From Oscillospiraceae bacterium (GTDB taxonomy: Bacteria > Bacillota > Clostridia > Oscillospirales > CAG-272), in assembly GCA_015065385.1 (NCBI GenBank), contig SVQK01000091.1, positions 1 through 56,367 of the forward strand: 56,367 bases of DNA, read 5' to 3'. Shown piece after piece: positions 1 to 56,367 of the stretch. The notes under the pieces are model-generated. The model searched no databases. It was not told where the DNA came from and worked only from the letters and a program-made list of their open reading frames with translations. The translations under genes were made by a program, and so were the position numbers. Every line of letters begins with the position of its first letter. The stretch's first letter is position 1.

Positions 1-740
1 AGAGTATGTAGAAGCAAGCAGAAGCAAATTCAGCAATACGAAATCAGAAGCTCCGGGGGTACGTCCAGCTGAACTTGAAATTTAATCTTTCTACATGACG
101 TGAACCAATCTCCGCTACAAGAACGGGAGCTTCCGGGATATCCTCCCGATGAAGGCAAGAGAGCATGTAGAAGCCTACAGCTCCAAGCCCAAACAATACT
201 CCCCCAGAAGCTCCGGGGTACGTCCGCTGCACACCAAATTTAATCTACTTGTAATGACGTGAACCAATCTCCGCTTCAAGAACGGGAGCTTCCGGGATAT
301 CAATACGATTAAGAATAAAGAGTATGTAGAAGCCGACAGCTTCAAACCCAAGCCAAACTCCCCCAGAAGCTCCGGGGGGTACATCCAGCTGAACCTGAAA
401 TTTAATCTTTCTACATGACGTGAACCAATCTCCGCTTTAAGAACGGGAGCTTCCGGGATATCAATACGATTAAGAATAAAGAGCATGTAGAAGCCGACAG
501 CTTCAAGCCCAAGCCAAACTCCCCCAGAAGCTCCGGGGGTACGTCCAGCTATACTTGAAATTTAATCTTTCTACATGACGTGAACCAATCTCCGCTACAA
601 GAACGGGAGCTTCCGGGATATCCTCCCGATGAAGGCAAGAGAGCATGTAGAAGCCGACAGCTTCAAGCCCAAACCAAACTCCCCCAGAAGCTCCGGGGGT
701 ACGTCCAGCTATACTTGAAATTTAATCTTCCTACATGACG
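1..740. repeat. Tandem array of ~160-bp repeats (about 4.6 copies)
   Basis: Units begin at about 1, 160, 319, 480 and 640, each opening with AGAG(T/C)ATGTAGAAGC, so the period is 159-161 bp. Every unit holds AGAAGCTCCGGGGGTACGTCC, then TGAAATTTAATCTTTCTACA and CGGGAGCTTCCGGGATATC. GAAGCTCC and GGAGCTTC are an inverted pair about 75 bp apart, so each unit can fold into a large hairpin. Two linker types occur: units 1 and 4 carry TCCTCCCGATGAAGGCAAG, units 2 and 3 carry TCAATACGATTAAGAATA. The last unit stops at about 740, only 8 bp before a -35 box. Open frames on the minus strand (e.g. 175-486) just translate the repeat and do not keep one frame along the array. The array may extend left of the window. 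No gene was recognised in this stretch. Confidence 0.85.
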
Positions 741-748
741 TACCCCGG

Positions 749-777
749 TTGACAGTCACGCGAACGTGTGATATAAT
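749..777 (+). promoter_or_regulatory. Sigma-A promoter of the DUF1836 gene
   Basis: TTGACA at 749-754 and TATAAT at 772-777 are separated by 17 bp, a consensus match. The downstream gene has AAAGGAGG at 794-801 and a GTG start at 810. The -35 box lies 8 bp after the tandem repeat array ends. Confidence 0.85.
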
Positions 778-809
778 ACTATCAAACCGAACAAAAGGAG
801 GAAACACCC

Positions 810-1466
810 GTGAAGTACAGTTCCCCGGACGCGGAAAAGAGCCCTCTGCCGTGGGAAACCGGAAAAACCTTCCTGCCCGGAACCGTCTTTCCCGTGTCCG
901 ATATCGGAGCGGAGGGAGGCCGCGCGTTTTTCGATAAGGTCTTCTTCGTCTCCGATCACATCATGCTCAGCCATATCCGGGAAATCACCGGACTCGACGC
1001 CATGGCCTTACAGAACTGGGTCAAGCGCAAATGGGTGCCGAATCCGGAGAAGAAATACTACGGCAGGGAACACCTCGCAAGATTTCTCATCATCAATATG
1101 CTCAGGGATACCTTGCAGATCGCGCGGATCATGTACCTGCTCCGCTATCTCAACGGCACCGAACCGGGAGACGCCGTCATTTCGGAGAGCGAGCTTTACC
1201 ACTATGTCTGCCGGTGCGTCGGCCTTCTGTCCGCAGCCGGATCCCCGGGACTTTTCCCCGCCGATCTCGACGCCGTCATCGCCGAGGCCTCGTCCGACTT
1301 CGTACCGAAGACCGCCGACGCCAAAAGACGCCTGAGGGAGACGCTCTGCATCATGGTCACCGCCTGCTGCGCCGCCCGGCTCAAGGAATCCGCCGACCGG
1401 GAGCTTGACGGCATCGGCGCGCCTCCCGATCCGAAGCTGGGCCGCGTCCTCAACGGCGGACGATAA
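810..1466 (+). CDS. DUF1836 domain-containing putative DNA-binding protein
   Basis: A 218-aa soluble protein. Residues ~50-115 match the DUF1836 pattern, a MerR-like winged-helix region found in Bacillota: a segment LQNWVKRKWVPNPEKKYYG followed by REHLARFLIINMLRDTLQI. In this family the segment resembles an N-terminal MerR helix-turn-helix, so a regulatory role is likely, but no member function is firmly known to me. The start is GTG at 810, chosen because AAAGGAGG lies 8 bp upstream and a strong promoter precedes it. It is followed 25 bp later by the NfeD-like gene and may be the first gene of that membrane cluster. The DUF1836 assignment is by motif recognition; the target is unknown. Confidence 0.75.
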   Translation: MKYSSPDAEKSPLPWETGKTFLPGTVFPVSDIGAEGGRAFFDKVFFVSDHIMLSHIREITGLDAMALQNWVKRKWVPNPEKKYYGREHLARFLIINMLRDTLQIARIMYLLRYLNGTEPGDAVISESELYHYVCRCVGLLSAAGSPGLFPADLDAVIAEASSDFVPKTADAKRRLRETLCIMVTACCAARLKESADRELDGIGAPPDPKLGRVLNGGR

Positions 1467-1491
1467 TACCTGCATTCCGGAGGGTTTTGCT

Positions 1492-2094
1492 ATGATCAAC
1501 TGGTGGAATTCCATGGATCTCACAGGGCAGATCTTCGCCCTTATTGCCATTCCGTCCACACTCGTGCTCGTGGTTCAGTCCGTCCTCCTGATCTTCGGGA
1601 TCGGCGGAGGCTCGGACAGCATCGACCTCGACGGGGACGGCATTCCCGACACGCCCGGATTCGAAGGGGACGGGGACGGCGGACTCGCCCTCTTCTCCCT
1701 GCGCGGCATCATGTCCATGGCCGCGGTCGCCGGGTGGAGCGGACTGGTCATGCACGAGGCGGAAATGCCCCTCGGCGTGACCGTCTTCCTCGCCGCCGCG
1801 TTCGGATTCATCGTCATGGTCGCCATCGCGTGGTTCATGAAGCTGGCGACAAAGCTCCAGCAGAACGGCAACCTCGATATCGGCTACGCCATCGGCAAGG
1901 TCGGGACGGTCTACATTCCCATCCCGCCGAACATGACCGGCTCCGGCAAGATCAACCTCACCATTCAGGAGCGGTTCGTGGAGATCGCCGCGAAAACAGC
2001 CTGCCCGCGCAAGCTCAACACGGGGGAAAGCGTGAGAATCACCGCCACCGACCCGTCGGGACTCGTGGTTGTGGAACCGCTGATGAAGGAATGA
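1492..2094 (+). CDS. NfeD-like membrane protein (flotillin partner)
   Basis: About 200 aa. Residues 10-30 form a first membrane segment, residues ~70-120 hold two more, and the last ~70 residues form a soluble OB-fold-like NfeD domain (YAIGKVGTVYIPIPP ... GESVRITATDPSGLVVVE). Between the first and second segments is an acidic stretch, SIDLDGDGIPDTPGFEGDGD, that resembles a calcium-binding DxDGDG loop. NfeD proteins are usually encoded beside flotillins and work with them in membrane microdomains; a flotillin follows at 3372. The start at ATG 1492 has GGAGG at 1479-1483. The open frame continues upstream to 1405, but that part overlaps the DUF1836 gene and has no ribosome site. Confidence 0.8.
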   Translation: MINWWNSMDLTGQIFALIAIPSTLVLVVQSVLLIFGIGGGSDSIDLDGDGIPDTPGFEGDGDGGLALFSLRGIMSMAAVAGWSGLVMHEAEMPLGVTVFLAAAFGFIVMVAIAWFMKLATKLQQNGNLDIGYAIGKVGTVYIPIPPNMTGSGKINLTIQERFVEIAAKTACPRKLNTGESVRITATDPSGLVVVEPLMKE

Positions 2095-2150
2095 AGAATT
2101 AAGAATGTAGAATTAAGGGCAAAGTCAAATGGTACGGAAAGGAGTTTCCA

Positions 2151-2696
2151 ATGAAGAAGAAGTCAACCGGCGAGACAGTCAGACGCGCAGTCATTGGCAT
2201 CGTGCTTGCCGATGTGATCTCGGGAATGATTTATCTATTTCTGAACGCCATTCTCAGAGCCATTTTCTACGGCGATAAATACGGCGACCTCAATTTTACC
2301 CCCGATTATACCCCTATCCTTATATGCCTGTTCTTTTTCTTCCAGATCGCGTTCTGGATCAGCTACACACGCAGAACCAGCGCCGATTTCAAAGTGATGC
2401 GCGACGATAGTTTTTCTTTGAAGGAAAATCTCAGAGAGACGATAGCGTCGGAAGGCAAGGTGCTTATCATTATCATGGCAGTTTTAGCCGTAATACTTGA
2501 AATCGCTTTCCTCTTCCAGAATCCCGCATTCGTGGCCGTGAGACACGCGCTGACTCCCATATTTTCAATTGCCGGGGTGACCGGGTTGATCAATATCCCC
2601 ATCCTGCGCACTCTGATCGCTTATGCTTTAACAGTCTCCGGGATGATTGCCCAAATCGTCTGGCAGCACAGCCGGGATTTCAAGAAGTGGAAGTGA
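2151..2696 (+). CDS. Hypothetical integral membrane protein
   Basis: A 181-aa protein with a lysine-rich start and about four hydrophobic segments (roughly residues 12-35, 55-70, 100-125 and 150-172). I do not recognise a family. GGAAAGGAG lies about 7 bp before ATG 2151. It sits between the NfeD-like and flotillin genes, 56 bp after the former and 18 bp before another small membrane protein of similar size and layout, so it may be co-transcribed with the flotillin system. Its base composition is visibly richer in A and T than the neighbours (runs such as TTTTTCTTC), which could mean transfer or weak codon selection. Confidence 0.6.
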   Translation: MKKKSTGETVRRAVIGIVLADVISGMIYLFLNAILRAIFYGDKYGDLNFTPDYTPILICLFFFFQIAFWISYTRRTSADFKVMRDDSFSLKENLRETIASEGKVLIIIMAVLAVILEIAFLFQNPAFVAVRHALTPIFSIAGVTGLINIPILRTLIAYALTVSGMIAQIVWQHSRDFKKWK

Positions 2697-2714
2697 CCCG
2701 GGGAAGTGTAAAAC

Positions 2715-3314
2715 ATGAAAAAAGCCAATCAAGAGAATGCTTCCGGGAAAAACGAGTTTTTGACGCCCGGATACTGCTTCGGCAGGATCGCCCTTTTCCT
2801 TCTCAGCAGTGTCGGCGTGCTGATCGCTTATCTCATTCTGACCTTCCCGCTGCTGGGGATCCTCTCCAATCTGGCAGAAAAAGCGGGAGAGCGGGGACCG
2901 GTTGAAATCCCCGAGAACATCACCTTCGCCGTTTATACCGCGGTTTACATCGTTCCGTTGTTTATCTTCCTTTTCCGAGGGAATATCGGTCTCAAAACGC
3001 AGGTTCTGTGCCTGACGGAAGAGACATTCAGCCTGAAAACGGTGTTTGCCGACACATACCGGAGAATCGGGTGGATCGATCATCTGCTCTACGCTCTGTA
3101 TTCCCTGCTCCTTCTTTTGCCGTTCGGCGGGGGCGATCCGTTTGAGAATCCCCTGTCCTTCGTTTTCTTGCAGGAAATGGTCTTCTATACGCTTTCACTT
3201 CCGAAAATCATCGGCTGGCTTCTCGCCGTCCTCGTATTTGCCGTTCAGTACGCGCTCTGCCTGACAGTCGCCTCATGGCACTGGGATAAACACAGGCTGA
3301 GACGCGCAGACTGA
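2715..3314 (+). CDS. Hypothetical integral membrane protein
   Basis: A 199-aa protein with about four hydrophobic segments (roughly residues 20-50, 75-92, 120-140 and 160-190). It was not recognised as a family member. Topology and size resemble the preceding gene (2151-2696), so the two may be diverged relatives. The start ATG 2715 follows GGGGAAG at about 2700-2706. It ends 57 bp before the flotillin gene. AT-rich like its neighbour. A role as an accessory of the NfeD/flotillin unit is only inferred from position. Confidence 0.6.
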   Translation: MKKANQENASGKNEFLTPGYCFGRIALFLLSSVGVLIAYLILTFPLLGILSNLAEKAGERGPVEIPENITFAVYTAVYIVPLFIFLFRGNIGLKTQVLCLTEETFSLKTVFADTYRRIGWIDHLLYALYSLLLLLPFGGGDPFENPLSFVFLQEMVFYTLSLPKIIGWLLAVLVFAVQYALCLTVASWHWDKHRLRRAD

Positions 3315-3371
3315 TCCTTGCGTTTTGCTCAACTCTTTCATGTTATTCTTACATACAGAAAGGAGCGTCCC

Positions 3372-4802
3372 ATGAACCTCATTCTCACCGCCGGCATGAA
3401 TCCCGCTGTGGTCATGCTCACCTCCGTGATCATCCTGATCGCGCTCACGACGATCATCGTCGCCCTTTCCCGGTACCGCAAATGCCCCTCCGACAAGATC
3501 CTCGTGATCTACGGTAAAGTAGGCCAGACGCAGGACGGACAGCAGAGGAGCGCGAAGTGCATCCACGGCGGCGCGGCGTTCATCTGGCCCGTCGTGCAGT
3601 CCTACGAATACCTCGACCTGACGCCCCTGTCTATTCAGGTCGATCTGAGAAACGCCCTGTCCAAGCAGAACATCCGCGTGGACGTCCCCTCCCGCTTCAC
3701 CGTCGGCATCTCCACCGAGACCGGCGTCATGCAGAACGCGGCTGAACGCCTGCTGGGGCTGAAAAACGACGAGATCTCCAAGATCGCCGAGGACATCATT
3801 TTCGGTCAGATGCGTCTGATCATCGCCACCATGGATATCGAGGAAATCAACTCCGACCGCGACAAGTTCCTCGAGGCCGTGTCCTCCAACGTGGAAACCG
3901 AGCTGAAAAAGATCGGCCTGCGCCTCATCAACGTCAACGTCACCGATATCACCGACGAGAGCGGCTATATTCAGGCGCTCGGTAAGGAAGCCGCCGCGAA
4001 GGCCATCAACGACGCGAAGATCTCCGTCGCCGAGGCGGAACGTTCCGGCGCGATCGGCGCGGCCGAGGCGGAGCGGGATCAGAGAGTGTCCGTTTCGAAA
4101 TCCGACTCCGAGGCGATCTCCGGCGAAAACGAGGCGAAGGCCAGAGTCGCCGATTCCGACGCGACCAGACGCGAACGCGAGGCCGAGGCTCTGAAACGCG
4201 CCACCGCCGCAGAGAACATCGCAAAGGCAAAGGCGCAGGAGGATTCCTTCGAGGCGCAGAAGAACGCGGAGGAGGCGAGACGCCAGTACGAGCAGGCCAA
4301 GTTGGAGGCTGACGTCATCGTCCGCACCGAAATCGACAAGAAGAAGAGAGAGCTCGAAGCGGAGGCCGAGGCCGAACAGATCCGCCGGAAAGCGAAGGGC
4401 GAAGCGGACGCGACCCTCATGAAGATGCAGGCGGAAGCGGACGGCGCGAAGGAGATCCTCATGAAACAGGCGGAAGGTTTCGCCGAGATCGTGAAATCCG
4501 CGGGCGGGGACGCCAACGCCGCGATCCGCCTCATGGTCGCCGACAAGCTCGAGGAAATCACCCGGATCCAGGTCGAGGCCATCAAGAATCTCCAGATCGA
4601 CAAGATCACCGTCTGGGACTCCGGCGCGAAGACCGGGGACGGCAAGAGCACCACGGCGGACTTCATCTCCGGGCTCTACAAGTCCATCCCGCCGCTCAAT
4701 GAAATGTTCGATATGGCCGGCATGAAGCTGCCCGAATACCTCGGCTCCAAGAAGAACGCCGGGGAGAACGGAGCCGAACCGGACGGCGGACAGACCGCGT
4801 AA
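3372..4802 (+). CDS. Flotillin / SPFH-domain membrane scaffold protein
   Basis: A 476-aa protein. Residues ~10-30 form one membrane segment (MLTSVIILIALTTIIVAL), followed by an SPFH/band-7 domain (~35-210). Residues ~220-380 are a long charged Ala-Glu-Arg-Lys coiled coil with many AEAER/EAEA repeats, and the C-terminal segment includes NLQIDKITVWDSG, typical of flotillins. Flotillins oligomerise at the inner membrane face and organise lipid microdomains. The start at ATG 3372 is supported by AAAGGAGCG just upstream; the frame is open to 3318 but without a ribosome site there. The upstream NfeD-like gene (1492) is the usual partner; here two unknown membrane proteins separate them. Confidence 0.9.
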   Translation: MNLILTAGMNPAVVMLTSVIILIALTTIIVALSRYRKCPSDKILVIYGKVGQTQDGQQRSAKCIHGGAAFIWPVVQSYEYLDLTPLSIQVDLRNALSKQNIRVDVPSRFTVGISTETGVMQNAAERLLGLKNDEISKIAEDIIFGQMRLIIATMDIEEINSDRDKFLEAVSSNVETELKKIGLRLINVNVTDITDESGYIQALGKEAAAKAINDAKISVAEAERSGAIGAAEAERDQRVSVSKSDSEAISGENEAKARVADSDATRREREAEALKRATAAENIAKAKAQEDSFEAQKNAEEARRQYEQAKLEADVIVRTEIDKKKRELEAEAEAEQIRRKAKGEADATLMKMQAEADGAKEILMKQAEGFAEIVKSAGGDANAAIRLMVADKLEEITRIQVEAIKNLQIDKITVWDSGAKTGDGKSTTADFISGLYKSIPPLNEMFDMAGMKLPEYLGSKKNAGENGAEPDGGQTA

Positions 4803-4857
4803 CCCGGACTCCCTTCCGGAAACCGAAGTTTTTTCCTGTGGATTTTCCACAAAACGG

Positions 4858-4886
4858 TTGACAAAACGCCCCTTCAAGTGTATCAT
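4858..4886 (+). promoter_or_regulatory. Sigma-A promoter before the 4929 membrane gene
   Basis: TTGACA at 4858-4863 and TATCAT at 4881-4886 with 17 bp between. It gives the membrane gene at 4929 its own transcription start, separate from the flotillin cluster. Confidence 0.75.
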
Positions 4887-4928
4887 AAGAACGAAATCTT
4901 TTTGAGAACATGAGAAAGGGCGTTTGTC

Positions 4929-5663
4929 ATGGCGAAAAAGAAGAAAAAGAAAGTCGTTGATCCGCAGGAAAAACTGCCGAACGGCATGTATAAGGAACGG
5001 ACGGTTCAGGCGGTCATTCAGGGCGGGCTGCTGCTCGTGTTCCTCATCGGGCTCGCGGTGTTTTCCTATATCGTCTCGATGATCCCGGCGGGGCTCTTCG
5101 GCGTGGCCATCACCCGGGAGAACACCACCACGCAGAGCGTCTATGACGTGCAGAATATCATCCTGACCGTGCTCGGTCTTGCCATCGTCTCGGTGGGCGG
5201 CATGTTCCTCGCGCGCAAGATCGGGGAGGCCGACGCCACCTACGCGTTCCGCAACGGGCAGGAGAGGACGATCGACAAGCGGTATCTGCTTCTCTCCGTC
5301 GCGCTCGCGTTCCTCGTGTACTTTATCCTGTCGGGCGTCGCGGGGCTTTCGTTCTTCGCCGGCCCCATCCGCTATCTCGGGATCTTTCTGTCCCGCTCTC
5401 CCCGGAAGATCAACGAGGGCATCAAGGTCCCGATCCTGACCAGAATGCTGGCCGCGGCGATCTGCCTGATCGCGGAGATCCCCCTCGTCATCAAGGGCAC
5501 CTTCGACGGATTCAAGTCGGAGATGGAACACCTCGAGGAGGAAGAGGCGGAGAACGCCAAGCTGGAGGCCGAACGGAAAGCCCGCGAAGAGGCCGAGGCC
5601 GCCGAAAAAGCCGCGCAGGAGGCCGAACGGGAAGCGAGACGCGCGAACAGAAGACAGCCGTAA
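4929..5663 (+). CDS. Hypothetical membrane protein with charged coiled-coil tail
   Basis: A 244-aa protein: a lysine-rich N-terminus (MAKKKKKKVVDP), four or five hydrophobic segments (roughly residues 32-58, 78-95, 115-138 and 170-190), then a highly charged helical tail from ~198 (EHLEEEEAENAKLEAERKA...) rich in Glu, Ala and Arg. The tail would form a cytoplasmic coiled coil. No family recognised. It follows the flotillin gene but has its own promoter at 4858-4886 and a terminator right after it, so it is a single-gene unit. AAAGGG at ~4915-4920 is a modest ribosome site. Confidence 0.65.
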   Translation: MAKKKKKKVVDPQEKLPNGMYKERTVQAVIQGGLLLVFLIGLAVFSYIVSMIPAGLFGVAITRENTTTQSVYDVQNIILTVLGLAIVSVGGMFLARKIGEADATYAFRNGQERTIDKRYLLLSVALAFLVYFILSGVAGLSFFAGPIRYLGIFLSRSPRKINEGIKVPILTRMLAAAICLIAEIPLVIKGTFDGFKSEMEHLEEEEAENAKLEAERKAREEAEAAEKAAQEAEREARRANRRQP

Positions 5664-5681
5664 CGAATTGACAGCACAGAA

Positions 5682-5722
5682 AAAAGCCGCCTCAGATCGC
5701 GTCCGGTCCGGGGCGGTTTCTT
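5682..5722 (+). terminator. Rho-independent terminator after the 4929 gene
   Basis: AAAGCCGCC and GGGCGGTTTC can pair across a ~20-nt loop and end in a short T-rich run. The MITE-like element starts 8 bp downstream. Confidence 0.6.
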
Positions 5723-5730
5723 GAATCCTT

Positions 5731-6016
5731 ATACTAATCTCAAGCAAAAAGGGGAACGCGGCTTTCTTTCGGATGAAAGCTCGCTCAACAAGTTGAGCCA
5801 GCAAAGAACTCTCAAAAAGGGAAAGAGGATTGGCTGTACCCATAAAGTGGAGCTTAGGCTTCGGCACACCAACGACGTTTCGCGCATAGCGCGAACTTCT
5901 GAAGCCATCTAACCTTATCAGAGTTATCGCACGCGAGCTCACGGCAGGAGCCGTTCGCCTTCTACATGGAACGATCAAAACCCATATTGTTTAGCTTTTT
6001 AGGCTGAGATTAGTAT
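5731..6016. mobile_element. MITE-like non-coding element with terminal inverted repeats
   Basis: The ends are perfect 12-bp inverted repeats: ATACTAATCTCA at 5731-5742 and TGAGATTAGTAT at 6005-6016. The match extends loosely inward (AAGCAAAAA against GGCTAAAAA in complement) and outward (TT before, TA after). The interior has several hairpins: GCTCAAC-AA-GTTGAGC at 5783-5798, TTCGCGC-ATA-GCGCGAA at 5879-5895, and GGCTTC 5857-5862 with GAAGCC 5901-5906 enclosing the latter. No transposase is encoded; the short frame at 5721-5912 starts outside the element and looks spurious. Size (286 bp) and ends fit a miniature inverted-repeat element. It lies between a terminator and the start of the 6035 gene. 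Confidence 0.6.
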
Positions 6017-6034
6017 TACAGCTTTCGCACGGAC

Positions 6035-6931
6035 ATGGGAATGATGATGAAAAAGAAGCGCAAAACAAAGCGGGGGACGGATTCCCGGATCGATACGGTC
6101 AACCGGATCAGCCTGCTCCTGTTGATCCTGTCGCTCGGCGCGGTTTACTGCATCAACGCGATCCGGGTCACGGGGACGCTCACGCCCACCATGGAGCTGC
6201 TCGACGGTCACGCCGCCGTCCGGTTCGTGGACGTGGGACAGGGGGACTGCACCCTCGTCGTCCACGGAGGTCACGCCGTGCTGGTGGACGCCGGATCCGC
6301 GTGGGATTCCGACGCTGCGGCGGAGTACGTCCGCGCCTACGCCCCGAAGATCGACGCGTTTTTCGTCACCCATCCCCACGAGGACCATATGGGAGGCGCG
6401 GAAGCGGTTCTGAACGCCTGCCGAGTCGGAACGCTCTATCTCTCCGAGGCGGTCAGCCACGAGGCGTTTTACGAAGAGACCCTCGCGGCGGCGCAGAAGC
6501 GGAAAACGGACTTGGTCCGGCTTGCGGAGGGCGGGGAATACCTCTTCGGGGACATCCGGGTGGAGCTTTACGACGTCTTCGGCTATCCCTATGAGGACCT
6601 GAACGACGCATCCCTTCTTCTGCGGGTGTCCGTGGACGGGCTGTCGGTGTTCATCGGCGGCGACGCGGAGCGCGGGCTCGAAGGATACGCTGTGGAAAAG
6701 GGATTCGATCTTTCGGCGGGGATCTATCAGGTCAACCACCACGGATCGTCCTCCTCCACGACCGAAGCCTTTCTCGACCGGGTCGCGCCGTCCACAGCGG
6801 TGATATCCTGCGGGCGGAACAATTTCTACGGCCATCCGTCCCGGGATGTACTCGACCGGCTCGCGGAGCGCGGAATCGAAGTCCGCCGCACCGACCGGGA
6901 GGGAACCGTCGTGATCCGGGGAGGATCCTGA
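6035..6931 (+). CDS. Metallo-beta-lactamase-fold hydrolase, ComEC/Rec2 C-terminal type
   Basis: A 298-aa protein with a basic N-terminus and one membrane segment (residues ~24-42), so the hydrolase domain is probably outside the membrane. Motifs: RFVDVGQGDCTLV (~68-80), metal-binding THPHEDHMGG (~118-127), FIGGDAE, NHHGS and FYGHPS. This is the set seen in the MBL domain of the competence protein ComEC and in stand-alone relatives, which are thought to act on DNA or nucleotides. It lacks the ComEC channel. Four Met codons (6035, 6041, 6044, 6047) crowd the start; GGGA at 6037-6040 could serve the later ones. The MITE-like element ends only 18 bp upstream, so its promoter may lie inside that element. 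Confidence 0.8.
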   Translation: MGMMMKKKRKTKRGTDSRIDTVNRISLLLLILSLGAVYCINAIRVTGTLTPTMELLDGHAAVRFVDVGQGDCTLVVHGGHAVLVDAGSAWDSDAAAEYVRAYAPKIDAFFVTHPHEDHMGGAEAVLNACRVGTLYLSEAVSHEAFYEETLAAAQKRKTDLVRLAEGGEYLFGDIRVELYDVFGYPYEDLNDASLLLRVSVDGLSVFIGGDAERGLEGYAVEKGFDLSAGIYQVNHHGSSSSTTEAFLDRVAPSTAVISCGRNNFYGHPSRDVLDRLAERGIEVRRTDREGTVVIRGGS

Positions 6932-6957
6932 ACTACTCCTGTGCAACGGATAGTTGC

Positions 6958-6986
6958 TTGACAAACACGGATGAAATAACTACAAT
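6958..6986 (+). promoter_or_regulatory. Sigma-A promoter of the 7004 gene
   Basis: TTGACA at 6958-6963 and TACAAT at 6981-6986 with 17 bp between, just upstream of the 7004 start. Confidence 0.75.
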
Positions 6987-7003
6987 AATAATTGTGAATC
7001 AAG

Positions 7004-7699
7004 ATGGATTTGCTGAGATTCCTTCTCTGCGCCGCCGGGATCCTCCTTCTCTTCCCGTGGGTCCGGTGCTTTTTCAGGCGGGCTGTCATGGCGGTCCGAC
7101 TGCGGCGGCGCGCGCGGGCGAACGGATGGACCTTCACCCCGGCGCGTCCTCTCTGGTTCCTCGCCGCAAACTCCGGCACCTCCCCGGACTGTTTTCTCGA
7201 AGGGGAGGCGGCGGGGAAGAAGCGGATCTATTCCGTCAAGCTCTGGGCCTCTCTCCGCCGGATGCAGAACGTCTATTTCATCGGCGCGGATCCGGGGACG
7301 GTGCGTACCCGCCGCGTAGTCCCGCTGGCCGGACGGTTCGCGTCGAAATTCGATTCCGATCTCGAAGAGATCGTCGAAGGCACAGGCGGCGGGATCAATC
7401 TGATCCTCGAGAGCCGGGAGAAGAGGCGGGATCCCGTGGATTATTGGACACGCGCGGGCGGAGGCCCCTATGTCATTCCGGTGCTCCTGTTCTGTCCCGC
7501 TCCGCTCAACGTTATGGAGTCGCGGGTCGTACCGCTGAGCCACTCGACCGTCGAGCGGCTGCCCATGTTCACAAAAGCTGCGGAAACCACGCTTGCGACA
7601 AGGAGGCTCTTCGACGGAGACCTGCTCCACGAGAGAGAGTACATCTTCGGAACGGAGGCGTTCTGCTCCGAGCTTGCGCATCCGCACGTCGGGCTATAG
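7004..7699 (+). CDS. Hypothetical protein with N-terminal membrane anchor
   Basis: A 231-aa protein: one N-terminal hydrophobic segment (LLRFLLCAAGILLLFPWV, residues 3-20), a basic stretch (RRAVMAVRLRRRARA), then a soluble domain with no motif I recognise. It has a consensus promoter but only a poor ribosome site before ATG 7004. The stop codon lies 3 bp from the stop codon of the convergent spo0A gene with no terminator between them, so the transcripts probably overlap. Function unknown. Confidence 0.6.
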   Translation: MDLLRFLLCAAGILLLFPWVRCFFRRAVMAVRLRRRARANGWTFTPARPLWFLAANSGTSPDCFLEGEAAGKKRIYSVKLWASLRRMQNVYFIGADPGTVRTRRVVPLAGRFASKFDSDLEEIVEGTGGGINLILESREKRRDPVDYWTRAGGGPYVIPVLLFCPAPLNVMESRVVPLSHSTVERLPMFTKAAETTLATRRLFDGDLLHEREYIFGTEAFCSELAHPHVGL

Positions 7700-7702
7700 C
7701 CG

Positions 7703-8476
7703 TCACCGGATCTTGTATTTCAGCCGCAGGTTGTCCGCGATCATGGCGATGAACTCGGAATTGGTGGGCTTGCCGCGGGAATTCTGGATCGTGTAGCCGA
7801 AATAGGAGTTCAGCGTTTCCACGTCGCCCCGGTCCCATGCCACCTCGATGGCGTGACGGATCGCCCGCTCGACCCGGGAGGTGGTGGTCTGATACTTCTT
7901 CGCCACGGAGGGATAGAGCACCTTCGTGACGGAGTTGATCACGTCCGAATCCTGCACCGTCATGAGGATCGCGCTCCGCAGATACTGATAGCCCTTGATG
8001 TGGGCCGGAACGCCGATTTGGTGGATGATCCGCGTCACCTGCGTTTCGATGTCCGCAGGCATGGAGCCCTCCTCGGGTTTCGCTCCGCCGCCGCGGTCCG
8101 TGAGGGACTGGCGGTTCTTGAGGATCGTGCCGAGGCCGGAGAGCAGCGCTTCGTAGTCCACCGGCTTCTGCAGGCACAGGGACGCGCCGCTCCGGTTGGC
8201 CTCCATCAGCACGCCGGGCGTGGAGACCTGTGTCAGAACCACGAACGCGGGCTTCTCCCCGTTTCCGTCCCCGCCGCGCCGCAGAAGCGTCAGGGCGTCC
8301 GCCGACCACAGATCCGCGATTACGACGTCGAACCGCTCCTCGCGCATTTTCGAGAGAGCTTCCTCCGATCCGCGGGCCTCCGACACCTTCGCGCCCTCCG
8401 CGGTCAGAAGGTCGCGGCAGCGGGTCCGGAATTCGTTGTTCTCATCCGCGATCAGTATCTTTGTATCCTTGTCCAT
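7703..8476 (-). CDS. spo0A: Spo0A, master response regulator of sporulation
   Basis: A 257-aa two-domain regulator. The receiver (1-120) has the acidic pair D11-E12, the phospho-acceptor D55 (VVIADLW), the Thr in VVLTQVS and the Lys in LQKPVD. The C-terminal DNA-binding domain (~150-257) is unmistakable: [38 protein letters not shown] and [19 protein letters not shown]. Phosphorylated Spo0A binds 0A boxes (TGTCGAA) and starts endospore formation. The start at 8476 is the first Met in a normal Spo0A alignment; AGAAAGG lies about 14 bp upstream, a rather long spacing. The usual neighbour spoIVB is absent. A MutS-like pair is divergently transcribed. Confidence 0.95.
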
Positions 8477-8538
8477 CTTTATAGTCCATGCCTTTCTGCA
8501 AGTGAAATTGGAAATGATTACCATTTGCCGGTATCGGA

Positions 8539-8567
8539 ATTTTACCATAAATTGCCAGAAAATGCAA
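8539..8567 (-). promoter_or_regulatory. Putative spo0A promoter
   Basis: On the minus strand TTGCAT (8567-8562) and TAAAAT (8544-8539) are 17 bp apart, leaving a ~55-nt leader before spo0A. Confidence 0.55.
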
Positions 8568-8607
8568 GAGAGGCACGGGAGAAAAAATGACCGAAAATCC
8601 GCCCTGT

Positions 8608-8630
8608 GATTTGGCAATTGTTGCCAAATC
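8608..8630. promoter_or_regulatory. Perfect 10-bp palindrome, candidate operator
   Basis: GATTTGGCAA-TTG-TTGCCAAATC: 10-bp arms with a 3-bp centre. It lies in the divergent region between spo0A and the MutS-like pair. Its right arm contains TTGCCA (8621-8626), which with GACAAT at 8645-8650 (18-bp spacing) could form a weak promoter for the MutS-like operon, so a protein bound here could block that promoter. It has no T-run and is not a terminator. Confidence 0.6.
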
Positions 8631-8693
8631 CAACGCGCCGGGCCGACAATGGACCCTCTTCGGCGCGCGCACTCTGTCAAATTCGGAGGACAT

Positions 8694-10208
8694 ATGACGT
8701 ATCCATCCCTGTTGTGGTCCGGGACGCTCGCTGAGAGCCGGGAGAGAGAGCCCGCCGTACCGGAAAGCACGATCCGGGATCTGCTGGCCGAGGACGATAT
8801 CCGCGCCCGCAGCATCCCGTTTTTCCGCATCCCCTGCCGTCCGGAGGAGATCCCGGCGAGGCAGGGACTGATCCTCCGGATGCTGGACGATCCCATCTTC
8901 GCGGAGCGGATCGAGCGGCTCCGGACCGCCCTGATCGACACGGAACAGCTCTTCGGCGAGATCCGCCGGTCCGAGACCGAGGAGGAAAAGACCCTTCTGT
9001 TCGTCCCCGCCATGAACCGCTTTTTTGCGCTGGCCGAGGAACTGGCCGATCTCGACGGGGACGGCGGCCGGGCGGGCGAGGTCGGCATGTTCTGGCGCGG
9101 CTGGCTCGGCAACGTGGCGAACGAAGCCTACCGCAAGCGGTGCCGGGACGTCCTCTCGCGCCACGAATCCGCTTTCCGGCTGAAGATCCACGGATCGTCC
9201 GTCACGGCGTTCGAGCGGAAGAACGACGTCCGCGGCGAGCTCGAAAAATCCGTCCGGGATATGGGGCTCGAGGACGCCATCCCTCCGGTCCGCCCGGTTC
9301 AGAAGGCCTCCCTCCCGATCGTGAACGGATTCGCCGGGGTCTACGGGGATTACGCGCGCCTTGCGGAATCCTTCCGGACGGACTGCGAGGCGGACTATAT
9401 CGGAGGCCAGCGGGACATTACGGAAGCGTTTTTGTACCGGGAGGAGCTTGAATTCCTCCTCGACGTCTCCGCCTATTTCCGGAAACTGAGGGAGGGAGGC
9501 TATCCCCTCTGCTGCCCCGAGGTGTCCGAACGCCGGGAATTCATCCTGAACGGCGCGGTGGATCCCTCCCTTCTGCGGCGGAATGTGCCCGGAACCGAGG
9601 CCGTACCGAACGACGTGCGCATGACGGACTTCGACGGGGAACGGGAGCAGTTCTTCATCCTCAGCGGCGCGAACGGGGGCGGCAAGACCACTTATCTGAG
9701 AACCTGTTCGCTCGCGGCCCTGTTCTTCTCGGCGGGCTGTCCCGTGGCGGCGAAGAGCGGGCGGTGCATGCCGTTTGACGCGGTGTATACCCATTTCCCG
9801 GCGAACGAGAACTACGAATCGAACGGGCGGTTCATGGACGAGGCGGCCCGCGCGGAGGAGATCATGGACGCGGCCGGGGAGAACTCCTTCGCCGTGTTCA
9901 ACGAGACCTATTCCGGCACGGACGAGAAGCGGAGCGAGGAGTATTCGGCGCGTCTCGCGGACCGGATGTGGGGGCAGGGGACCTTCGGGATCTACGTCAC
10001 CCACATCCACGCGCTGACGGGCGGGAAGATCCCCACGCTGGCGGCGGTCGTGGACGAGGGAGACGACAACCGGAGGACCTATAAGATCCGGCGCGTCGGG
10101 GAGACGAAATCTTCCTTTGCCCGGGACATACTCGAAAAATACGGTCTGGACGGGGACAGCCTGTCCCTCCGGATCGCGGAAATCAAGGCGAAGAAGGGAG
10201 GCGCATGA
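8694..10208 (+). CDS. MutS-like ATPase (first of a coupled pair)
   Basis: About 504 aa. The N-terminal two thirds look like the helical lever/clamp part of MutS; the last ~190 residues are a MutS domain V ATPase with Walker [13 protein letters not shown] (~327-338) and Walker [15 protein letters not shown] (~400). The usual DE of MutS (LLDELGRGT) is NE here. It lacks the mismatch-binding domain I and the Smr domain of MutS2, so neither mismatch repair nor MutS2 function should be assumed. ATG 8694 follows GGAGG closely (8685-8689); an ATG at 8649 in frame lacks a ribosome site. Its end overlaps the next MutS-like gene by 4 bp (ATGA). Confidence 0.8.
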
Positions 10209-11818
10209 GCATGGGCGAGCGGTTTACCGTGATCGGGGAGCATCCGCGCGGAATCCTCGACCGGGAAGAGCGGGACGCGGGCGACAAGATCCTGAAGGAT
10301 TTACAGATCGACCGGGCGTTCCGGACCATCTGCCCGGAGTCGATGTACCGGGAGGACTTCTTGAATGTGCTCCGGACGCCTCTCACCGATCCGGACGAGA
10401 TCCGGGAGAGACAGCGGGTGCTGAAAACCTTCCACAGCAATCCGGCCTTTCTCGACCGCCTGATCGAGGTGGTGCGGAAGCTCCTTCTGACCAAGAACAT
10501 GTGGGACAGCGAGCGGTCACGGCTCATGGCGTCCCGACGGGTGAATCCGCAGGACAAAAGCCTGATGCTGTGGGTGGCGCGGGAGAACCTCGTGCTGACA
10601 GCCCACTTTCTGCGCATCTTCCTCTCTGTCACGGAGGAGATGGCGGAGTGTCTCAAAACCTTCGGCGCGTCGGAGGGATGGCTGCTCCGGCTGAGGGAGA
10701 ACGTCGGGAGGATCGCCGTTTCGTCGGACGCGGACCGGCTGACCGCCTTCGCCGATAAGATCGAAAAGGGGCTGGCGCAGGCGCATTCCTACGACGTGGA
10801 GATGGATGTGTCGGAGGAGTTGCGTATCGGGATCCCGTTCCTCTCCGGCTTCGATTACGTTCCCATCGCCAAAAAGCCCGACAAGCCCACGGGAGCCGCC
10901 GGGATCTTCGCCTTCCTCACCCGGGACCGGAAGGGAAAAGGCGCGGCGTCGGAGCCGGATTCCGTGCCGAACGGCGGGGAAGGGATGCCGGAGCGCCATG
11001 TCCCGGTGTACGACACGGAGCTCGAATGGGGGCAGGATCTGTCCGCGCGGGCCGTACAGGAGTGCGACCGCCTGTTCACCTCGTTCCTGCGCACGCTGGT
11101 GGACCGGTTTTCGGGGCTTGAGGAGGAACTGTATTTCTGTCGGTGCGCCATGTACTATATCGACCGGTTCGAGGACCGCGGCGTGAAGTACGTCTGGCCG
11201 GAAATCCTGCCTGCCGAGGGAAACGCCCTCGCCTGCCGGACGCTTCAGGATCTTCTGCTTCTGACGGAGAGCATGTTCGTGCAGTCCGTCATCCCGAACG
11301 ACGTGACCTTCGGCAAGGGCGCGGCGGAAAACGGACTTTCCGGCATGCTCGTGACCGGGAAGAACAACAGCGGCAAGACGGTGTATCTGCGCTCCATCGG
11401 GACGGCGGTGCTCCTTGCCCAGTGCGGTCTTCCCGTACCGGCGGAGGAGGCCCGGATCAGCGTGCGGCGGCGGATCTTCACCACGTTTGCCAAGGCGGAG
11501 GGAGAGCTTGTCCCCCTGTCCTCGGCAGGCCGGTTCGAGGAAGAGGTCGCCGAGATCGCGGAAATCATCCGCGCCATGGAGCCGAACTCCCTGCTTCTGC
11601 TCAACGAGACCTTCCAGACCACGGCCTACGACGAGGGGGCGGACGGAATGGTCCCGATCCTCACCTATCTTGCGGGGCTGGGATGCGGATTCATTTTCGT
11701 GACCCATCTGACGCGGCTGGTGGAGCGGTACCGTGCCATGGACAGAGCGGAAAGCGGCGTGACCGTTATGCGCACAAGCGACGATCCGCGCACAAGGTAT
11801 AAGATCGGCGAGATCTGA
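10205..11818 (+). CDS. MutS-like ATPase (second of a coupled pair)
   Basis: A 537-aa protein with the same layout as the preceding gene: an alpha-helical region (~1-210), a variable linker with a Lys/Arg/Gly-rich insert (~235-265), another helical segment, and a MutS-type ATPase from ~375 with Walker A VTGKNNSGKTVYLRS (~381-395) and Walker B LLLLNETFQTT (~460). Again Asn replaces the Walker B Asp. MutS family proteins work as dimers; two coupled, diverged paralogs suggest a heterodimer. The ATG overlaps the stop of the first gene (ATGA, 10205-10208). A strong terminator follows. Role unknown; DNA-structure binding is an inference from the fold. Confidence 0.8.
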   Translation: MSMGERFTVIGEHPRGILDREERDAGDKILKDLQIDRAFRTICPESMYREDFLNVLRTPLTDPDEIRERQRVLKTFHSNPAFLDRLIEVVRKLLLTKNMWDSERSRLMASRRVNPQDKSLMLWVARENLVLTAHFLRIFLSVTEEMAECLKTFGASEGWLLRLRENVGRIAVSSDADRLTAFADKIEKGLAQAHSYDVEMDVSEELRIGIPFLSGFDYVPIAKKPDKPTGAAGIFAFLTRDRKGKGAASEPDSVPNGGEGMPERHVPVYDTELEWGQDLSARAVQECDRLFTSFLRTLVDRFSGLEEELYFCRCAMYYIDRFEDRGVKYVWPEILPAEGNALACRTLQDLLLLTESMFVQSVIPNDVTFGKGAAENGLSGMLVTGKNNSGKTVYLRSIGTAVLLAQCGLPVPAEEARISVRRRIFTTFAKAEGELVPLSSAGRFEEEVAEIAEIIRAMEPNSLLLLNETFQTTAYDEGADGMVPILTYLAGLGCGFIFVTHLTRLVERYRAMDRAESGVTVMRTSDDPRTRYKIGEI

Positions 11819-11830
11819 TCGGCAAAAACG

Positions 11831-11880
11831 AAAACCGACGGTGGAGGATCCCAGAAAAAAGGGATGCACCGTCGGTTTTT
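11831..11880. terminator. Bidirectional Rho-independent terminator
   Basis: AAAACCGACGGTG (11831-11843) pairs perfectly with CACCGTCGGTTTT (11867-11879), with A-run and T-run on the two sides. It sits between the convergent MutS-like and transglutaminase genes and can stop both. Confidence 0.9.
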
Positions 11881-11893
11881 CAGTTTGACTGTG

Positions 11894-14062
11894 TTATACG
11901 CCGAAGAACCATCGTACCGCGAGGCGGCGCGGGATCGCTTTGTCGCGCTTTACCGCGGATTTGACCTCGTCGAGGAGGGCGTTCATGTGCGTCAGCTCCT
12001 CCGGGGTGATCTCATGCGGGCTGAACCGGGCTTTCAGCGCGATTTCCTCACCGGATTTCCAGCCGGCGGGAGGTTTGCATTTGCAGGCGGTCAGCAGGGC
12101 CGAGGCGAGCCGCCAGATCTGCGCCGCGCGTTCGTTGGGGCCGGCTTTCGCAAGCCTTGCTTTTCTCCGCGCGGATCGGACGAGGGGCCACAGGACCGCG
12201 AGAGCGGCAGCCGATACGGGGATCAGCCAGAGAACGGAGACACCGCTTTTTTTCGCGGTCGGAGCGGGTTCGGTCCGCGGGGCGGATTCCGGGAGAGTTT
12301 CCCGCTGTTCCGGCTCGTTCCGCAGATTCGGGAGGGGAGCCGCCGGATACGCGCTCTCTGTTTCCTCTTCCTCATCGGGATCGTTCACGCTCGGCGTCGT
12401 TTCCAGCACGCGCCATGAGGACAGGGAGTCGTCGAAGTATTCCACCCACGCGTGCGCGTCGTCCTCAGTGACCTTGGTCCACTGACTGCCCTCCGCGTGG
12501 ACCATGTAACCGGTCACATAGCGCGCGGGAACGGAGAGGCAGCGGAGCAGGACGGCGGCGGCTGAGGCGAAGTGGACGCAGTATCCGGTATCGCTTTCGT
12601 AGAGGAACCACGGGACAAAGTCCTCCCCGTCGGGCATGGCGGGCGTGTCCGTGTCGTAATCGGCGGACGTGCGCACATACTCCGCCACCCGGTAGACCAG
12701 ATTCGGGTCGTCCGGATCGAATTGGGAGATCGCATCTTCCAGCGCGGCCCGCGTTTCCTCCGGTACCTCGAGATACAGCAGGTCGATCGCGTTCCGGTAC
12801 TGCCATGTGACCGGGGCGAAGGGCGCGTTCGGCTTGTAGAACACCGAATAGTCGGACACGGCGGGGGAGAGCACATAGGAATCGTTGACTCCTTCCGCGC
12901 CGGCGGGAAGCTCGGTTGGCGTGTAGGGAAGCCAGAGCAGCTCCGTCGGGATCGCCATCCGGATCCTGAGCTGATCGGTCGGATCGGCGTCCGTGACGAA
13001 CGGGGAGGAATAGGATGCCTCCGTCCCATCCGCGCGGTACCGCTGCTCGGCCCACCGGTCGGGACCGTACTGCGCGTAGGTGACGCCCCGGAGGTAGATC
13101 GTGCGCTCGCTGTCGGAGTAGAGCTCCATGACCGGGGTGTCCATGGCGCGGCGCGGTCCGACCAGCTCGAGATCGATCCGGTCGGCGTACCGGTTCCACG
13201 GGAAAGCTCCGATCGGGGAGGACTGGACGGACATGAGCCCGTCCTGACGCGCGTCGCTCCCCCCGGTTCCGCCTCCCCCCGCGGCGGTTTTGGCGCGTCT
13301 CTTGGAGGACAGGCGGGAAGAGACCGCCTTCCACCATTCGACCGAATCCGCGACGATCCGGTCCGCGAACTCCGGCCGCTCGTACCGGGGGAGGGCGGTT
13401 TTGATCCCGAAGGAGAGGAGCAGGCATGGCAGAAGCAGCCCGAGGATCGCCGGCCCCGCGCTCTCCGCCGACCTTTCCGTCAGCAGGGACGAGAGCGCAA
13501 GAACCGCGTTGAGGGCGATGAAGAGAACGACGGTCTTGTCGGACGGCATACGGTTCATGAAGACAGCCAGCGCGGCGAACACCAGCGCGTCGAAGACCGA
13601 GAACCAGAGGCACCCTCTGAGATGGCTGAGAAAGAGCAGCAGGAACACTCCGCAGAGAAAGGCGGCGAAGAAGGGCAGCCAGAAATACGGCTCTCCGTAG
13701 AGCGCGCCGCTCAGCTCTCCCGCCGTCGGATTGATCCCGAGTCCCGCTTTCAGAACGGGCGCGAGCAGGGTGGAACGGGTCAGGCAGACGCAGAACCGGT
13801 ATGCCTCCTCTCCGAGCTCCTCCCGGAAAAAGAAGAGCGCGCCGACCGTCAGAACCACGGGAAGGGCCGTCCAGAGAACCGGACGCGGCGTCATGAGCAC
13901 AGCGGCGGTACACAGCGCGGCTGCGGAAGAGAGCAGGACGAGCGTGTTCTCTTCCGTTTTCACCCCGGTCGTCTCGGTCAGAACCAGCAGATTGGCAAGC
14001 ACCAGACCGAAGGCGAGGAGGGCGCCGGAGAACGCGTAGCAGATACGGTACCGGAGTCTCAT
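11894..14062 (-). CDS. Membrane-anchored transglutaminase-like protein (TgpA type)
   Basis: A 722-aa protein. The N-terminal ~215 residues hold about six membrane segments, then an extracytoplasmic region, a transglutaminase-like core (~470-560), another membrane segment (~605-625, VSVLWLIPVSAAALAVLWPLV) and a cytoplasmic tail. The core shows catalytic Cys495 in TGYCVHFASAAAVLLR and His537 in DDAHAWVEYFD; the third residue position reads LETTPS, so Glu may replace the usual Asp. It is the last gene of a MoxR-DUF58-transglutaminase operon, a widespread set of unclear function proposed to involve chaperone or cell-envelope work. The start overlaps the DUF58 stop by 4 bp. Confidence 0.85.
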   Translation of the reverse strand: MRLRYRICYAFSGALLAFGLVLANLLVLTETTGVKTEENTLVLLSSAAALCTAAVLMTPRPVLWTALPVVLTVGALFFFREELGEEAYRFCVCLTRSTLLAPVLKAGLGINPTAGELSGALYGEPYFWLPFFAAFLCGVFLLLFLSHLRGCLWFSVFDALVFAALAVFMNRMPSDKTVVLFIALNAVLALSSLLTERSAESAGPAILGLLLPCLLLSFGIKTALPRYERPEFADRIVADSVEWWKAVSSRLSSKRRAKTAAGGGGTGGSDARQDGLMSVQSSPIGAFPWNRYADRIDLELVGPRRAMDTPVMELYSDSERTIYLRGVTYAQYGPDRWAEQRYRADGTEASYSSPFVTDADPTDQLRIRMAIPTELLWLPYTPTELPAGAEGVNDSYVLSPAVSDYSVFYKPNAPFAPVTWQYRNAIDLLYLEVPEETRAALEDAISQFDPDDPNLVYRVAEYVRTSADYDTDTPAMPDGEDFVPWFLYESDTGYCVHFASAAAVLLRCLSVPARYVTGYMVHAEGSQWTKVTEDDAHAWVEYFDDSLSSWRVLETTPSVNDPDEEEETESAYPAAPLPNLRNEPEQRETLPESAPRTEPAPTAKKSGVSVLWLIPVSAAALAVLWPLVRSARRKARLAKAGPNERAAQIWRLASALLTACKCKPPAGWKSGEEIALKARFSPHEITPEELTHMNALLDEVKSAVKRDKAIPRRLAVRWFFGV

Positions 14063-15021
14063 CCTTCGGCCTCCTTCCAGCTTTCCCCGCCGATGGTGAA
14101 GGTCCAGTCGGCGGACGGCGGCGCGGCGTTCTCCGACTGTTTCCCGGGAAGGGGCTTTGACATGAGCTCCTCGGTCAGCGCGGTGAGATCTTCACGCACA
14201 CAGACGGGTCTGAGACTGCCGTCCGCCGGAGAGAAGACCGCGTGGGGGACGTCCATGCCGAGCAGTTCGCCGGACACCCACGTCAGCCGGTCGAGGATCC
14301 GGTCAGCCGCGTCCCTGCCGGACGAGAGCGCGGGCATGGAGCAGACCAGCACGATCCGCCGCGAAAGGGTCTCCTGCGGCTCGCGGACCATGGGGCGGTC
14401 GGTCTTGGCCGTGGCTTTCCAGTGGACGGAGCGCATGGGATCGCCCGCCCGGTATTCCCTCAGCTCGTGGATCTCGGAAAATCCCCCTCCCGGTTTCGGA
14501 CGGGTGGAGGAGGTGCGGAAAATGCCGTAGTCCGGCGCGGGCGAGGGCTCCTCCGGTATCGGCGGAACGCCCAGGCGGGCGGGCGGAGGCAGGCTGGCCG
14601 GGAACCGGAAGAGTCCGAGAAAATCGCAGAGATAGGCCTTCTTGATCTCCGCCTGCCAGACGCCGCTGTGATCGGCCTGAAAGAACACGACGCCGTCCGC
14701 GGGAGCCTCGAAGGACAGACGGTCGGTCCGCTCTCCCATCAGATCCCGGAGAGACGCCTTGACGACGCCAGGAAGGGGGGATCGGCCTTTTTTTGTCCGG
14801 ACGCGGAAATAGAGAGAACACGCGCTTCCACGGCGGACCGTGCGCGGCGCGTCGATTTCGGCCTCCGGTTTCCGCGCGAAGGGCAGGGAGGCGAGAAGGG
14901 ACAGAACGGGCAAAAACAGCGCGGCGGCGAAAAGCCAGACGGAAACCGCGCCGTCGTAATAGATCCAGAAGGCGGCTGTCACAAGAAGGATCAGCGCGTA
15001 GGCGATGCGGCGGCCCGTCAT
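14059..15021 (-). CDS. DUF58 domain-containing protein
   Basis: A 320-aa protein with two N-terminal membrane segments (~5-45), a middle beta domain, and the DUF58 signature EIHELREYRAGDPMRSVHWK followed by ATAKTDRPMVRE (~185-215). The rest has a von Willebrand A-like fold in this family. Middle gene of the MoxR-DUF58-transglutaminase operon: its ATG comes 1 bp after the moxR stop and its stop overlaps the start of the transglutaminase gene, which implies translational coupling. The DUF58 protein is expected to be the partner acted on by the MoxR ATPase. Confidence 0.88.
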   Translation of the reverse strand: MTGRRIAYALILLVTAAFWIYYDGAVSVWLFAAALFLPVLSLLASLPFARKPEAEIDAPRTVRRGSACSLYFRVRTKKGRSPLPGVVKASLRDLMGERTDRLSFEAPADGVVFFQADHSGVWQAEIKKAYLCDFLGLFRFPASLPPPARLGVPPIPEEPSPAPDYGIFRTSSTRPKPGGGFSEIHELREYRAGDPMRSVHWKATAKTDRPMVREPQETLSRRIVLVCSMPALSSGRDAADRILDRLTWVSGELLGMDVPHAVFSPADGSLRPVCVREDLTALTEELMSKPLPGKQSENAAPPSADWTFTIGGESWKEAEG

Positions 15022-15022
15022 G

Positions 15023-15949
15023 TCACACCTTCGGGGCGGGGGTCTTGGCGAGGATCTGCTTTAAGATCGCCGCCGCGCCGGATTCGGGAGCCTGCGCCTC
15101 CGGAGCCAGCAGCAGACGGTGCTCCACCACCCGGATGTACACGGACGCCACGTCCTGCGGGATCACATAATCCCGCCCCCTCATGTACGCGGCTGCCCTT
15201 GCCATGGCGGTGAGGGACAGGGTGGCGCGGGGGGAGGCTCCCCTCAGGATCAGTCCGTGGCCGCGGGTGGCGGCGACGAGGGCGATGAGGTATTCCAGCA
15301 CCTCGTCCTTGACAAAGACGGAGAGGACTTCCTTCCGCATCTCCAAAAGTCCCTCCGCGCTGATGACGGGGCGGACCGCGTCCAGAGGATTGCCCGAGAG
15401 CCGGTTTTTCACCATTTCAAGTTCGGACGCCGGATCGGGATAGCCGAGGGAGAGGCGTACCGTGAAGCGGTCCATCTGGGAGTCCGGCAGAAGCTGGGTC
15501 CCCGCCGCGCCGGTCGGATTCTGCGTAGCCATGACGAAAAAGGGCTCCGGCAGGCGGTAAGTGCTCCCGTCCACCGTCACCTGTCCCTCCTCCATCGCTT
15601 CGAGCAGGGCGGACTGGGTGCGCGAGGTGGCCCGGTTCAGCTCGTCCGCGAGGAAGAAGTGGCAGAGCACGGCTCCCGGCTGATAGACCATCCGCCCGGT
15701 CTCCTTCTGATAGACCGAATAGCCCACCACGTCCGAGGGGAGCACGTCCGGCGTGAACTGGACCCGCCCGTAGGAGAGGCCGAGCGCGCGGGAGAACGCC
15801 AGAGCCGCGGTGGTTTTGCCGACTCCGGGCATATCCTCGAGCAGGACGTGTCCCCCCGCCAAAATGGTCATGAGGATCCAGACCAGCGTCTGATCCTTGC
15901 CGGAGACGGCTTTCTTGACTTCCTTCAATATCTGCTGCGACTGATTCAT
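15023..15949 (-). CDS. MoxR-family AAA+ ATPase
   Basis: A 308-aa AAA+ protein. Walker A is EDMPGVGKTT (38-47), Walker B is FFLADELNRA (~98-106), and the family signature GYSVYQKETGRMVYQPGAV precedes it. Sensor 1 is in FVMATQNPTG and the arginine-containing lid includes GASPRATLSLTAMARA. MoxR ATPases act as chaperones that activate or assemble partner complexes, here most likely the DUF58 and transglutaminase proteins encoded downstream. The start at 15949 has GGAGA about 8 bp upstream. It is the first gene of the operon and has a consensus promoter at 15993-16021. Confidence 0.92.
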   Translation of the reverse strand: MNQSQQILKEVKKAVSGKDQTLVWILMTILAGGHVLLEDMPGVGKTTAALAFSRALGLSYGRVQFTPDVLPSDVVGYSVYQKETGRMVYQPGAVLCHFFLADELNRATSRTQSALLEAMEEGQVTVDGSTYRLPEPFFVMATQNPTGAAGTQLLPDSQMDRFTVRLSLGYPDPASELEMVKNRLSGNPLDAVRPVISAEGLLEMRKEVLSVFVKDEVLEYLIALVAATRGHGLILRGASPRATLSLTAMARAAAYMRGRDYVIPQDVASVYIRVVEHRLLLAPEAQAPESGAAAILKQILAKTPAPKV

Positions 15950-15992
15950 GCGCGTTCTCCGGTTCCGTGAAAAATGTAGTAGATCTGACTTT

Positions 15993-16021
15993 ATTATATC
16001 CGCCGCCGCTTCTCCTGTCAA
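15993..16021 (-). promoter_or_regulatory. Sigma-A promoter of the moxR operon
   Basis: Minus strand TTGACA (16021-16016) and TATAAT (15998-15993), 17 bp apart. Confidence 0.85.
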
Positions 16022-16082
16022 GCGGGAAAAGATGAACAAACAGAATCGCCTGTCGGGAAATCTTCACAGCTTGTTTACAGGA

Positions 16083-16160
16083 GCGAAAAATGCCGCGCGG
16101 TTCCTCCCGGTCCGTCCCCCGTCTGAAAGGGGCTCCCGGAAAGATCCGTGCGGCGGTTTG
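16083..16160 (-). terminator. Possible terminator of the two-component operon
   Basis: On the minus strand CCGCACGG and CCGCGCGGC can pair (one G-U) across a long GC-rich loop with inner stems, followed by ATTTTTCG. The loop is longer than usual, so this is tentative. Confidence 0.4.
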
Positions 16161-16170
16161 CTTTATTGTC

Positions 16171-18420
16171 TCATGCCCGTGTCCGGCTGTCCGGCTGAGA
16201 GATCCGGTTCTGCGCGGCGGGGAACGGGATCCCGTTTGCGGGAGGGGCCGGAGGGGAGAGGGTCAGCGAGGGCGTCCGATCGTCGGATGAGGGCGGGGTC
16301 TTGATCTTCGGAAAGTGGAGCACGATCTTGAAAAGATCCCCGTCGATCGAGAGATTCAAGGCGCCCCCCTGCAGCTCCGTCAGGCTCTTGGCGATGGAGA
16401 GGCCGAGGCCGTTGCCCTCGGTCGCGCTGTTGCGGCTGACGTCTCCCCGGACGAACCGCTCCATGAGCTCGTCGGGCGAGAGATTCAAAGGATCCCGCGA
16501 CACGTTCCGGAAAGTCATCACGGCGAAATCATGGATATCCTCGAGCGTCACATAGACCCGCGTTCCCGGCTGTCCGTACTTCACGATGTTGTTCATCAGA
16601 TTGTCGAACACCCGCCAGAGTCTCCGCCCGTCCGCGAGGATCGTCACCGGATGATCCGGACGCGAGGAGAGCAGGGTCATTCCCGCCGCGGTCAGCCGGG
16701 ATTCGTATTCGCCCGCCGCCTGTTCGAAAAACACGCAGACGTCCGTGGGGGACAGCTCCACGTCGAGCGTGCCGGTCTGTGCCTTGGACGCTTCCACCAG
16801 ATCCTCGATGAGCCGCTTCAGCCGCTCGGACTGGCGGAGCAGAACCTCGCTGTATTCCCGGATCTTCGGGTTGTCGCAGTCCTCCCCGGCGATCAGGCCC
16901 GCGTAGTTCACGATGGAGGTGAGCGGCGTTTTCAGGTCGTGGGAGACGTTTGTGATGAGCTCCGTCTTCATCCGCTCGCTTTTCATCCTCTCCTCCACGG
17001 CCCGGTTGATCCCTTCTCCGATGGCGTTGAGGTTTTCGCCGTGCTTTTTCAGCACCGGGAACATGCCTTTCGTGTCCACCTGATGGGAGAGATTGCCCGC
17101 CGCCAGCGACTGCCCGCCCTTTTCGAGCCTCCGCATGGAGAGGGCGATCCAGAGGATCGCGGGGATGAGGACCAGACCGAGAAGAACGTGGAAGATGAAG
17201 TAGACTTCAAAATCCGGATGGGTTCCCGCAAACACGATAGGGTCGAGGATCGAAAGTCCCGCGAGAATGAGAAGCGTCTTCGGGATCAGCGGGATCCCGC
17301 GGATCAGCGTCAGAAGGAAAGACCCCACCCGCTTCAAGCCCCGGCCCAGCAGGCAGAGGACCTTCCAGAGAAGCAGAACGGCCTGCACGGTCACGTTGTT
17401 TCTGACCATCGTCCCCGCCTTGATCCGCCCCGCCGCGCTCATGGAGAGGCCGAGCAGTACGGAGGATCCGGCTACCGCCGAGACGCCGATGAAGACGGCA
17501 AAGAGAAAGCGGTTGCCGCTCGAGTGTGAAAGATCGTTCAGAAACGATATGGTTATGCCGAAAACGATGAATCCGACGGCCGCCATGAGATCGAAGGGGA
17601 CTCTGTGGAACGGACCGGGATAAACGCCTTCGATTCCGGGTCTTCTTGCCGAGGCGCACATGAGCAGGATGAAGCAGAGGACGCAGAGGATCAAAGAGAC
17701 GGCTCCGACCGGAAAGACGGCGTAGCGCACGTCGTAGATGCCGTTGTAGAGCTCGTGCATGAAGCGGTAGCTGTCCTCCGCCGGGAGACCTTCGGCGAGT
17801 TTCCCGTGAAAGACGTACTGTTTTTCGGAATCGACGACGAAGGGCTTGCCCTGTTCATTGTAGGCCGTACCGCGCGGAACGGTGTGAAGGGAATAATCCA
17901 TCGTCCTGTCGCTCGGATTATCCGGGTCATGGCTTTCCGTGACCGTCCAGACGAACGTCGTCCAACCGTCCCACAGCTCCGCCCGCTCCTCGTCCGATCC
18001 GACGGGGATCTCCGCCTCGAATGCCTTCGGTGTCGGAGCAGTCGCGGAGCTGTCCACTTTGTCCTGCGGGATTTCCTCTTCGTACTGCTTTTCAAGCGGC
18101 ACATTCGCCGAGACGACATTTCCGTCCCCGTCCGTCATGATATAGCGCAGATTGGTAGCGGAGTCCGAAAAAACAAGTTCGGCCGGCTCGTCCTGATAAT
18201 AGTCCGGGAACAGAACGCGCTCGAGAATGCTCCGCGCGTCCCGGTTCATGATCGTCGTCCGGTCATACTGCGCGAGAAGCCGGTCCTTCGGCGTCGTATA
18301 GAAGTCCTCCGAGACGAACAGCCACGCGCCGAACACGCATCCGACCGCGAGAACGAGGGTGACGATCACCGCGAGAAAGAGTCCGAATTTCCGCAGCGCG
18401 CCCGTGGATTGTGTGTTCAT
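16171..18420 (-). CDS. Membrane sensor histidine kinase
   Basis: A 749-aa kinase. One membrane segment at ~12-35 is followed by a ~200-aa external domain (~36-235), then about four or five more membrane segments (~240-435), a HAMP-like linker, and the kinase core. The H-box is NVSHDLKTPLTSIVNYAGLI with the phospho-acceptor His494; further boxes are FDNLMNNIVKYGQ (N), EGNGLGLSIAKSL (G2) and a shortened G1. The last ~45 residues are Pro/Ser-rich and follow the catalytic domain. The layout resembles VanS-like sensors of Clostridia that watch the cell envelope. Its start overlaps the stop of the response regulator by 4 bp, so the two are co-translated. Confidence 0.9.
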   Translation of the reverse strand: MNTQSTGALRKFGLFLAVIVTLVLAVGCVFGAWLFVSEDFYTTPKDRLLAQYDRTTIMNRDARSILERVLFPDYYQDEPAELVFSDSATNLRYIMTDGDGNVVSANVPLEKQYEEEIPQDKVDSSATAPTPKAFEAEIPVGSDEERAELWDGWTTFVWTVTESHDPDNPSDRTMDYSLHTVPRGTAYNEQGKPFVVDSEKQYVFHGKLAEGLPAEDSYRFMHELYNGIYDVRYAVFPVGAVSLILCVLCFILLMCASARRPGIEGVYPGPFHRVPFDLMAAVGFIVFGITISFLNDLSHSSGNRFLFAVFIGVSAVAGSSVLLGLSMSAAGRIKAGTMVRNNVTVQAVLLLWKVLCLLGRGLKRVGSFLLTLIRGIPLIPKTLLILAGLSILDPIVFAGTHPDFEVYFIFHVLLGLVLIPAILWIALSMRRLEKGGQSLAAGNLSHQVDTKGMFPVLKKHGENLNAIGEGINRAVEERMKSERMKTELITNVSHDLKTPLTSIVNYAGLIAGEDCDNPKIREYSEVLLRQSERLKRLIEDLVEASKAQTGTLDVELSPTDVCVFFEQAAGEYESRLTAAGMTLLSSRPDHPVTILADGRRLWRVFDNLMNNIVKYGQPGTRVYVTLEDIHDFAVMTFRNVSRDPLNLSPDELMERFVRGDVSRNSATEGNGLGLSIAKSLTELQGGALNLSIDGDLFKIVLHFPKIKTPPSSDDRTPSLTLSPPAPPANGIPFPAAQNRISQPDSRTRA

Positions 18421-19109
18421 CGTATGTCCTCCATTTTGTACCCCTGTCCCCAGACCACCTTGAGGTACCGGGGCTCAGCGGGGTTGATCTCCAGCTTTTC
18501 CCTCAGATGGCGGATGTGTACCGCCACGGTATTGTCGCTCCCGAGCGGAATGTCGTGCCAGACCTGTTCGTAGATCTCCTTCGGCGAAAAGACCTGCCCG
18601 GGATGGGTGATGAGCAGCTTTAAGATTTCGTATTCGATGGGCGTCAGGCTGACGGGTTCGCCGTCGCAGGTGACGGATTTCGCGCGGTCGTCTAACTCGA
18701 TCCCGCCGACGACCGAGGTCTCGGGTTCCCGCTCCCGACCGCCGAGCAGCAGATACCGCCTCAGCTGGGACCGGACCCGCGCCGTGACCTCCAAGGGGGA
18801 GAAAGGCTTTGTGACATAGTCGTCCGCCCCGAGGTTGAGGCCGAGGATCTTGTCCGTGTCCTCGCTCTTCGCCGTGAGAAAGATCACCGGCACGTTGGAG
18901 AATTCCCGGATCTTCGAGAGCGTTCGGATCCCGTCGAGTCCCGGCATCATGATATCGAGCAGGCAGAGATGGACGTCCTCCCGCCTGAGGACCTCGAGCG
19001 CTTCTTCGCCGTTGTACGCCGCGAGGACGCTGTATTCCGGATCGTTCAGATAGATTTTCAGAGCGTTGACGATATCCCACTCGTCGTCGCACACAAGAAT
19101 ATTGTACAT
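18417..19109 (-). CDS. OmpR/PhoB-family response regulator (VanR-like)
   Basis: A 230-aa regulator. Receiver residues: D8-D9 acidic pair, phospho-acceptor D52 (CLLDIMMPG), Thr in FLTAKSED and Lys in YVTKPFSPLE. The C-terminal winged helix (~135-230) has LTPIEYEILKLLITHPG and SDNTVAVHIRHLREKLE, then the wing VWGQGYKME, all typical of the OmpR family. GGGAGGGAG precedes the ATG. It is the first gene of the operon; a TATAAT at about 19139-19144 (minus strand) is a likely -10 but no good -35 is visible. Targets cannot be inferred from the sequence. Confidence 0.92.
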   Translation of the reverse strand: MYNILVCDDEWDIVNALKIYLNDPEYSVLAAYNGEEALEVLRREDVHLCLLDIMMPGLDGIRTLSKIREFSNVPVIFLTAKSEDTDKILGLNLGADDYVTKPFSPLEVTARVRSQLRRYLLLGGREREPETSVVGGIELDDRAKSVTCDGEPVSLTPIEYEILKLLITHPGQVFSPKEIYEQVWHDIPLGSDNTVAVHIRHLREKLEINPAEPRYLKVVWGQGYKMEDIR

Positions 19110-19291
19110 GGATCTCCCTCCCGAATCTGCTGCTCCTATTATATAGGAACGCCCCTTAAAAAGCGAGGGGGCAAACGATTAAGAAATGATGAAGACCGCA
19201 GAACGCTCTCCCCTTCCCATTGTAATCCCGCCGCCTCCCTTTGTCAAGCGCGGGGAAAGGGAGAGGGAAATCAGGCCCGGCGGAACCGCCT

Positions 19292-19324
19292 CCGACAGAT
19301 TGCGCGGGCCGTCTGCGGTACAAT
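19292..19324 (+). promoter_or_regulatory. Possible Spo0A-type promoter of spoIIGA-sigE
   Basis: TACAAT at 19319-19324 lacks a -35 at 17 bp, but CCGACA at 19292-19297 lies 21 bp upstream. The B. subtilis spoIIG promoter has an unusually long (22-bp) spacing and 0A boxes near its -35. TCCGACA at 19291-19297 differs at one base from the complement of a 0A box (TTCGACA). Inference only. Confidence 0.35.
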
Positions 19325-19345
19325 GCCCGTCGGGAGGTGAGCAAG

Positions 19346-20134
19346 CTGACGGTATATGCGGACGCGCTCTTTCTCGTGAATTTATCGATGGACATTCTGA
19401 CGCTGGCCGCCGTATGCGCCGTGACCCACAGAAAAGCGCGGAGGGGAAGGCTGATCGCCGCGGCTGTTTTCGGAGCTCTCTGCGCCACCGTCTCCGTGCT
19501 CCTTCCCGATCCGGGCCCTCTTCTGCGGAGCGCGGCGGGCATTCTCACAGCCTGCGGGATGGCGGCTGCCGGATTCGGGATCCGGGGGACGCGGGGACTC
19601 TTGCGGGATACGGTGATGATCTGGGGAGCGGGGGCATTGCTCGGCGGGGTCATGACCGCGCTTTTCTCCCTCGGAACTCCGGTATTTTCCTCCGGCGGGA
19701 GCTTTCCGGCGGCGTATCTGGTCTGCGCGGCGCTCTCCTTCCTCTGGACCCGGATCCGGCGGTCGGAGGGGGATGCGAAACAGGTGAGGATCTTGATCGA
19801 GGCGGCGGGGGAGCGGGCGGAGGTCACGGGGCTCTGCGACACGGGCTCTTCGGCGCGGGAACCGATCGGCGGTCTTCCGGCCATTCTGGTGAAGCGGCGG
19901 GCGGTTCCGGGGTTATCCTCCCTGCTCGACCGGACACTGGCCGGAGAAGCGACGGGGATGCGGCTCCGGATGATCCCGGTGAAGGGCGTGGGAGGCGACC
20001 GTCTTCTGCCCGGATTTCTCCCCGACCGGGTCTTGGTGGGATCGGTCGGGACGGAGGCGGCTGTGGCTCTCGACGGAGAAGGGGAGCGGTACGGGGAGGG
20101 GGACGCGCTTCTTCCCTGCGTACTCTGCCCCTAA
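19346..20134 (+). CDS. spoIIGA: SpoIIGA, pro-sigma-E processing peptidase
   Basis: About 262 aa. The N-terminal half has five hydrophobic segments, the C-terminal half is an aspartic-protease-like domain with the active-site GLCDTGSSAREPIGGLPAI (Asp165). SpoIIGA sits in the sporulation septum and cuts pro-sigma-E after a SpoIIR signal; sigE follows 56 bp downstream. No ATG fits the start. The ribosome site GGGAGGTGA (19332-19340) is placed 5 bp before a CTG at 19346, and the protein then aligns with B. subtilis SpoIIGA from its first residue (LTVYADALFLVN against MKIYLDVIWLLN). A GTG at 19337 is inside the ribosome site and less likely. CTG initiation is therefore inferred. Confidence 0.88.
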   Translation: MTVYADALFLVNLSMDILTLAAVCAVTHRKARRGRLIAAAVFGALCATVSVLLPDPGPLLRSAAGILTACGMAAAGFGIRGTRGLLRDTVMIWGAGALLGGVMTALFSLGTPVFSSGGSFPAAYLVCAALSFLWTRIRRSEGDAKQVRILIEAAGERAEVTGLCDTGSSAREPIGGLPAILVKRRAVPGLSSLLDRTLAGEATGMRLRMIPVKGVGGDRLLPGFLPDRVLVGSVGTEAAVALDGEGERYGEGDALLPCVLCP

Positions 20135-20190
20135 AACCAGCGGACTGTGAGAGGAAAGGGATTTCAGGATGAGAGGAGGATGCGACAGGT

Positions 20191-20925
20191 ATGAATCATT
20201 CCGGCGGAAAAGAGAGAAACAGATGGAGCGAATGGAGGTCGTGGGCTGCCCGGACGCTCCGCTCGGCCTTCGGAGGCGGGGAGGTCTATTATATCGGAGG
20301 ATCGGAGACCCTTCCGCCGCCGCTAACCCCAGAGGAGGAGGCCGACGTGCTCCGCCGCTTCGACGAGGACCGGAGTCTCGCGGACACCCTGATCCGGCAC
20401 AATCTGCGGCTGGTGGTGTTCATCGCGCGGAAATTCGAGAGCTGCGGCACGGGGATCGAGGATCTGATCTCCATCGGGACCATCGGCCTCATCAAGGGGG
20501 TCAACACCTACAAGACCGACCGGGGGATCAAGCTGGCGACCTACGCCTCCCGGTGCATCGAAAACGAGATCCTCATGCACATCCGCAAGAACGCGCCGCA
20601 CCGGGGGGATCTCTCGATCGACGAGCCCCTGTCCTCGGATACGGACGGCGGGGAACTGCTCCTCTCTGACGTTCTGGAATCGGGGGATTCTCCGGTCGGG
20701 GCGGAGCTGGAGCGGAAGGAGGACGAGCGGACCGTGCGCGACGCGGTGGACGAGCTGAACGAGCGGGAGCGGGAAATCATCATTCTCCGCTACGGCCTCT
20801 ACGGCCACCGGGAGATGACGCAGAAGGAGGTCGCCGACCGGATGGGGATCTCCCAGTCCTATATTTCCCGGCTCGAGAAGAAGATCATCGCCACCCTCCG
20901 CGCCAGGATCGCCCGGAAGGTGTGA
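20191..20925 (+). CDS. sigE: RNA polymerase sporulation sigma factor SigE
   Basis: A 244-aa sigma factor. It starts with a ~28-30-residue basic pro-sequence rich in Arg and Trp, then EVYYIGGSETLPPPLTPEEE, nearly identical to the processing region of B. subtilis sigma-E. Region 2 is NLRLVVFIARKFESCGTGIE, DLISIGTIGLIKGVNTYK and LATYASRCIENEILMHIRK; region 4 is MTQKEVADRMGISQSYISRL. Sigma-E directs early mother-cell genes after SpoIIGA removes the pro-sequence. In many Bacillota sigG follows sigE; here the next gene is rpmE, so sigG is elsewhere or was not captured. Confidence 0.95.
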   Translation: MNHSGGKERNRWSEWRSWAARTLRSAFGGGEVYYIGGSETLPPPLTPEEEADVLRRFDEDRSLADTLIRHNLRLVVFIARKFESCGTGIEDLISIGTIGLIKGVNTYKTDRGIKLATYASRCIENEILMHIRKNAPHRGDLSIDEPLSSDTDGGELLLSDVLESGDSPVGAELERKEDERTVRDAVDELNEREREIIILRYGLYGHREMTQKEVADRMGISQSYISRLEKKIIATLRARIARKV

Positions 20926-20982
20926 GCGAAAAAAGCGACAAAAAGAAATTGCCGAAACACGAAAAAAATGTGAAAAAGGGGG

Positions 20983-21011
20983 TTGCTTTTTGAAAACTCT
21001 TATGATATAAT
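20983..21011 (+). promoter_or_regulatory. Sigma-A promoter of rpmE
   Basis: TTGCTT at 20983-20988 and TATAAT at 21006-21011, 17 bp apart; the leader to the rpmE start is about 32 nt. Confidence 0.75.
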
Positions 21012-21049
21012 CAGAGAACGTGAGCAACAGAGGAATGAGGTGAAAAGCA

Positions 21050-21268
21050 ATGAAACAGGGAATCCATCCTCAGTATAAAGAGGTAACGATTCGTTGTGCG
21101 TGTGGCGAAACTGTGACCACCCGCTCGACGAAGGGCGACGCCAACGGTGAACTGCGCGTGGACATTTGCTCCAAGTGCCATCCCTTCTTCACCGGCAAGC
21201 AGAAGTTCGTTGATTCCGGCGGACGCGTTGACAAGTTCAAGAAGCGTCTCGAACAGCGCGGAAGATAA
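21050..21268 (+). CDS. rpmE: 50S ribosomal protein L31 (zinc-binding form)
   Basis: A 72-aa protein of normal L31 length: [20 protein letters not shown] at the start, then [19 protein letters not shown] and a basic C-terminus. Cys16, Cys18, Cys40 and Cys43 form the zinc site of the zinc-dependent (C+) L31 type. L31 lies at the central protuberance bridge between the subunits and serves as a zinc reserve in some bacteria. GAGGTGA at 21037-21043 is well spaced from ATG 21050. It has its own promoter and terminator. Confidence 0.97.
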
Positions 21269-21297
21269 CGGATTTGGACATACGTCCGAGGAAAGTC

Positions 21298-21345
21298 GTC
21301 GGACAGGAACGCGGAGCCTGCGCTTTGATTCCTGTCCGGCTTTTT
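21298..21345 (+). terminator. Rho-independent terminator of rpmE
   Basis: GTCGGACAGGAA (21298-21309) pairs with TTCCTGTCCGGC (21329-21340), followed by TTTTT. Confidence 0.85.
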
Positions 21346-21503
21346 CGTTTTCGGGTGTGATAAGGGTTGGAACAAAAAGAGCAATCTTACCGGGAACAGA
21401 AATCGGGCGAGAGGTCGGGAAGTGAAACAGGAAGACACTCACATGGAGTTTAGTATTCCATACTCCGATTAATTAGTCTTTCAAGTTCCGCTTTCCCTTT
21501 CCT

Positions 21504-21805
21504 ATGCGCGTTTCGATCGCTGTTTGCGTCGCCCTCTCGGGCAGAGCAAACCGATGAATTTCGTCCCCGACGGAATTCATCGAATGTTTCGGCTATACAA
21601 ACATAGTCCGCGCGAGGACAGTGGGATATCCGATCAGATCCGGATACAGGAGCGAGCGGTTAGTTTATGCCATATGGCCAAGGGGGACCTCCGGGAGGGG
21701 CACCTTCGGCCTGAGATGGTGTCCCTCCCGGCGCCCGGCCTGCGCAAGGCCATATAATCTGAAACCCGTAGGGTTTCATTCCATAAATCCCTTTTGGAAG
21801 GGATT
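21504..21805 (+). repeat. Structured repeat element, copy 1 (candidate non-coding RNA)
   Basis: It shares four blocks in the same order with 38648-38961: CGCGAGGACAGTGGG (21611-21625), ATCCGGATACAGG (21638-21650), AGTTTATGCCATATGGCC plus AAGG (21662-21683) and CCT.CGGCC.GAG.TGGTGTCC (21703-21724). Predicted hairpins: TGAATTTCGTC/GACGGAATTCA (21554-21578), CCTCC/GGAGG (within 21688-21698), GGCCT/AGGCC (21737-21751), GAAACCC-GTA-GGGTTTC (21761-21777) and AATCCCTT/AAGGGATT (21786-21805). Between copies the stems change by compensating bases while loops stay (for example GAAACGC-GTA-GCGTTTC in copy 2). Reading frames inside it are not conserved. The element ends 35 bp before hflX, in the same direction. 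The remaining 21346-21503 holds nothing I recognise beyond a small hairpin near 21450. Confidence 0.7.
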
Positions 21806-21840
21806 GAGTATCAGAACGGGAGAGGAGTAGGTGCGCTTTC

Positions 21841-23136
21841 ATGGAAGATAAAAAAGAACTCAAAAAGGCGATTCTCTGCGCCATCTTCCCGAAAAACGGA
21901 GAGGAGGACAGCGATATCTCCCTCCGCGAGCTGGAACGGCTTTCGGAAACCGCGGGATGCACCGTCGCCGCCATCGTCTCCCAGTGCCGGGAAAAGCCTG
22001 ACGTGAGAACCGTCCTCGGCAGCGGCAAGATCGAAGAGCTCTCCCTGCTGTGTACCGCCCTCGAAGCGGATCTTGTGGTGTTCGACTGCGAGCTATCCCC
22101 CTCCCAGATCAAATCCGTGGAGGATTCCATCGCGGCGGATATCCCCGTCATCGACCGGAGCATGCTGATTCTGGATATCTTCGCCGATCACGCGAGGACG
22201 CTCGAGGGACGGCTTCAGGTCGAGCTGGCCCAGCTGAAATACACCTCTCCCCGCCTTGTCGGTAAGGGAAAGGAGCTTTCCCGTCAGGGCGGCGCGTCCT
22301 CGTCCGGATCGGTCGGCGCGAGAGGCCCCGGCGAGACCAAGCTGGAAATCGACCGCCGGAGAGTGCGCGAGCGGATCGCGGCGCTGGAAGAGGAGCTCGA
22401 CCGCGTCGCCCGGAACCGGCAGGTGATGCGCAGCCAGCGGGACCGCTCCGGCATCCCGAAGGTCGGCATCGTCGGCTACACGAACGCTGGAAAGAGCACC
22501 CTTCTGAACACCCTCACCGGAGCGGGGATCCTCGCGGAGAACAAGCTCTTCGCCACCCTCGATCCCACCACACGCCAGTATATCACCCCCTCCGGCGCGA
22601 AGCTCCTTCTGACGGACACCGTGGGATTCATCCGCAACCTTCCCACCCATCTCATCAAGGCCTTCCGCTCCACGCTTGACGAGGCGGTGCTCTCCGACGT
22701 GCTCATGCTGGTGATCGACGCCTCCGACCCGGAGTTTATCAGCCAGACTGCGGTCACGGCCGAGCTTCTCGAAGACCTGGGCGCGGCGGGAACGCCCACT
22801 TTGTATGTGTTCAACAAATGCGACGTCTGCGCCGACCGGGACGCTCTGGTCCAGATGAAGGCGCTGGCATCCCGCTCCGGAACCGAGGTTGTCTTTGTTT
22901 CCGCCAAAACCGGCGCGGGGATCGGGGTTCTGGTGGAAAAGCTCGAGGCGATGGCCATGGCCGGACGGCACCGGGTGACCCTGATGATCCCGCCTGAGGA
23001 AGGCGCGGTGACCGGGATTATCTATAAGGAGGCGGACGACGTCGAAATGGAGTACCGCGAGGACGGGATCCTCTGCCGCTGCATCCTGGACGAACGCCTC
23101 TACGCAAAGCTGAAGAAGTATATCGTCGAAGAGTGA
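21841..23136 (+). CDS. hflX: Ribosome-associated GTPase HflX
   Basis: A 431-aa protein. The N-terminal HflX domain (~1-195) has the signature SGKIEELSLLCTALEADLVVF-like segment and ARGPGETKLEIDRRRVRERI; the G domain follows with G1 GYTNAGKST (212-220), G3 DTVGFIRNLP, G4 NKCD and G5 VSAKTG. HflX binds the ribosome and splits stalled or stressed 70S particles. ATG 21841 is preceded by GAGAGGAGTAGGTG, whose closest ribosome-site reading (AGGTG) is about 8 bp away. The structured repeat copy 1 lies immediately upstream and would form its leader if co-transcribed; no strong promoter was seen between them. Confidence 0.93.
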   Translation: MEDKKELKKAILCAIFPKNGEEDSDISLRELERLSETAGCTVAAIVSQCREKPDVRTVLGSGKIEELSLLCTALEADLVVFDCELSPSQIKSVEDSIAADIPVIDRSMLILDIFADHARTLEGRLQVELAQLKYTSPRLVGKGKELSRQGGASSSGSVGARGPGETKLEIDRRRVRERIAALEEELDRVARNRQVMRSQRDRSGIPKVGIVGYTNAGKSTLLNTLTGAGILAENKLFATLDPTTRQYITPSGAKLLLTDTVGFIRNLPTHLIKAFRSTLDEAVLSDVLMLVIDASDPEFISQTAVTAELLEDLGAAGTPTLYVFNKCDVCADRDALVQMKALASRSGTEVVFVSAKTGAGIGVLVEKLEAMAMAGRHRVTLMIPPEEGAVTGIIYKEADDVEMEYREDGILCRCILDERLYAKLKKYIVEE

Positions 23137-23185
23137 CGGGCGAGACGCAGACGAAAACTGACAGAATAAAAGGACGGGTTGCCCC

Positions 23186-23848
23186 ATGAAGAAAAAACAG
23201 GCAGACGCGCCCCGCGAAAAGTCCCGGAAACGGGTCACGCTGGCAAAATCCGTCACCGTGGAGATGGAAGAGCGCAAATCCGTGTTCCTCGGACATGCCG
23301 CGCCCGTGTGCTCCGAGGAGGAGGCCCGCGCCTTCATCGACGGAAAACGGCGGGAATACCACGACGCCACCCACAACGTCTACGCCTATCTGCTGAACGG
23401 GGGAGCCATCGCGCGGTACAGCGACGACGGAGAGCCGCAGGGGACCGCCGGGATCCCCGTTCTGAACGTGGTAAAGCTCTCCGGCGCGACGGATCTCTGC
23501 GTGGTGGTGACCCGGTATTTCGGCGGGATCCTGCTCGGCGCGGGGGGACTGGTGCGCGCGTACGGCGCTTCGGCCCGTCAGGCGGTGGAGACGGCGGGAC
23601 TTGCCGCGTTCGAGCCGTGGGCCGTTCTCCGGGTGACGCTTTCCTACTCGGATTATCAGAAACTGACAGCGGCGCTCCCGAAGCTCGGTGCCGAAGAGGA
23701 TTCCTGTGAGTTCGGCGAGGCGGTGACGTCCTTCTGCGCTCTTCTTGCCTCGCGGGAGGAGGAATTCAGGCGGGGCGTCGCCGAGCTGACCGCGGGACGG
23801 GCCGTAATCGCGCTTGAAAAGGTGGAGGAGAGGGCGTCCCCCGCCTGA
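23186..23848 (+). CDS. YigZ/IMPACT-family protein (UPF0029)
   Basis: A 220-aa protein. The N-terminal IMPACT domain (~25-135) shows KSVFLGHAAPV, EYHDATHNVYAYLL, SDDGEPQGTAGIPVL and VVVTRYFGGILLGAGGLVRAY, the family's conserved string. The C-terminal ferredoxin-like DUF1949 domain has YSDYQKLTAALPKLG. YigZ-type proteins are related to eukaryotic IMPACT, which modulates Gcn2 through the translation apparatus; the bacterial role is not settled. It lies 49 bp after hflX, likely in one transcript, and a terminator follows at 23882. The N-terminus is unusually long and basic (MKKKQADAPREKSRKRVT). Confidence 0.9.
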   Translation: MKKKQADAPREKSRKRVTLAKSVTVEMEERKSVFLGHAAPVCSEEEARAFIDGKRREYHDATHNVYAYLLNGGAIARYSDDGEPQGTAGIPVLNVVKLSGATDLCVVVTRYFGGILLGAGGLVRAYGASARQAVETAGLAAFEPWAVLRVTLSYSDYQKLTAALPKLGAEEDSCEFGEAVTSFCALLASREEEFRRGVAELTAGRAVIALEKVEERASPA

Positions 23849-23881
23849 GTACCGTCTGTTCGCCGTTCGATTTCATCGGGG

Positions 23882-23910
23882 AAGACCGTTTTTCCGCGGT
23901 CTTTCTTTAT
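23882..23910 (+). terminator. Rho-independent terminator after the yigZ-like gene
   Basis: AAGACCG (23882-23888) pairs with CGGTCTT (23897-23903), then TCTTTAT. Confidence 0.65.
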
Positions 23911-23938
23911 TTTCCGCGGCGAGCTCTGAAAAAAGAAA

Positions 23939-23966
23939 TTCACGCTGTCTTTGCGTATATTATAGT
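23939..23966 (+). promoter_or_regulatory. Possible promoter of the dgt-dnaG-rpoD cluster
   Basis: TTCACG at 23939-23944 and TATAGT at 23961-23966 with 16 bp between. A start point near 23973 would exclude the in-frame ATG at 23968 and supports ATG 23995 for dgt. Confidence 0.4.
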
Positions 23967-23994
23967 TGTGATTTCATTCAGCGGAGCGCGAAGT

Positions 23995-25038
23995 ATGGCG
24001 AATCAGAACACCGTACGGGAAATCTTCTACGAACGCGAACGGCTGACCCTGTCCCCGAGGGCTTTTCTCTGCGAAAACACCCGCGGGCGCGACTGTCCCG
24101 AGGAGGAATGCGTCAACCGGACGGAATTCCAGCGGGACCGGGACCGGATCCTCCACTGCAAATCCTTCCGGCGGATGATGCACAAGACGCAGGTCTTTTT
24201 CTTCCCCGTGGACGAGCACTACCGGACGAGGCTGACGCATACCCTCGAGGTCACGCAGATCGCGCGGATCATCGCCCGGGCGCTCATGCTCAACGAGGAT
24301 CTGTGCGAAGCCGCCGCCCTCGGGCACGATCTCGGCCACACGCCCTTCGGACACAGCGGCGAGGCCGTCATGCAGGACTGCTTCGATCCCTCTTTCACCC
24401 ATTACCGGCAGAGCCTGAGAGTCGTGGAGTTCCTCGAGAAGAACGGACGCGGGCTCAATTTGACGTGGGAAGTGCGGGACGGAATCGTCAATCATTCGGG
24501 ATCGAACAAGGCCGCGACGCTGGAGGGGCGGATCATCAAATTCGCCGACCGGATCGCCTACATCAACCACGACATCGACGACTCCATCCGCGCCGGGATC
24601 ATCACGCAGGAGGACATACCCCTCCGGTTCCGTGAGATCCTCGGAAGCGGCCATTCCGAGCGGATCAACACCATGGTGTCCTCCGTGATCGAGGCGAGCC
24701 GCGGCGGGGAGGATATCGCCATGACGCCAGAGATCGGCGAGGCGACGGAAGGGCTGAGACAGTTCCTGTTTGAAAACGTCTACCACAACCCCGTCGCCAA
24801 GCGGGAGGAGAGCAAGGCGCGTCAGCTGATCGAACGGCTGTACCGGTATTTCTGCGAGAACCCGGCGAAAATGCCCCCGTTCTATTATGAAAACACGGCG
24901 AACGAATCCGTGGGCCGGTGCGTCTGCGATTATATTGCCGGCATGACCGACCGGTACGCCGTGGATCTGTACAAGGATCTCTTTATTCCGAAGGAATGGG
25001 AGACACCGATCGCAGCCCCCGGATCCGGCCGGGACTGA
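23995..25038 (+). CDS. dgt: Deoxyguanosinetriphosphate triphosphohydrolase-like HD protein
   Basis: A 347-aa HD-domain hydrolase. Metal-binding residues lie in LTHTLEVTQIARIIARAL (His82) and AALGHDLGHTPFGHSGE (His111-Asp112), with a later Asp in IKFADRIAYINHDIDD. The N-terminal RTEFQRDRDRILHCKSFRR is typical of dGTPase-like proteins, which cleave dNTPs to nucleoside and triphosphate. In Clostridia this gene commonly precedes dnaG and rpoD, as here (43 bp before dnaG). ATG 23995 was chosen over 23968 because GGAGCG lies before it and the likely transcription start would remove the earlier ATG. Confidence 0.9.
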   Translation: MANQNTVREIFYERERLTLSPRAFLCENTRGRDCPEEECVNRTEFQRDRDRILHCKSFRRMMHKTQVFFFPVDEHYRTRLTHTLEVTQIARIIARALMLNEDLCEAAALGHDLGHTPFGHSGEAVMQDCFDPSFTHYRQSLRVVEFLEKNGRGLNLTWEVRDGIVNHSGSNKAATLEGRIIKFADRIAYINHDIDDSIRAGIITQEDIPLRFREILGSGHSERINTMVSSVIEASRGGEDIAMTPEIGEATEGLRQFLFENVYHNPVAKREESKARQLIERLYRYFCENPAKMPPFYYENTANESVGRCVCDYIAGMTDRYAVDLYKDLFIPKEWETPIAAPGSGRD

Positions 25039-25081
25039 GGCTCCGGAATCAAGAATACGCCCCCGGGGAGGTGAGGAGTCC

Positions 25082-26851
25082 ATGATCCCGTCGTCCGTGA
25101 TCGACGACATCAAATTCCGCTGCGATATCGAGAGCGTGGTGTCGTCCTATGTGACGCTCAAGCGCACGGGCGTCAACCTCAAGGGACTCTGCCCGTTCCA
25201 CAGCGAGAAGACTCCTTCCTTCACCGTCTATCCGGGAACCCAGAGCTATTACTGCTTCGGATGCGGCGCGGCGGGGGACGTGATCACCTTCATTATGAAG
25301 GAGGAGAACCTCGACTACCGCAACGCTGTGGAATTCCTCGCCAAACGCGCGGGGATCGCGCTCCCGGACTTTGACGACGGGGACGTCCGACCGAAGGGGC
25401 CGGGCCGGACTCGGATTTTACAGATGAACCTCGAAGCCGCGAAGTATTACCGCAGCATGCTCTGGGACGAGCGGATCGGCGCGCCCGGCAGGCAGTACCT
25501 CGCAGAGAGGCAGCTGTCCATGGGCGCGGTGAAGCGGTTCGGGCTGGGCTATTCCCCGCGGGACGGCGGCTCCATGCTGCGCCATCTCAAGGACCTCGGC
25601 TTCACGGGAGAGGAGATCAAGACCGGATATTTCGCCGGGGAGAACGAGCGCGGTTACTACGACTATTTCCGCGGGCGGGTCATGTTCCCCATCATCGACG
25701 TGCAGGGCAACGTGATCGCCTTCGGAGGGCGGGTGCTGGACGATTCCAAGCCCAAATACCTGAACACCTCCGACACGCCGGCCTTCCGGAAGACGAAGAA
25801 TCTCTTCGCCCTCAACTACGCCCGGAATACGGACGCGGGATACTTTATCCTGTGCGAGGGCTACATGGACGTCATCACCCTCCACGACGCGGGATTCGGC
25901 ATGGCCGTGGCCTCCCTCGGGACCGCCTTCACCGAGGAACAGGCGCGGATCATCAAGAAATACGTCCCGAAGGTCATCCTGTCCTACGACAGCGACGAGG
26001 CGGGACAGAAGGCGGCAAACCGGGCGATCGGCATCCTCGAGAAGGTCGGTGTGGAGCCGAAGATCCTCCGGATGAGCGGCGCGAAGGACCCGGACGAATT
26101 CATCAAAAAATACGGCGCGGACCGCTTCCGCTCCCTGATCGAGGGCTCCTCGGGCAAGTTCGAGTTCATGATGGACGGCGTCAAAGCCCGGCACGCGCTG
26201 GACGATCCGGCGGAGCGGGTGAAGGCGCTGGACGAGGTGTCCTCCTATCTCGCCGGGATCTGGTCGAACGTGGAGCGCGACATCGACACCGAGCGGGCGG
26301 CCAAGGCGTTTTCCGTCGATCCGAAAAGCCTCGCCGCGGACGTCGCCTCAAAGCGGAGAAAGAACGCGAAGGACGCCGACCGGAAACGGACCGGAGAGCT
26401 GATCCGCGTGACGGCGGGTACGGGGGATCGGGTCAATCCGGATTTCGCCCGCGCGCCGAAAGCGGCCAGACTGGAGGAAGCCGTCCTCGGAATGCTTCTG
26501 CTCCATCCCGACTACCTGTCGCGGGAACCGGGCGGGGCGCGGGCGCGGGAGGAGGATTTCGTGACGGGCCTTGGCAGACGGCTTTTCGCCTTCATCCGGG
26601 ACAACGCCGCGGGCTCGGCCTTCCAGTTCGGGCTGCTGAACGAGGCATTCACGGCGGACGAGGTGGCGCGGGCGGCGAGAATGCAGACCGAGCGGGCGGA
26701 GCTGTCGGTGAATGACGGGAAATCCTACGACACCTACGTTCTTGCCCTCAGGGAAGAAGCGGCGAAACGGCAGCCGGAGGAAGACAGCCTCGAAGCGGTC
26801 CTGAAACGGCGCAGAGCAGCGGACGGATCCGATCAATACATACAGGAGTGA
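25082..26851 (+). CDS. dnaG: DNA primase
   Basis: A 589-aa primase. The N-terminal zinc finger has Cys37, His40 ([13 protein letters not shown]) and Cys58, Cys61 ([13 protein letters not shown]). The catalytic core contains YNSPRDGG-like [11 protein letters not shown] and [21 protein letters not shown] as two separate family motifs, and the TOPRIM domain has [16 protein letters not shown] with its Glu and [13 protein letters not shown] with DxD. The C-terminal helicase-binding part (~440-589) is divergent, as is common. DnaG makes the RNA primers for replication. GGGGAGGTGAGGAG precedes ATG 25082. Middle gene of the dgt-dnaG-rpoD cluster; the rpoD start follows 5 bp after its stop. Confidence 0.96.
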
Positions 26852-26856
26852 GCGAT

Positions 26857-27954
26857 ATGGACAACGAAAAGAAAATGGACGTGCAGGGCCTGATCGAAAA
26901 GGGCAAGAGCCAGGGATCCCTTTCCTCGAGCGATATCATGGAGGCCGTGGACCTCTCCGGATACGACGTCGATCAGGTGGAAAAGCTCTATGAGACGCTT
27001 GAATCCAGCGGGATCGAGGTCAACTACCTGAGCGACGATTTCGAAGGTCCCTCCGGCGCGGATGTGGACGTCGAGGAAAACGAGGACATCGACAAGGTGC
27101 TGGCGGACGACGGCGTGGCCGTGGACGACCCGGTGCGGATGTACCTGAAGGATATCGGCAAGATCCCGCTTCTGACGCCCGAGCGCGAGACGTGGCTCGC
27201 CGAGAAGATCGCGGAGGGTGACGAGAGCGCGAAGAACGAGCTGGTGGAAGCCAACCTCCGTCTCGTGGTCAGCATCGCCAAGAAGTATGTCGGCAAGGGC
27301 ATGTACTTCCTCGACCTGATTCAGGAGGGCAACCTCGGACTGATCAAGGCCGTGGAGAAGTTCGACCACACCAAGGGCTACAAGTTCTCCACCTACGCCA
27401 CATGGTGGATCCGGCAGGCCATCACCCGCGCCATCGCCGATCAGGCAAGGACGATCCGCATCCCCGTCCACATGGTGGAGACGATCCACCGCGTGTCCCG
27501 CACCTCCCGGCAGCTTTTGCAGGAGTACGGCCGGGAGCCCACCATCGAGGAGATCGCGGAAAAGCTCGGCATGTCGGCGGACAAGGTCCGGGAGATCATG
27601 AAGGCCGCACAGGATCCCGTCTCCCTCGAAACGCCGATCGGCGAAGAGGACGACAGCCACCTCGGCGACTTCATTCAGGACGACAGCACCCCGACGCCCG
27701 CCGAAGCCGTCTCCTCCCAGCTTCTGAAAGAACAGCTCAACAAGGTGCTCCACACTCTGACTCCCCGCGAAGAGCAGGTCATCAAGCTCCGCTTCGGTCT
27801 GGATGATGGACGGACCCGCACGCTGGAAGAGGTCGGGCGCGAATTCAACATCACGAGAGAGCGCATCCGTCAGATCGAGGCGAAAGCTCTGAGAAAGCTC
27901 CGCCATCAGAGCCGCTCGAAGATTCTGAAAGGATTCCTCAACGATATCAACTGA
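26857..27954 (+). CDS. rpoD: Primary sigma factor RpoD (SigA)
   Basis: A 365-aa sigma-70. A short N-terminal region 1.1-like part (~1-80), region 1.2 ([17 protein letters not shown]), region 2 ([57 protein letters not shown]), region 3 and region 4 ([34 protein letters not shown]) are all present. Region 2.4 and 4.2 match housekeeping sigma-A, which fits the TTGACA/TATAAT promoters seen through the window. The start at 26857 has AGGAG 8 bp upstream. A second sigma-70 gene follows after 55 bp. Because this copy sits directly behind dnaG in the standard order it is the best candidate for the true SigA. Confidence 0.95.
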
Positions 27955-28009
27955 AGCGCGTGAGAGAAACGGCCCCGGACGCGCGGAACGAAGAAACGGA
28001 GGATGCCGA

Positions 28010-29137
28010 ATGAACAGTCAGGATACAGACAGGATTCAGGCCGGGGAGGGCATGGACATTCCGGAGGACGACATCGCTGAACCCGAAGAGGACGAAATAG
28101 ACGAACCCGACGAGGAAGAAATGAAGGAAGACGCCGAGTGGTCCTTTCCCGTTCCGGACGTGATCACGGACGAGATGCTCGGCGGGGAAGAGGAGGAGCC
28201 GGAGGAGGTTCTTCCCCTGAGCGCGGAGGCTCTCGAGGAGATCACCGGCGAGGCGGAACAGTTCGCGGACGCCGAGGACATGGAAAAAGCCCTCGAACAG
28301 GACGGGATCATCGTGGACGCGCCGGTGAGTATGTACCTGCGCGAGATCCACGCCTACCCCCTCCTGACCCCGGAGGAGGAAGCCGCGCTCGGGCGGGCCA
28401 TGGCGGAAGGGGACGACGACGCGAAGGAGCGCATGATCGAGGCGAATCTGCGTCTGGTCGTCTCCGTGGCGAAGCGGTTCGAAGGACGCGGCCTCTCCCT
28501 GAGCGACCTGATTCAGGAGGGGAACCTCGGCCTGATGAAGGCGGCGGACAAATACGACTACTCGAAGGGCTACCGCTTCTCCACCTACGCCACATGGTGG
28601 ATCCGGCAGGCCGTCAGCCGCGCCATCGCCGACCAGAGCCGCACCATCCGCATTCCCGTTCACATGGTGGAGAGCATCTACCGGGTGACGAGGAGCCAGC
28701 GGGAACTGACCCAGAAGAACGGACGGGAGCCCACCGTGGACGAGATTGCCGAGGACACCGGCATGTCGGAGGACAAGGTGCAGGAGGTCATGCGCATCGC
28801 GTCGGATCCGGTCTCGCTGGAAATGCCCGTGGGAGAGTCCGACGACAGCCATCTCGAGGATACCATTCCCGACCGGGGCAATCCCACGCCGGAGGAAGCA
28901 GCGTCCTTCCGCCTGCTGAAGGAGCAGCTCACGCTGGTTCTCTCGTACCTGAGCCCGCGGGAGGAGAAGATCCTGCGGCTCCGGTTCGGACTGGAGGACG
29001 GCGTGGCGCATACGCTCGAGGAAGTGGGGCAGACCTTCAGCATTACAAGGGAGCGCATCCGGCAGATCGAGAGCAAGGCGCTGCGGAAACTCAAAACCAT
29101 GCTCCGGGACAGAAAGATGGACGATTATCTGAGCTGA
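28010..29137 (+). CDS. Second primary-type sigma-70 factor (RpoD paralog)
   Basis: A 375-aa sigma factor with all regions of a group 1/2 sigma-70: region 1.2 [17 protein letters not shown], region 2 [19 protein letters not shown] and [19 protein letters not shown], region 3 [19 protein letters not shown], region 4 [17 protein letters not shown] and [18 protein letters not shown]. The first ~100 residues are strikingly acidic ([20 protein letters not shown]) and differ from the preceding paralog. The -10 and -35 reading helices are close to those of RpoD, so it should read similar promoters. It starts 55 bp after rpoD with GGAGGATGCCGA before the ATG and no visible promoter, so both are probably one transcript. 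It may serve as an alternative group 2 sigma. Confidence 0.92.
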
Positions 29138-29426
29138 CGTCTCCCGGGCTGAGCCGCCGAAAATTGTCGCTTTCGCCAAGGAAGGGGCGGGTTGCCCTGT
29201 GAAACAACGACAAAAATAACGTCGCCTTTGCCGAAAATCAGCGCGGTTTCTTGTGTAAGATTGCCAAACGAATCCGCGGCGTCGGACCGGCGGAAAACCG
29301 GGCGGCGGATTGTTTACAGAAAAGACGTACAAAAAACGCTTGACAGATTTGCCTTTTTCGTGTACAATATCAGAAGACAAAATAGGGCGCATTATGAATT
29401 CCCTGATTCCATTTAGGAGGATCGAA
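29138..29426 (+). other. Intergenic leader region before the solute-binding lipoprotein
   Basis: 289 bp without a gene. It holds the strong promoter at 29340-29368. A weak inverted pair TTGTCG/CGACAA near 29166 and 29206 is followed by AAAAAT and could end the sigma operon transcript, but the loop is long. Nothing else was recognised. Confidence 0.4.
29340..29368 (+). promoter_or_regulatory. Sigma-A promoter of the solute-binding lipoprotein
   Basis: TTGACA at 29340-29345 and TACAAT at 29363-29368, 17 bp apart. The flanks AACGCTTGAC and CGTGTACAATAT recur at the sialate O-acetylesterase promoter (52370-52398). Confidence 0.85.
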
Positions 29427-31142
29427 ATGGTTAAGAAGCTCGTATCCCTCGTCCTCGCAGCCGTCATGGTGCTCGGCATGATGGCGGGTTGTTCTACCAA
29501 TACAGAGGACATCGACGTGGAGGCCGCTGACACCGAGGCCACCAGCCGCGTCGCGCTGACGCTCACCATGTGGCTTCCCAGCGAAAATACCACTCCCGAG
29601 GCTGAGGAGGCCGTTTCCGCCGCTCTCAACCGCCTCACGCAGGCGAAGTACGATACCGCTCTCGAGCTGAAATGGATTCCCCGCGCGCAGTACGCGGACG
29701 CCGTTGACGCCAGAATGCAGGAAATCACCGATATGATCGAGGCGGAAGAACAGGCTGCCGAGGAATACAGAAAGTGGGTCAAGGAGCAGAAGGCGCAGGG
29801 CATCGAGGTCGAAGAACCCGCGGAAGAGGAAGAGACCGAAGAGACCCTTCCCCTCGAGGACGAGACCATCGTCAACGAACTGGGCATCACCATCACCAAG
29901 TACCCGGAAGTCGGCCCGAAGCAGTTCGATATTTTCCTTGTCACCAGCTATCAGCAGTACAATGACTACATCGAGAACGAGCTGATCCAGCAGCTGGACG
30001 GCGAGCTCTCCGGCAACTCCAAGCTGCTGAAGACCTACATTTACCCCACCTATCTCGATCTGGCCAACGTGTCCGGTACCTACGGCATTCCGAACAACCA
30101 TCCGGTCGGCGAGTATCAGTACCTTCTTGTGAACAAGGAACTGGTAGACAAGTACGACTATGATCCCGACGCCCTGACCTCCGTGCTGAAGTGCGGCGAG
30201 TTCATCAAGGACATCGGCAACCAGGTGAAGGCCGGCAAGCTCGAAGGCGTCGTTCCGCTGCTCGGCGAAGTCGAAGCCTCCAACATGCACTACTTCGGCC
30301 TCCACGAGGATAAGCAGGAGTGGTCCATGATCGCCAACCAGATCACCAACTCCATGAACTACTCCAGCCCCTGTATCCCGAAGTCCATCTTCTCCACCAA
30401 CGTGTACATCAACACCGTCGGTCTGATGAAGGAACTGGGCGAGCTCGGCTATATCGGCGACGGAACCGTGAAGGACGGCGAGAAGTTCGCGGTTGGCGTG
30501 ATCCCCGGCGATCCCACCTCCATCGCGGAATATGAGGACGAGTACTACGTCAAGGCGTACTCCAAGCCGATGATGACCGAAGAGGACGTGTTCGGCGCGA
30601 TGTTCGCCGTGTCCTCCTACTCCAAGAGCCTTGCCCGCTCCATGGAAATCATCACCTACCTCAACACCTCCACCGATATCCGCACCATTCTCCAGTACGG
30701 CGCGCAGGGCGTTCACTGGGACTACACTACCGAGGACAGCAAGGATACCATCAAGATCCTCTCCAAGGATTATCAGATGCGCCTCACCGACACCGGCAAC
30801 GTCTACATGACTTATCCGGGCGCCGGCAGACCGATGAGCGACTGGGACGCCGGCAAGGCCATGAACCTTGACATGATTTCCAGCCCCTTCATCAAGTTCC
30901 CGGGCGTTGTCACCGAAGAGAACACGCCTTACCTCGAGGAGCTGCTTGAGCTCTCCAAGGAATACAAGGCCAGAATGGAAGCCTGCCCCTTCGCCGAGTG
31001 GGATGACTTTGTAACCGAAGTCAAGAAGGAAATCAAGGCCAACGAGCTGATTTCCAAGAACCTTCTCGACAACACCGGCGAAGTGTCCACCTCCATCCTC
31101 GGATTCTACAACGAGTGGCACGACGAATACTACCCGAACTGA
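29427..31142 (+). CDS. Extracellular solute-binding lipoprotein (ABC transporter, family 1-like)
   Basis: A 571-aa lipoprotein. The signal peptide ends in a lipobox LGMMAGC with Cys22 as the lipid anchor. The mature part is a periplasmic-binding-protein fold (LTLTMWLPSENTTPEAEEAV early, later FDIFLVTSYQQYND and GIPNNHPVGEYQYLLVNKEL). Residues ~95-145 hold a charged, acidic insertion (EEYRKWVKEQKAQGIEVEEP then a run of Glu and Thr) not usual for the family. ATG 29427 follows AGGAGG by 6 bp and the codon choice is strongly C/G-ending, suggesting high expression. No permease or ATPase gene is adjacent, so the transporter partner lies elsewhere. Likely substrate is a carbohydrate, by analogy and context only. 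Confidence 0.85.
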   Translation: MVKKLVSLVLAAVMVLGMMAGCSTNTEDIDVEAADTEATSRVALTLTMWLPSENTTPEAEEAVSAALNRLTQAKYDTALELKWIPRAQYADAVDARMQEITDMIEAEEQAAEEYRKWVKEQKAQGIEVEEPAEEEETEETLPLEDETIVNELGITITKYPEVGPKQFDIFLVTSYQQYNDYIENELIQQLDGELSGNSKLLKTYIYPTYLDLANVSGTYGIPNNHPVGEYQYLLVNKELVDKYDYDPDALTSVLKCGEFIKDIGNQVKAGKLEGVVPLLGEVEASNMHYFGLHEDKQEWSMIANQITNSMNYSSPCIPKSIFSTNVYINTVGLMKELGELGYIGDGTVKDGEKFAVGVIPGDPTSIAEYEDEYYVKAYSKPMMTEEDVFGAMFAVSSYSKSLARSMEIITYLNTSTDIRTILQYGAQGVHWDYTTEDSKDTIKILSKDYQMRLTDTGNVYMTYPGAGRPMSDWDAGKAMNLDMISSPFIKFPGVVTEENTPYLEELLELSKEYKARMEACPFAEWDDFVTEVKKEIKANELISKNLLDNTGEVSTSILGFYNEWHDEYYPN

Positions 31143-31192
31143 GTTCAGACGAATCCCGGAGACGGGACGAACGCTTCACAACAACTGAAACA

Positions 31193-31228
31193 GGAGCCGC
31201 AGCAGAACAACATGTTGCGGCTCCCTTT
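31193..31228 (+). terminator. Rho-independent terminator of the lipoprotein gene
   Basis: GGAGCCGCA (31193-31201) pairs with TGCGGCTCC (31215-31223), then CTTTT. Confidence 0.85.
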
Positions 31229-31267
31229 TGCAGAAGTCGATCTTTCATGAGGAAAAGAGGTTCCGAT

Positions 31268-32362
31268 ATGAAGAAAATAGGCATTGTCGGCTGCGGAAAC
31301 ATCAGCGGCATCTACATGACCAACATCGGCACGAAGTTCAAGAACATTGTCATCGCGGGCATCTGCGACCTGATCCGGGAAAAGGCGGAGAACCGCTCGG
31401 CAGAGTTCGGCGGCCTGCGCATCTATCGGGATATGTACGAGATTTTTGCTGATCCCGAAGTGGATATCGTTCTGAACATCACCCGCCCGAACGACCACTA
31501 CGGCGTGACCAAAGCCGCCCTTGAAGCGGGGAAAAGCGTTTATTCCGAGAAGCCCCTCGCCACGAATATGGATGACGCGCGGGAGCTCGTCGAGCTGGCG
31601 AAGAGCAAAGGCCTGACCCTCGGCGGCGCGCCCGACACCTTCATGGGAGCCGGGATCCAGACAGCCCGCCGCCTGATCGACGAGGGAACCATCGGACGGC
31701 CGATCGGCGCGACGGCGCACTTCCTCGGACACGGTCCCGAAGGCTGGCATCCGGACCCGGAGTTTTTCTACAAGCGGGGCGGCGGTCCCATGCTCGATAT
31801 GGGCCCGTATTACATCACCTGCCTTGTGAACCTTTTAGGCAAGGCGGACTGGGTCACGGCGTTCGGCTCGATCTCCTTCCCGCAGCGGGTCATCGGAAGC
31901 GAACCGCACCGGGGCGAGGTGATCGACGTGGAGGTGGATACTTTTACCTCCGGCGCGATCCGGTTTGCCTCCGGAGCCGTGGCGTCCTTCACTGCCTCGT
32001 TCGACTCCTACACGGATTTCAGCGAGTACATCGAAATCTTCGGGGAAAAGGGTTCCATCCGCGTGCCCGACCCCAACACCTTCAACGGCCCTGTCCGTCT
32101 GCTCCTGCCCGGCGGGAAGTATGAGGAGGTGCCGCTCGATCCCGGATTTACGAACAATTCCCGCTCGCTGGGACTCTCCGATATGGCCTCCGCCATGGAA
32201 GAGGGGCGGTTCCACAGGGCGAACTACATGCAGCAGCTCCATGTGCTCGATATCATGACCGCCTTCGAGCGGAGCAGCAGGGCGAACGCCCCGGTGGAGA
32301 TCACCTCTCCCTTCGAGCGTCAGCCCGCCGTCGATCCGGATCAGATCTGCGGAACGTATTAA
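31268..32362 (+). CDS. Gfo/Idh/MocA-family NAD(P)-dependent oxidoreductase
   Basis: A 364-aa dehydrogenase. The N-terminal Rossmann fold has GIVGCGNISGIYMTNIG; the EKP motif is VYSEKPLATNMDDARELVEL with the catalytic Lys, and the C-terminal beta-sheet domain carries GGGPMLDMGPYYITCLVNLL. Members oxidise or reduce sugars, inositols or sugar acids; the exact substrate cannot be read from sequence. AAGAGG at ~31254-31259 precedes ATG 31268. It follows the solute-binding lipoprotein but a terminator at 31193 separates them, so it probably relies on read-through or an unseen promoter. The setting fits carbohydrate use. Confidence 0.9.
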   Translation: MKKIGIVGCGNISGIYMTNIGTKFKNIVIAGICDLIREKAENRSAEFGGLRIYRDMYEIFADPEVDIVLNITRPNDHYGVTKAALEAGKSVYSEKPLATNMDDARELVELAKSKGLTLGGAPDTFMGAGIQTARRLIDEGTIGRPIGATAHFLGHGPEGWHPDPEFFYKRGGGPMLDMGPYYITCLVNLLGKADWVTAFGSISFPQRVIGSEPHRGEVIDVEVDTFTSGAIRFASGAVASFTASFDSYTDFSEYIEIFGEKGSIRVPDPNTFNGPVRLLLPGGKYEEVPLDPGFTNNSRSLGLSDMASAMEEGRFHRANYMQQLHVLDIMTAFERSSRANAPVEITSPFERQPAVDPDQICGTY

Positions 32363-32374
32363 CAGAACAAATGA

Positions 32375-32407
32375 GGGGGAGGACTTTTCGAAAAGAGTTC
32401 CTCCCCC
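32375..32407 (+). terminator. Hairpin after the Gfo/Idh/MocA gene, possible terminator
   Basis: GGGGGAGGA pairs with TCCTCCCCC around an inner CTTTTCGAAAAG stem. No T-run follows, so termination is uncertain. Confidence 0.4.
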
Positions 32408-32447
32408 GCCTCCTGTCCGGATTTGGCGGGACGGGCTCGCCGGATCC

Positions 32448-33623
32448 TTACGGATTCTCTCCCTGAGCGGAGAGCCAGTCGGCATAGCGCGGAATCACAG
32501 ACAGCGCGGCGTCGAGCTCCGGCGTTCTCCGGTTTCCGACGGATGACATCATACTGCGGAATACCGCACCGTCTTCATACCGGTAGAGATCGGTCGTGTC
32601 GAACGTCGTTTCCTTCAAGTACGGCGCGGTATAGCTGTGTACGCCGGTGTCGGCGAGACGGTTCTGCCGGTCCGCGCAGGCAAGCGTTTTTGCAAGGCAC
32701 TCCGCCGAGAGGGAAAACGCGCCGTTCATGTCCGTTTCCATCCGAATGGCGAAGACGGTGCGCCAGAAATGCAGATCAAAGAGGTTCCTGGTCACACCGA
32801 GGGTGTTTTCGTCCGGAATCACGGTTTCAAGAAAATCCGCGTAGGCGGTCAGTACGGAATAACTGTGCGCTGCATTTTCCGGGATGGCCGAGACGGTCGT
32901 CGCCGCGTGAATGATGAGATCGGTCATGGATTCGAGAAAGGCAAGGAGCCCGTCCCCGAGCGGCTTCCACGAATCCGTCAGATTTTTCGCCGCGAGCCGT
33001 TCCCTGCAAACTGTAACCGACTGCTGACGGTTCACGAGGGCTGCCGCCTTTTCCTGCTCCCCCGTTTCCCAGTACAGAATCAGAAGATCCGTGACGGTCG
33101 TTTCGTAGGCGGGACTGGACAGCGGAAAGGTGAGCGCTCTCTCGTTGACCAGTATCGCTTCCTTCCAATACGGATTTTTCCGGTTTGCCTCCGTGTCCGG
33201 GCGGATGTACGGATCCTCCGAGGTCGTGTAGGCCGACGCGCCGAGCTTCCACCCGGCATCGTACAGCGCGCATCCCAGCCGCGCCAACAGCTCTCCGCTT
33301 GCGGGGAATTCGTCGACTGCGGCGCGCAGCATGGAAAGCCGTTCCTCAACATTCTCGTCCCGTCGGTGAAACAGCGAGTCCGCGCGTTCGCAGATTTCCC
33401 GGATCCGCTTTTCCCGTATTCCGTCGTACCCGAACAGATCGTCGATGGATACGCCGAAATAATTGGCCAGCGCGGGGATTGTCTCCATGTCGGGATAGCC
33501 CGCCCTCGATTCCCACTTGCTCACCGCCTGACCGGACACGCCGAGAGCCGCGGCTATCTGCTCCTGCGTCACCCCGTCTCTCCGTCTCAGTTCCCGGATC
33601 TTATCTCCGATTTTCAGTTCCAT
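32448..33623 (-). CDS. XRE-family helix-turn-helix regulator with long C-terminal sensor part
   Basis: A 391-aa protein. Residues 1-65 are a Cro/C1-type HTH (IGDKIRELRRRDGVTQEQIA, ALGVSGQAVSKWESRAGYPD, LANYFGVSIDDLFGYD). Residues ~75-391 are mostly helical, with TPR-like segments (SMLRAAVDEFPASGELLARL, LLILYWETGEQEKAAAL), as in many Clostridia regulators where that part senses a ligand or partner. The ATG at 33623 has AAAGGAGA upstream and a promoter at 33668-33696. It is transcribed away from the MBOAT operon, which it might control. Ligand unknown. Confidence 0.85.
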   Translation of the reverse strand: MELKIGDKIRELRRRDGVTQEQIAAALGVSGQAVSKWESRAGYPDMETIPALANYFGVSIDDLFGYDGIREKRIREICERADSLFHRRDENVEERLSMLRAAVDEFPASGELLARLGCALYDAGWKLGASAYTTSEDPYIRPDTEANRKNPYWKEAILVNERALTFPLSSPAYETTVTDLLILYWETGEQEKAAALVNRQQSVTVCRERLAAKNLTDSWKPLGDGLLAFLESMTDLIIHAATTVSAIPENAAHSYSVLTAYADFLETVIPDENTLGVTRNLFDLHFWRTVFAIRMETDMNGAFSLSAECLAKTLACADRQNRLADTGVHSYTAPYLKETTFDTTDLYRYEDGAVFRSMMSSVGNRRTPELDAALSVIPRYADWLSAQGENP

Positions 33624-33667
33624 TTTATGTCTCCTTTGCATCGTGATGTACCGGCCGGTTCGGTTTC

Positions 33668-33696
33668 AGTATATCGGAGAAACGGGCGAAAGTCAA
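33668..33696 (-). promoter_or_regulatory. Sigma-A promoter of the XRE regulator
   Basis: Minus strand TTGACT (33696-33691) and TATACT (33673-33668), 17 bp apart. An inverted pair AACAA/TTGTT (33695-33699 and 33708-33712) overlaps the -35 and could be an autoregulatory site. Confidence 0.65.
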
Positions 33697-33777
33697 CAAT
33701 CCATTCGTTGTTTGATTTCCCACGGACCGTGGAGCGGGAGACAGCCTCACTTTCCCCGCTGATATTGCGAAAACCTC

Positions 33778-33806
33778 TTGCAATCCGGCTGCAAATACGC
33801 TACAAT
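33778..33806 (+). promoter_or_regulatory. Sigma-A promoter of the O-acetylation operon
   Basis: TTGCAA at 33778-33783 and TACAAT at 33801-33806, 17 bp apart, 62 bp before the MBOAT start. Confidence 0.7.
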
Positions 33807-33867
33807 AAACCAAATAGCCTCATTGGAATCGCATCCCACCCTCCGCCGCGGCGGAGAAAGGAAGTTC

Positions 33868-35292
33868 ATGGTTTTTTCGTCCGCTGTATTTCTGTTTGTT
33901 TTTCTCCCCGCCGTCTGGCTTCTGCACACGCTGATTCCCGCCCGGTTTCTCGGAGCGCGGAACGTCCTTCTGTGCGCCGCCAGTCTCCTTTTTTACGCCT
34001 ACGGGGAGCCGATCTATATTTTCCTGATGCTGGGGTCGGTGCTGCTCAACTATCTCGCCGCGATCCTCATCGGTGGAGCGGTGAGACGGGGAAGGGACCG
34101 GCTCCGCAGATTTCTGACCGTGTGCGCCGTGGTCCTCAACCTCGGGATCCTCGGATTTTTCAAGTATGTCCCGTGGCTCGTGTCCCTTGCGAACGCGCAT
34201 ACGCCGCTGTCCCTGCCCGTTCCGGGGTTCGTCATGCCCATCGGCATTTCGTTCTACACCTTCCAGATCCTGTCCTACGTTCTCGACGTATCGCGCGGCG
34301 AGGCGGAGGTCCAGCGGAACTACCTCAAGCTGCTGCTCTATATCTCCTTCTTCCCGCAGCTGATCGCCGGGCCGATCGTCTCCTACAACGATATCCGGGA
34401 GCAGCTGACGGAGCGCAGAACAACGCTCGAAGGAACCGCCGCGGGGATCAGGCGGTTTGTCTTCGGCCTCTCGAAAAAGCTGCTGATCTCCAACACCGCC
34501 GCCGCTTTAGCGGACGCCGCCTTCGGATCGGACTCCCCCTCCGCCGCGCTGGCATGGCTTGGAGCCTTCGCGTACTGCATCCAGATCTACTTCGACTTTT
34601 CCGGCTACTCCGATATGGCGGTTGGTCTGGCCTCCCTCTTCGGATTCCGGATCGGGGAGAACTTCAACTACCCCTATTCCGCCGTGAGCATCCGGGATTT
34701 CTGGAAACGTTGGCACATCTCCCTCACCAACTGGTTCCGAAGCTACGTCTATATCCCGCTCGGCGGCAACCGGAAGGGAGAGGCGCGGACGGTGCTCAAC
34801 CGCTATCTGGTCTTCTTCCTGACCGGCTTCTGGCACGGGGCAAACTTCACCTATATTCTCTGGGGTCTCTGGCACGGCTCCCTCATGATGTTCGAGCGGG
34901 TGACGCGTTTTGACCGGCTGACGGAGAAGAAAGCGTTTCGTCCGATCGCGCGGATCTACACGCTGCTCTGCGTCGCCGCGGGCTTTGTGATGTTCCGGGC
35001 GGAGAGCCTGTCCGCGGGATTCTCCTTCCTCGGGGCGATGTTCGCGGGGCGGGGAAGCCCTTCGGATCTCGGCGCGCTGCTGACTCCGTGGGCGGTCGTC
35101 GTCCTCCTTTGCGGCGTCGTCCTGTCCGCGCCCACACTTCCCACGGTTCGCCGCCGGATGGAGGCTGGAGGAGATAAGATGGCGCGGGTTTGGAGCGGCG
35201 TCGAATTTGTCCTCTGCCTGCCGTTCTTTGCCCTCTGCGTCATGACCCTCGCCTCGTCCTCCTTCAACCCCTTTATCTACTATATTTTCTGA
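33868..35292 (+). CDS. MBOAT-family O-acyltransferase (AlgI/DltB-like)
   Basis: A 474-aa multi-pass protein with about ten membrane segments. Family motifs: MPIGISFYTFQILSYVLDV, ISFFPQLIAGPIV, YFDFSGYSDMAVGLASLFG, RDFWKRWHISLTNWFRSYVY and the catalytic-His segment TGFWHGANFTYILWGLWHG. AlgI-type MBOAT proteins move acetyl groups across the membrane for O-acetylation of exported polysaccharides or wall polymers. The start at 33868 has AAAGGAAG upstream; the frame is open to 33778 but that region is the promoter. The AlgJ/AlgX-like partner follows 6 bp downstream, a standard pairing. Confidence 0.93.
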   Translation: MVFSSAVFLFVFLPAVWLLHTLIPARFLGARNVLLCAASLLFYAYGEPIYIFLMLGSVLLNYLAAILIGGAVRRGRDRLRRFLTVCAVVLNLGILGFFKYVPWLVSLANAHTPLSLPVPGFVMPIGISFYTFQILSYVLDVSRGEAEVQRNYLKLLLYISFFPQLIAGPIVSYNDIREQLTERRTTLEGTAAGIRRFVFGLSKKLLISNTAAALADAAFGSDSPSAALAWLGAFAYCIQIYFDFSGYSDMAVGLASLFGFRIGENFNYPYSAVSIRDFWKRWHISLTNWFRSYVYIPLGGNRKGEARTVLNRYLVFFLTGFWHGANFTYILWGLWHGSLMMFERVTRFDRLTEKKAFRPIARIYTLLCVAAGFVMFRAESLSAGFSFLGAMFAGRGSPSDLGALLTPWAVVVLLCGVVLSAPTLPTVRRRMEAGGDKMARVWSGVEFVLCLPFFALCVMTLASSSFNPFIYYIF

Positions 35293-35298
35293 GGATCT

Positions 35299-36399
35299 AT
35301 GGAACACACCGGACGAACCATTGCACACCTTGCCGTGACGGTCCTGTTCTTCCTGTCCTGCGCGTTCTTCTCCCTCGGGATGCTCATTCCCGGCGCGGCT
35401 GAGACGGCGGACGGCGGAGACATGCCGCGGCTTTTGACGGAGGAGGGGATCTCCCCCACATGGCGCGACGATTTTGAAAACTGGTTTTCAAAGCACTTCG
35501 CCTACCGCGACCGGCTTGTGACCGCGTATTCCCATCTCCGGGAATTCCTGTTCCGGACGGGAAACGATCAGGTCATCGTGGGAAAGGACGGTTTTCTCTT
35601 CTTCTCCGAGACGCTCGACTGCTATACCGGCGAAAATCCAATGACGGCAGAAGAGCTCGAGTCGGCGGCGGAGGCCGTTGCGAACCTGTCCGACTACGCT
35701 GCGGATTGCGGCGTGCCCTTCCTCTTTGTCTGCGCGCCGAACAAGAACACCGTCTACGGCGAGTACATGCCGGATACGATCCCGCAAAGATCCGGAGGGA
35801 CGGACGCCTCGGACCTGACCCGCCTGCGGGCGCTTCTGAACGGGCGCGGCGTGAAGACCCTCGATCTGAGGCCAATCCTTGCGGCGGAGAAGGAAAACGC
35901 GCTGCTCTACCACAAGCGGGACACGCACTGGAACGCCGAAGGAGCCCGCATCGCCGCGAAAGCGATCCTCGAAGCCGCAGGACGCACTGTCCCGGTCTGG
36001 ATGGATCAGCCGCTGACCGTCGTGACGAAGACCTTCGAAGGGGATCTCGACTCCCTGCTCTATCCCGGGGAGGAGCGGTACGACGAGGATTTTGTCCTCT
36101 CGATCGAGGATGGATTCATCTATAAAGGAAACTACCGCACGCCCATGGATATGCGGGTGGAGACCGAGAATGTGAGCGGGGAGGGGCACGGATCCGTTCT
36201 CATGTTCCGGGACTCCTTCGGAAACGCCCTGATCCCGCAGTTCGGAAACGCCGCGGAGCATGTTCTCTTCAACCGCGCCAATCCCTACCGCATCGACATG
36301 CTCGACGGCGGGGGCTACGATCTTGTGATCCTCGAGATCGCCGAGCGGAATTTGCGCGATCTGATCGGCTCCGACGCGCGGGCAGCGGGGGAATCATAA
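35299..36399 (+). CDS. AlgJ/AlgX-like (DHHW-type) O-acetylation protein
   Basis: A 366-aa protein with an N-terminal membrane anchor (~8-30, AHLAVTVLFFLSCAFFSLGM) and an exported SGNH-like domain. Motifs: DFENWFSKHFAYRDRLV early, VGKDGFLFF, KRDTHWNAEGARIAAKAI with the Asp-x-His pair, and MFRDSFGNALIP with the Ser. These are the features of AlgX/AlgJ and the clostridial DHHW family, which accept acetyl from the MBOAT partner and put it on a glycan. It starts 6 bp after the MBOAT stop. The target polymer is unknown; a sialate O-acetylesterase gene lies 16 kb away. Confidence 0.88.
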   Translation: MEHTGRTIAHLAVTVLFFLSCAFFSLGMLIPGAAETADGGDMPRLLTEEGISPTWRDDFENWFSKHFAYRDRLVTAYSHLREFLFRTGNDQVIVGKDGFLFFSETLDCYTGENPMTAEELESAAEAVANLSDYAADCGVPFLFVCAPNKNTVYGEYMPDTIPQRSGGTDASDLTRLRALLNGRGVKTLDLRPILAAEKENALLYHKRDTHWNAEGARIAAKAILEAAGRTVPVWMDQPLTVVTKTFEGDLDSLLYPGEERYDEDFVLSIEDGFIYKGNYRTPMDMRVETENVSGEGHGSVLMFRDSFGNALIPQFGNAAEHVLFNRANPYRIDMLDGGGYDLVILEIAERNLRDLIGSDARAAGES

Positions 36400-36680
36400 T
36401 GTAAACAAACTGTAAATTCCTGCGAATGACGCGCAGGAAGATGCAGATTGTGGTATAATACCCATTGTGTGCGGCAAGACCGCGCCATCATCACACACAT
36501 GCCAAAGAAACAGCCTGCCCGGTTGCCGAATTCACGGTTTTGCGGCGCGTTTCATCCGATGCGCGAAGCGGAGCCGGCTGGGCGGAATCAAAGGAGACAT
36601 CCTTGACGACGGTTCCGTAAAATACTGGCGGCAGCGTCTGACGGCATGGTGGAAAAAACCATTTCAAAAGGAGAAGAACC
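36400..36680 (+). promoter_or_regulatory. rpsB promoter and long leader
   Basis: An extended -10 TGGTATAAT (TATAAT at 36454-36459) has no clear -35. From a start near 36466 the leader is about 215 nt before rpsB. rpsB leaders in many bacteria carry an S2 autoregulatory structure; I could not confirm a fold by eye. No gene was recognised in this stretch. Confidence 0.5.
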
Positions 36681-37442
36681 ATGGCAATCGTAACCATCAA
36701 GCAGCTGCTCGAAGCCGGCGTCCATTTCGGACACCACACCAGACGCTGGAACCCGAAGATGAAGGAGTATATCTTCACCGAAAGAAACGGCGTCTACATC
36801 ATCGACCTGCAGAAGACCATCAAGAAGTTTGAAGAGGCCTATATGTTCGTGCGCAACACCACCGAAGAGGGCGGCACCATTCTCTTCGTCGGCACGAAGA
36901 AGCAGGCCGCGGACACCATCCGCGAAGAGGCCGAGCGCTGCGGCATGCACTATGTAAACGTCCGCTGGCTGGGCGGCATGCTGACCAACTACAAGACCAT
37001 CCGCTCCTCCATCGAGAGACTCCGCTCCCTCGAGAAGATGCAGGAAGACGGCACCTTCGACATGCTTCCCAAGAAGGAAGTCGCCGCTCTCCAGAAGGAA
37101 ATCTTCAATCTTGAAAAGAACCTCGGCGGTATCAAGGGCATGAGAGGCCTCCCGTCCGCCGTGTTCATCGTCGATCCCCGCAAGGAGCACAACGCCGTTC
37201 TCGAGTGCAAGAAGCTGGGCATTCCGGTGGTCGCCATCGTGGATACCAACTGCGACCCTGACGACGCCGATTATATCATCCCCGGCAACGACGACGCGAT
37301 CCGCGGCATCCGCCTGATCACCTCCATCATCGCCGACGCGGTTCTCGAGGGCAAGCAGGGCGAACAGCTCAACGCCGCCGAACCCGAGCTGACCAAGGCT
37401 GAGGACGAGCAGGACGAGCTCGACGCCAGAAACGCGAAATAA
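36681..37442 (+). CDS. rpsB: 30S ribosomal protein S2
   Basis: A 253-aa S2 protein: [20 protein letters not shown] at the start, then [78 protein letters not shown] and [20 protein letters not shown]. All are conserved S2 segments. The acidic tail after ~230 is typical. S2 joins the small subunit late and anchors S1-like contacts where present. AAAAGGAG precedes ATG 36681. It forms the standard operon with tsf, 44 bp downstream. Confidence 0.98.
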
Positions 37443-37486
37443 TCAAACGGGATATTGGAAATTCAAGAGACAGGAGAACAGAACAA

Positions 37487-38422
37487 ATGGCAGCAATCAC
37501 CGCAAAAATGGTAAACGAACTCCGCTCCATGACCGGCGCGGGCATGATGGACTGCAAGAAGGCGCTCGTTGAGACCGAGGGCAACTTCGACGAAGCGATC
37601 AAGGTCCTCCGTGAAAAGGGTCTGTCCAAGGCTGACAAGAAGGCCGGCAGAATCGCCTCCGAGGGCGTGGTGGACATCCTCTCCGAGAACGGCGTGACCG
37701 CCATGATCGAAGTGAACGCCGAAACCGACTTCGTTGCGAAGAACGCCACCTTCAAGGAATTCGTCCGCAACATCCTCAAGGTCATCGTCGCCAACAGACC
37801 GGCCGACGTGGAAGCCCTCAAGGCTCTCCGCTACGACGCCGATTTCGAGACCGTCGAAGCCAAGCTCAAGGACATGATCTTCACCATCGGCGAAAACATG
37901 AACATCCGCCGGTTCGTGATCGTGGACGGCATCACCTCCACCTATATCCACGGCGGCGGCATCGCGGGCGTTATCGTGAAGTTCGACACCGACGCCGAGA
38001 CCGCGAAGAAGGCCGAATTCGCCGAGTACGCGAAGAACATCTGCCTCCAGATCGCAGCCGGTACGCCTCCGACCTATGTGTCCGTGGCAGACGTTCCCGA
38101 ATCCGCCGTCAACGAAGAGCGCGAGATCCTCGTGGCCCAGCTCAAGAACGACGAGAAGAACGCCAACAAGCCCGACGCCATCCTCCACAAGATCGTGGAC
38201 GGCAGAATGGGTTCCTTCTACGAGAGAGTCTGCCTGACCGAGCAGAAGTACGTCAAGGAAGACAGCATCACCGTCGGCCAGTACACCGCTCAGGTTGCGA
38301 AGGCCCTCGGCGCCGATATCAAGGTTGACAGCTTCGTTCTGTATGAAAAGGGCGAAGGCCTCGAGAAGAGAGAGGACAATTTCGCCGAAGAAATCGCCCA
38401 GCTCACCGGCAAGGCTCAGTAA
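37487..38422 (+). CDS. tsf: Translation elongation factor Ts
   Basis: A 311-aa EF-Ts. The N-terminal UBA-like domain has ITAKMVNELRSMTGAGMMDC and KKALVETEGNFDEAIKVLRE; the TDFV motif is EVNAETDFVAKNATFKEFV; the C-terminal dimerisation domain ends in TVGQYTAQVAKALGADIKV. EF-Ts exchanges GDP on EF-Tu. It is longer than E. coli EF-Ts (~283 aa) but normal for Clostridia. CAGGAG precedes ATG 37487. Two terminators follow. Confidence 0.98.
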   Translation: MAAITAKMVNELRSMTGAGMMDCKKALVETEGNFDEAIKVLREKGLSKADKKAGRIASEGVVDILSENGVTAMIEVNAETDFVAKNATFKEFVRNILKVIVANRPADVEALKALRYDADFETVEAKLKDMIFTIGENMNIRRFVIVDGITSTYIHGGGIAGVIVKFDTDAETAKKAEFAEYAKNICLQIAAGTPPTYVSVADVPESAVNEEREILVAQLKNDEKNANKPDAILHKIVDGRMGSFYERVCLTEQKYVKEDSITVGQYTAQVAKALGADIKVDSFVLYEKGEGLEKREDNFAEEIAQLTGKAQ

Positions 38423-38456
38423 ACCAAATACCGAATGGGGACGTCCGAAGATCCTG

Positions 38457-38482
38457 AAAGGGAGACGCGGCGTCCCTTTTTT
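38457..38482 (+). terminator. Rho-independent terminator of rpsB-tsf (first)
   Basis: AAAGGGA (38457-38463) pairs with TCCCTTT (38473-38479) followed by TTT. Confidence 0.75.
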
Positions 38483-38506
38483 ACGCTCCGGCAAACCGAA
38501 AACAAA

Positions 38507-38556
38507 AACCGCGCAGATCTCGGAGGATCGTCCCCCGGAACCTGCGCGGTTCCTTT
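38507..38556 (+). terminator. Rho-independent terminator of rpsB-tsf (second)
   Basis: AACCGCGCAG (38507-38516) pairs with CTGCGCGGTT (38542-38551), then CCTTTT. A backup to the first terminator 25 bp upstream. Confidence 0.8.
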
Positions 38557-38647
38557 TGATACTGTTTCGCTTCTGAACGGTTTGATCGTACATAGAACAG
38601 CTCTGACAAGTTTTGTCTGCACAAACCCACTATTGCCCCCTTGCCCA

Positions 38648-38961
38648 ATGCGCGACTGAAGCTCTTCGACCTCCGGCTGCACAAACGCAGACCGCTGAAA
38701 GTTCGCCAAAGGCGAATTTCTGAAGTTCGCCAAAGGCGAAGCTTCGCGCGAGGACAGTGGGTTGAGCAATCGAATCCGGATACAGGGACGAGCTGTCAGT
38801 TTATGCCATATGGCCAAGGAAACCCCCGCACGGGGGGAAACCTGCGGCCAGAGCTGGTGTCCGCGATCGAAGATCGCAGCCCGTGCCTCCCGCCCTGAGC
38901 AGGGCATCCGAATCCTGAAACGCGTAGCGTTTCATTCCTTATAATCCCTTTAGAAGGGATT
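38648..38961 (+). repeat. Structured repeat element, copy 2 (candidate non-coding RNA)
   Basis: It has the same ordered blocks as 21504-21805: CGCGAGGACAGTGGG (38747-38761), ATCCGGATACAGG (38774-38786), AGTTTATGCCATATGGCC plus AAGG (38798-38819) and CCTGCGGCCAGAGCTGGTGT plus CC (38841-38862). Hairpins: two GTTCGCC-AAA-GGCGAA (from 38700 and 38724), CCCCC-GCAC-GGGGG (38823-38836), GCGATC/GATCGC (38863-38877), GCCCT/AGGGC (38892-38905), GAAACGC-GTA-GCGTTTC (38917-38933) and AATCCCTT/AAGGGATT (38943-38961). Its 3' end abuts the stop codon of the ribbon-helix-helix gene on the other strand. Short open frames inside it are not shared with copy 1. 38557-38647 holds nothing recognised. Confidence 0.7.
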
Positions 38962-39182
38962 TACTCTTGTCTGTCCGTCTCCGGATCGGCGGGAGGGTCG
39001 CTCCCGGATTCGCCGGAGTCCGCGGCAGCTGCCTTTTTCCTTTTCCGGACAGCCTCTGTCAGCAGATATTCGATCTGACCGTTGAGGGACCGGAAATCGT
39101 CCTCCGCCCAACGCGCCAACTCGTCATAGAGGGATTTCGACAGCCGCAGCGGGACCTGCTTTTTGTCCTTATCCGCCGGCAT
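38961..39182 (-). CDS. Small Arc-type ribbon-helix-helix protein
   Basis: A 73-aa protein: a basic start, then a ribbon strand and two helices (VPLRLSKSLYDELARWAEDD, FRSLNGQIEYLLTEAVRKRK), the pattern of Arc/MetJ DNA-binding proteins, then a low-complexity acidic tail of ~25 residues. It starts 3 bp after the SPFH gene and must be co-transcribed with it. Such proteins bind DNA as dimers on tandem half-sites; two 11-bp-phased copies of AATTGATATC in the operon leader are a natural candidate target. The stop codon coincides with the end of the structured repeat copy 2, so the C-terminal tail may have been reshaped by its insertion. Confidence 0.75.
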   Translation of the reverse strand: MPADKDKKQVPLRLSKSLYDELARWAEDDFRSLNGQIEYLLTEAVRKRKKAAAADSGESGSDPPADPETDRQE

Positions 39183-39185
39183 GGA

Positions 39186-40235
39186 TCAATAGATCGAACC
39201 GGTGTTGACGATGGGCTGAGCGTCGCGGTTCCCGCACAGCACCACGAGGAGGTTGGCGACCATCTGGGCCTTGCGTTCATCGTCAAGGTCGCAGATCCCC
39301 TCTTTGTTGATCTTGTCCAGAGCCATCTGGACCATGCCCACCGCGCCGTCCACGATCATCTTCCGCGCGTCGATGATGGCAGAAGCCTGCTGACGCTGGA
39401 GCATGACGGCGGCGATTTCGGGAGCGTAAGCCAGATAGGTGATCCGGGCCTCCACGACCTCGAGACCCGCAAAGGCGACTTTTTCCTGGATCTTTTCCCG
39501 GATGCGGGACGCCACCAGATCGGAGGAGCCGCGGAGGGATCCTTCGTCCGCAACGCCGTCGCCCGTGGTGTCCACGCCGGGAGCCACGTCGTAGGGGTAG
39601 ATCCGGACGATCTCGCGGAGCGCGCTGTCGCACTGGAGGGAGAGGTATTCCTTGTAGTTGTCCACGTTGAAGACCGCCTTCGCCGTGTCCACGACCCGCC
39701 ACATGACCGCGATCCCGATTTCCACGGGGTTGCCGAGGCAGTCGTTGATCTTCTGGCGGTTGTTGTTCAGCGTCATGACCTTGAGAGAGATCTTGTTGCT
39801 GACCATCTCGCCCGCCGCGGCTCCGGTGTTGACCTGAATGCCGGTGAATCCCTCGGGCTTGACGTCGCCGGACTGATTGAGCTTCGTTTTGGCGGCGGGG
39901 TTGAAGGACGCGCAGAAGGGGTTGACGAAGAAGAATCCGTCCTTCTTGAGCGTGCCGATGTACTGTCCGAAGAGCGTCAACACCAGCGCTTCGTTGGGAC
40001 GTACGACCTTCAGGCCGCACCAGAGGATCCAGCCGAGGCACAGATAGACCATGCTGACGACGAACAGGGGAATTCCAAAGGCGGAACCGCTGTCCATGCC
40101 GATTCCGCCGAACACGACGCCGACGACGGCAGCCGCGTAGAGCAGGATCGAGAGCACCAGCACCCCCCATCCGCTCTTCGCCTGATAGATCTTTTCCTCA
40201 ACATTCTTATAGGAACCTTCCATAAACTTTGCCAT
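39186..40235 (-). CDS. SPFH/band-7 domain membrane protein
   Basis: A 349-aa protein with two N-terminal membrane segments (~22-46 and ~54-76) and an SPFH domain (~75-280): LKVVRPNEALVLTLFGQYIG, FFFVNPFCASFNP, NPVEIGIAVMWRVVDTAKAVF, VDNYKEYLSLQCDSALREI and FAGLEVVEARITYLAYAPEI. The end (QRQQASAIIDARKMIVDGAV) is helical. It differs from the flotillin at 3372 by its two membrane segments and lack of a long coiled coil; it belongs to the prohibitin/stomatin side of the superfamily. First gene of an operon with the ribbon-helix-helix protein. ATG 40235 has GGAGGT upstream. Confidence 0.88.
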   Translation of the reverse strand: MAKFMEGSYKNVEEKIYQAKSGWGVLVLSILLYAAAVVGVVFGGIGMDSGSAFGIPLFVVSMVYLCLGWILWCGLKVVRPNEALVLTLFGQYIGTLKKDGFFFVNPFCASFNPAAKTKLNQSGDVKPEGFTGIQVNTGAAAGEMVSNKISLKVMTLNNNRQKINDCLGNPVEIGIAVMWRVVDTAKAVFNVDNYKEYLSLQCDSALREIVRIYPYDVAPGVDTTGDGVADEGSLRGSSDLVASRIREKIQEKVAFAGLEVVEARITYLAYAPEIAAVMLQRQQASAIIDARKMIVDGAVGMVQMALDKINKEGICDLDDERKAQMVANLLVVLCGNRDAQPIVNTGSIY

Positions 40236-40274
40236 GTCAGACCTCCTGTCATTGTCTCACAGCATTTGAACGCG

Positions 40275-40295
40275 AATTGATATCAAATTGATATC
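40275..40295. promoter_or_regulatory. Two 11-bp-phased direct repeats, candidate RHH operator
   Basis: AATTGATATC occurs at 40275-40284 and again at 40286-40295, one helical turn apart; TTGATATCAA inside is itself a palindrome. They lie just downstream of the SPFH operon promoter, where a bound protein would block transcription. Arc/MetJ-type proteins bind such tandem sites, and one is encoded by this operon. The link is inference. Confidence 0.5.
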
Positions 40296-40303
40296 TTGGC
40301 GAC

Positions 40304-40332
40304 ATTATACTCCGACACCTCCCCTTTGTCAA
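40304..40332 (-). promoter_or_regulatory. Sigma-A promoter of the SPFH operon
   Basis: Minus strand TTGACA (40332-40327) and TATAAT (40309-40304), 17 bp apart, a consensus match. Confidence 0.88.
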
Positions 40333-40362
40333 GTGCGCCGGAAGAATTTTATCGTTTTTTAA

Positions 40363-40401
40363 TCTAAAAGTCTTGACAAAATTTTAGAAATGGTGTATAA
40401 T
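40363..40401 (+). promoter_or_regulatory. Promoter of the MarR-ABC operon with overlapping inverted repeat
   Basis: TTGACA at 40373-40378 and TATAAT at 40396-40401, 17 bp apart. An inverted repeat TCTAAAA (40363-40369) / TTTTAGA (40382-40388) flanks the -35 box and is a likely operator for the MarR protein encoded first in the operon. Confidence 0.8.
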
Positions 40402-40478
40402 ACCTCTCGATAGTAAGGTACCTGATGAAACCGCCCGGATCGAACAGGCGGAGAAAAGAGAAGAGAGAGGAGAACCCA

Positions 40479-41033
40479 TTGACCGAAAACGAAAGATTTG
40501 AAAACGTACTGACCGAAGACAACACCGCGGAGGAGGTCCGTCTGAACGAGGAGATTGTCCGCACGCTCCGCAAGCTCTACGCCATGAGCCGTCGCGGCCC
40601 CCGTCCCGAGCCCGATCTTCCCCCGCCGCAGGACGGGATGAAGGGAGATCCCCGCGGCGAGTTCAGAAACGAACACGGGCGGGGCAGACTCATGGGCATT
40701 CTGAACGACCGCGGCTCCATGAGCCAGTGCAGGCTGGCCAAGCTGCTCGAGATCCGGCCCCAGTCTCTGTCCGAGCTTTTGGTGAAGATGGAAGGCGACG
40801 GGCTGGTGACGAGAGTTCAGTCCGAAGATGACAGACGCCAGATCATCGTATCCCTCACGGATGAGGGGAGCGCAAGGGTGGCGGCGTTCCGCGAGGTTCA
40901 CCGGCGCCGCGCGGAGAAATTTCTCGCGCCGCTGACCATGGAAGAAAAAATCACCTTTGTACGATTGCTGAAAAAACTGACCGACGCGCGGACCGATTCG
41001 GTTTTGGAAAACCGGGGCGGAGCGAATGACTGA
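40479..41033 (+). CDS. MarR-family transcriptional regulator
   Basis: About 184 aa. The winged-helix core (~85-150) reads RLMGILNDRGSMSQCRLAKL, LEIRPQSLSELLVKMEGDGL and VTRVQSEDDRRQIIVSLTDE, a clear MarR domain with the DxRR wing. The N-terminal ~70 residues are variable. Start choice: TTG 40479 has GAGAGGAG 6 bp upstream; an in-frame ATG at 40425 has a poorer site and would add a basic 18-residue tail. It precedes an ABC exporter gene by 14 bp, the usual arrangement for a MarR that represses its own exporter operon until a drug or ligand binds. Confidence 0.88.
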   Translation: MTENERFENVLTEDNTAEEVRLNEEIVRTLRKLYAMSRRGPRPEPDLPPPQDGMKGDPRGEFRNEHGRGRLMGILNDRGSMSQCRLAKLLEIRPQSLSELLVKMEGDGLVTRVQSEDDRRQIIVSLTDEGSARVAAFREVHRRRAEKFLAPLTMEEKITFVRLLKKLTDARTDSVLENRGGAND

Positions 41034-41047
41034 AGGAGGAATTGCTT

Positions 41048-43177
41048 ATGGGACCGGGAGGACCGGGAGGCGGCTATCGGGGACGCCGGGAACAGATGAT
41101 GGACAAGCTGAAAGAACCTAAGCCTGAGAGCATCCGCGAGGTGCCCGGCTATCTGAAACGGCTCGTCTCCAAGTTTTTCTACCGTTTATTTTATATCTTT
41201 CGCCTTGTGTGGGACACCCGTCCGTGGATTTTGCTGTTCATGGTCTTCATGGCGGTCTGGAACGGCGTCACGCCCGTCATCAGCGCGTACATCGGCGCGG
41301 CGCTCCTGAATGGGCTGGCCGAGGCTTACATGTCCGTCACGAGCGGCGGAGAGATCATGTTCGACACGGTGATCGGCCTTCTCATCCTTCGCTTCGGGTT
41401 CAACTTCCTGACAAGCATGGTGGGCCGCATCTCCAATATCATCAACAACATTTCGGGCGAGCTGGTCGTCAACCACGTCAACCTCAAGATCATGCGCAAG
41501 GCAAGGGAGGTGGACCTCGCCTCCTTCGACGATCCGGAGTTCTACGAACGGTTCGAGAACGCCAAGCGCGAAGCCGGATCCCGCCCGATCAATATTCTGA
41601 ACAACAACTTCACCATCATTTCCACCGTGATCAGCATGGTCTCCTTCGTGGTGATCCTGGCCGGCATCGCGTGGTGGGCTCCCATCGCCATCCTCGTGAT
41701 GAGCGCGCCGACCGCCGTCATCAGCTTCGCCTATCGGAAGAAGAATTTCTGGTACGTCCGCTGGCATTCCAAGGACCGCCGCCAGATGAGCTATTACTCC
41801 GACCTCATGACGAACAAGGATATGGTGAAGGAGATCCGCCTCTTCCACCTCTCCGACACCTTTATCGGGCGGTATCAGGAGACCTTTGAGCGGTATTTCG
41901 GCGGCCTCAAGAAGCTGTTCGTGGGCGAAGGCCTGTGGAATATCGGCATCAACCTGCTCACCACCACCGTCAACTGCCTCCTGTTCCTCTTCATCGCAAA
42001 GGGCGTGGCGGAGGGCCGGTACGCGGTGGGCGACTACTCCCTCTATACCGGCGCGCTCGGCTCCATTGCGGGCGGGATCGGCACGATCATCGGCACCACG
42101 GCCTCCATTTACGAAGGCACGCTCTTCATCGACAACCTGATCCTCTTCATGAACGAGAAGCGCACCGTCGTGCCGGATCAGCCCGAACCCCGCCATGTGC
42201 AGCACGGCACGGGCCACACCATCGAGTTCAGGAACGTCTCCTTCTCCTACCCCGGAACGGAGCGGAAGGTCATCAACAACGTCAGCCTCAGGCTGGATCC
42301 GGGCGACACCTGCGTGCTGGTCGGGCTGAACGGCGCGGGGAAGACCACGCTCATCAAGCTCCTGACGCGGCTCTACGATCCGACGGAGGGCGAGATTCTG
42401 CTCGACGGCTACAACATCAAGGACTACGACGTGAACGATCTCTACGCCATGTTCGGCATCATCTTCCAGGACTTCGGCAAGTACGCCGTAAACGTGAAGG
42501 AGAACATCAAGTTCGGCCAGATCGACCGGGAGGCGGACGACAGCGACGTTGTCACAGCCGCCGAGCAGTCCACGGCCAGCCAGTTCATCGAGAAGCTCCC
42601 GGACGGCTACGACACGCCCCTGATGCGCTACTTCGAGGAAAACGGCATCGAGCTCTCGATCGGCCAGTGGCAGAAGCTCTCCATCGCAAGAGCGTTCTAC
42701 TCCGACTCCGACGTCATCATTCTGGACGAGCCGACCGCCTCTCTGGACGCCATCGCGGAGCAGGACATCTACAACCAGTTCGACCGCCTGCGCAAAGATA
42801 AAACCTGCATCTTCGTCTCCCACCGCCTGTCCTCCGCAACCGTGGCGAACAAGATCTTCGTGCTTGAAAACGGCTCGCTGATCGAAACGGGCAGCCACGC
42901 TGAGCTGATGAAGAAGCGCGGCGTCTACTACGAGCTCTTCACCACGCAGGCCAAGCGGTACATCACGCCCATCGACGGCGTCTCCGCGGAGGAATTCATG
43001 AGCGAGGACGAGGAAATCAGCAAGTTCCTGAGCGAACGGAACGGCGGAGGGCAGAAGGAACGCCCCGAGCGGGATCCCGGATCGGAGCGCGCGCTCCCGA
43101 CACCGGCAGGAGTTCCCGGAAACGGGCCTTCCGGATTCCCGCCGGACCGCGGAAAACGAGGGCCGCGCAACTCCTGA
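41048..43177 (+). CDS. ABC exporter with fused membrane and ATPase domains
   Basis: A 709-aa half-transporter. N-terminus GPGGPGGGYRGRRE is glycine-rich; six membrane segments follow (~58-370), then the ATPase domain with Walker A GLNGAGKTT (426-434), signature LSIGQWQKLSIARAF (Ile instead of Gly in LSGGQ), Walker B VIILDEPTASLD and H-loop VSHRLSS. The last ~60 residues are a Pro/Gly/Arg-rich tail. LSIGQ-type exporters of this kind often handle peptides or lipids. It would act as a homodimer or with an unlinked partner. GGAGG at ~41036 precedes ATG 41048. Second gene of the MarR operon; a terminator follows. Confidence 0.92.
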   Translation: MGPGGPGGGYRGRREQMMDKLKEPKPESIREVPGYLKRLVSKFFYRLFYIFRLVWDTRPWILLFMVFMAVWNGVTPVISAYIGAALLNGLAEAYMSVTSGGEIMFDTVIGLLILRFGFNFLTSMVGRISNIINNISGELVVNHVNLKIMRKAREVDLASFDDPEFYERFENAKREAGSRPINILNNNFTIISTVISMVSFVVILAGIAWWAPIAILVMSAPTAVISFAYRKKNFWYVRWHSKDRRQMSYYSDLMTNKDMVKEIRLFHLSDTFIGRYQETFERYFGGLKKLFVGEGLWNIGINLLTTTVNCLLFLFIAKGVAEGRYAVGDYSLYTGALGSIAGGIGTIIGTTASIYEGTLFIDNLILFMNEKRTVVPDQPEPRHVQHGTGHTIEFRNVSFSYPGTERKVINNVSLRLDPGDTCVLVGLNGAGKTTLIKLLTRLYDPTEGEILLDGYNIKDYDVNDLYAMFGIIFQDFGKYAVNVKENIKFGQIDREADDSDVVTAAEQSTASQFIEKLPDGYDTPLMRYFEENGIELSIGQWQKLSIARAFYSDSDVIILDEPTASLDAIAEQDIYNQFDRLRKDKTCIFVSHRLSSATVANKIFVLENGSLIETGSHAELMKKRGVYYELFTTQAKRYITPIDGVSAEEFMSEDEEISKFLSERNGGGQKERPERDPGSERALPTPAGVPGNGPSGFPPDRGKRGPRNS

Positions 43178-43196
43178 GACAGAATATAAGAAAAAG

Positions 43197-43230
43197 TCCC
43201 GATCGGCATTGATGATCCGGTCGGGATTTT
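43197..43230. terminator. Bidirectional Rho-independent terminator
   Basis: TCCCGATCGG (43197-43206) pairs with CCGGTCGGGA (43217-43226), with an A-run before and TTTT after. It lies between the convergent ABC exporter and discoidin-repeat genes. Confidence 0.8.
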
Positions 43231-43240
43231 CATATGGGTA

Positions 43241-44700
43241 TTACTCTTTCTTCTTCGCCATTACCACAGCGGTAACGGCAGCTGCCAGAACGGACACCCC
43301 GATGCACACGACGGGAAGGATCCGGAATCCGGAGGTTTCTTCCGCGCCGTCCGCTGTTTCAGCCGGGGCTTCGATTTGGGCGGGATCCGATTCGGTTCTT
43401 TCCTCTTCGGAGGCTGCTGAGGCGGGATCGGGGGCTTCGGTCTCCATCTGGACGGGCTGGAGGTCGCTTTCGTAGCGGGCGTAGAGCGTGTGATCGGTGA
43501 GGCGCGTCACGGGATCTCCTTCCTTCACGGGATCGCCTCCCTCAGCCAGCGTGTACCAGCCGATGAAGCTGCTGACGGCGGAACCGGGCAGGGCGGGGTA
43601 GACGTCGCCGGGCTGAACCGTGATGGGCTGCGCCTCGGAGTCGATATTGTCGCGCCGGATATCAAAGCTGACGGTCACGGCTTCGGCGGGCACGGCCAGC
43701 GTCGCGGGCGTCGGAGGCACATAGTCCCCGTCCAGCGGATAGCCGTAGAGCTGGACTTCCGCCACGTCGCCATGCTCTTCTCCGTTCCAGTACCGGAAAT
43801 AGCGGTAGCCGGTGTTGTCCTCGAATTCGTTGAAGACCTGCCAGTCCCAGTTTTTCGCAGCGGAGGAGCTGAAGCAGAGCGTCGTCCAGTCGGAAAGGTC
43901 GTTCGATCCCTGAATGGAACCGCCCCTGAAGCGGTCGAGCCAACCTTCGCGGGGCAGGATCCGCACCCGGGAGAGGATGTACTGCGCCCCGAGGTCGAGT
44001 CCGGCGTACGCGTTGTCGTTCGCCTTCTGCGTGGGATCGTAGTAGGTGTACCGGTCGCCGTCGAATGCTGAGGCCGCGCCCTTCTCCGTGGATCCGTCCC
44101 AGCCGAAGGGTTCGCCGATGACCTCGCCGGTCAGAAGTACCGGCCCCGTGACTGCCGTGCCGTCGGAGGAGCGTCCGTAGAACTCAACCTCCGCCACGTC
44201 TCCGTGCAGCTCGCCGTTCCAGTAACGATAGTACCGGAAGGCCGCGCCGGTTTCAAATTCCGTGATTTCCTGCCAGTCCCATGAGGACGCCGGGGATCCG
44301 CTGACGAACAGGGTGTCCCAGTCCTCCATGTCGTTCGATCCCTGAATGGAGGCGCCCTTGAACCGGTCGAGCCAGTGTTTTCGCGGGGCAGGATCATCAC
44401 CTTCGTGAGCACCACCGGGGAGCCGAAATCCATGCCGCAGTAAGTGTACTCCGCTCCCTGCGCCGTGGGATCGTAGTAGGAATACGCTTCTCCGTCGAAC
44501 GCGGCGGACGCGCCCGTTCCGGGAGTTCCGTCCCAGCCGGCCGCCTCGCCGATCACGTCCCCGGAGAGGAGTTGCGATCCCGAGGGAACGGAAGCGCCGG
44601 AGGAGGGATACGCCGCTGAAACCCGGTTCGCGGAGAAGACGGCGAGAACGCACAGCCCGAAGACCGCGCCCGCCAGCCGCAGAGTTTTATCGATCCGCAT
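43241..44700 (-). pseudogene. Discoidin-repeat surface protein, interrupted by a one-base frameshift
   Basis: Two frames together encode one protein of ~486 aa. 44700 down to ~44381 gives a signal peptide (LAGAVFGLCVLAVFSANRVSA) and the first half of a repeat; from ~44378 to 43241 another frame carries on. There are two F5/8-type C (discoidin-like) repeats, marked by ILPRE..WLDRF(K/R)G(A/G)SIQGSND and RYWNGE.HGDVAEV, then a Listeria-Bacteroides-type repeat (FIGWYTLAEGGDPV ... LYARYE), an acidic linker and a C-terminal membrane anchor ending in KKKE. The break is in an A-run (T-run 44378-44381 on the plus strand); one extra A would restore REKHWLDRF. Both parts otherwise look intact, so a sequencing error or a very recent mutation is likely. 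It overlaps the end of the CotH gene by 14 bp; GGGAGGGAG precedes its ATG. Confidence 0.75.
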
Positions 44701-47038
44701 AGTCTCTCCCTCCCTTCTTCGTCAGCGTGACCGTCGTCATAACCGCGCAGAGCAGAACCACAGCCGCCGTGACGGTGATCCATTCCGCGTCTGATACCGG
44801 ACGTCCCCCGGACGCAGGTTCCTCGTCAGCCGAAACAGGTTCCGCCTCGACCTCCGGTTTGTCCTCCGCCGGGGCGTTCGCCGCGCTCGGTGCGTTCGGA
44901 TCGATGAGTCCGTTCTGGAGGGCCAGCGTCCGTACATACGACTTCGAACCCGTGATGACCGCGTCCATCGGCTTATCGTCGGGAGAGGTCACCACATTGC
45001 TCACCACGGTCAGGCTCTTCGCGGCGAAGATCTTGCCGGAGGCCTGTTCGTACCGGGCGTTATTCGGGCCGGTGATGGCTGCGTAGTACATGCCGCCCGC
45101 CGGAACCGTGACGCTGTCCCCGGTTTCAAACTGTTCGCCCTTCGTCATGTCGTCCGTGATCCTGTACCAGAGCGGGTAGTCGGAGTCGAGCTTTCCGTAG
45201 GGGTGCGCCGTCAGGGTCCATGTGCCGTCCCCGTTGTCAGCGCAGTCCACGGTGAGCCCGAGCAGGTATTTGTTCGGATTCCAGACGGTGTTGAACCAGT
45301 GGTCGTAGCGGTATTCGATGGCGTCCCGCATGTAGCCGTAGCGCACGTCGAAGGTGTCGGGCTGCTCCCACCGGACCCAGTTCATGTTCTGGGAATCCCG
45401 CACGTTCGCGGCTGTCTCGTCCAGATCCCAGATGACCCGCATCCCGTTCTCGGGCGCGGATTTGCCGAGCATCTGATCGAGGATCCCCTGCAACTCGCTG
45501 TTCATGTCGGCGATCATGCGGAGATAGTCGCCCTTTTTCCAGGCCTGCTGATACCAGATATACTGCTGCTTCTCGGAGTAGCCGAAGCGCACGCCGAAGA
45601 TGGTCGGGTCGTAGAGCACCACCGGACCGCTCTCAAAGTCCCAGACCGGTCCGAAGGTCAGCAACCCGCCCGCGTCCTTTGTCATATAGGTGGAGGTGCG
45701 GTAGTTTTCCCAGTTCAGGTAATAGGTGTAGATCAGGGTCTGGGCGGCGTAGCTCTTCGCGTCGGCGTATTCCGTCCAGTGCTTGCCTTCGCTGTTGTAG
45801 CCCGTCTCGGAGAACAGCGCGTTTTCAAAGTCCTGCACATACGAGGCGATGTACTGCACCATCTCCTGCGTCGGATAGGCCGGGGACTTGACGTTGACGA
45901 ACATGCCCTCTTTGGTCTTGAAGCCGCACTCCCCGTAGTGGCCGCACATGATCTCGAGCACATAGCCGCCCGTGATGTCGGTCCCCTCCGGAACGGTGGA
46001 GCTCTGCGCGTAACTGTAGCTCTGGATCCCCTTGGCGATGGCCGGGTCGCTCTTCTTGCCCTGCACGGATTTGGTCTTCGAGGAAGGCATGTCGGTCTTC
46101 TCCTCGAGGTCGGTCACGTTCATGGAGCCGTTGATGTCCATCCGTTCCGTCAGCACATAGACGCCCCAGTAGATCCCGTCGATGTAGACGTCCACGAACC
46201 GGGAGCAGAGGTTGAAATACCGGTCCTTCACAAGCGCGTTGTAGGAGGCGAAGGCCGTCACATAGGAAACGCCCGTCGCGTCGTATTCGCCCCAGGTCCG
46301 GATGCGGAGGAGCGACCATTTCTTGCTCCGTCCCGCGCCCTTCAGAAGCTCCGCCTTGTCGCCGAGGTTGATGTTATAGGAGTTCTTGGTGTTGACCCTT
46401 GTGCTCCGCTCGTAGGAGGTCAGGCCGTGGCCCTTGATCCGGGTGAGGTCTCCCTCGTAGGTGACGCTGCCGTCCGTGTCGATCATGCGGATCGTGCCGG
46501 TTTCCACCGCGCTCTGGGAGGAGTTGATCCGGAGCATGGAGTCGTCGCCGTCCTTCAGGGTGATATAGATCGTCGGGATCTCTCCCCCCTGCATCGCGGT
46601 GAAGGAATACCGGTTGTACACCCCGTATTCCGCGTCGTACTCAAAGAGCGCGGAAGCGCCGCCGGAGAAGTCGCAGACAAAGGTCTCGCCCGGGCTGTAG
46701 GTTTTGCCCGTCCGGTCGTCGTAGGCCTGCTTTGTCCCGTCGTAGCGCACCGTCACCATGTGAATGTCCGCCGTCCCGGGCAGAAACAGCCAGATCTGCT
46801 TGCTGCGCTGCGCCTTGTAGAAGCCGAGATCGTCCCGGATGACCCACCGCCCGCCGTCCTGTTCCGAGAGTACGGTGAACGGAGGCACATCCTTGACCGT
46901 GTAGATCGCCGGCGCTTCGGCTGCGGAAACGGAAACCGTCCCGAACAGTCCGCAGAGCAGGACCGCCGCGATCATCGTCAGAGCCGCCAGCGTGAGGACT
47001 CTGAGCCCGGATCCGGCAAAGTTGCGTGTCGTCCTCAT
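44687..47038 (-). CDS. CotH-kinase-domain surface protein
   Basis: A 783-aa exported protein: signal peptide (~12-36, LTLAALTMIAAVLLCGLFGT), a first beta-rich domain, a CotH-type atypical kinase domain (~190-530) with RIKGHGLTSYERSTRVNTKN-type start, KKWSLLRIRTWGEYDATGVS, VDVYIDGIYWGVYVLTERMD and FGPVWDFESGPVV (DFE in the metal-binding position), then a beta domain, an acidic linker and a C-terminal membrane anchor. CotH proteins phosphorylate spore-coat proteins in Bacillus, but relatives occur in polysaccharide-degrading Clostridia. ATG 47038 overlaps the fucosidase stop by one base; the longer frame to 47227 lies inside the fucosidase gene. Confidence 0.88.
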   Translation of the reverse strand: MRTTRNFAGSGLRVLTLAALTMIAAVLLCGLFGTVSVSAAEAPAIYTVKDVPPFTVLSEQDGGRWVIRDDLGFYKAQRSKQIWLFLPGTADIHMVTVRYDGTKQAYDDRTGKTYSPGETFVCDFSGGASALFEYDAEYGVYNRYSFTAMQGGEIPTIYITLKDGDDSMLRINSSQSAVETGTIRMIDTDGSVTYEGDLTRIKGHGLTSYERSTRVNTKNSYNINLGDKAELLKGAGRSKKWSLLRIRTWGEYDATGVSYVTAFASYNALVKDRYFNLCSRFVDVYIDGIYWGVYVLTERMDINGSMNVTDLEEKTDMPSSKTKSVQGKKSDPAIAKGIQSYSYAQSSTVPEGTDITGGYVLEIMCGHYGECGFKTKEGMFVNVKSPAYPTQEMVQYIASYVQDFENALFSETGYNSEGKHWTEYADAKSYAAQTLIYTYYLNWENYRTSTYMTKDAGGLLTFGPVWDFESGPVVLYDPTIFGVRFGYSEKQQYIWYQQAWKKGDYLRMIADMNSELQGILDQMLGKSAPENGMRVIWDLDETAANVRDSQNMNWVRWEQPDTFDVRYGYMRDAIEYRYDHWFNTVWNPNKYLLGLTVDCADNGDGTWTLTAHPYGKLDSDYPLWYRITDDMTKGEQFETGDSVTVPAGGMYYAAITGPNNARYEQASGKIFAAKSLTVVSNVVTSPDDKPMDAVITGSKSYVRTLALQNGLIDPNAPSAANAPAEDKPEVEAEPVSADEEPASGGRPVSDAEWITVTAAVVLLCAVMTTVTLTKKGGRDYADR

Positions 47039-48018
47039 CAGTCCGAATTCCCTCCCGTACGTTTTCCAACCTCTCTGAGAATATCGCAAGCCGGTCCCGG
47101 GATTCGTCCGAGGGCGTCCGGGCCTACGTTCAGGAGGTAGTTGATTCCCCGCTCGTTCAGGTGATTTTTCAGCCGAATCACCTCGTCGGCGGATTTCCAG
47201 TTGTTGTCGAAGCTCTTGTAGCCCCATGTGTCGTTGAGCGTCGCGGGCGTCTCGAAGAGCATCTCGCCCTTGTCGTCGTCCGGGATCTGATTGTCCCCGG
47301 CGGAGGTGTAGTCCCCGTATCCGTTGCCGATCCGCGAATTCACCAGACAGTCGGGCTGATAGCGCTTTACCAGCCGGTACAGCTCGTCGGTCTGCTCCGG
47401 ACGGATGGTGAAGGGAACGTCGAACCAGATCAGGCAGAGGTCGCCGTACCGCGTCAGGATTTCCGTCACCTGCGGCTTGATCTTTTCTTCAAAGCAGACG
47501 GAGAAGTCCTTCGCCCCGTCGTCCGGGAAGTCCCAGTTGTTCGTCCAAAAGGCCTTGCCGCCGCACCAGGTCTTGCCCGCCGTGTAGCCGCCGCCGTGGG
47601 GATGGCTCCAGTCGAGATCCTGCGAATAGTAGAGCCCGAATTTCAGCCCGTGCTTCCGGCAGGCCTCCGAGAGCTCGCCCACAACGTCCCGTCCGAAGGG
47701 CGTCGCATCCACGACGTTATAGGATGAGACGTCGGACTTGTACATGGCAAATCCGTCGTGGTGCTTGGAGGTGAAGACCATGTAGGTCATTCCCGCGTCC
47801 TTCGCCAGCCGGACCCATTCCTCCGCGTCGAAGAGAATGGGGTTGAAAGCCTCGGCGAGCCGCGCGTATTCCGCGTTCGGGATCCGGAAATACTCCTGCG
47901 CCCACTCCCCGATGTCTTCCATGCGGCGGCCCTTCCATTCTCCCGCCGGGAGCGCGTACAGCCCCCAGTGGATCATCATCCCGAATTTCGCCGCTTTGAA
48001 CCATTCTTTGCTTGTCAT
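47038..48018 (-). CDS. Alpha-L-fucosidase, GH29-type, catalytic domain only
   Basis: A 326-aa protein with the GH29 start WFKAAKFGMMIHWGLYALPA, then EWVRLAKDAGMTYMVFTSKH, HDGFAMYKSDVSSYNVVDAT, KFGLYYSQDLDW and the nucleophile region LIWFDVPFTI with Asp200. GH29 enzymes release alpha-L-fucose from host or plant glycans. It has no signal peptide, so it should act in the cytoplasm on imported oligosaccharides, and it is shorter than typical GH29 enzymes (~450 aa), lacking the C-terminal beta-sandwich. It lies in a minus-strand operon between uxaC and the CotH gene. Confidence 0.85.
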   Translation of the reverse strand: MTSKEWFKAAKFGMMIHWGLYALPAGEWKGRRMEDIGEWAQEYFRIPNAEYARLAEAFNPILFDAEEWVRLAKDAGMTYMVFTSKHHDGFAMYKSDVSSYNVVDATPFGRDVVGELSEACRKHGLKFGLYYSQDLDWSHPHGGGYTAGKTWCGGKAFWTNNWDFPDDGAKDFSVCFEEKIKPQVTEILTRYGDLCLIWFDVPFTIRPEQTDELYRLVKRYQPDCLVNSRIGNGYGDYTSAGDNQIPDDDKGEMLFETPATLNDTWGYKSFDNNWKSADEVIRLKNHLNERGINYLLNVGPDALGRIPGPACDILREVGKRTGGNSD

Positions 48019-48039
48019 CGTTTGTCTCCCGGAGGAAAG

Positions 48040-49454
48040 TCAGATTTTGAACCCGAAGAAATCCTTCGTGTTGTTGTAGCAGATATCGCAGACAAGGGTC
48101 GCCAGCGCGTCCGGATCGAAGGGATAGAGTCCGTCCTCCACCCAGCCGCCGATCAGGTCGCAGAGGATGCGGCGGAAGTATTCGTGCCGCGGATAGGAGG
48201 TGAACGACCGGCTGTCCGTCAGCATCCCGAGGAACTTCCCGAACGCGGAAAGGTTGGCGAGGGATTTCATCTGCTCGCGCATCCCGTCGATGGAATCGTT
48301 GAACCACCACGCGGAGCCCTGCATGACCTTCGGGAATCCATCGCCGGAGGTCTGGAACGCCCCGAGCACCGAGCCGATGGCCCCGTTGGCGGTGGGATCG
48401 ATGGAATAGAGGATCGTTCTCGGCAGTCCCGCGCCGTTCTCCATGCAGTCCAAAAGCTCGATGATGGCGGGGATGTTGGTGAATCCCACGGTGTCAAATC
48501 CGGTGTCCGGACCGAGCTTTTTCCACATGGCGGAGTTGGTGTTCCGCGCCACGCCCATGTGCAGCTGCATGACCCAGCCCTTCTTCGCGTATTCTCCGGC
48601 GAGGAAGGAGAGCACGTCGGATTTGAGGGCGCAGAGCTGTTCCGCGGTCACATCCCGTCCGTCGGAGGCAAGGGCGGCTTTCAGGGCTTCGTTCGACGCG
48701 TAGGGATTCGGTTTGACAAACATTCCGAACTCGTCGAGCCCGTGGTCCGCGGTCCGGCATCCCATGGAGTCGAAGAAATCGATCCGTTTCAGAAGCGCGT
48801 CCTTGAGCGAATTCACGTCCCGGATCTCCACGCCCGCCGCCGCGCCGAGCTTTTCGTAATAAGCTGCGAGCCCGGGCTTGTTGATGTTGAAGCATTTGTC
48901 CGGACGGAACGCGGGGAGCACCTTTGTTTCAAAGCTGTCGTCCGCGGCGAGGATCTTGTGGTATTCGAGAGAGTCCGCCGGGTCGTCCGTGGTGCAGAGC
49001 AGCTCCACGCCGGACTGCCGGATCAGGTTCCTCACGGACATGGAGGGATCCCGGAGCATCTCCGAGGTCAGCTCCCAGATCCGGTCCGCCGTCTCTTCGG
49101 AGAGAATGTCCTCGATCCGAAATACCGCCGCAGCTCGAGGTGCGTCCAGTGATACAGGGGATTGCCGATGAGCGAGGGCATGATCTTCGCGTAGGCTTTG
49201 AATTTGTCGTAATCCGACGCGTCGCCCGTCACATACTTTTCCGGGATCCCGCAGGTCCGCATCGCGCGCCATTTGTAATGATCTCCGCCCAGCCAGAGCT
49301 CGGCGATGTTCGGGACCTGCTTGTCCTCCGCGATCTCCTTCGGGGGAACGTGGCAGTGGTAGTCGATGATCGGCAGCTTTTCCGCGTAACGGTGGAACAG
49401 GGCCTTGGCCGTTTCCGTCGTCAGAAGGAAGTTTCGTCCCATGAAGCTTTTCAT
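48040..49454 (-). pseudogene. uxaC: Glucuronate isomerase (uxaC), interrupted by a one-base frameshift
   Basis: Two frames give one ~471-aa UxaC. The first (49454 to ~49118) has [20 protein letters not shown] and [16 protein letters not shown]; the second (from ~49116 to 48040) continues [50 protein letters not shown] and HEYFRRILCDLIGGWVEDGL. UxaC turns D-glucuronate into D-fructuronate and D-galacturonate into D-tagaturonate. One missing base near 49117 explains the break (RRYFG-IEDIL expected). Everything else is full length, so a sequencing or assembly error is quite possible. AGGAG precedes ATG 49454. Confidence 0.85.
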
Positions 49455-49483
49455 ATGGTTCTCCTAACGCAAAGAGTAGATTG

Positions 49484-50338
49484 TCAAAGAATGGTTCCGA
49501 GAAACCGGAGCGTATTTTTCAGCTTGTCCGTATTCCATCCGTCCTCCCCCATCACCGGGGATTCGAGCGTGACCGCGCCCCGGTAGTCCGTCCGGTCGAG
49601 CAGGTCAGCGAAGGCGTAAAAGTCGATCGTCCCCTCGCCCGGGTGAAGGATGGGGCGCAGGGCGGAGAAGTCCCGGGTCCCGCCTCCGAAGTCGCTGACG
49701 TGGATGTGTTCGATCCGCGGCGCGGCTTCCGGATCCGTCAGAGTTTCCCGGATCTGGTCGTGGAGCTGGCCGAAGCGGGTGTCGAAAATCAGCCCGCCGT
49801 TCCCTAAATCGGGCAGGAGTTTTTTCCAGTTTGAGAGAGGATCGGATTTTGACGACGGCACGTTCTCGACGAGCAGCCGGACGCCGTGTTCCCCCGCGAT
49901 CCGCGAGAGATGCGGCAGGGCGGCGATGTTGTACTCTACAAATCGGTCCGACGCGTACCCGCCCCAGAGATGGATCACCATCCGCGGGATCGACAGCTCT
50001 TCGGCGAACGCGCAGTTCAGCCGGAACAGACGGAAGGCCTCGTCCCGTGCCCGGAGCGCGTCGTCGCTTTTTCCGGCGGAATCGAACGTGCCCGCGTCGG
50101 AGAGCAGGGTCCCGACGTCCTTTTCGCAGTGAAGCACCGGAGCGGGAACGCCGGACGTCCTGACCAGAGAGACAACCTCGTCCAGTCGGTCATAGTATGT
50201 GCCGAGCATCATCAGCTCGAGTCCGCGGCACAGTCCGTCCCCGAAAAGGGATGCGACGATTCTGAGGGATCCCGCGAGATCATATCCGTTCACCCGGCCC
50301 GACAGACAGCCGGTGGAAACATACAGGGGCCTTTTCAT
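49484..50338 (-). CDS. Sugar phosphate isomerase/epimerase-like TIM-barrel protein
   Basis: A 284-aa protein with the xylose-isomerase-like TIM barrel (AP endonuclease family 2). Metal-site motifs: RMVIHLWGGYASDRFVEYN, RLLVENVPSSKSDPLSNWKK (Glu), GLIFDTRFGQLHDQI (Asp/His), IEHIHVSDFGGGTRDFSALR and AVTLESPVMGEDGW (Glu). These proteins isomerise or epimerise sugars, sugar acids or inositols. ATG 50338 was chosen because a promoter lies just upstream (50375-50403); the open frame runs on to 50527 across it. First gene of the minus-strand operon epimerase-uxaC-fucosidase-CotH-discoidin protein. Confidence 0.85.
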   Translation of the reverse strand: MKRPLYVSTGCLSGRVNGYDLAGSLRIVASLFGDGLCRGLELMMLGTYYDRLDEVVSLVRTSGVPAPVLHCEKDVGTLLSDAGTFDSAGKSDDALRARDEAFRLFRLNCAFAEELSIPRMVIHLWGGYASDRFVEYNIAALPHLSRIAGEHGVRLLVENVPSSKSDPLSNWKKLLPDLGNGGLIFDTRFGQLHDQIRETLTDPEAAPRIEHIHVSDFGGGTRDFSALRPILHPGEGTIDFYAFADLLDRTDYRGAVTLESPVMGEDGWNTDKLKNTLRFLGTIL

Positions 50339-50374
50339 CCGTTCCGTCCGCCTCCGATGGTCACATATAGTTAT

Positions 50375-50403
50375 ATAATACAATAGGAAGGGGACTTTGT
50401 CAA
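50375..50403 (-). promoter_or_regulatory. Sigma-A promoter of the epimerase-uxaC-fucosidase-CotH operon
   Basis: Minus strand TTGACA (50403-50398) and TATTAT (50380-50375), 17 bp apart. Confidence 0.75.
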
Positions 50404-50471
50404 GCGATCCGCCGCATTGTTTACAAAATCCTCTTCCCGTGTTGATCTGCCGTTTGGTTTCGTTACGCTCT

Positions 50472-52274
50472 TTACCGCGCGTCGAAGGAGAAAACGTGCG
50501 CCGCGTCCCCTGCCCCCCAGAGCGCAAGCGGAATGAAGGTCAGCTGCGCGAGGGTCCGATCGCACCGGACGTTTACGCACTGGAGCCGGTTGCAGGACTC
50601 TTTTGCCAGAACGACGGTCTTCCCGTTTTCGGTGATCCCCTCGATCCGGTAGGACTTCACGAGCGTCGCCGGCATCGTCATCGTCGGGGATTTTCCCGGA
50701 TCATCCCACCAGACGTTGGCCCGCATGGTGTGCCGCCGTTCGCAGTCGTCTCCGGGCAGAGTCGCACGCGCCAGATCCGAATCGAGCGCGAGGTGGACGT
50801 TTTCGATCCGGACGGGCTTGCGGAACCGGTATCCCGCGGCACTTCCGAGCGGGATCGTGACGCCCTGATCCACCGCGCCCCAGATCCGGTTGGTCCGGTC
50901 GATGCCATTCCGAAGATTTTCCATCGTTCCGCCGTCCGGGGAAATCAGCTCCGCCTCCCGGACAAACGAGGGGATCGTTCGCTTCACACGGGGCAGGAAG
51001 CAGCCGTTTTCCATCAGTCTCTGCTGTAAGAGTCCGATGTGCTCGAGGTACACGCCGCGCGGAGACGTATCGAATTCCCGCGCGATGTTCGCCGCTGTTC
51101 CGACCGCCTCGCCGAGGGTCGCGCAGGTCGCCATCACCCGCGCGGAGCTCATGGCGGCGTGGGTCATGGAGATGTTCCGGCCCGCGAAGAAGAGGTTCCC
51201 GATGTTCTTCGAGTAGAGGCAGCGGTAGGGGATCCCGTACGGCGCGGGCGTGCTCCCCCATACGTTCGGGTTGCCGCGGTGATAGAAGCCGTCCGGATGG
51301 TGATCGTCCAGCGGCCATCCTCCGAACGCGACCGTGTCTGGGAACCGCCCGCCCGCGAGCACGTCTCCCTGACACATGATGTAGTCCCCTACCATCCGCC
51401 GGGATTCCCTCTTTCCGGGAAGGAATCCGAGAAAATCGAGGGACCAGTAATCCGCGTCCGGCACCTCGCCGCTGTTCTTGATCCAGTCGAACATTCCGTA
51501 GGCCAGCGAAACCAGCTCTTCCCGGACGTCCTCCGTGTCCCCGATGGAATCCCGGTTTCCGCCCAGCTCGAGATACCAGAAATTCTCGCCTGTGTTATTC
51601 ATGTTTGGGCGGCGCAGGGCAATCACCTCGGGGGTCATCTTCTTTGCCCAGACAGGCGGGATGAACTTTGTCGCCTTCGACGTCTTCCGGCACTGGAGCA
51701 GACAGCTCATGCCCATGGTCTGAGAGTCCGCCGTCTCCTGAGAGGTCTTTTCTCCGAACTCCTCCCGCGCCTCGCGTCCGACCCGGAATTCCGCCCCCGT
51801 GAGAGGCGCTAAGATGCTGTCCCCGGAGCAGTCGGCGAACAGGCGCGCGCGGACGGTGTGGAATTTCTGCGTCGTAGTCTGCCATCCGGTGATTTCCGTG
51901 ATGATCTTCTCTCCGTTCCGCTCCTCCGTCTTCGCGTCCATACAGGAACAGTTGAGGAGCGGCGTGATGTTCTCCTCCTCCCGGATCTTGCCGTAGAGGA
52001 TGCCGTCCCAGATTGCGTAATTCTTGTCGGGATTGGCGTAGAGGGATTCGAGCTGGATTTCCTCGATGATCCCCGTCTCCCGGTTGTCCCCGCCGTCCGA
52101 TCCGCAGACCCACATCCGGATCTCGGAGGACGCGTTTCCGCCGAATACGGGCCGGTCCTGCATGATCACAACGCGGGATCCTCCCCGGGCCGCCGCGATC
52201 GCCGCGCACATTCCGGCCAGTCCGCCGCCGACCACGCAGAGGTCGCATTCGTGAACGATTGTCGTGAGAGCCAT
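50472..52274 (-). CDS. FAD-dependent oxidoreductase (glycan-locus type)
   Basis: A 600-aa protein. The N-terminal dinucleotide fold is VVGGGLAGMCAAIAAARGGS; next comes DRPVFGGNASSEIRMWVCGS, LFADCSGDSILAPLTGAEFR and, near the end of the FAD domain, GNLFFAGRNISMTHAAMSSA followed by RVMATCATLGEAVGTAA. This matches the large FAD-dependent oxidoreductase family (Pfam FAD_oxidored) often found in polysaccharide-use loci; the substrate is not known. The last ~150 residues look like a beta-rich extra domain. GGAGG precedes ATG 52274 and a promoter lies at 52313-52341. Divergent from the sialate O-acetylesterase gene. Confidence 0.85.
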   Translation of the reverse strand: MALTTIVHECDLCVVGGGLAGMCAAIAAARGGSRVVIMQDRPVFGGNASSEIRMWVCGSDGGDNRETGIIEEIQLESLYANPDKNYAIWDGILYGKIREEENITPLLNCSCMDAKTEERNGEKIITEITGWQTTTQKFHTVRARLFADCSGDSILAPLTGAEFRVGREAREEFGEKTSQETADSQTMGMSCLLQCRKTSKATKFIPPVWAKKMTPEVIALRRPNMNNTGENFWYLELGGNRDSIGDTEDVREELVSLAYGMFDWIKNSGEVPDADYWSLDFLGFLPGKRESRRMVGDYIMCQGDVLAGGRFPDTVAFGGWPLDDHHPDGFYHRGNPNVWGSTPAPYGIPYRCLYSKNIGNLFFAGRNISMTHAAMSSARVMATCATLGEAVGTAANIAREFDTSPRGVYLEHIGLLQQRLMENGCFLPRVKRTIPSFVREAELISPDGGTMENLRNGIDRTNRIWGAVDQGVTIPLGSAAGYRFRKPVRIENVHLALDSDLARATLPGDDCERRHTMRANVWWDDPGKSPTMTMPATLVKSYRIEGITENGKTVVLAKESCNRLQCVNVRCDRTLAQLTFIPLALWGAGDAAHVFSFDAR

Positions 52275-52312
52275 ATCCGCCTCCTGAGCATCGGTTTCGT
52301 ATTTCCGTCTTC

Positions 52313-52341
52313 ATTATAGCATTCCTGTCCCCGTCCCGCAA
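52313..52341 (-). promoter_or_regulatory. Promoter of the FAD oxidoreductase gene
   Basis: Minus strand TTGCGG (52341-52336) and TATAAT (52318-52313), 17 bp apart. Confidence 0.65.
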
Positions 52342-52369
52342 GGGTTTCCGACAAATTTAACGAAAACGC

Positions 52370-52398
52370 TTGACCTTGGGGGACGGAACGTGTACAAT
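52370..52398 (+). promoter_or_regulatory. Promoter of the sialate O-acetylesterase operon
   Basis: TTGACC at 52370-52375 and TACAAT at 52393-52398, 17 bp apart. It shares AACGCTTGAC at the -35 and CGTGTACAATAT at the -10 with the solute-binding lipoprotein promoter at 29340-29368. CGAAAACGCTT upstream resembles half of a LacI/CcpA-type site. Confidence 0.8.
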
Positions 52399-52434
52399 AT
52401 AGAAAAATCCCGTCATGGTCACAAGGAGTCGCAT

Positions 52435-54390
52435 ATGCTCTCACTTCCTTCTATCTTTTCATCCGGAGCTCTCTTTCAGGCGGATTCGCTTTTGACGGTC
52501 CACGGTCGGTCCGACACGGGGAAATCCGTCCGTGTAACGGCAGTCGGTCCGGACGGCGCTGTCTTTTCCGAAGCACAGGCTCTTCCGGACAGGGACGGCA
52601 GTTTCTCCGCGACGATCCGGACGCCCGCCCCTTCGTTCGACGCGTGGACGATCGCCGTTTCGGACGGGGAGGACGAGCGGGTCATGGAGGACGTTCTCTT
52701 CGGCGAGCTCTGGCTTTCGTCCGGTCAGTCCAACATGGAGCTGACGAACCTCTTCATTCCCGACGCCGAATTTCTCTATGACTCCGTCGCGGAGAAGCAG
52801 ATCCGCGTCTTTTCCGTGTCCTACGACGTGCCGGAAAACCTCTTCCCATGGGAGCCGGACGAGTTCCACCGCGGCGACTGGATCGGTCCGGACAACAGGG
52901 GCGGCCTTGCGGGCGTCTCCGCCATGGGTCTGAAGTTCGCGGAGCAGATCTATCTCGGATTGAACCGCGGAAGAGACGTCCCGGTGGGCTTTCTCAACGC
53001 ATCCTGGGGCGGGACTCCCATCACGGCGTGGTTCCCGCGGGACGCCATCCTTGCCGACGAATTTATGACCGGCGTCATGACGCGCACCGGAACCATTCCC
53101 GATGGGGAAAAGTGGAACACCCGCGGGGACTGCAATTTCCAGCAGCCCACCGCTCAGTACAACCTGAAAATCGCTCCTCTGCACGGCGTGAAGGTCCGCG
53201 GCGTGATTTGGTATCAGGGTGAGAACGAATGCGGCGGGGAGTTCTGGCAGAAGGCCTATGCCGACTATCTCCGGTTCTATCACAAAACCTACGCCGACCG
53301 GTTCGCAGCCGATCCCGGAGATTTCTATATGATCTCCTCCCTGATCTATCCGTGGACCTACGGGCCGAGCGGGGAGTGCAATCTCGGGTATCTGAACGAC
53401 GCGTTCGTGACCGTGGCGAAGGAGGCTCCGGATAAGTTCATCTCGGTTCCGATCGGCGATCTGCGGCCGGACTGGGGGTATTTTCTGAACAATCATCCGA
53501 TCCATCCCACCAACAAATACCCTCTCGCGGAGCGGACGGCAAAGCTCGCGCTGGCGAACGTCTACGAAAAACGCCCCGAGGCTCCGGCGTTCCTCGAAAG
53601 CTGGGAGATCCGGGACGGGCGCGTGATCCTCTCCTTCTCGGGCGGTCCTGTCCGGATCGGGAACGCGCCGGGTGAGCGGATCCGCGGGCTGTATGTGGCC
53701 GGAGCGGACAACGTCTATCTTCCCGCCGAATGCGAAGTCCTTTCGGAACGGGAGCTTGCGGCGTGGTGTCCGGAAATCCCGGAGCCAGCGAACGCGGCGT
53801 ACGGCATCCAGTCGATGGAGCCGATGGTGAACCTCTATGCCGGGGACTATCCCGTTCTCCCCTTCTTCACCGACCGTGAGACCTATATCAACATCGAAGC
53901 GCGCCCGTGGTACGATCCCGCCGTGACCTCGACGTGGGGCTCAAAGCTGCGCGGGGACGTTCTCGACCTCTTCTACCGGCCCGTGTGGAAGCCTCTTCCG
54001 GGGAGCGAGGTGTGCCCGGATCCGGCATTCCGCTGCGAGGACGACTGCTCTGTGCGGATCGAGGCGGAGGACGGAAACGGCGGCGTGTTCGGCGCGTCCG
54101 TCCGGTCGTATCCCTATCAGAAACTCGATCTCGGTAAATTCCGCGGGATGCGGGTCCATCTCTTCAACATAAGCGGCCTGACCGCCTCCCTTGCCGTTTT
54201 CACGTCGGATGGGGAGCGGGAATTCCCCTTTGTCAAAACATCCGACCTGCGCGGCGGATGGGCGGTTTATGAGGCGACCTTTGAAGGACTGACGCCCGAA
54301 ACCGACGTGAGCAGGATGGAGTTCCGGTTTGAGCGGGAAGGGGAGACCTTCCGCTTTGCGAACCTCGAGCATCCGAGACTGCTGAAATAA
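52435..54390 (+). CDS. Sialate O-acetylesterase-like SGNH hydrolase
   Basis: A 651-aa protein. The N-terminal beta domain is followed by the SGNH block I, GELWLSSGQSNMELTNLF (Ser99); then VGFLNASWGGTPITAWFPRD, RGVIWYQGENECGG (block with Gln/Glu) and NNHPIHPTNKYPLAERTAKL with the catalytic His. The last ~200 residues form extra beta-sandwich domains. The family removes 9-O-acetyl groups from sialic acid, and bacterial members also act on acetylated plant xylans. No signal peptide is visible, so it is cytoplasmic or exported by another route. AAGGAG at 52423-52428 precedes ATG 52435. It probably shares a transcript with the CotH lipoprotein gene 70 bp downstream. Confidence 0.87.
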   Translation: MLSLPSIFSSGALFQADSLLTVHGRSDTGKSVRVTAVGPDGAVFSEAQALPDRDGSFSATIRTPAPSFDAWTIAVSDGEDERVMEDVLFGELWLSSGQSNMELTNLFIPDAEFLYDSVAEKQIRVFSVSYDVPENLFPWEPDEFHRGDWIGPDNRGGLAGVSAMGLKFAEQIYLGLNRGRDVPVGFLNASWGGTPITAWFPRDAILADEFMTGVMTRTGTIPDGEKWNTRGDCNFQQPTAQYNLKIAPLHGVKVRGVIWYQGENECGGEFWQKAYADYLRFYHKTYADRFAADPGDFYMISSLIYPWTYGPSGECNLGYLNDAFVTVAKEAPDKFISVPIGDLRPDWGYFLNNHPIHPTNKYPLAERTAKLALANVYEKRPEAPAFLESWEIRDGRVILSFSGGPVRIGNAPGERIRGLYVAGADNVYLPAECEVLSERELAAWCPEIPEPANAAYGIQSMEPMVNLYAGDYPVLPFFTDRETYINIEARPWYDPAVTSTWGSKLRGDVLDLFYRPVWKPLPGSEVCPDPAFRCEDDCSVRIEAEDGNGGVFGASVRSYPYQKLDLGKFRGMRVHLFNISGLTASLAVFTSDGEREFPFVKTSDLRGGWAVYEATFEGLTPETDVSRMEFRFEREGETFRFANLEHPRLLK

Positions 54391-54460
54391 AAACGGGAAA
54401 CCTCCCTGCGCGCCTCTCCCCGTCCGATTCTGACATCCCCTGAAAGGCGGTATTCTTTTG

Positions 54461-56035
54461 ATGAAACGCATCGCAGCGATTCTTTTGAGTCTTCTCCTCC
54501 TCCTGCCCTCCTGCGCGGGAAAGACGCCCTCCGAGTCTCCGCCGGATGATCCGGACACAGAAGCTGTCGAGTCTTCCGAATCCGAGACGGAGGAGCCTGC
54601 CGAGCCGGAGACGGAGGAGCCCGCGCCGCTCTTCGAGGATTACCATTCCGCGCGAAGAGCCCTGATCCGGCTCGAGGATTTGGATCTGCCGCTCAAATAC
54701 TACACGGCGGAGTCCTTCGAGCAGTTTCGGGCCGTCCGCGACGAGGTGATGGGACAGCTCAACACGCTCGGGGAGGATCAGAGGCGCGCGGAAGAGCTCT
54801 ACAAACAACTGAAAACCGCCCGGGACGCACTGGAATTCGTACGGGGAGATACCCCGCGGGTCTACATCATCACCTCCGGCGGCGTGGGGTGGGGGTATTC
54901 CCCCTGTTCCGTCGTCGTGGTGAGCGCAGAGGGGGAGAAGTACAAAGTCGTGTCGGACGACAGCGCGGAGATCTCCCTGCGCGGCAACTCCACCTCAGGC
55001 GCGTCGAAATCCCCCTACAACATCCGCTTTTCCGAACGGGTCTCGCTGCTCGGCATGGACCGGGGGCGGAAGTGGACGCTGCTCGCCAATCTCTACGACA
55101 AGACCCTGATGCGCAACTATATCGCCTATCACCTCGCGGCACAGATGAACCTGCCCTATACCTCCGACTGCCGGTTTGTGGAGGTCTATCTCAACGGCGA
55201 GTACCGGGGCAGCTACAACCTGATCGAGCCGATCACCGACGGACGGGGACGGGTGGAGATCGACCCGGAGAACTACGACTTCCTCTTCGAGGTCGATATG
55301 AACCGGAACGACGGATCCTACTACTTCAAGCCGAAGCACGGACAGCGCATGAAGGTGACCCGTCCGGAAAAGGTGGATTCCGAAAGCCGCGCGGTGCTCA
55401 AGGATTTCTTCGATCTGCTGGATGCCGCACTCATGACCCACGACATGGCCGAGTACTCCCAGTACATCGACGTGGATTCCTTCGTGAACTTCTATATTCA
55501 TTCGGAGCTCACCAAATCCATAGACGTCTACGATTTCTCGACCCGGTATTTTCTGAAGGACGGTCTGCTCTATGCCGGGCCGATCTGGGACTACGACCTG
55601 TCGATGGGCAACGTGTCGGAGAGCTGCAACGAGGACAAGTATTTCACCTACTGCAACGTCCGGCGGTTCGGCACGGGTTCCGGGGATTCCGCCGAGGGCG
55701 TCTGGATGGACAACTACTGGTTCCACGAGCTGCTCAAGGATCCTGCGTTCTGCCGTCTGGTCCGGGAGCGGTTCGAAGAGCTCTTTCCCGTCATCGAGAA
55801 CCTCTATGCGGACAACGGGGAAGGGAGGTGCCTCATCGACTGGATCCTCTCCCGCTACGGCAAATCCTTCCGCCGCAACTACGAACAGGCAGGATGGCAG
55901 GAACTGGGCCGCTATTCCGGGCTTGCGAAGGACGAAACGCTTCCCTTCAACGAGGAGGTCGAGTGGCTCAGAAGCTGGTTCGAACGCCGCGTCGCATGGG
56001 TTGCCTTCTATCTTCTGGAACTGACCGAAGAGTGA
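54461..56035 (+). CDS. CotH-kinase-domain lipoprotein
   Basis: A 524-aa lipoprotein: signal peptide with lipobox LLLPSC (Cys18), a Glu/Pro/Ser-rich acidic linker (~20-55), a helical segment (~60-125) and a CotH atypical kinase domain (~130-510) with ISLRGNSTSGASKSPYNIRF, GRKWTLLANLYDKTLMRNYI, VEVYLNGEYRGSYNLIEPI and GPIWDYDLSMGN (DYD in the metal-binding position). It is therefore anchored to the outer face of the membrane. A second CotH protein is encoded at 44687-47038. The ATG at 54461 is preceded by TTG 54458 in frame; AAAGGCGG lies 9-12 bp upstream of them. A terminator and a group II intron follow. Confidence 0.88.
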   Translation: MKRIAAILLSLLLLLPSCAGKTPSESPPDDPDTEAVESSESETEEPAEPETEEPAPLFEDYHSARRALIRLEDLDLPLKYYTAESFEQFRAVRDEVMGQLNTLGEDQRRAEELYKQLKTARDALEFVRGDTPRVYIITSGGVGWGYSPCSVVVVSAEGEKYKVVSDDSAEISLRGNSTSGASKSPYNIRFSERVSLLGMDRGRKWTLLANLYDKTLMRNYIAYHLAAQMNLPYTSDCRFVEVYLNGEYRGSYNLIEPITDGRGRVEIDPENYDFLFEVDMNRNDGSYYFKPKHGQRMKVTRPEKVDSESRAVLKDFFDLLDAALMTHDMAEYSQYIDVDSFVNFYIHSELTKSIDVYDFSTRYFLKDGLLYAGPIWDYDLSMGNVSESCNEDKYFTYCNVRRFGTGSGDSAEGVWMDNYWFHELLKDPAFCRLVRERFEELFPVIENLYADNGEGRCLIDWILSRYGKSFRRNYEQAGWQELGRYSGLAKDETLPFNEEVEWLRSWFERRVAWVAFYLLELTEE

Positions 56036-56072
56036 CGGCCCCGCGCGGTCCGGCACAGCCGCAAACACAAAG

Positions 56073-56108
56073 AAAGGGCGCACCCCCGGTTGAGGATGCG
56101 TCCTTTTT
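56073..56108 (+). terminator. Rho-independent terminator of the CotH lipoprotein gene
   Basis: AAAGGGCGCA (56073-56082) pairs with TGCGTCCTTT (56097-56106, one G-U), then TT. The group II intron begins 4 bp later. Confidence 0.8.
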
Positions 56109-56112
56109 CAGT

Positions 56113-56367
56113 GTGTGCCGGGCATGTCCCAGTTCTAACGGGTGAAAGTCCCGTCGCAGGTATTTACCGCCAAGCGTAGCGAACCGCAAGCCGAAGTCAG
56201 AAATGACCTCGGGGGAGGAAGCGGAGCAGCAAAGCCGAAGAGCCTACGAACAGAAACCGGATATAAGGCTAAACGGTGGGTAAGGTTGCACAACAAACCG
56301 AAGCCCGAAGGGTAAACGTAAAACCGAAGCAGTAAATCCGGAGGTTGTGCGGCGAAAGAACTGAGAC
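56113..56367 (+). mobile_element. Group II intron, class C-like, 5' part (continues past the window)
   Basis: The sequence starts GTGTGCCGGGCATG, close to the known 5' end of class C introns such as that of Oceanobacillus iheyensis (GUGUGCCCGGCAUG). It continues with the same landmarks: CTAACGGGTGAAAGTCCCG, GGGAGGAAGCGGA, CGAACAGAAACCGGATATAA followed by GGCTA, and GTTGCACAACAAA. It runs to the window end without reaching the intron-encoded reverse transcriptase. Class C introns typically insert just after terminator hairpins; here the intron begins 4 bp after a terminator T-run, exactly that position. Confidence 0.85.

Follow-up and report, generated by a model that had tools for sequence, protein, structure and literature searches.

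Two look-alike stretches of DNA on a single contig of an Oscillospiraceae bacterium, the first of them upstream of hflX, raise the question of what kind of element keeps its hairpins while their sequence changes. The contig, here called the window, was analysed over its full length of 56,367 nucleotides; its host is an uncultured and probably rumen-dwelling bacterium. An initial annotation of the window had read the two copies as a conserved fold, and had offered a dispersed non-coding RNA, a leader of hflX or the RNA part of a mobile element as candidate identities. We combine a copy census, covariation counts, an inspection of the copies' ends and a comparison of the hflX locus across genomes, and we favour, with a probability of about two in three, a mobile element of MITE-like kind, modular and non-autonomous, which can be compared with pneumococcal BOX and whose interior (~170-250 bases) is a conserved structured RNA belonging to no catalogued class.

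Copy number and spread

The family was seeded with the core GCGAGGACAGTGGG, which at one mismatch or fewer occurs at 84 places in the bacterium's own genome against 0 for a reversed control pattern; all 84 copies were taken with their surroundings. In 72 of these the GAAAC hairpin served as the point at which to cut out the core; the other 12 are truncated at contig ends or altered. On a plain MAFFT alignment of the 42 shorter copies among the 72 (A1), RNAalifold returned only 25 pairs, 6 of them with changes on both sides, as stems of unequal length were aligned out of register; the covariance model, R1 (alignment A2), was then built from one uniform copy type, using 21 of its 23 copies and dropping two of odd length (L046 and L081).

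In the 4.3-Mb genome itself, R1 gave 144 matches among the best 150 of 1777 candidates scored, with 133 reported over model positions 1-176. Both of the copies first noticed are real, and their number, two, was set by the window. The covariance-model search proposed alongside them found the family in 8 of the 25 genomes of the genus, together with further compensating changes (see below). Matches number at least 111 in the own genome and at least 108 in G151 (the best 110 candidates or fewer were scored per genome, which bears on both counts), 68 in G164, 66 in G170, 35 in G162, 6 in G158, 2 in G161 and 1 in G165; 15 of the 17 genomes with no R1 match are less than 90% complete. Several contig ends fall inside copies in the own assembly (G000; contigs C25, C51, C99, C42, C59 and C109), and the real number of copies may exceed the count.

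Across the taxonomic family, 17 of 196 sampled genomes were positive under stricter filters and with the best 14 candidates or fewer scored in each; three of these lie in the own genus, and many of those outside it match in the main hairpin alone. A search of named genomes with the exact pattern gave three records, namely the related MAG RUG12348 (a member of the genus and, to judge by the name of the MAG, of rumen origin) and two from Pseudoalteromonas and Chitinophagaceae that we take as chance. Copy 2 as query found no match in plasmid and phage collections, and three exact patterns found none in viral contigs.

Mean identity among own-genome rows is 76%, and between own and related genomes 72-76%. 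That copies within the genome are no more alike than copies between genomes implies that they are old on average, and the maintenance of structure over such ages argues that it was the folded copies that spread. The nearest neighbour lies in the own genome for 93 of 94 own rows, the other genomes being thinly sampled.

Anatomy of the two window copies

The copies share blocks as first described: the common ATGCGCG opens copy 1 at 21504 and copy 2 at 38648, and AGTTTATGCCATATGGCC recurs at 21662-21679 and 38798-38815 as well as at 7 further places in the own genome. Both lie on the forward strand, with whole spans of 307 bases (copy 1) and 407 bases (copy 2), and in each the folding energy beats all 100 of its own shuffles (z -5.1 and -4.2, respectively). 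Elsewhere in the window R1 finds just two matches, of 12 bits (E 0.02) and 6.5 bits (E 0.91).

Copy 1 begins with a type B 5' module (ATGCGCGTTTCGATCGCTGTTTGC..., 21504-21605) with which other copies start too and for which the minimum-free-energy fold predicts two hairpins, GTTTGC/GCAAAC and CGATGAATTTCG/CGGAATTCATCG; no clear 5' terminal repeat is seen. The conserved structured core follows at 21606-21777 (R1, 146 bits). Within it, covariation and partner counts define the main hairpin at 21691-21731, CCGGGAGGG/CCCTCCCGG, which encloses CACC/GGTG and is topped by the conserved apex TTCGGCCTGAGAT, and covariation likewise defines both the variable hairpin GGCCT/AGGCC (21737-21751) and the terminal hairpin, helix 8, GAAACCC-GTA-GGGTTTC (21761-21777). 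The 3' arm (21778-21810) holds a ATCCCTTTTGGAAGGGAT hairpin, ends in AGTA and is flanked by the triplet TCA at 21811-21813.

Copy 2 carries a class I 5' arm (TACTGTTTCGCTTC..., 38560-38647) preceded by the triplet TGA (38557-38559), then a type A 5' module with an optional double GTTCGCCAAAGGCGAA insert (38648-38741), a core at 38742-38933 (R1, 166 bits) that includes the optional hairpin GCGATCGAAGATCGC at 38863-38877, and a 3' arm with TAATCCCTTTAGAAGGGATTTA (38934-38966) whose flanking triplet, TTG, differs from the 5' TGA. This arm overlaps the stop codon (38961-38963) of a convergent ribbon-helix-helix gene at 38961-39182 on the reverse strand. The only terminator-like match on a copy is the terminal hairpin of copy 2; the region holds 3 such sites against a shuffle mean of 0.8 (sd 1.0), which is within the shuffle range. 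Separately, a group II intron fragment (RF02001, 101 bits) occupies 56194-56366, at the contig's very end, after a CotH gene.

A fold kept by compensating changes

Covariation was counted in 113 rows fitted to the model and drawn from the own genome, G151, G164 and G170, leaving out 11 lower-scoring loci of other genomes that were aligned in A3 (L124-L127, L132-L134, L139, L140, L145 and L146). In this alignment, whose fitting to the structure favours the pairing figures, 3519 of 3644 cells (96.6%) are paired against at most 57.7% in slid controls. Changes on both sides affect 23 of the 37 pairs and amount to 309 cells; shuffles give 84 such cells and slid controls no more than 53, and none of 500 shuffles reached any of the five covariation measures. 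Whole-hairpin swaps at one position are a support for the fold that is independent of model fitting: across the 72 cores, the variable hairpin reads GCCCT/AGGGC in 26, GCCCC/GGGGC in 4, TGTCCC/GGGACA in 7 and TCCCGC/GCGGGA in 7, the remaining 28, including those with GGCCT/AGGCC, falling outside the parsing pattern. The fold is kept by compensating changes both within and between species.

Two of the stem contrasts that had been noticed between the window copies, GAAACCC/GGGTTTC against GAAACGC/GCGTTTC and GGCCT/AGGCC against GCCCT/AGGGC, are present just as described. The third, CCTCC/GGAGG against CCCCC/GGGGG, is probably not a true pairing. Among 19 copies of the copy 1 type, the local 5' part reads ACCCTC in 9, ACCCCC in 6 and ACCTCC in 4 opposite an invariant GGGAGGGG, whereas the distal partner mostly tracks the change (C-G 9, T-A 7, T-G 2, C-A 1); with a constant local partner and a covarying distal one, CCGGGAGGG pairs with the downstream CCCTCCCGG instead. 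Between the helices, unpaired blocks are at least 90% conserved at most positions, namely CGCGCGAGGAC, TTATGC, GCCAAGG and the apex around CGGCC.GAG.

The sequence further suggests that the second GGCC of GCCATATGGCC forms a pseudoknot with the apical loop; in copy 1 this would join GGCC at 21676-21679 to the apical-loop GGCC at 21708-21711. Among 69 rows parsed without a loop insert, 61 combine GGCC with GGCC, 5 combine AGCC with GGCT and 3 have another loop; the covarying change may be a single event, and 5 rows with a loop insert speak against the pseudoknot by combining AGCC with GGCC, which breaks one pair.

A protein-coding origin was rejected, in agreement with the initial reading of a conserved fold: each of the six frames is closed by stops in 50 to 62 of the 72 copies, and core lengths are spread over the three residues modulo 3 (35, 21 and 16).

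Which molecule folds is a further matter. The stems could act as single-stranded DNA hairpins, in replication or transposition, within a palindromic DNA element that has no use for RNA. Many of the stems are indeed DNA palindromes, and in nine cases a unit of another type A class faces a type B module divergently, head to head, their starts 99-103 bp apart (e.g., L024, L034 and L048). The non-canonical pairs in helices 4, 5, 7 and 8 argue otherwise, with 66 G-U against 17 A-C; this excess points to RNA of this strand, although a model built on this strand, and an alignment fitted to it, lean the same way. We regard the DNA-only explanation as quite unlikely.

Conserved single-stranded blocks and covariation across species might also be expected of dispersed, genuine non-coding RNA genes that serve the cell and were duplicated together with the genome, their mobility being secondary. 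In one other genus of the family, three loci (L183, L184 and L189) hold a distant form in which GCCAAGG is followed by a long stem topped by ACTTCGGC..TGAGATGGT, an order that is kept while the stems vary, and this too would suit such genes. The species of a single genus, however, carry anything from no detected copy to over 100, no promoter-like site was found in the region of copy 1 or of copy 2, and the sequence just upstream of the RNA varies with copy class. Taken on both sides, this evidence makes cellular RNA genes an unlikely explanation.

Modules, ends and flanking triplets

Beyond the core, the copies are assembled from exchangeable parts: 5' modules and 3' arms each come in alternative forms, and hairpin inserts are optional. 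The unit that runs from ATGCGCG to the GAAAC hairpin has at least two alternative 5' modules, type A (ATGCGCGACTGAAGC) and type B (ATGCGCGTTTCGATCGC). Several type B copies (e.g., L026, L057, L064 and L073) have another hairpin-rich repeat, around CCCTCTCCGTCACAGTCTTCGACTGCGCC, upstream of them. Many copies start with TACTG and end with AGTA; class I arms have TACTGTTTCGCTTC at the start and AGAAGGGATTTAGTA at the end, and their terminal repeats are imperfect, with TACTGTTTCGCTTC matching TACTAAATCCCTTC (read inward from the 3' end) at 10 of 14 positions by eye, while other types end differently.

Among the 84 copies the 5' end was seen in 35, the 3' end in 31 and both ends in 23. The flanking triplets are identical in 9 of these 23 against a shuffle mean of 3.4 (p=0.0013), and in 10 of 28 under a looser end rule (p 0.0001); they differ in the other 14 of the 23, window copy 2 (TGA versus TTG) being one of these. 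In statistical terms, part of the copies carry a signal of the target-site duplication typical of MITEs. TNA triplets flank 26 of 35 5' ends and 19 of 31 3' ends, a preference that suggests an IS5/PIF-type enzyme. The flanking triplet is itself the stop codon of the neighbouring gene (distance 0) at 6 of 31 3' ends and at 3 of 34 5' ends with a neighbouring gene; examples of stop-codon triplets in the own genome are L033, L083, L086, L088 and L032.

An autonomous partner was sought via the 5' end, which occurs at 34 places in the own genome, and no transposase was seen at the places read. Four of the places outside the first 84 copies were read; 3 hold the RNA and 1 is a solo arm. This solo 5' arm (L156; contig C85 of the own assembly, position 70141) carries no RNA and lies directly upstream of an ordinary gene.

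Genomic context and the rpmE-hflX locus

With genes called by an approximate caller, 82 of the 84 cores show no overlap of more than 60 bases with a called gene, in keeping with the dispersed non-coding element initially proposed. The two flagged cores, L030 and L053, overlap gene calls that begin inside the element, which we take to be gene starts called too early. Both neighbouring genes run on the same strand as the element in 26 cases and on the opposite strand in 26, while 13 pairs are convergent, 2 are divergent and 17 have one side unseen. Divergent promoter regions seem to be avoided, and the neutral orientation together with intergenic placement is as expected for tolerated insertions.

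These counts bear directly on whether the element is a cis-regulatory leader or attenuator of its downstream gene, hflX in the case of copy 1. Copy 1 does end 30 bases before hflX, and several other copies end just before a start codon, as leaders would. Among co-directional genes, however, the two orientations are equally frequent. Furthermore, of 23 loci retrieved for their good match to hflX, 20 show both rpmE and hflX, and an R1 match lies between the two genes in only 2 of the 20 genomes (the own genome and G164, one locus) and is missing before hflX in the other 18. The gap measures 575 bp (own) and 534 bp (G164) with the element; without it, the gap is 90-257 bp in 16 of the 18 others, while the remaining two, which have other content there, measure 542 and 807 bp. 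At this locus the own and G164 elements are identical in 213 of 322 columns, with the arms replaced and most of the core kept. The hflX leader was rejected on these grounds, and a leader as the general role of the family is largely refuted already; we consider it very improbable.

The rpmE-hflX gap of G158 holds a different hairpin-rich repeat (L202), and further hairpin-rich repeats were seen in related genomes at L125, L126, L133 and L134.

Comparison with catalogued RNA classes

Scans of both window copies and of 20 related loci brought no Rfam 15 family to its threshold; the initial annotation had recognised no known riboswitch, rRNA or tRNA. The matches to CRISPR-DR17, anti-hemB, Ms_AS-4, PyrR206, CRISPR-DR47 and mir-598 are taken as chance, all being well under their gathering scores. 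Among the titles and beginnings of abstracts covered by our literature search, none describes the family; an earlier computer prediction may be contained in supplementary lists of candidate RNAs.

IscB/HEARO and IStron systems consist of a structured RNA on a mobile element, and the RNA described here could be the RNA part of a system of that kind, HEARO RNA (IscB omega-RNA) being likewise a structured RNA of ~200 bases on a mobile element. The HEARO model (RF02033), however, detects nothing in the own genome nor, up to E 5, in either window copy, whereas it returns matches for 36 of the 398 genomes from the phylum. At 7 of 8 HEARO loci, the stretches around near-matches to the core motif contain nothing similar by eye. 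No RRXRR (IscB) protein was found in the own genome, a search in which the control genomes were silent too; within the order, 3 of 147 genomes gave weak, sub-cut-off RRXRR matches (L089, L090 and L091) in frames of 1358-1383 aa, which we take to be perhaps Cas9. The HEARO/IscB omega-RNA was accordingly rejected. An IStron or other intron was rejected as well, with no Rfam match on the copies and with 82 of 84 cores lying outside genes, unlike splicing elements. An origin in either type of system is, in our estimate, exceedingly improbable. Of the initial proposal that the fold is the RNA part of a mobile element, the connection with mobility stands and the HEARO/IscB assignment does not.

Discussion

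The family works nearest to BOX elements and MITEs, as far as these are described in the portions of the sources consulted, and it sets itself apart by a covarying core with shared unpaired blocks. The BOX elements of Streptococcus, like RUP and SPRITE, are short, intergenic and present in many copies; they consist of exchangeable modules (boxA, an optionally repeated boxB, and boxC), are predicted to fold when transcribed, and are proposed to be mobilised by insertion-sequence transposases (excerpts of PMC3049150). The resemblance to that partial account lies in a short, intergenic, multi-copy element of exchangeable modules with optional internal units. Set against the same excerpts, the family described here differs by its host lineage, by covariation counted within and between species, by the proposed pseudoknot, by head-to-head double units and by having no identified parent insertion sequence.

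MITEs, in the passages of PMC10969869 available to us, are short, non-coding elements with terminal inverted repeats, short direct repeats of the target and stable transcript folds. The family resembles MITEs so described in being short and non-coding and in its triplet duplication signal, and its presence varies between genomes at rpmE-hflX, as that of a MITE would; it departs from the same description in a GC-rich core (about 60%, where MITEs are AT-rich) and in an interior that is conserved as a fold, with unpaired blocks kept across species. IStrons, as outlined in part of PMC4227781, are DNA transposons carrying a structured RNA, and to that extent both are mobile DNA with a structured RNA; relative to this outline, the window has no group I intron match and 82 of the 84 cores are not inside called genes.

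On the favoured reading, a mobile element that carries a conserved RNA, a resident insertion sequence would provide, in trans, a DDE-type transposase that cuts at the ends and duplicates the TNA triplet. Insertion at stop codons would be tolerated, as the duplicated triplet would restore the stop. The folded interior would be retained for the help it gives the element in persisting, more likely as a transcript than as single-stranded DNA; it might bind a protein, for instance, or lessen the damage when neighbouring genes are read through, and selection would then act on the RNA.

It is also conceivable, though we think it unlikely, that the RNA is the parasite's working part, a new class of structured RNA needed for the element's own spread. 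The eight counted helices and the proposed pseudoknot would on that account recruit a protein encoded elsewhere or act on nucleic acid. Were this true, bacteria would have in this family an equivalent of the SINE, or of an omega-RNA element that lacks a protein of its own, with over 100 copies in a genome.

Small repeats in bacteria are usually viewed as DNA in decay that folds as a side effect of its palindromes. Here, more than 100 diverged copies in one genome keep one fold, and conserved unpaired blocks are common to several species. The result is a structured-RNA family with no Rfam 15 match that is abundant in a bacterial genus, MAG RUG12348 included. The family supplies a dense natural alignment for solving the shape of the RNA, and the dependence of a mobile element on that shape becomes testable.
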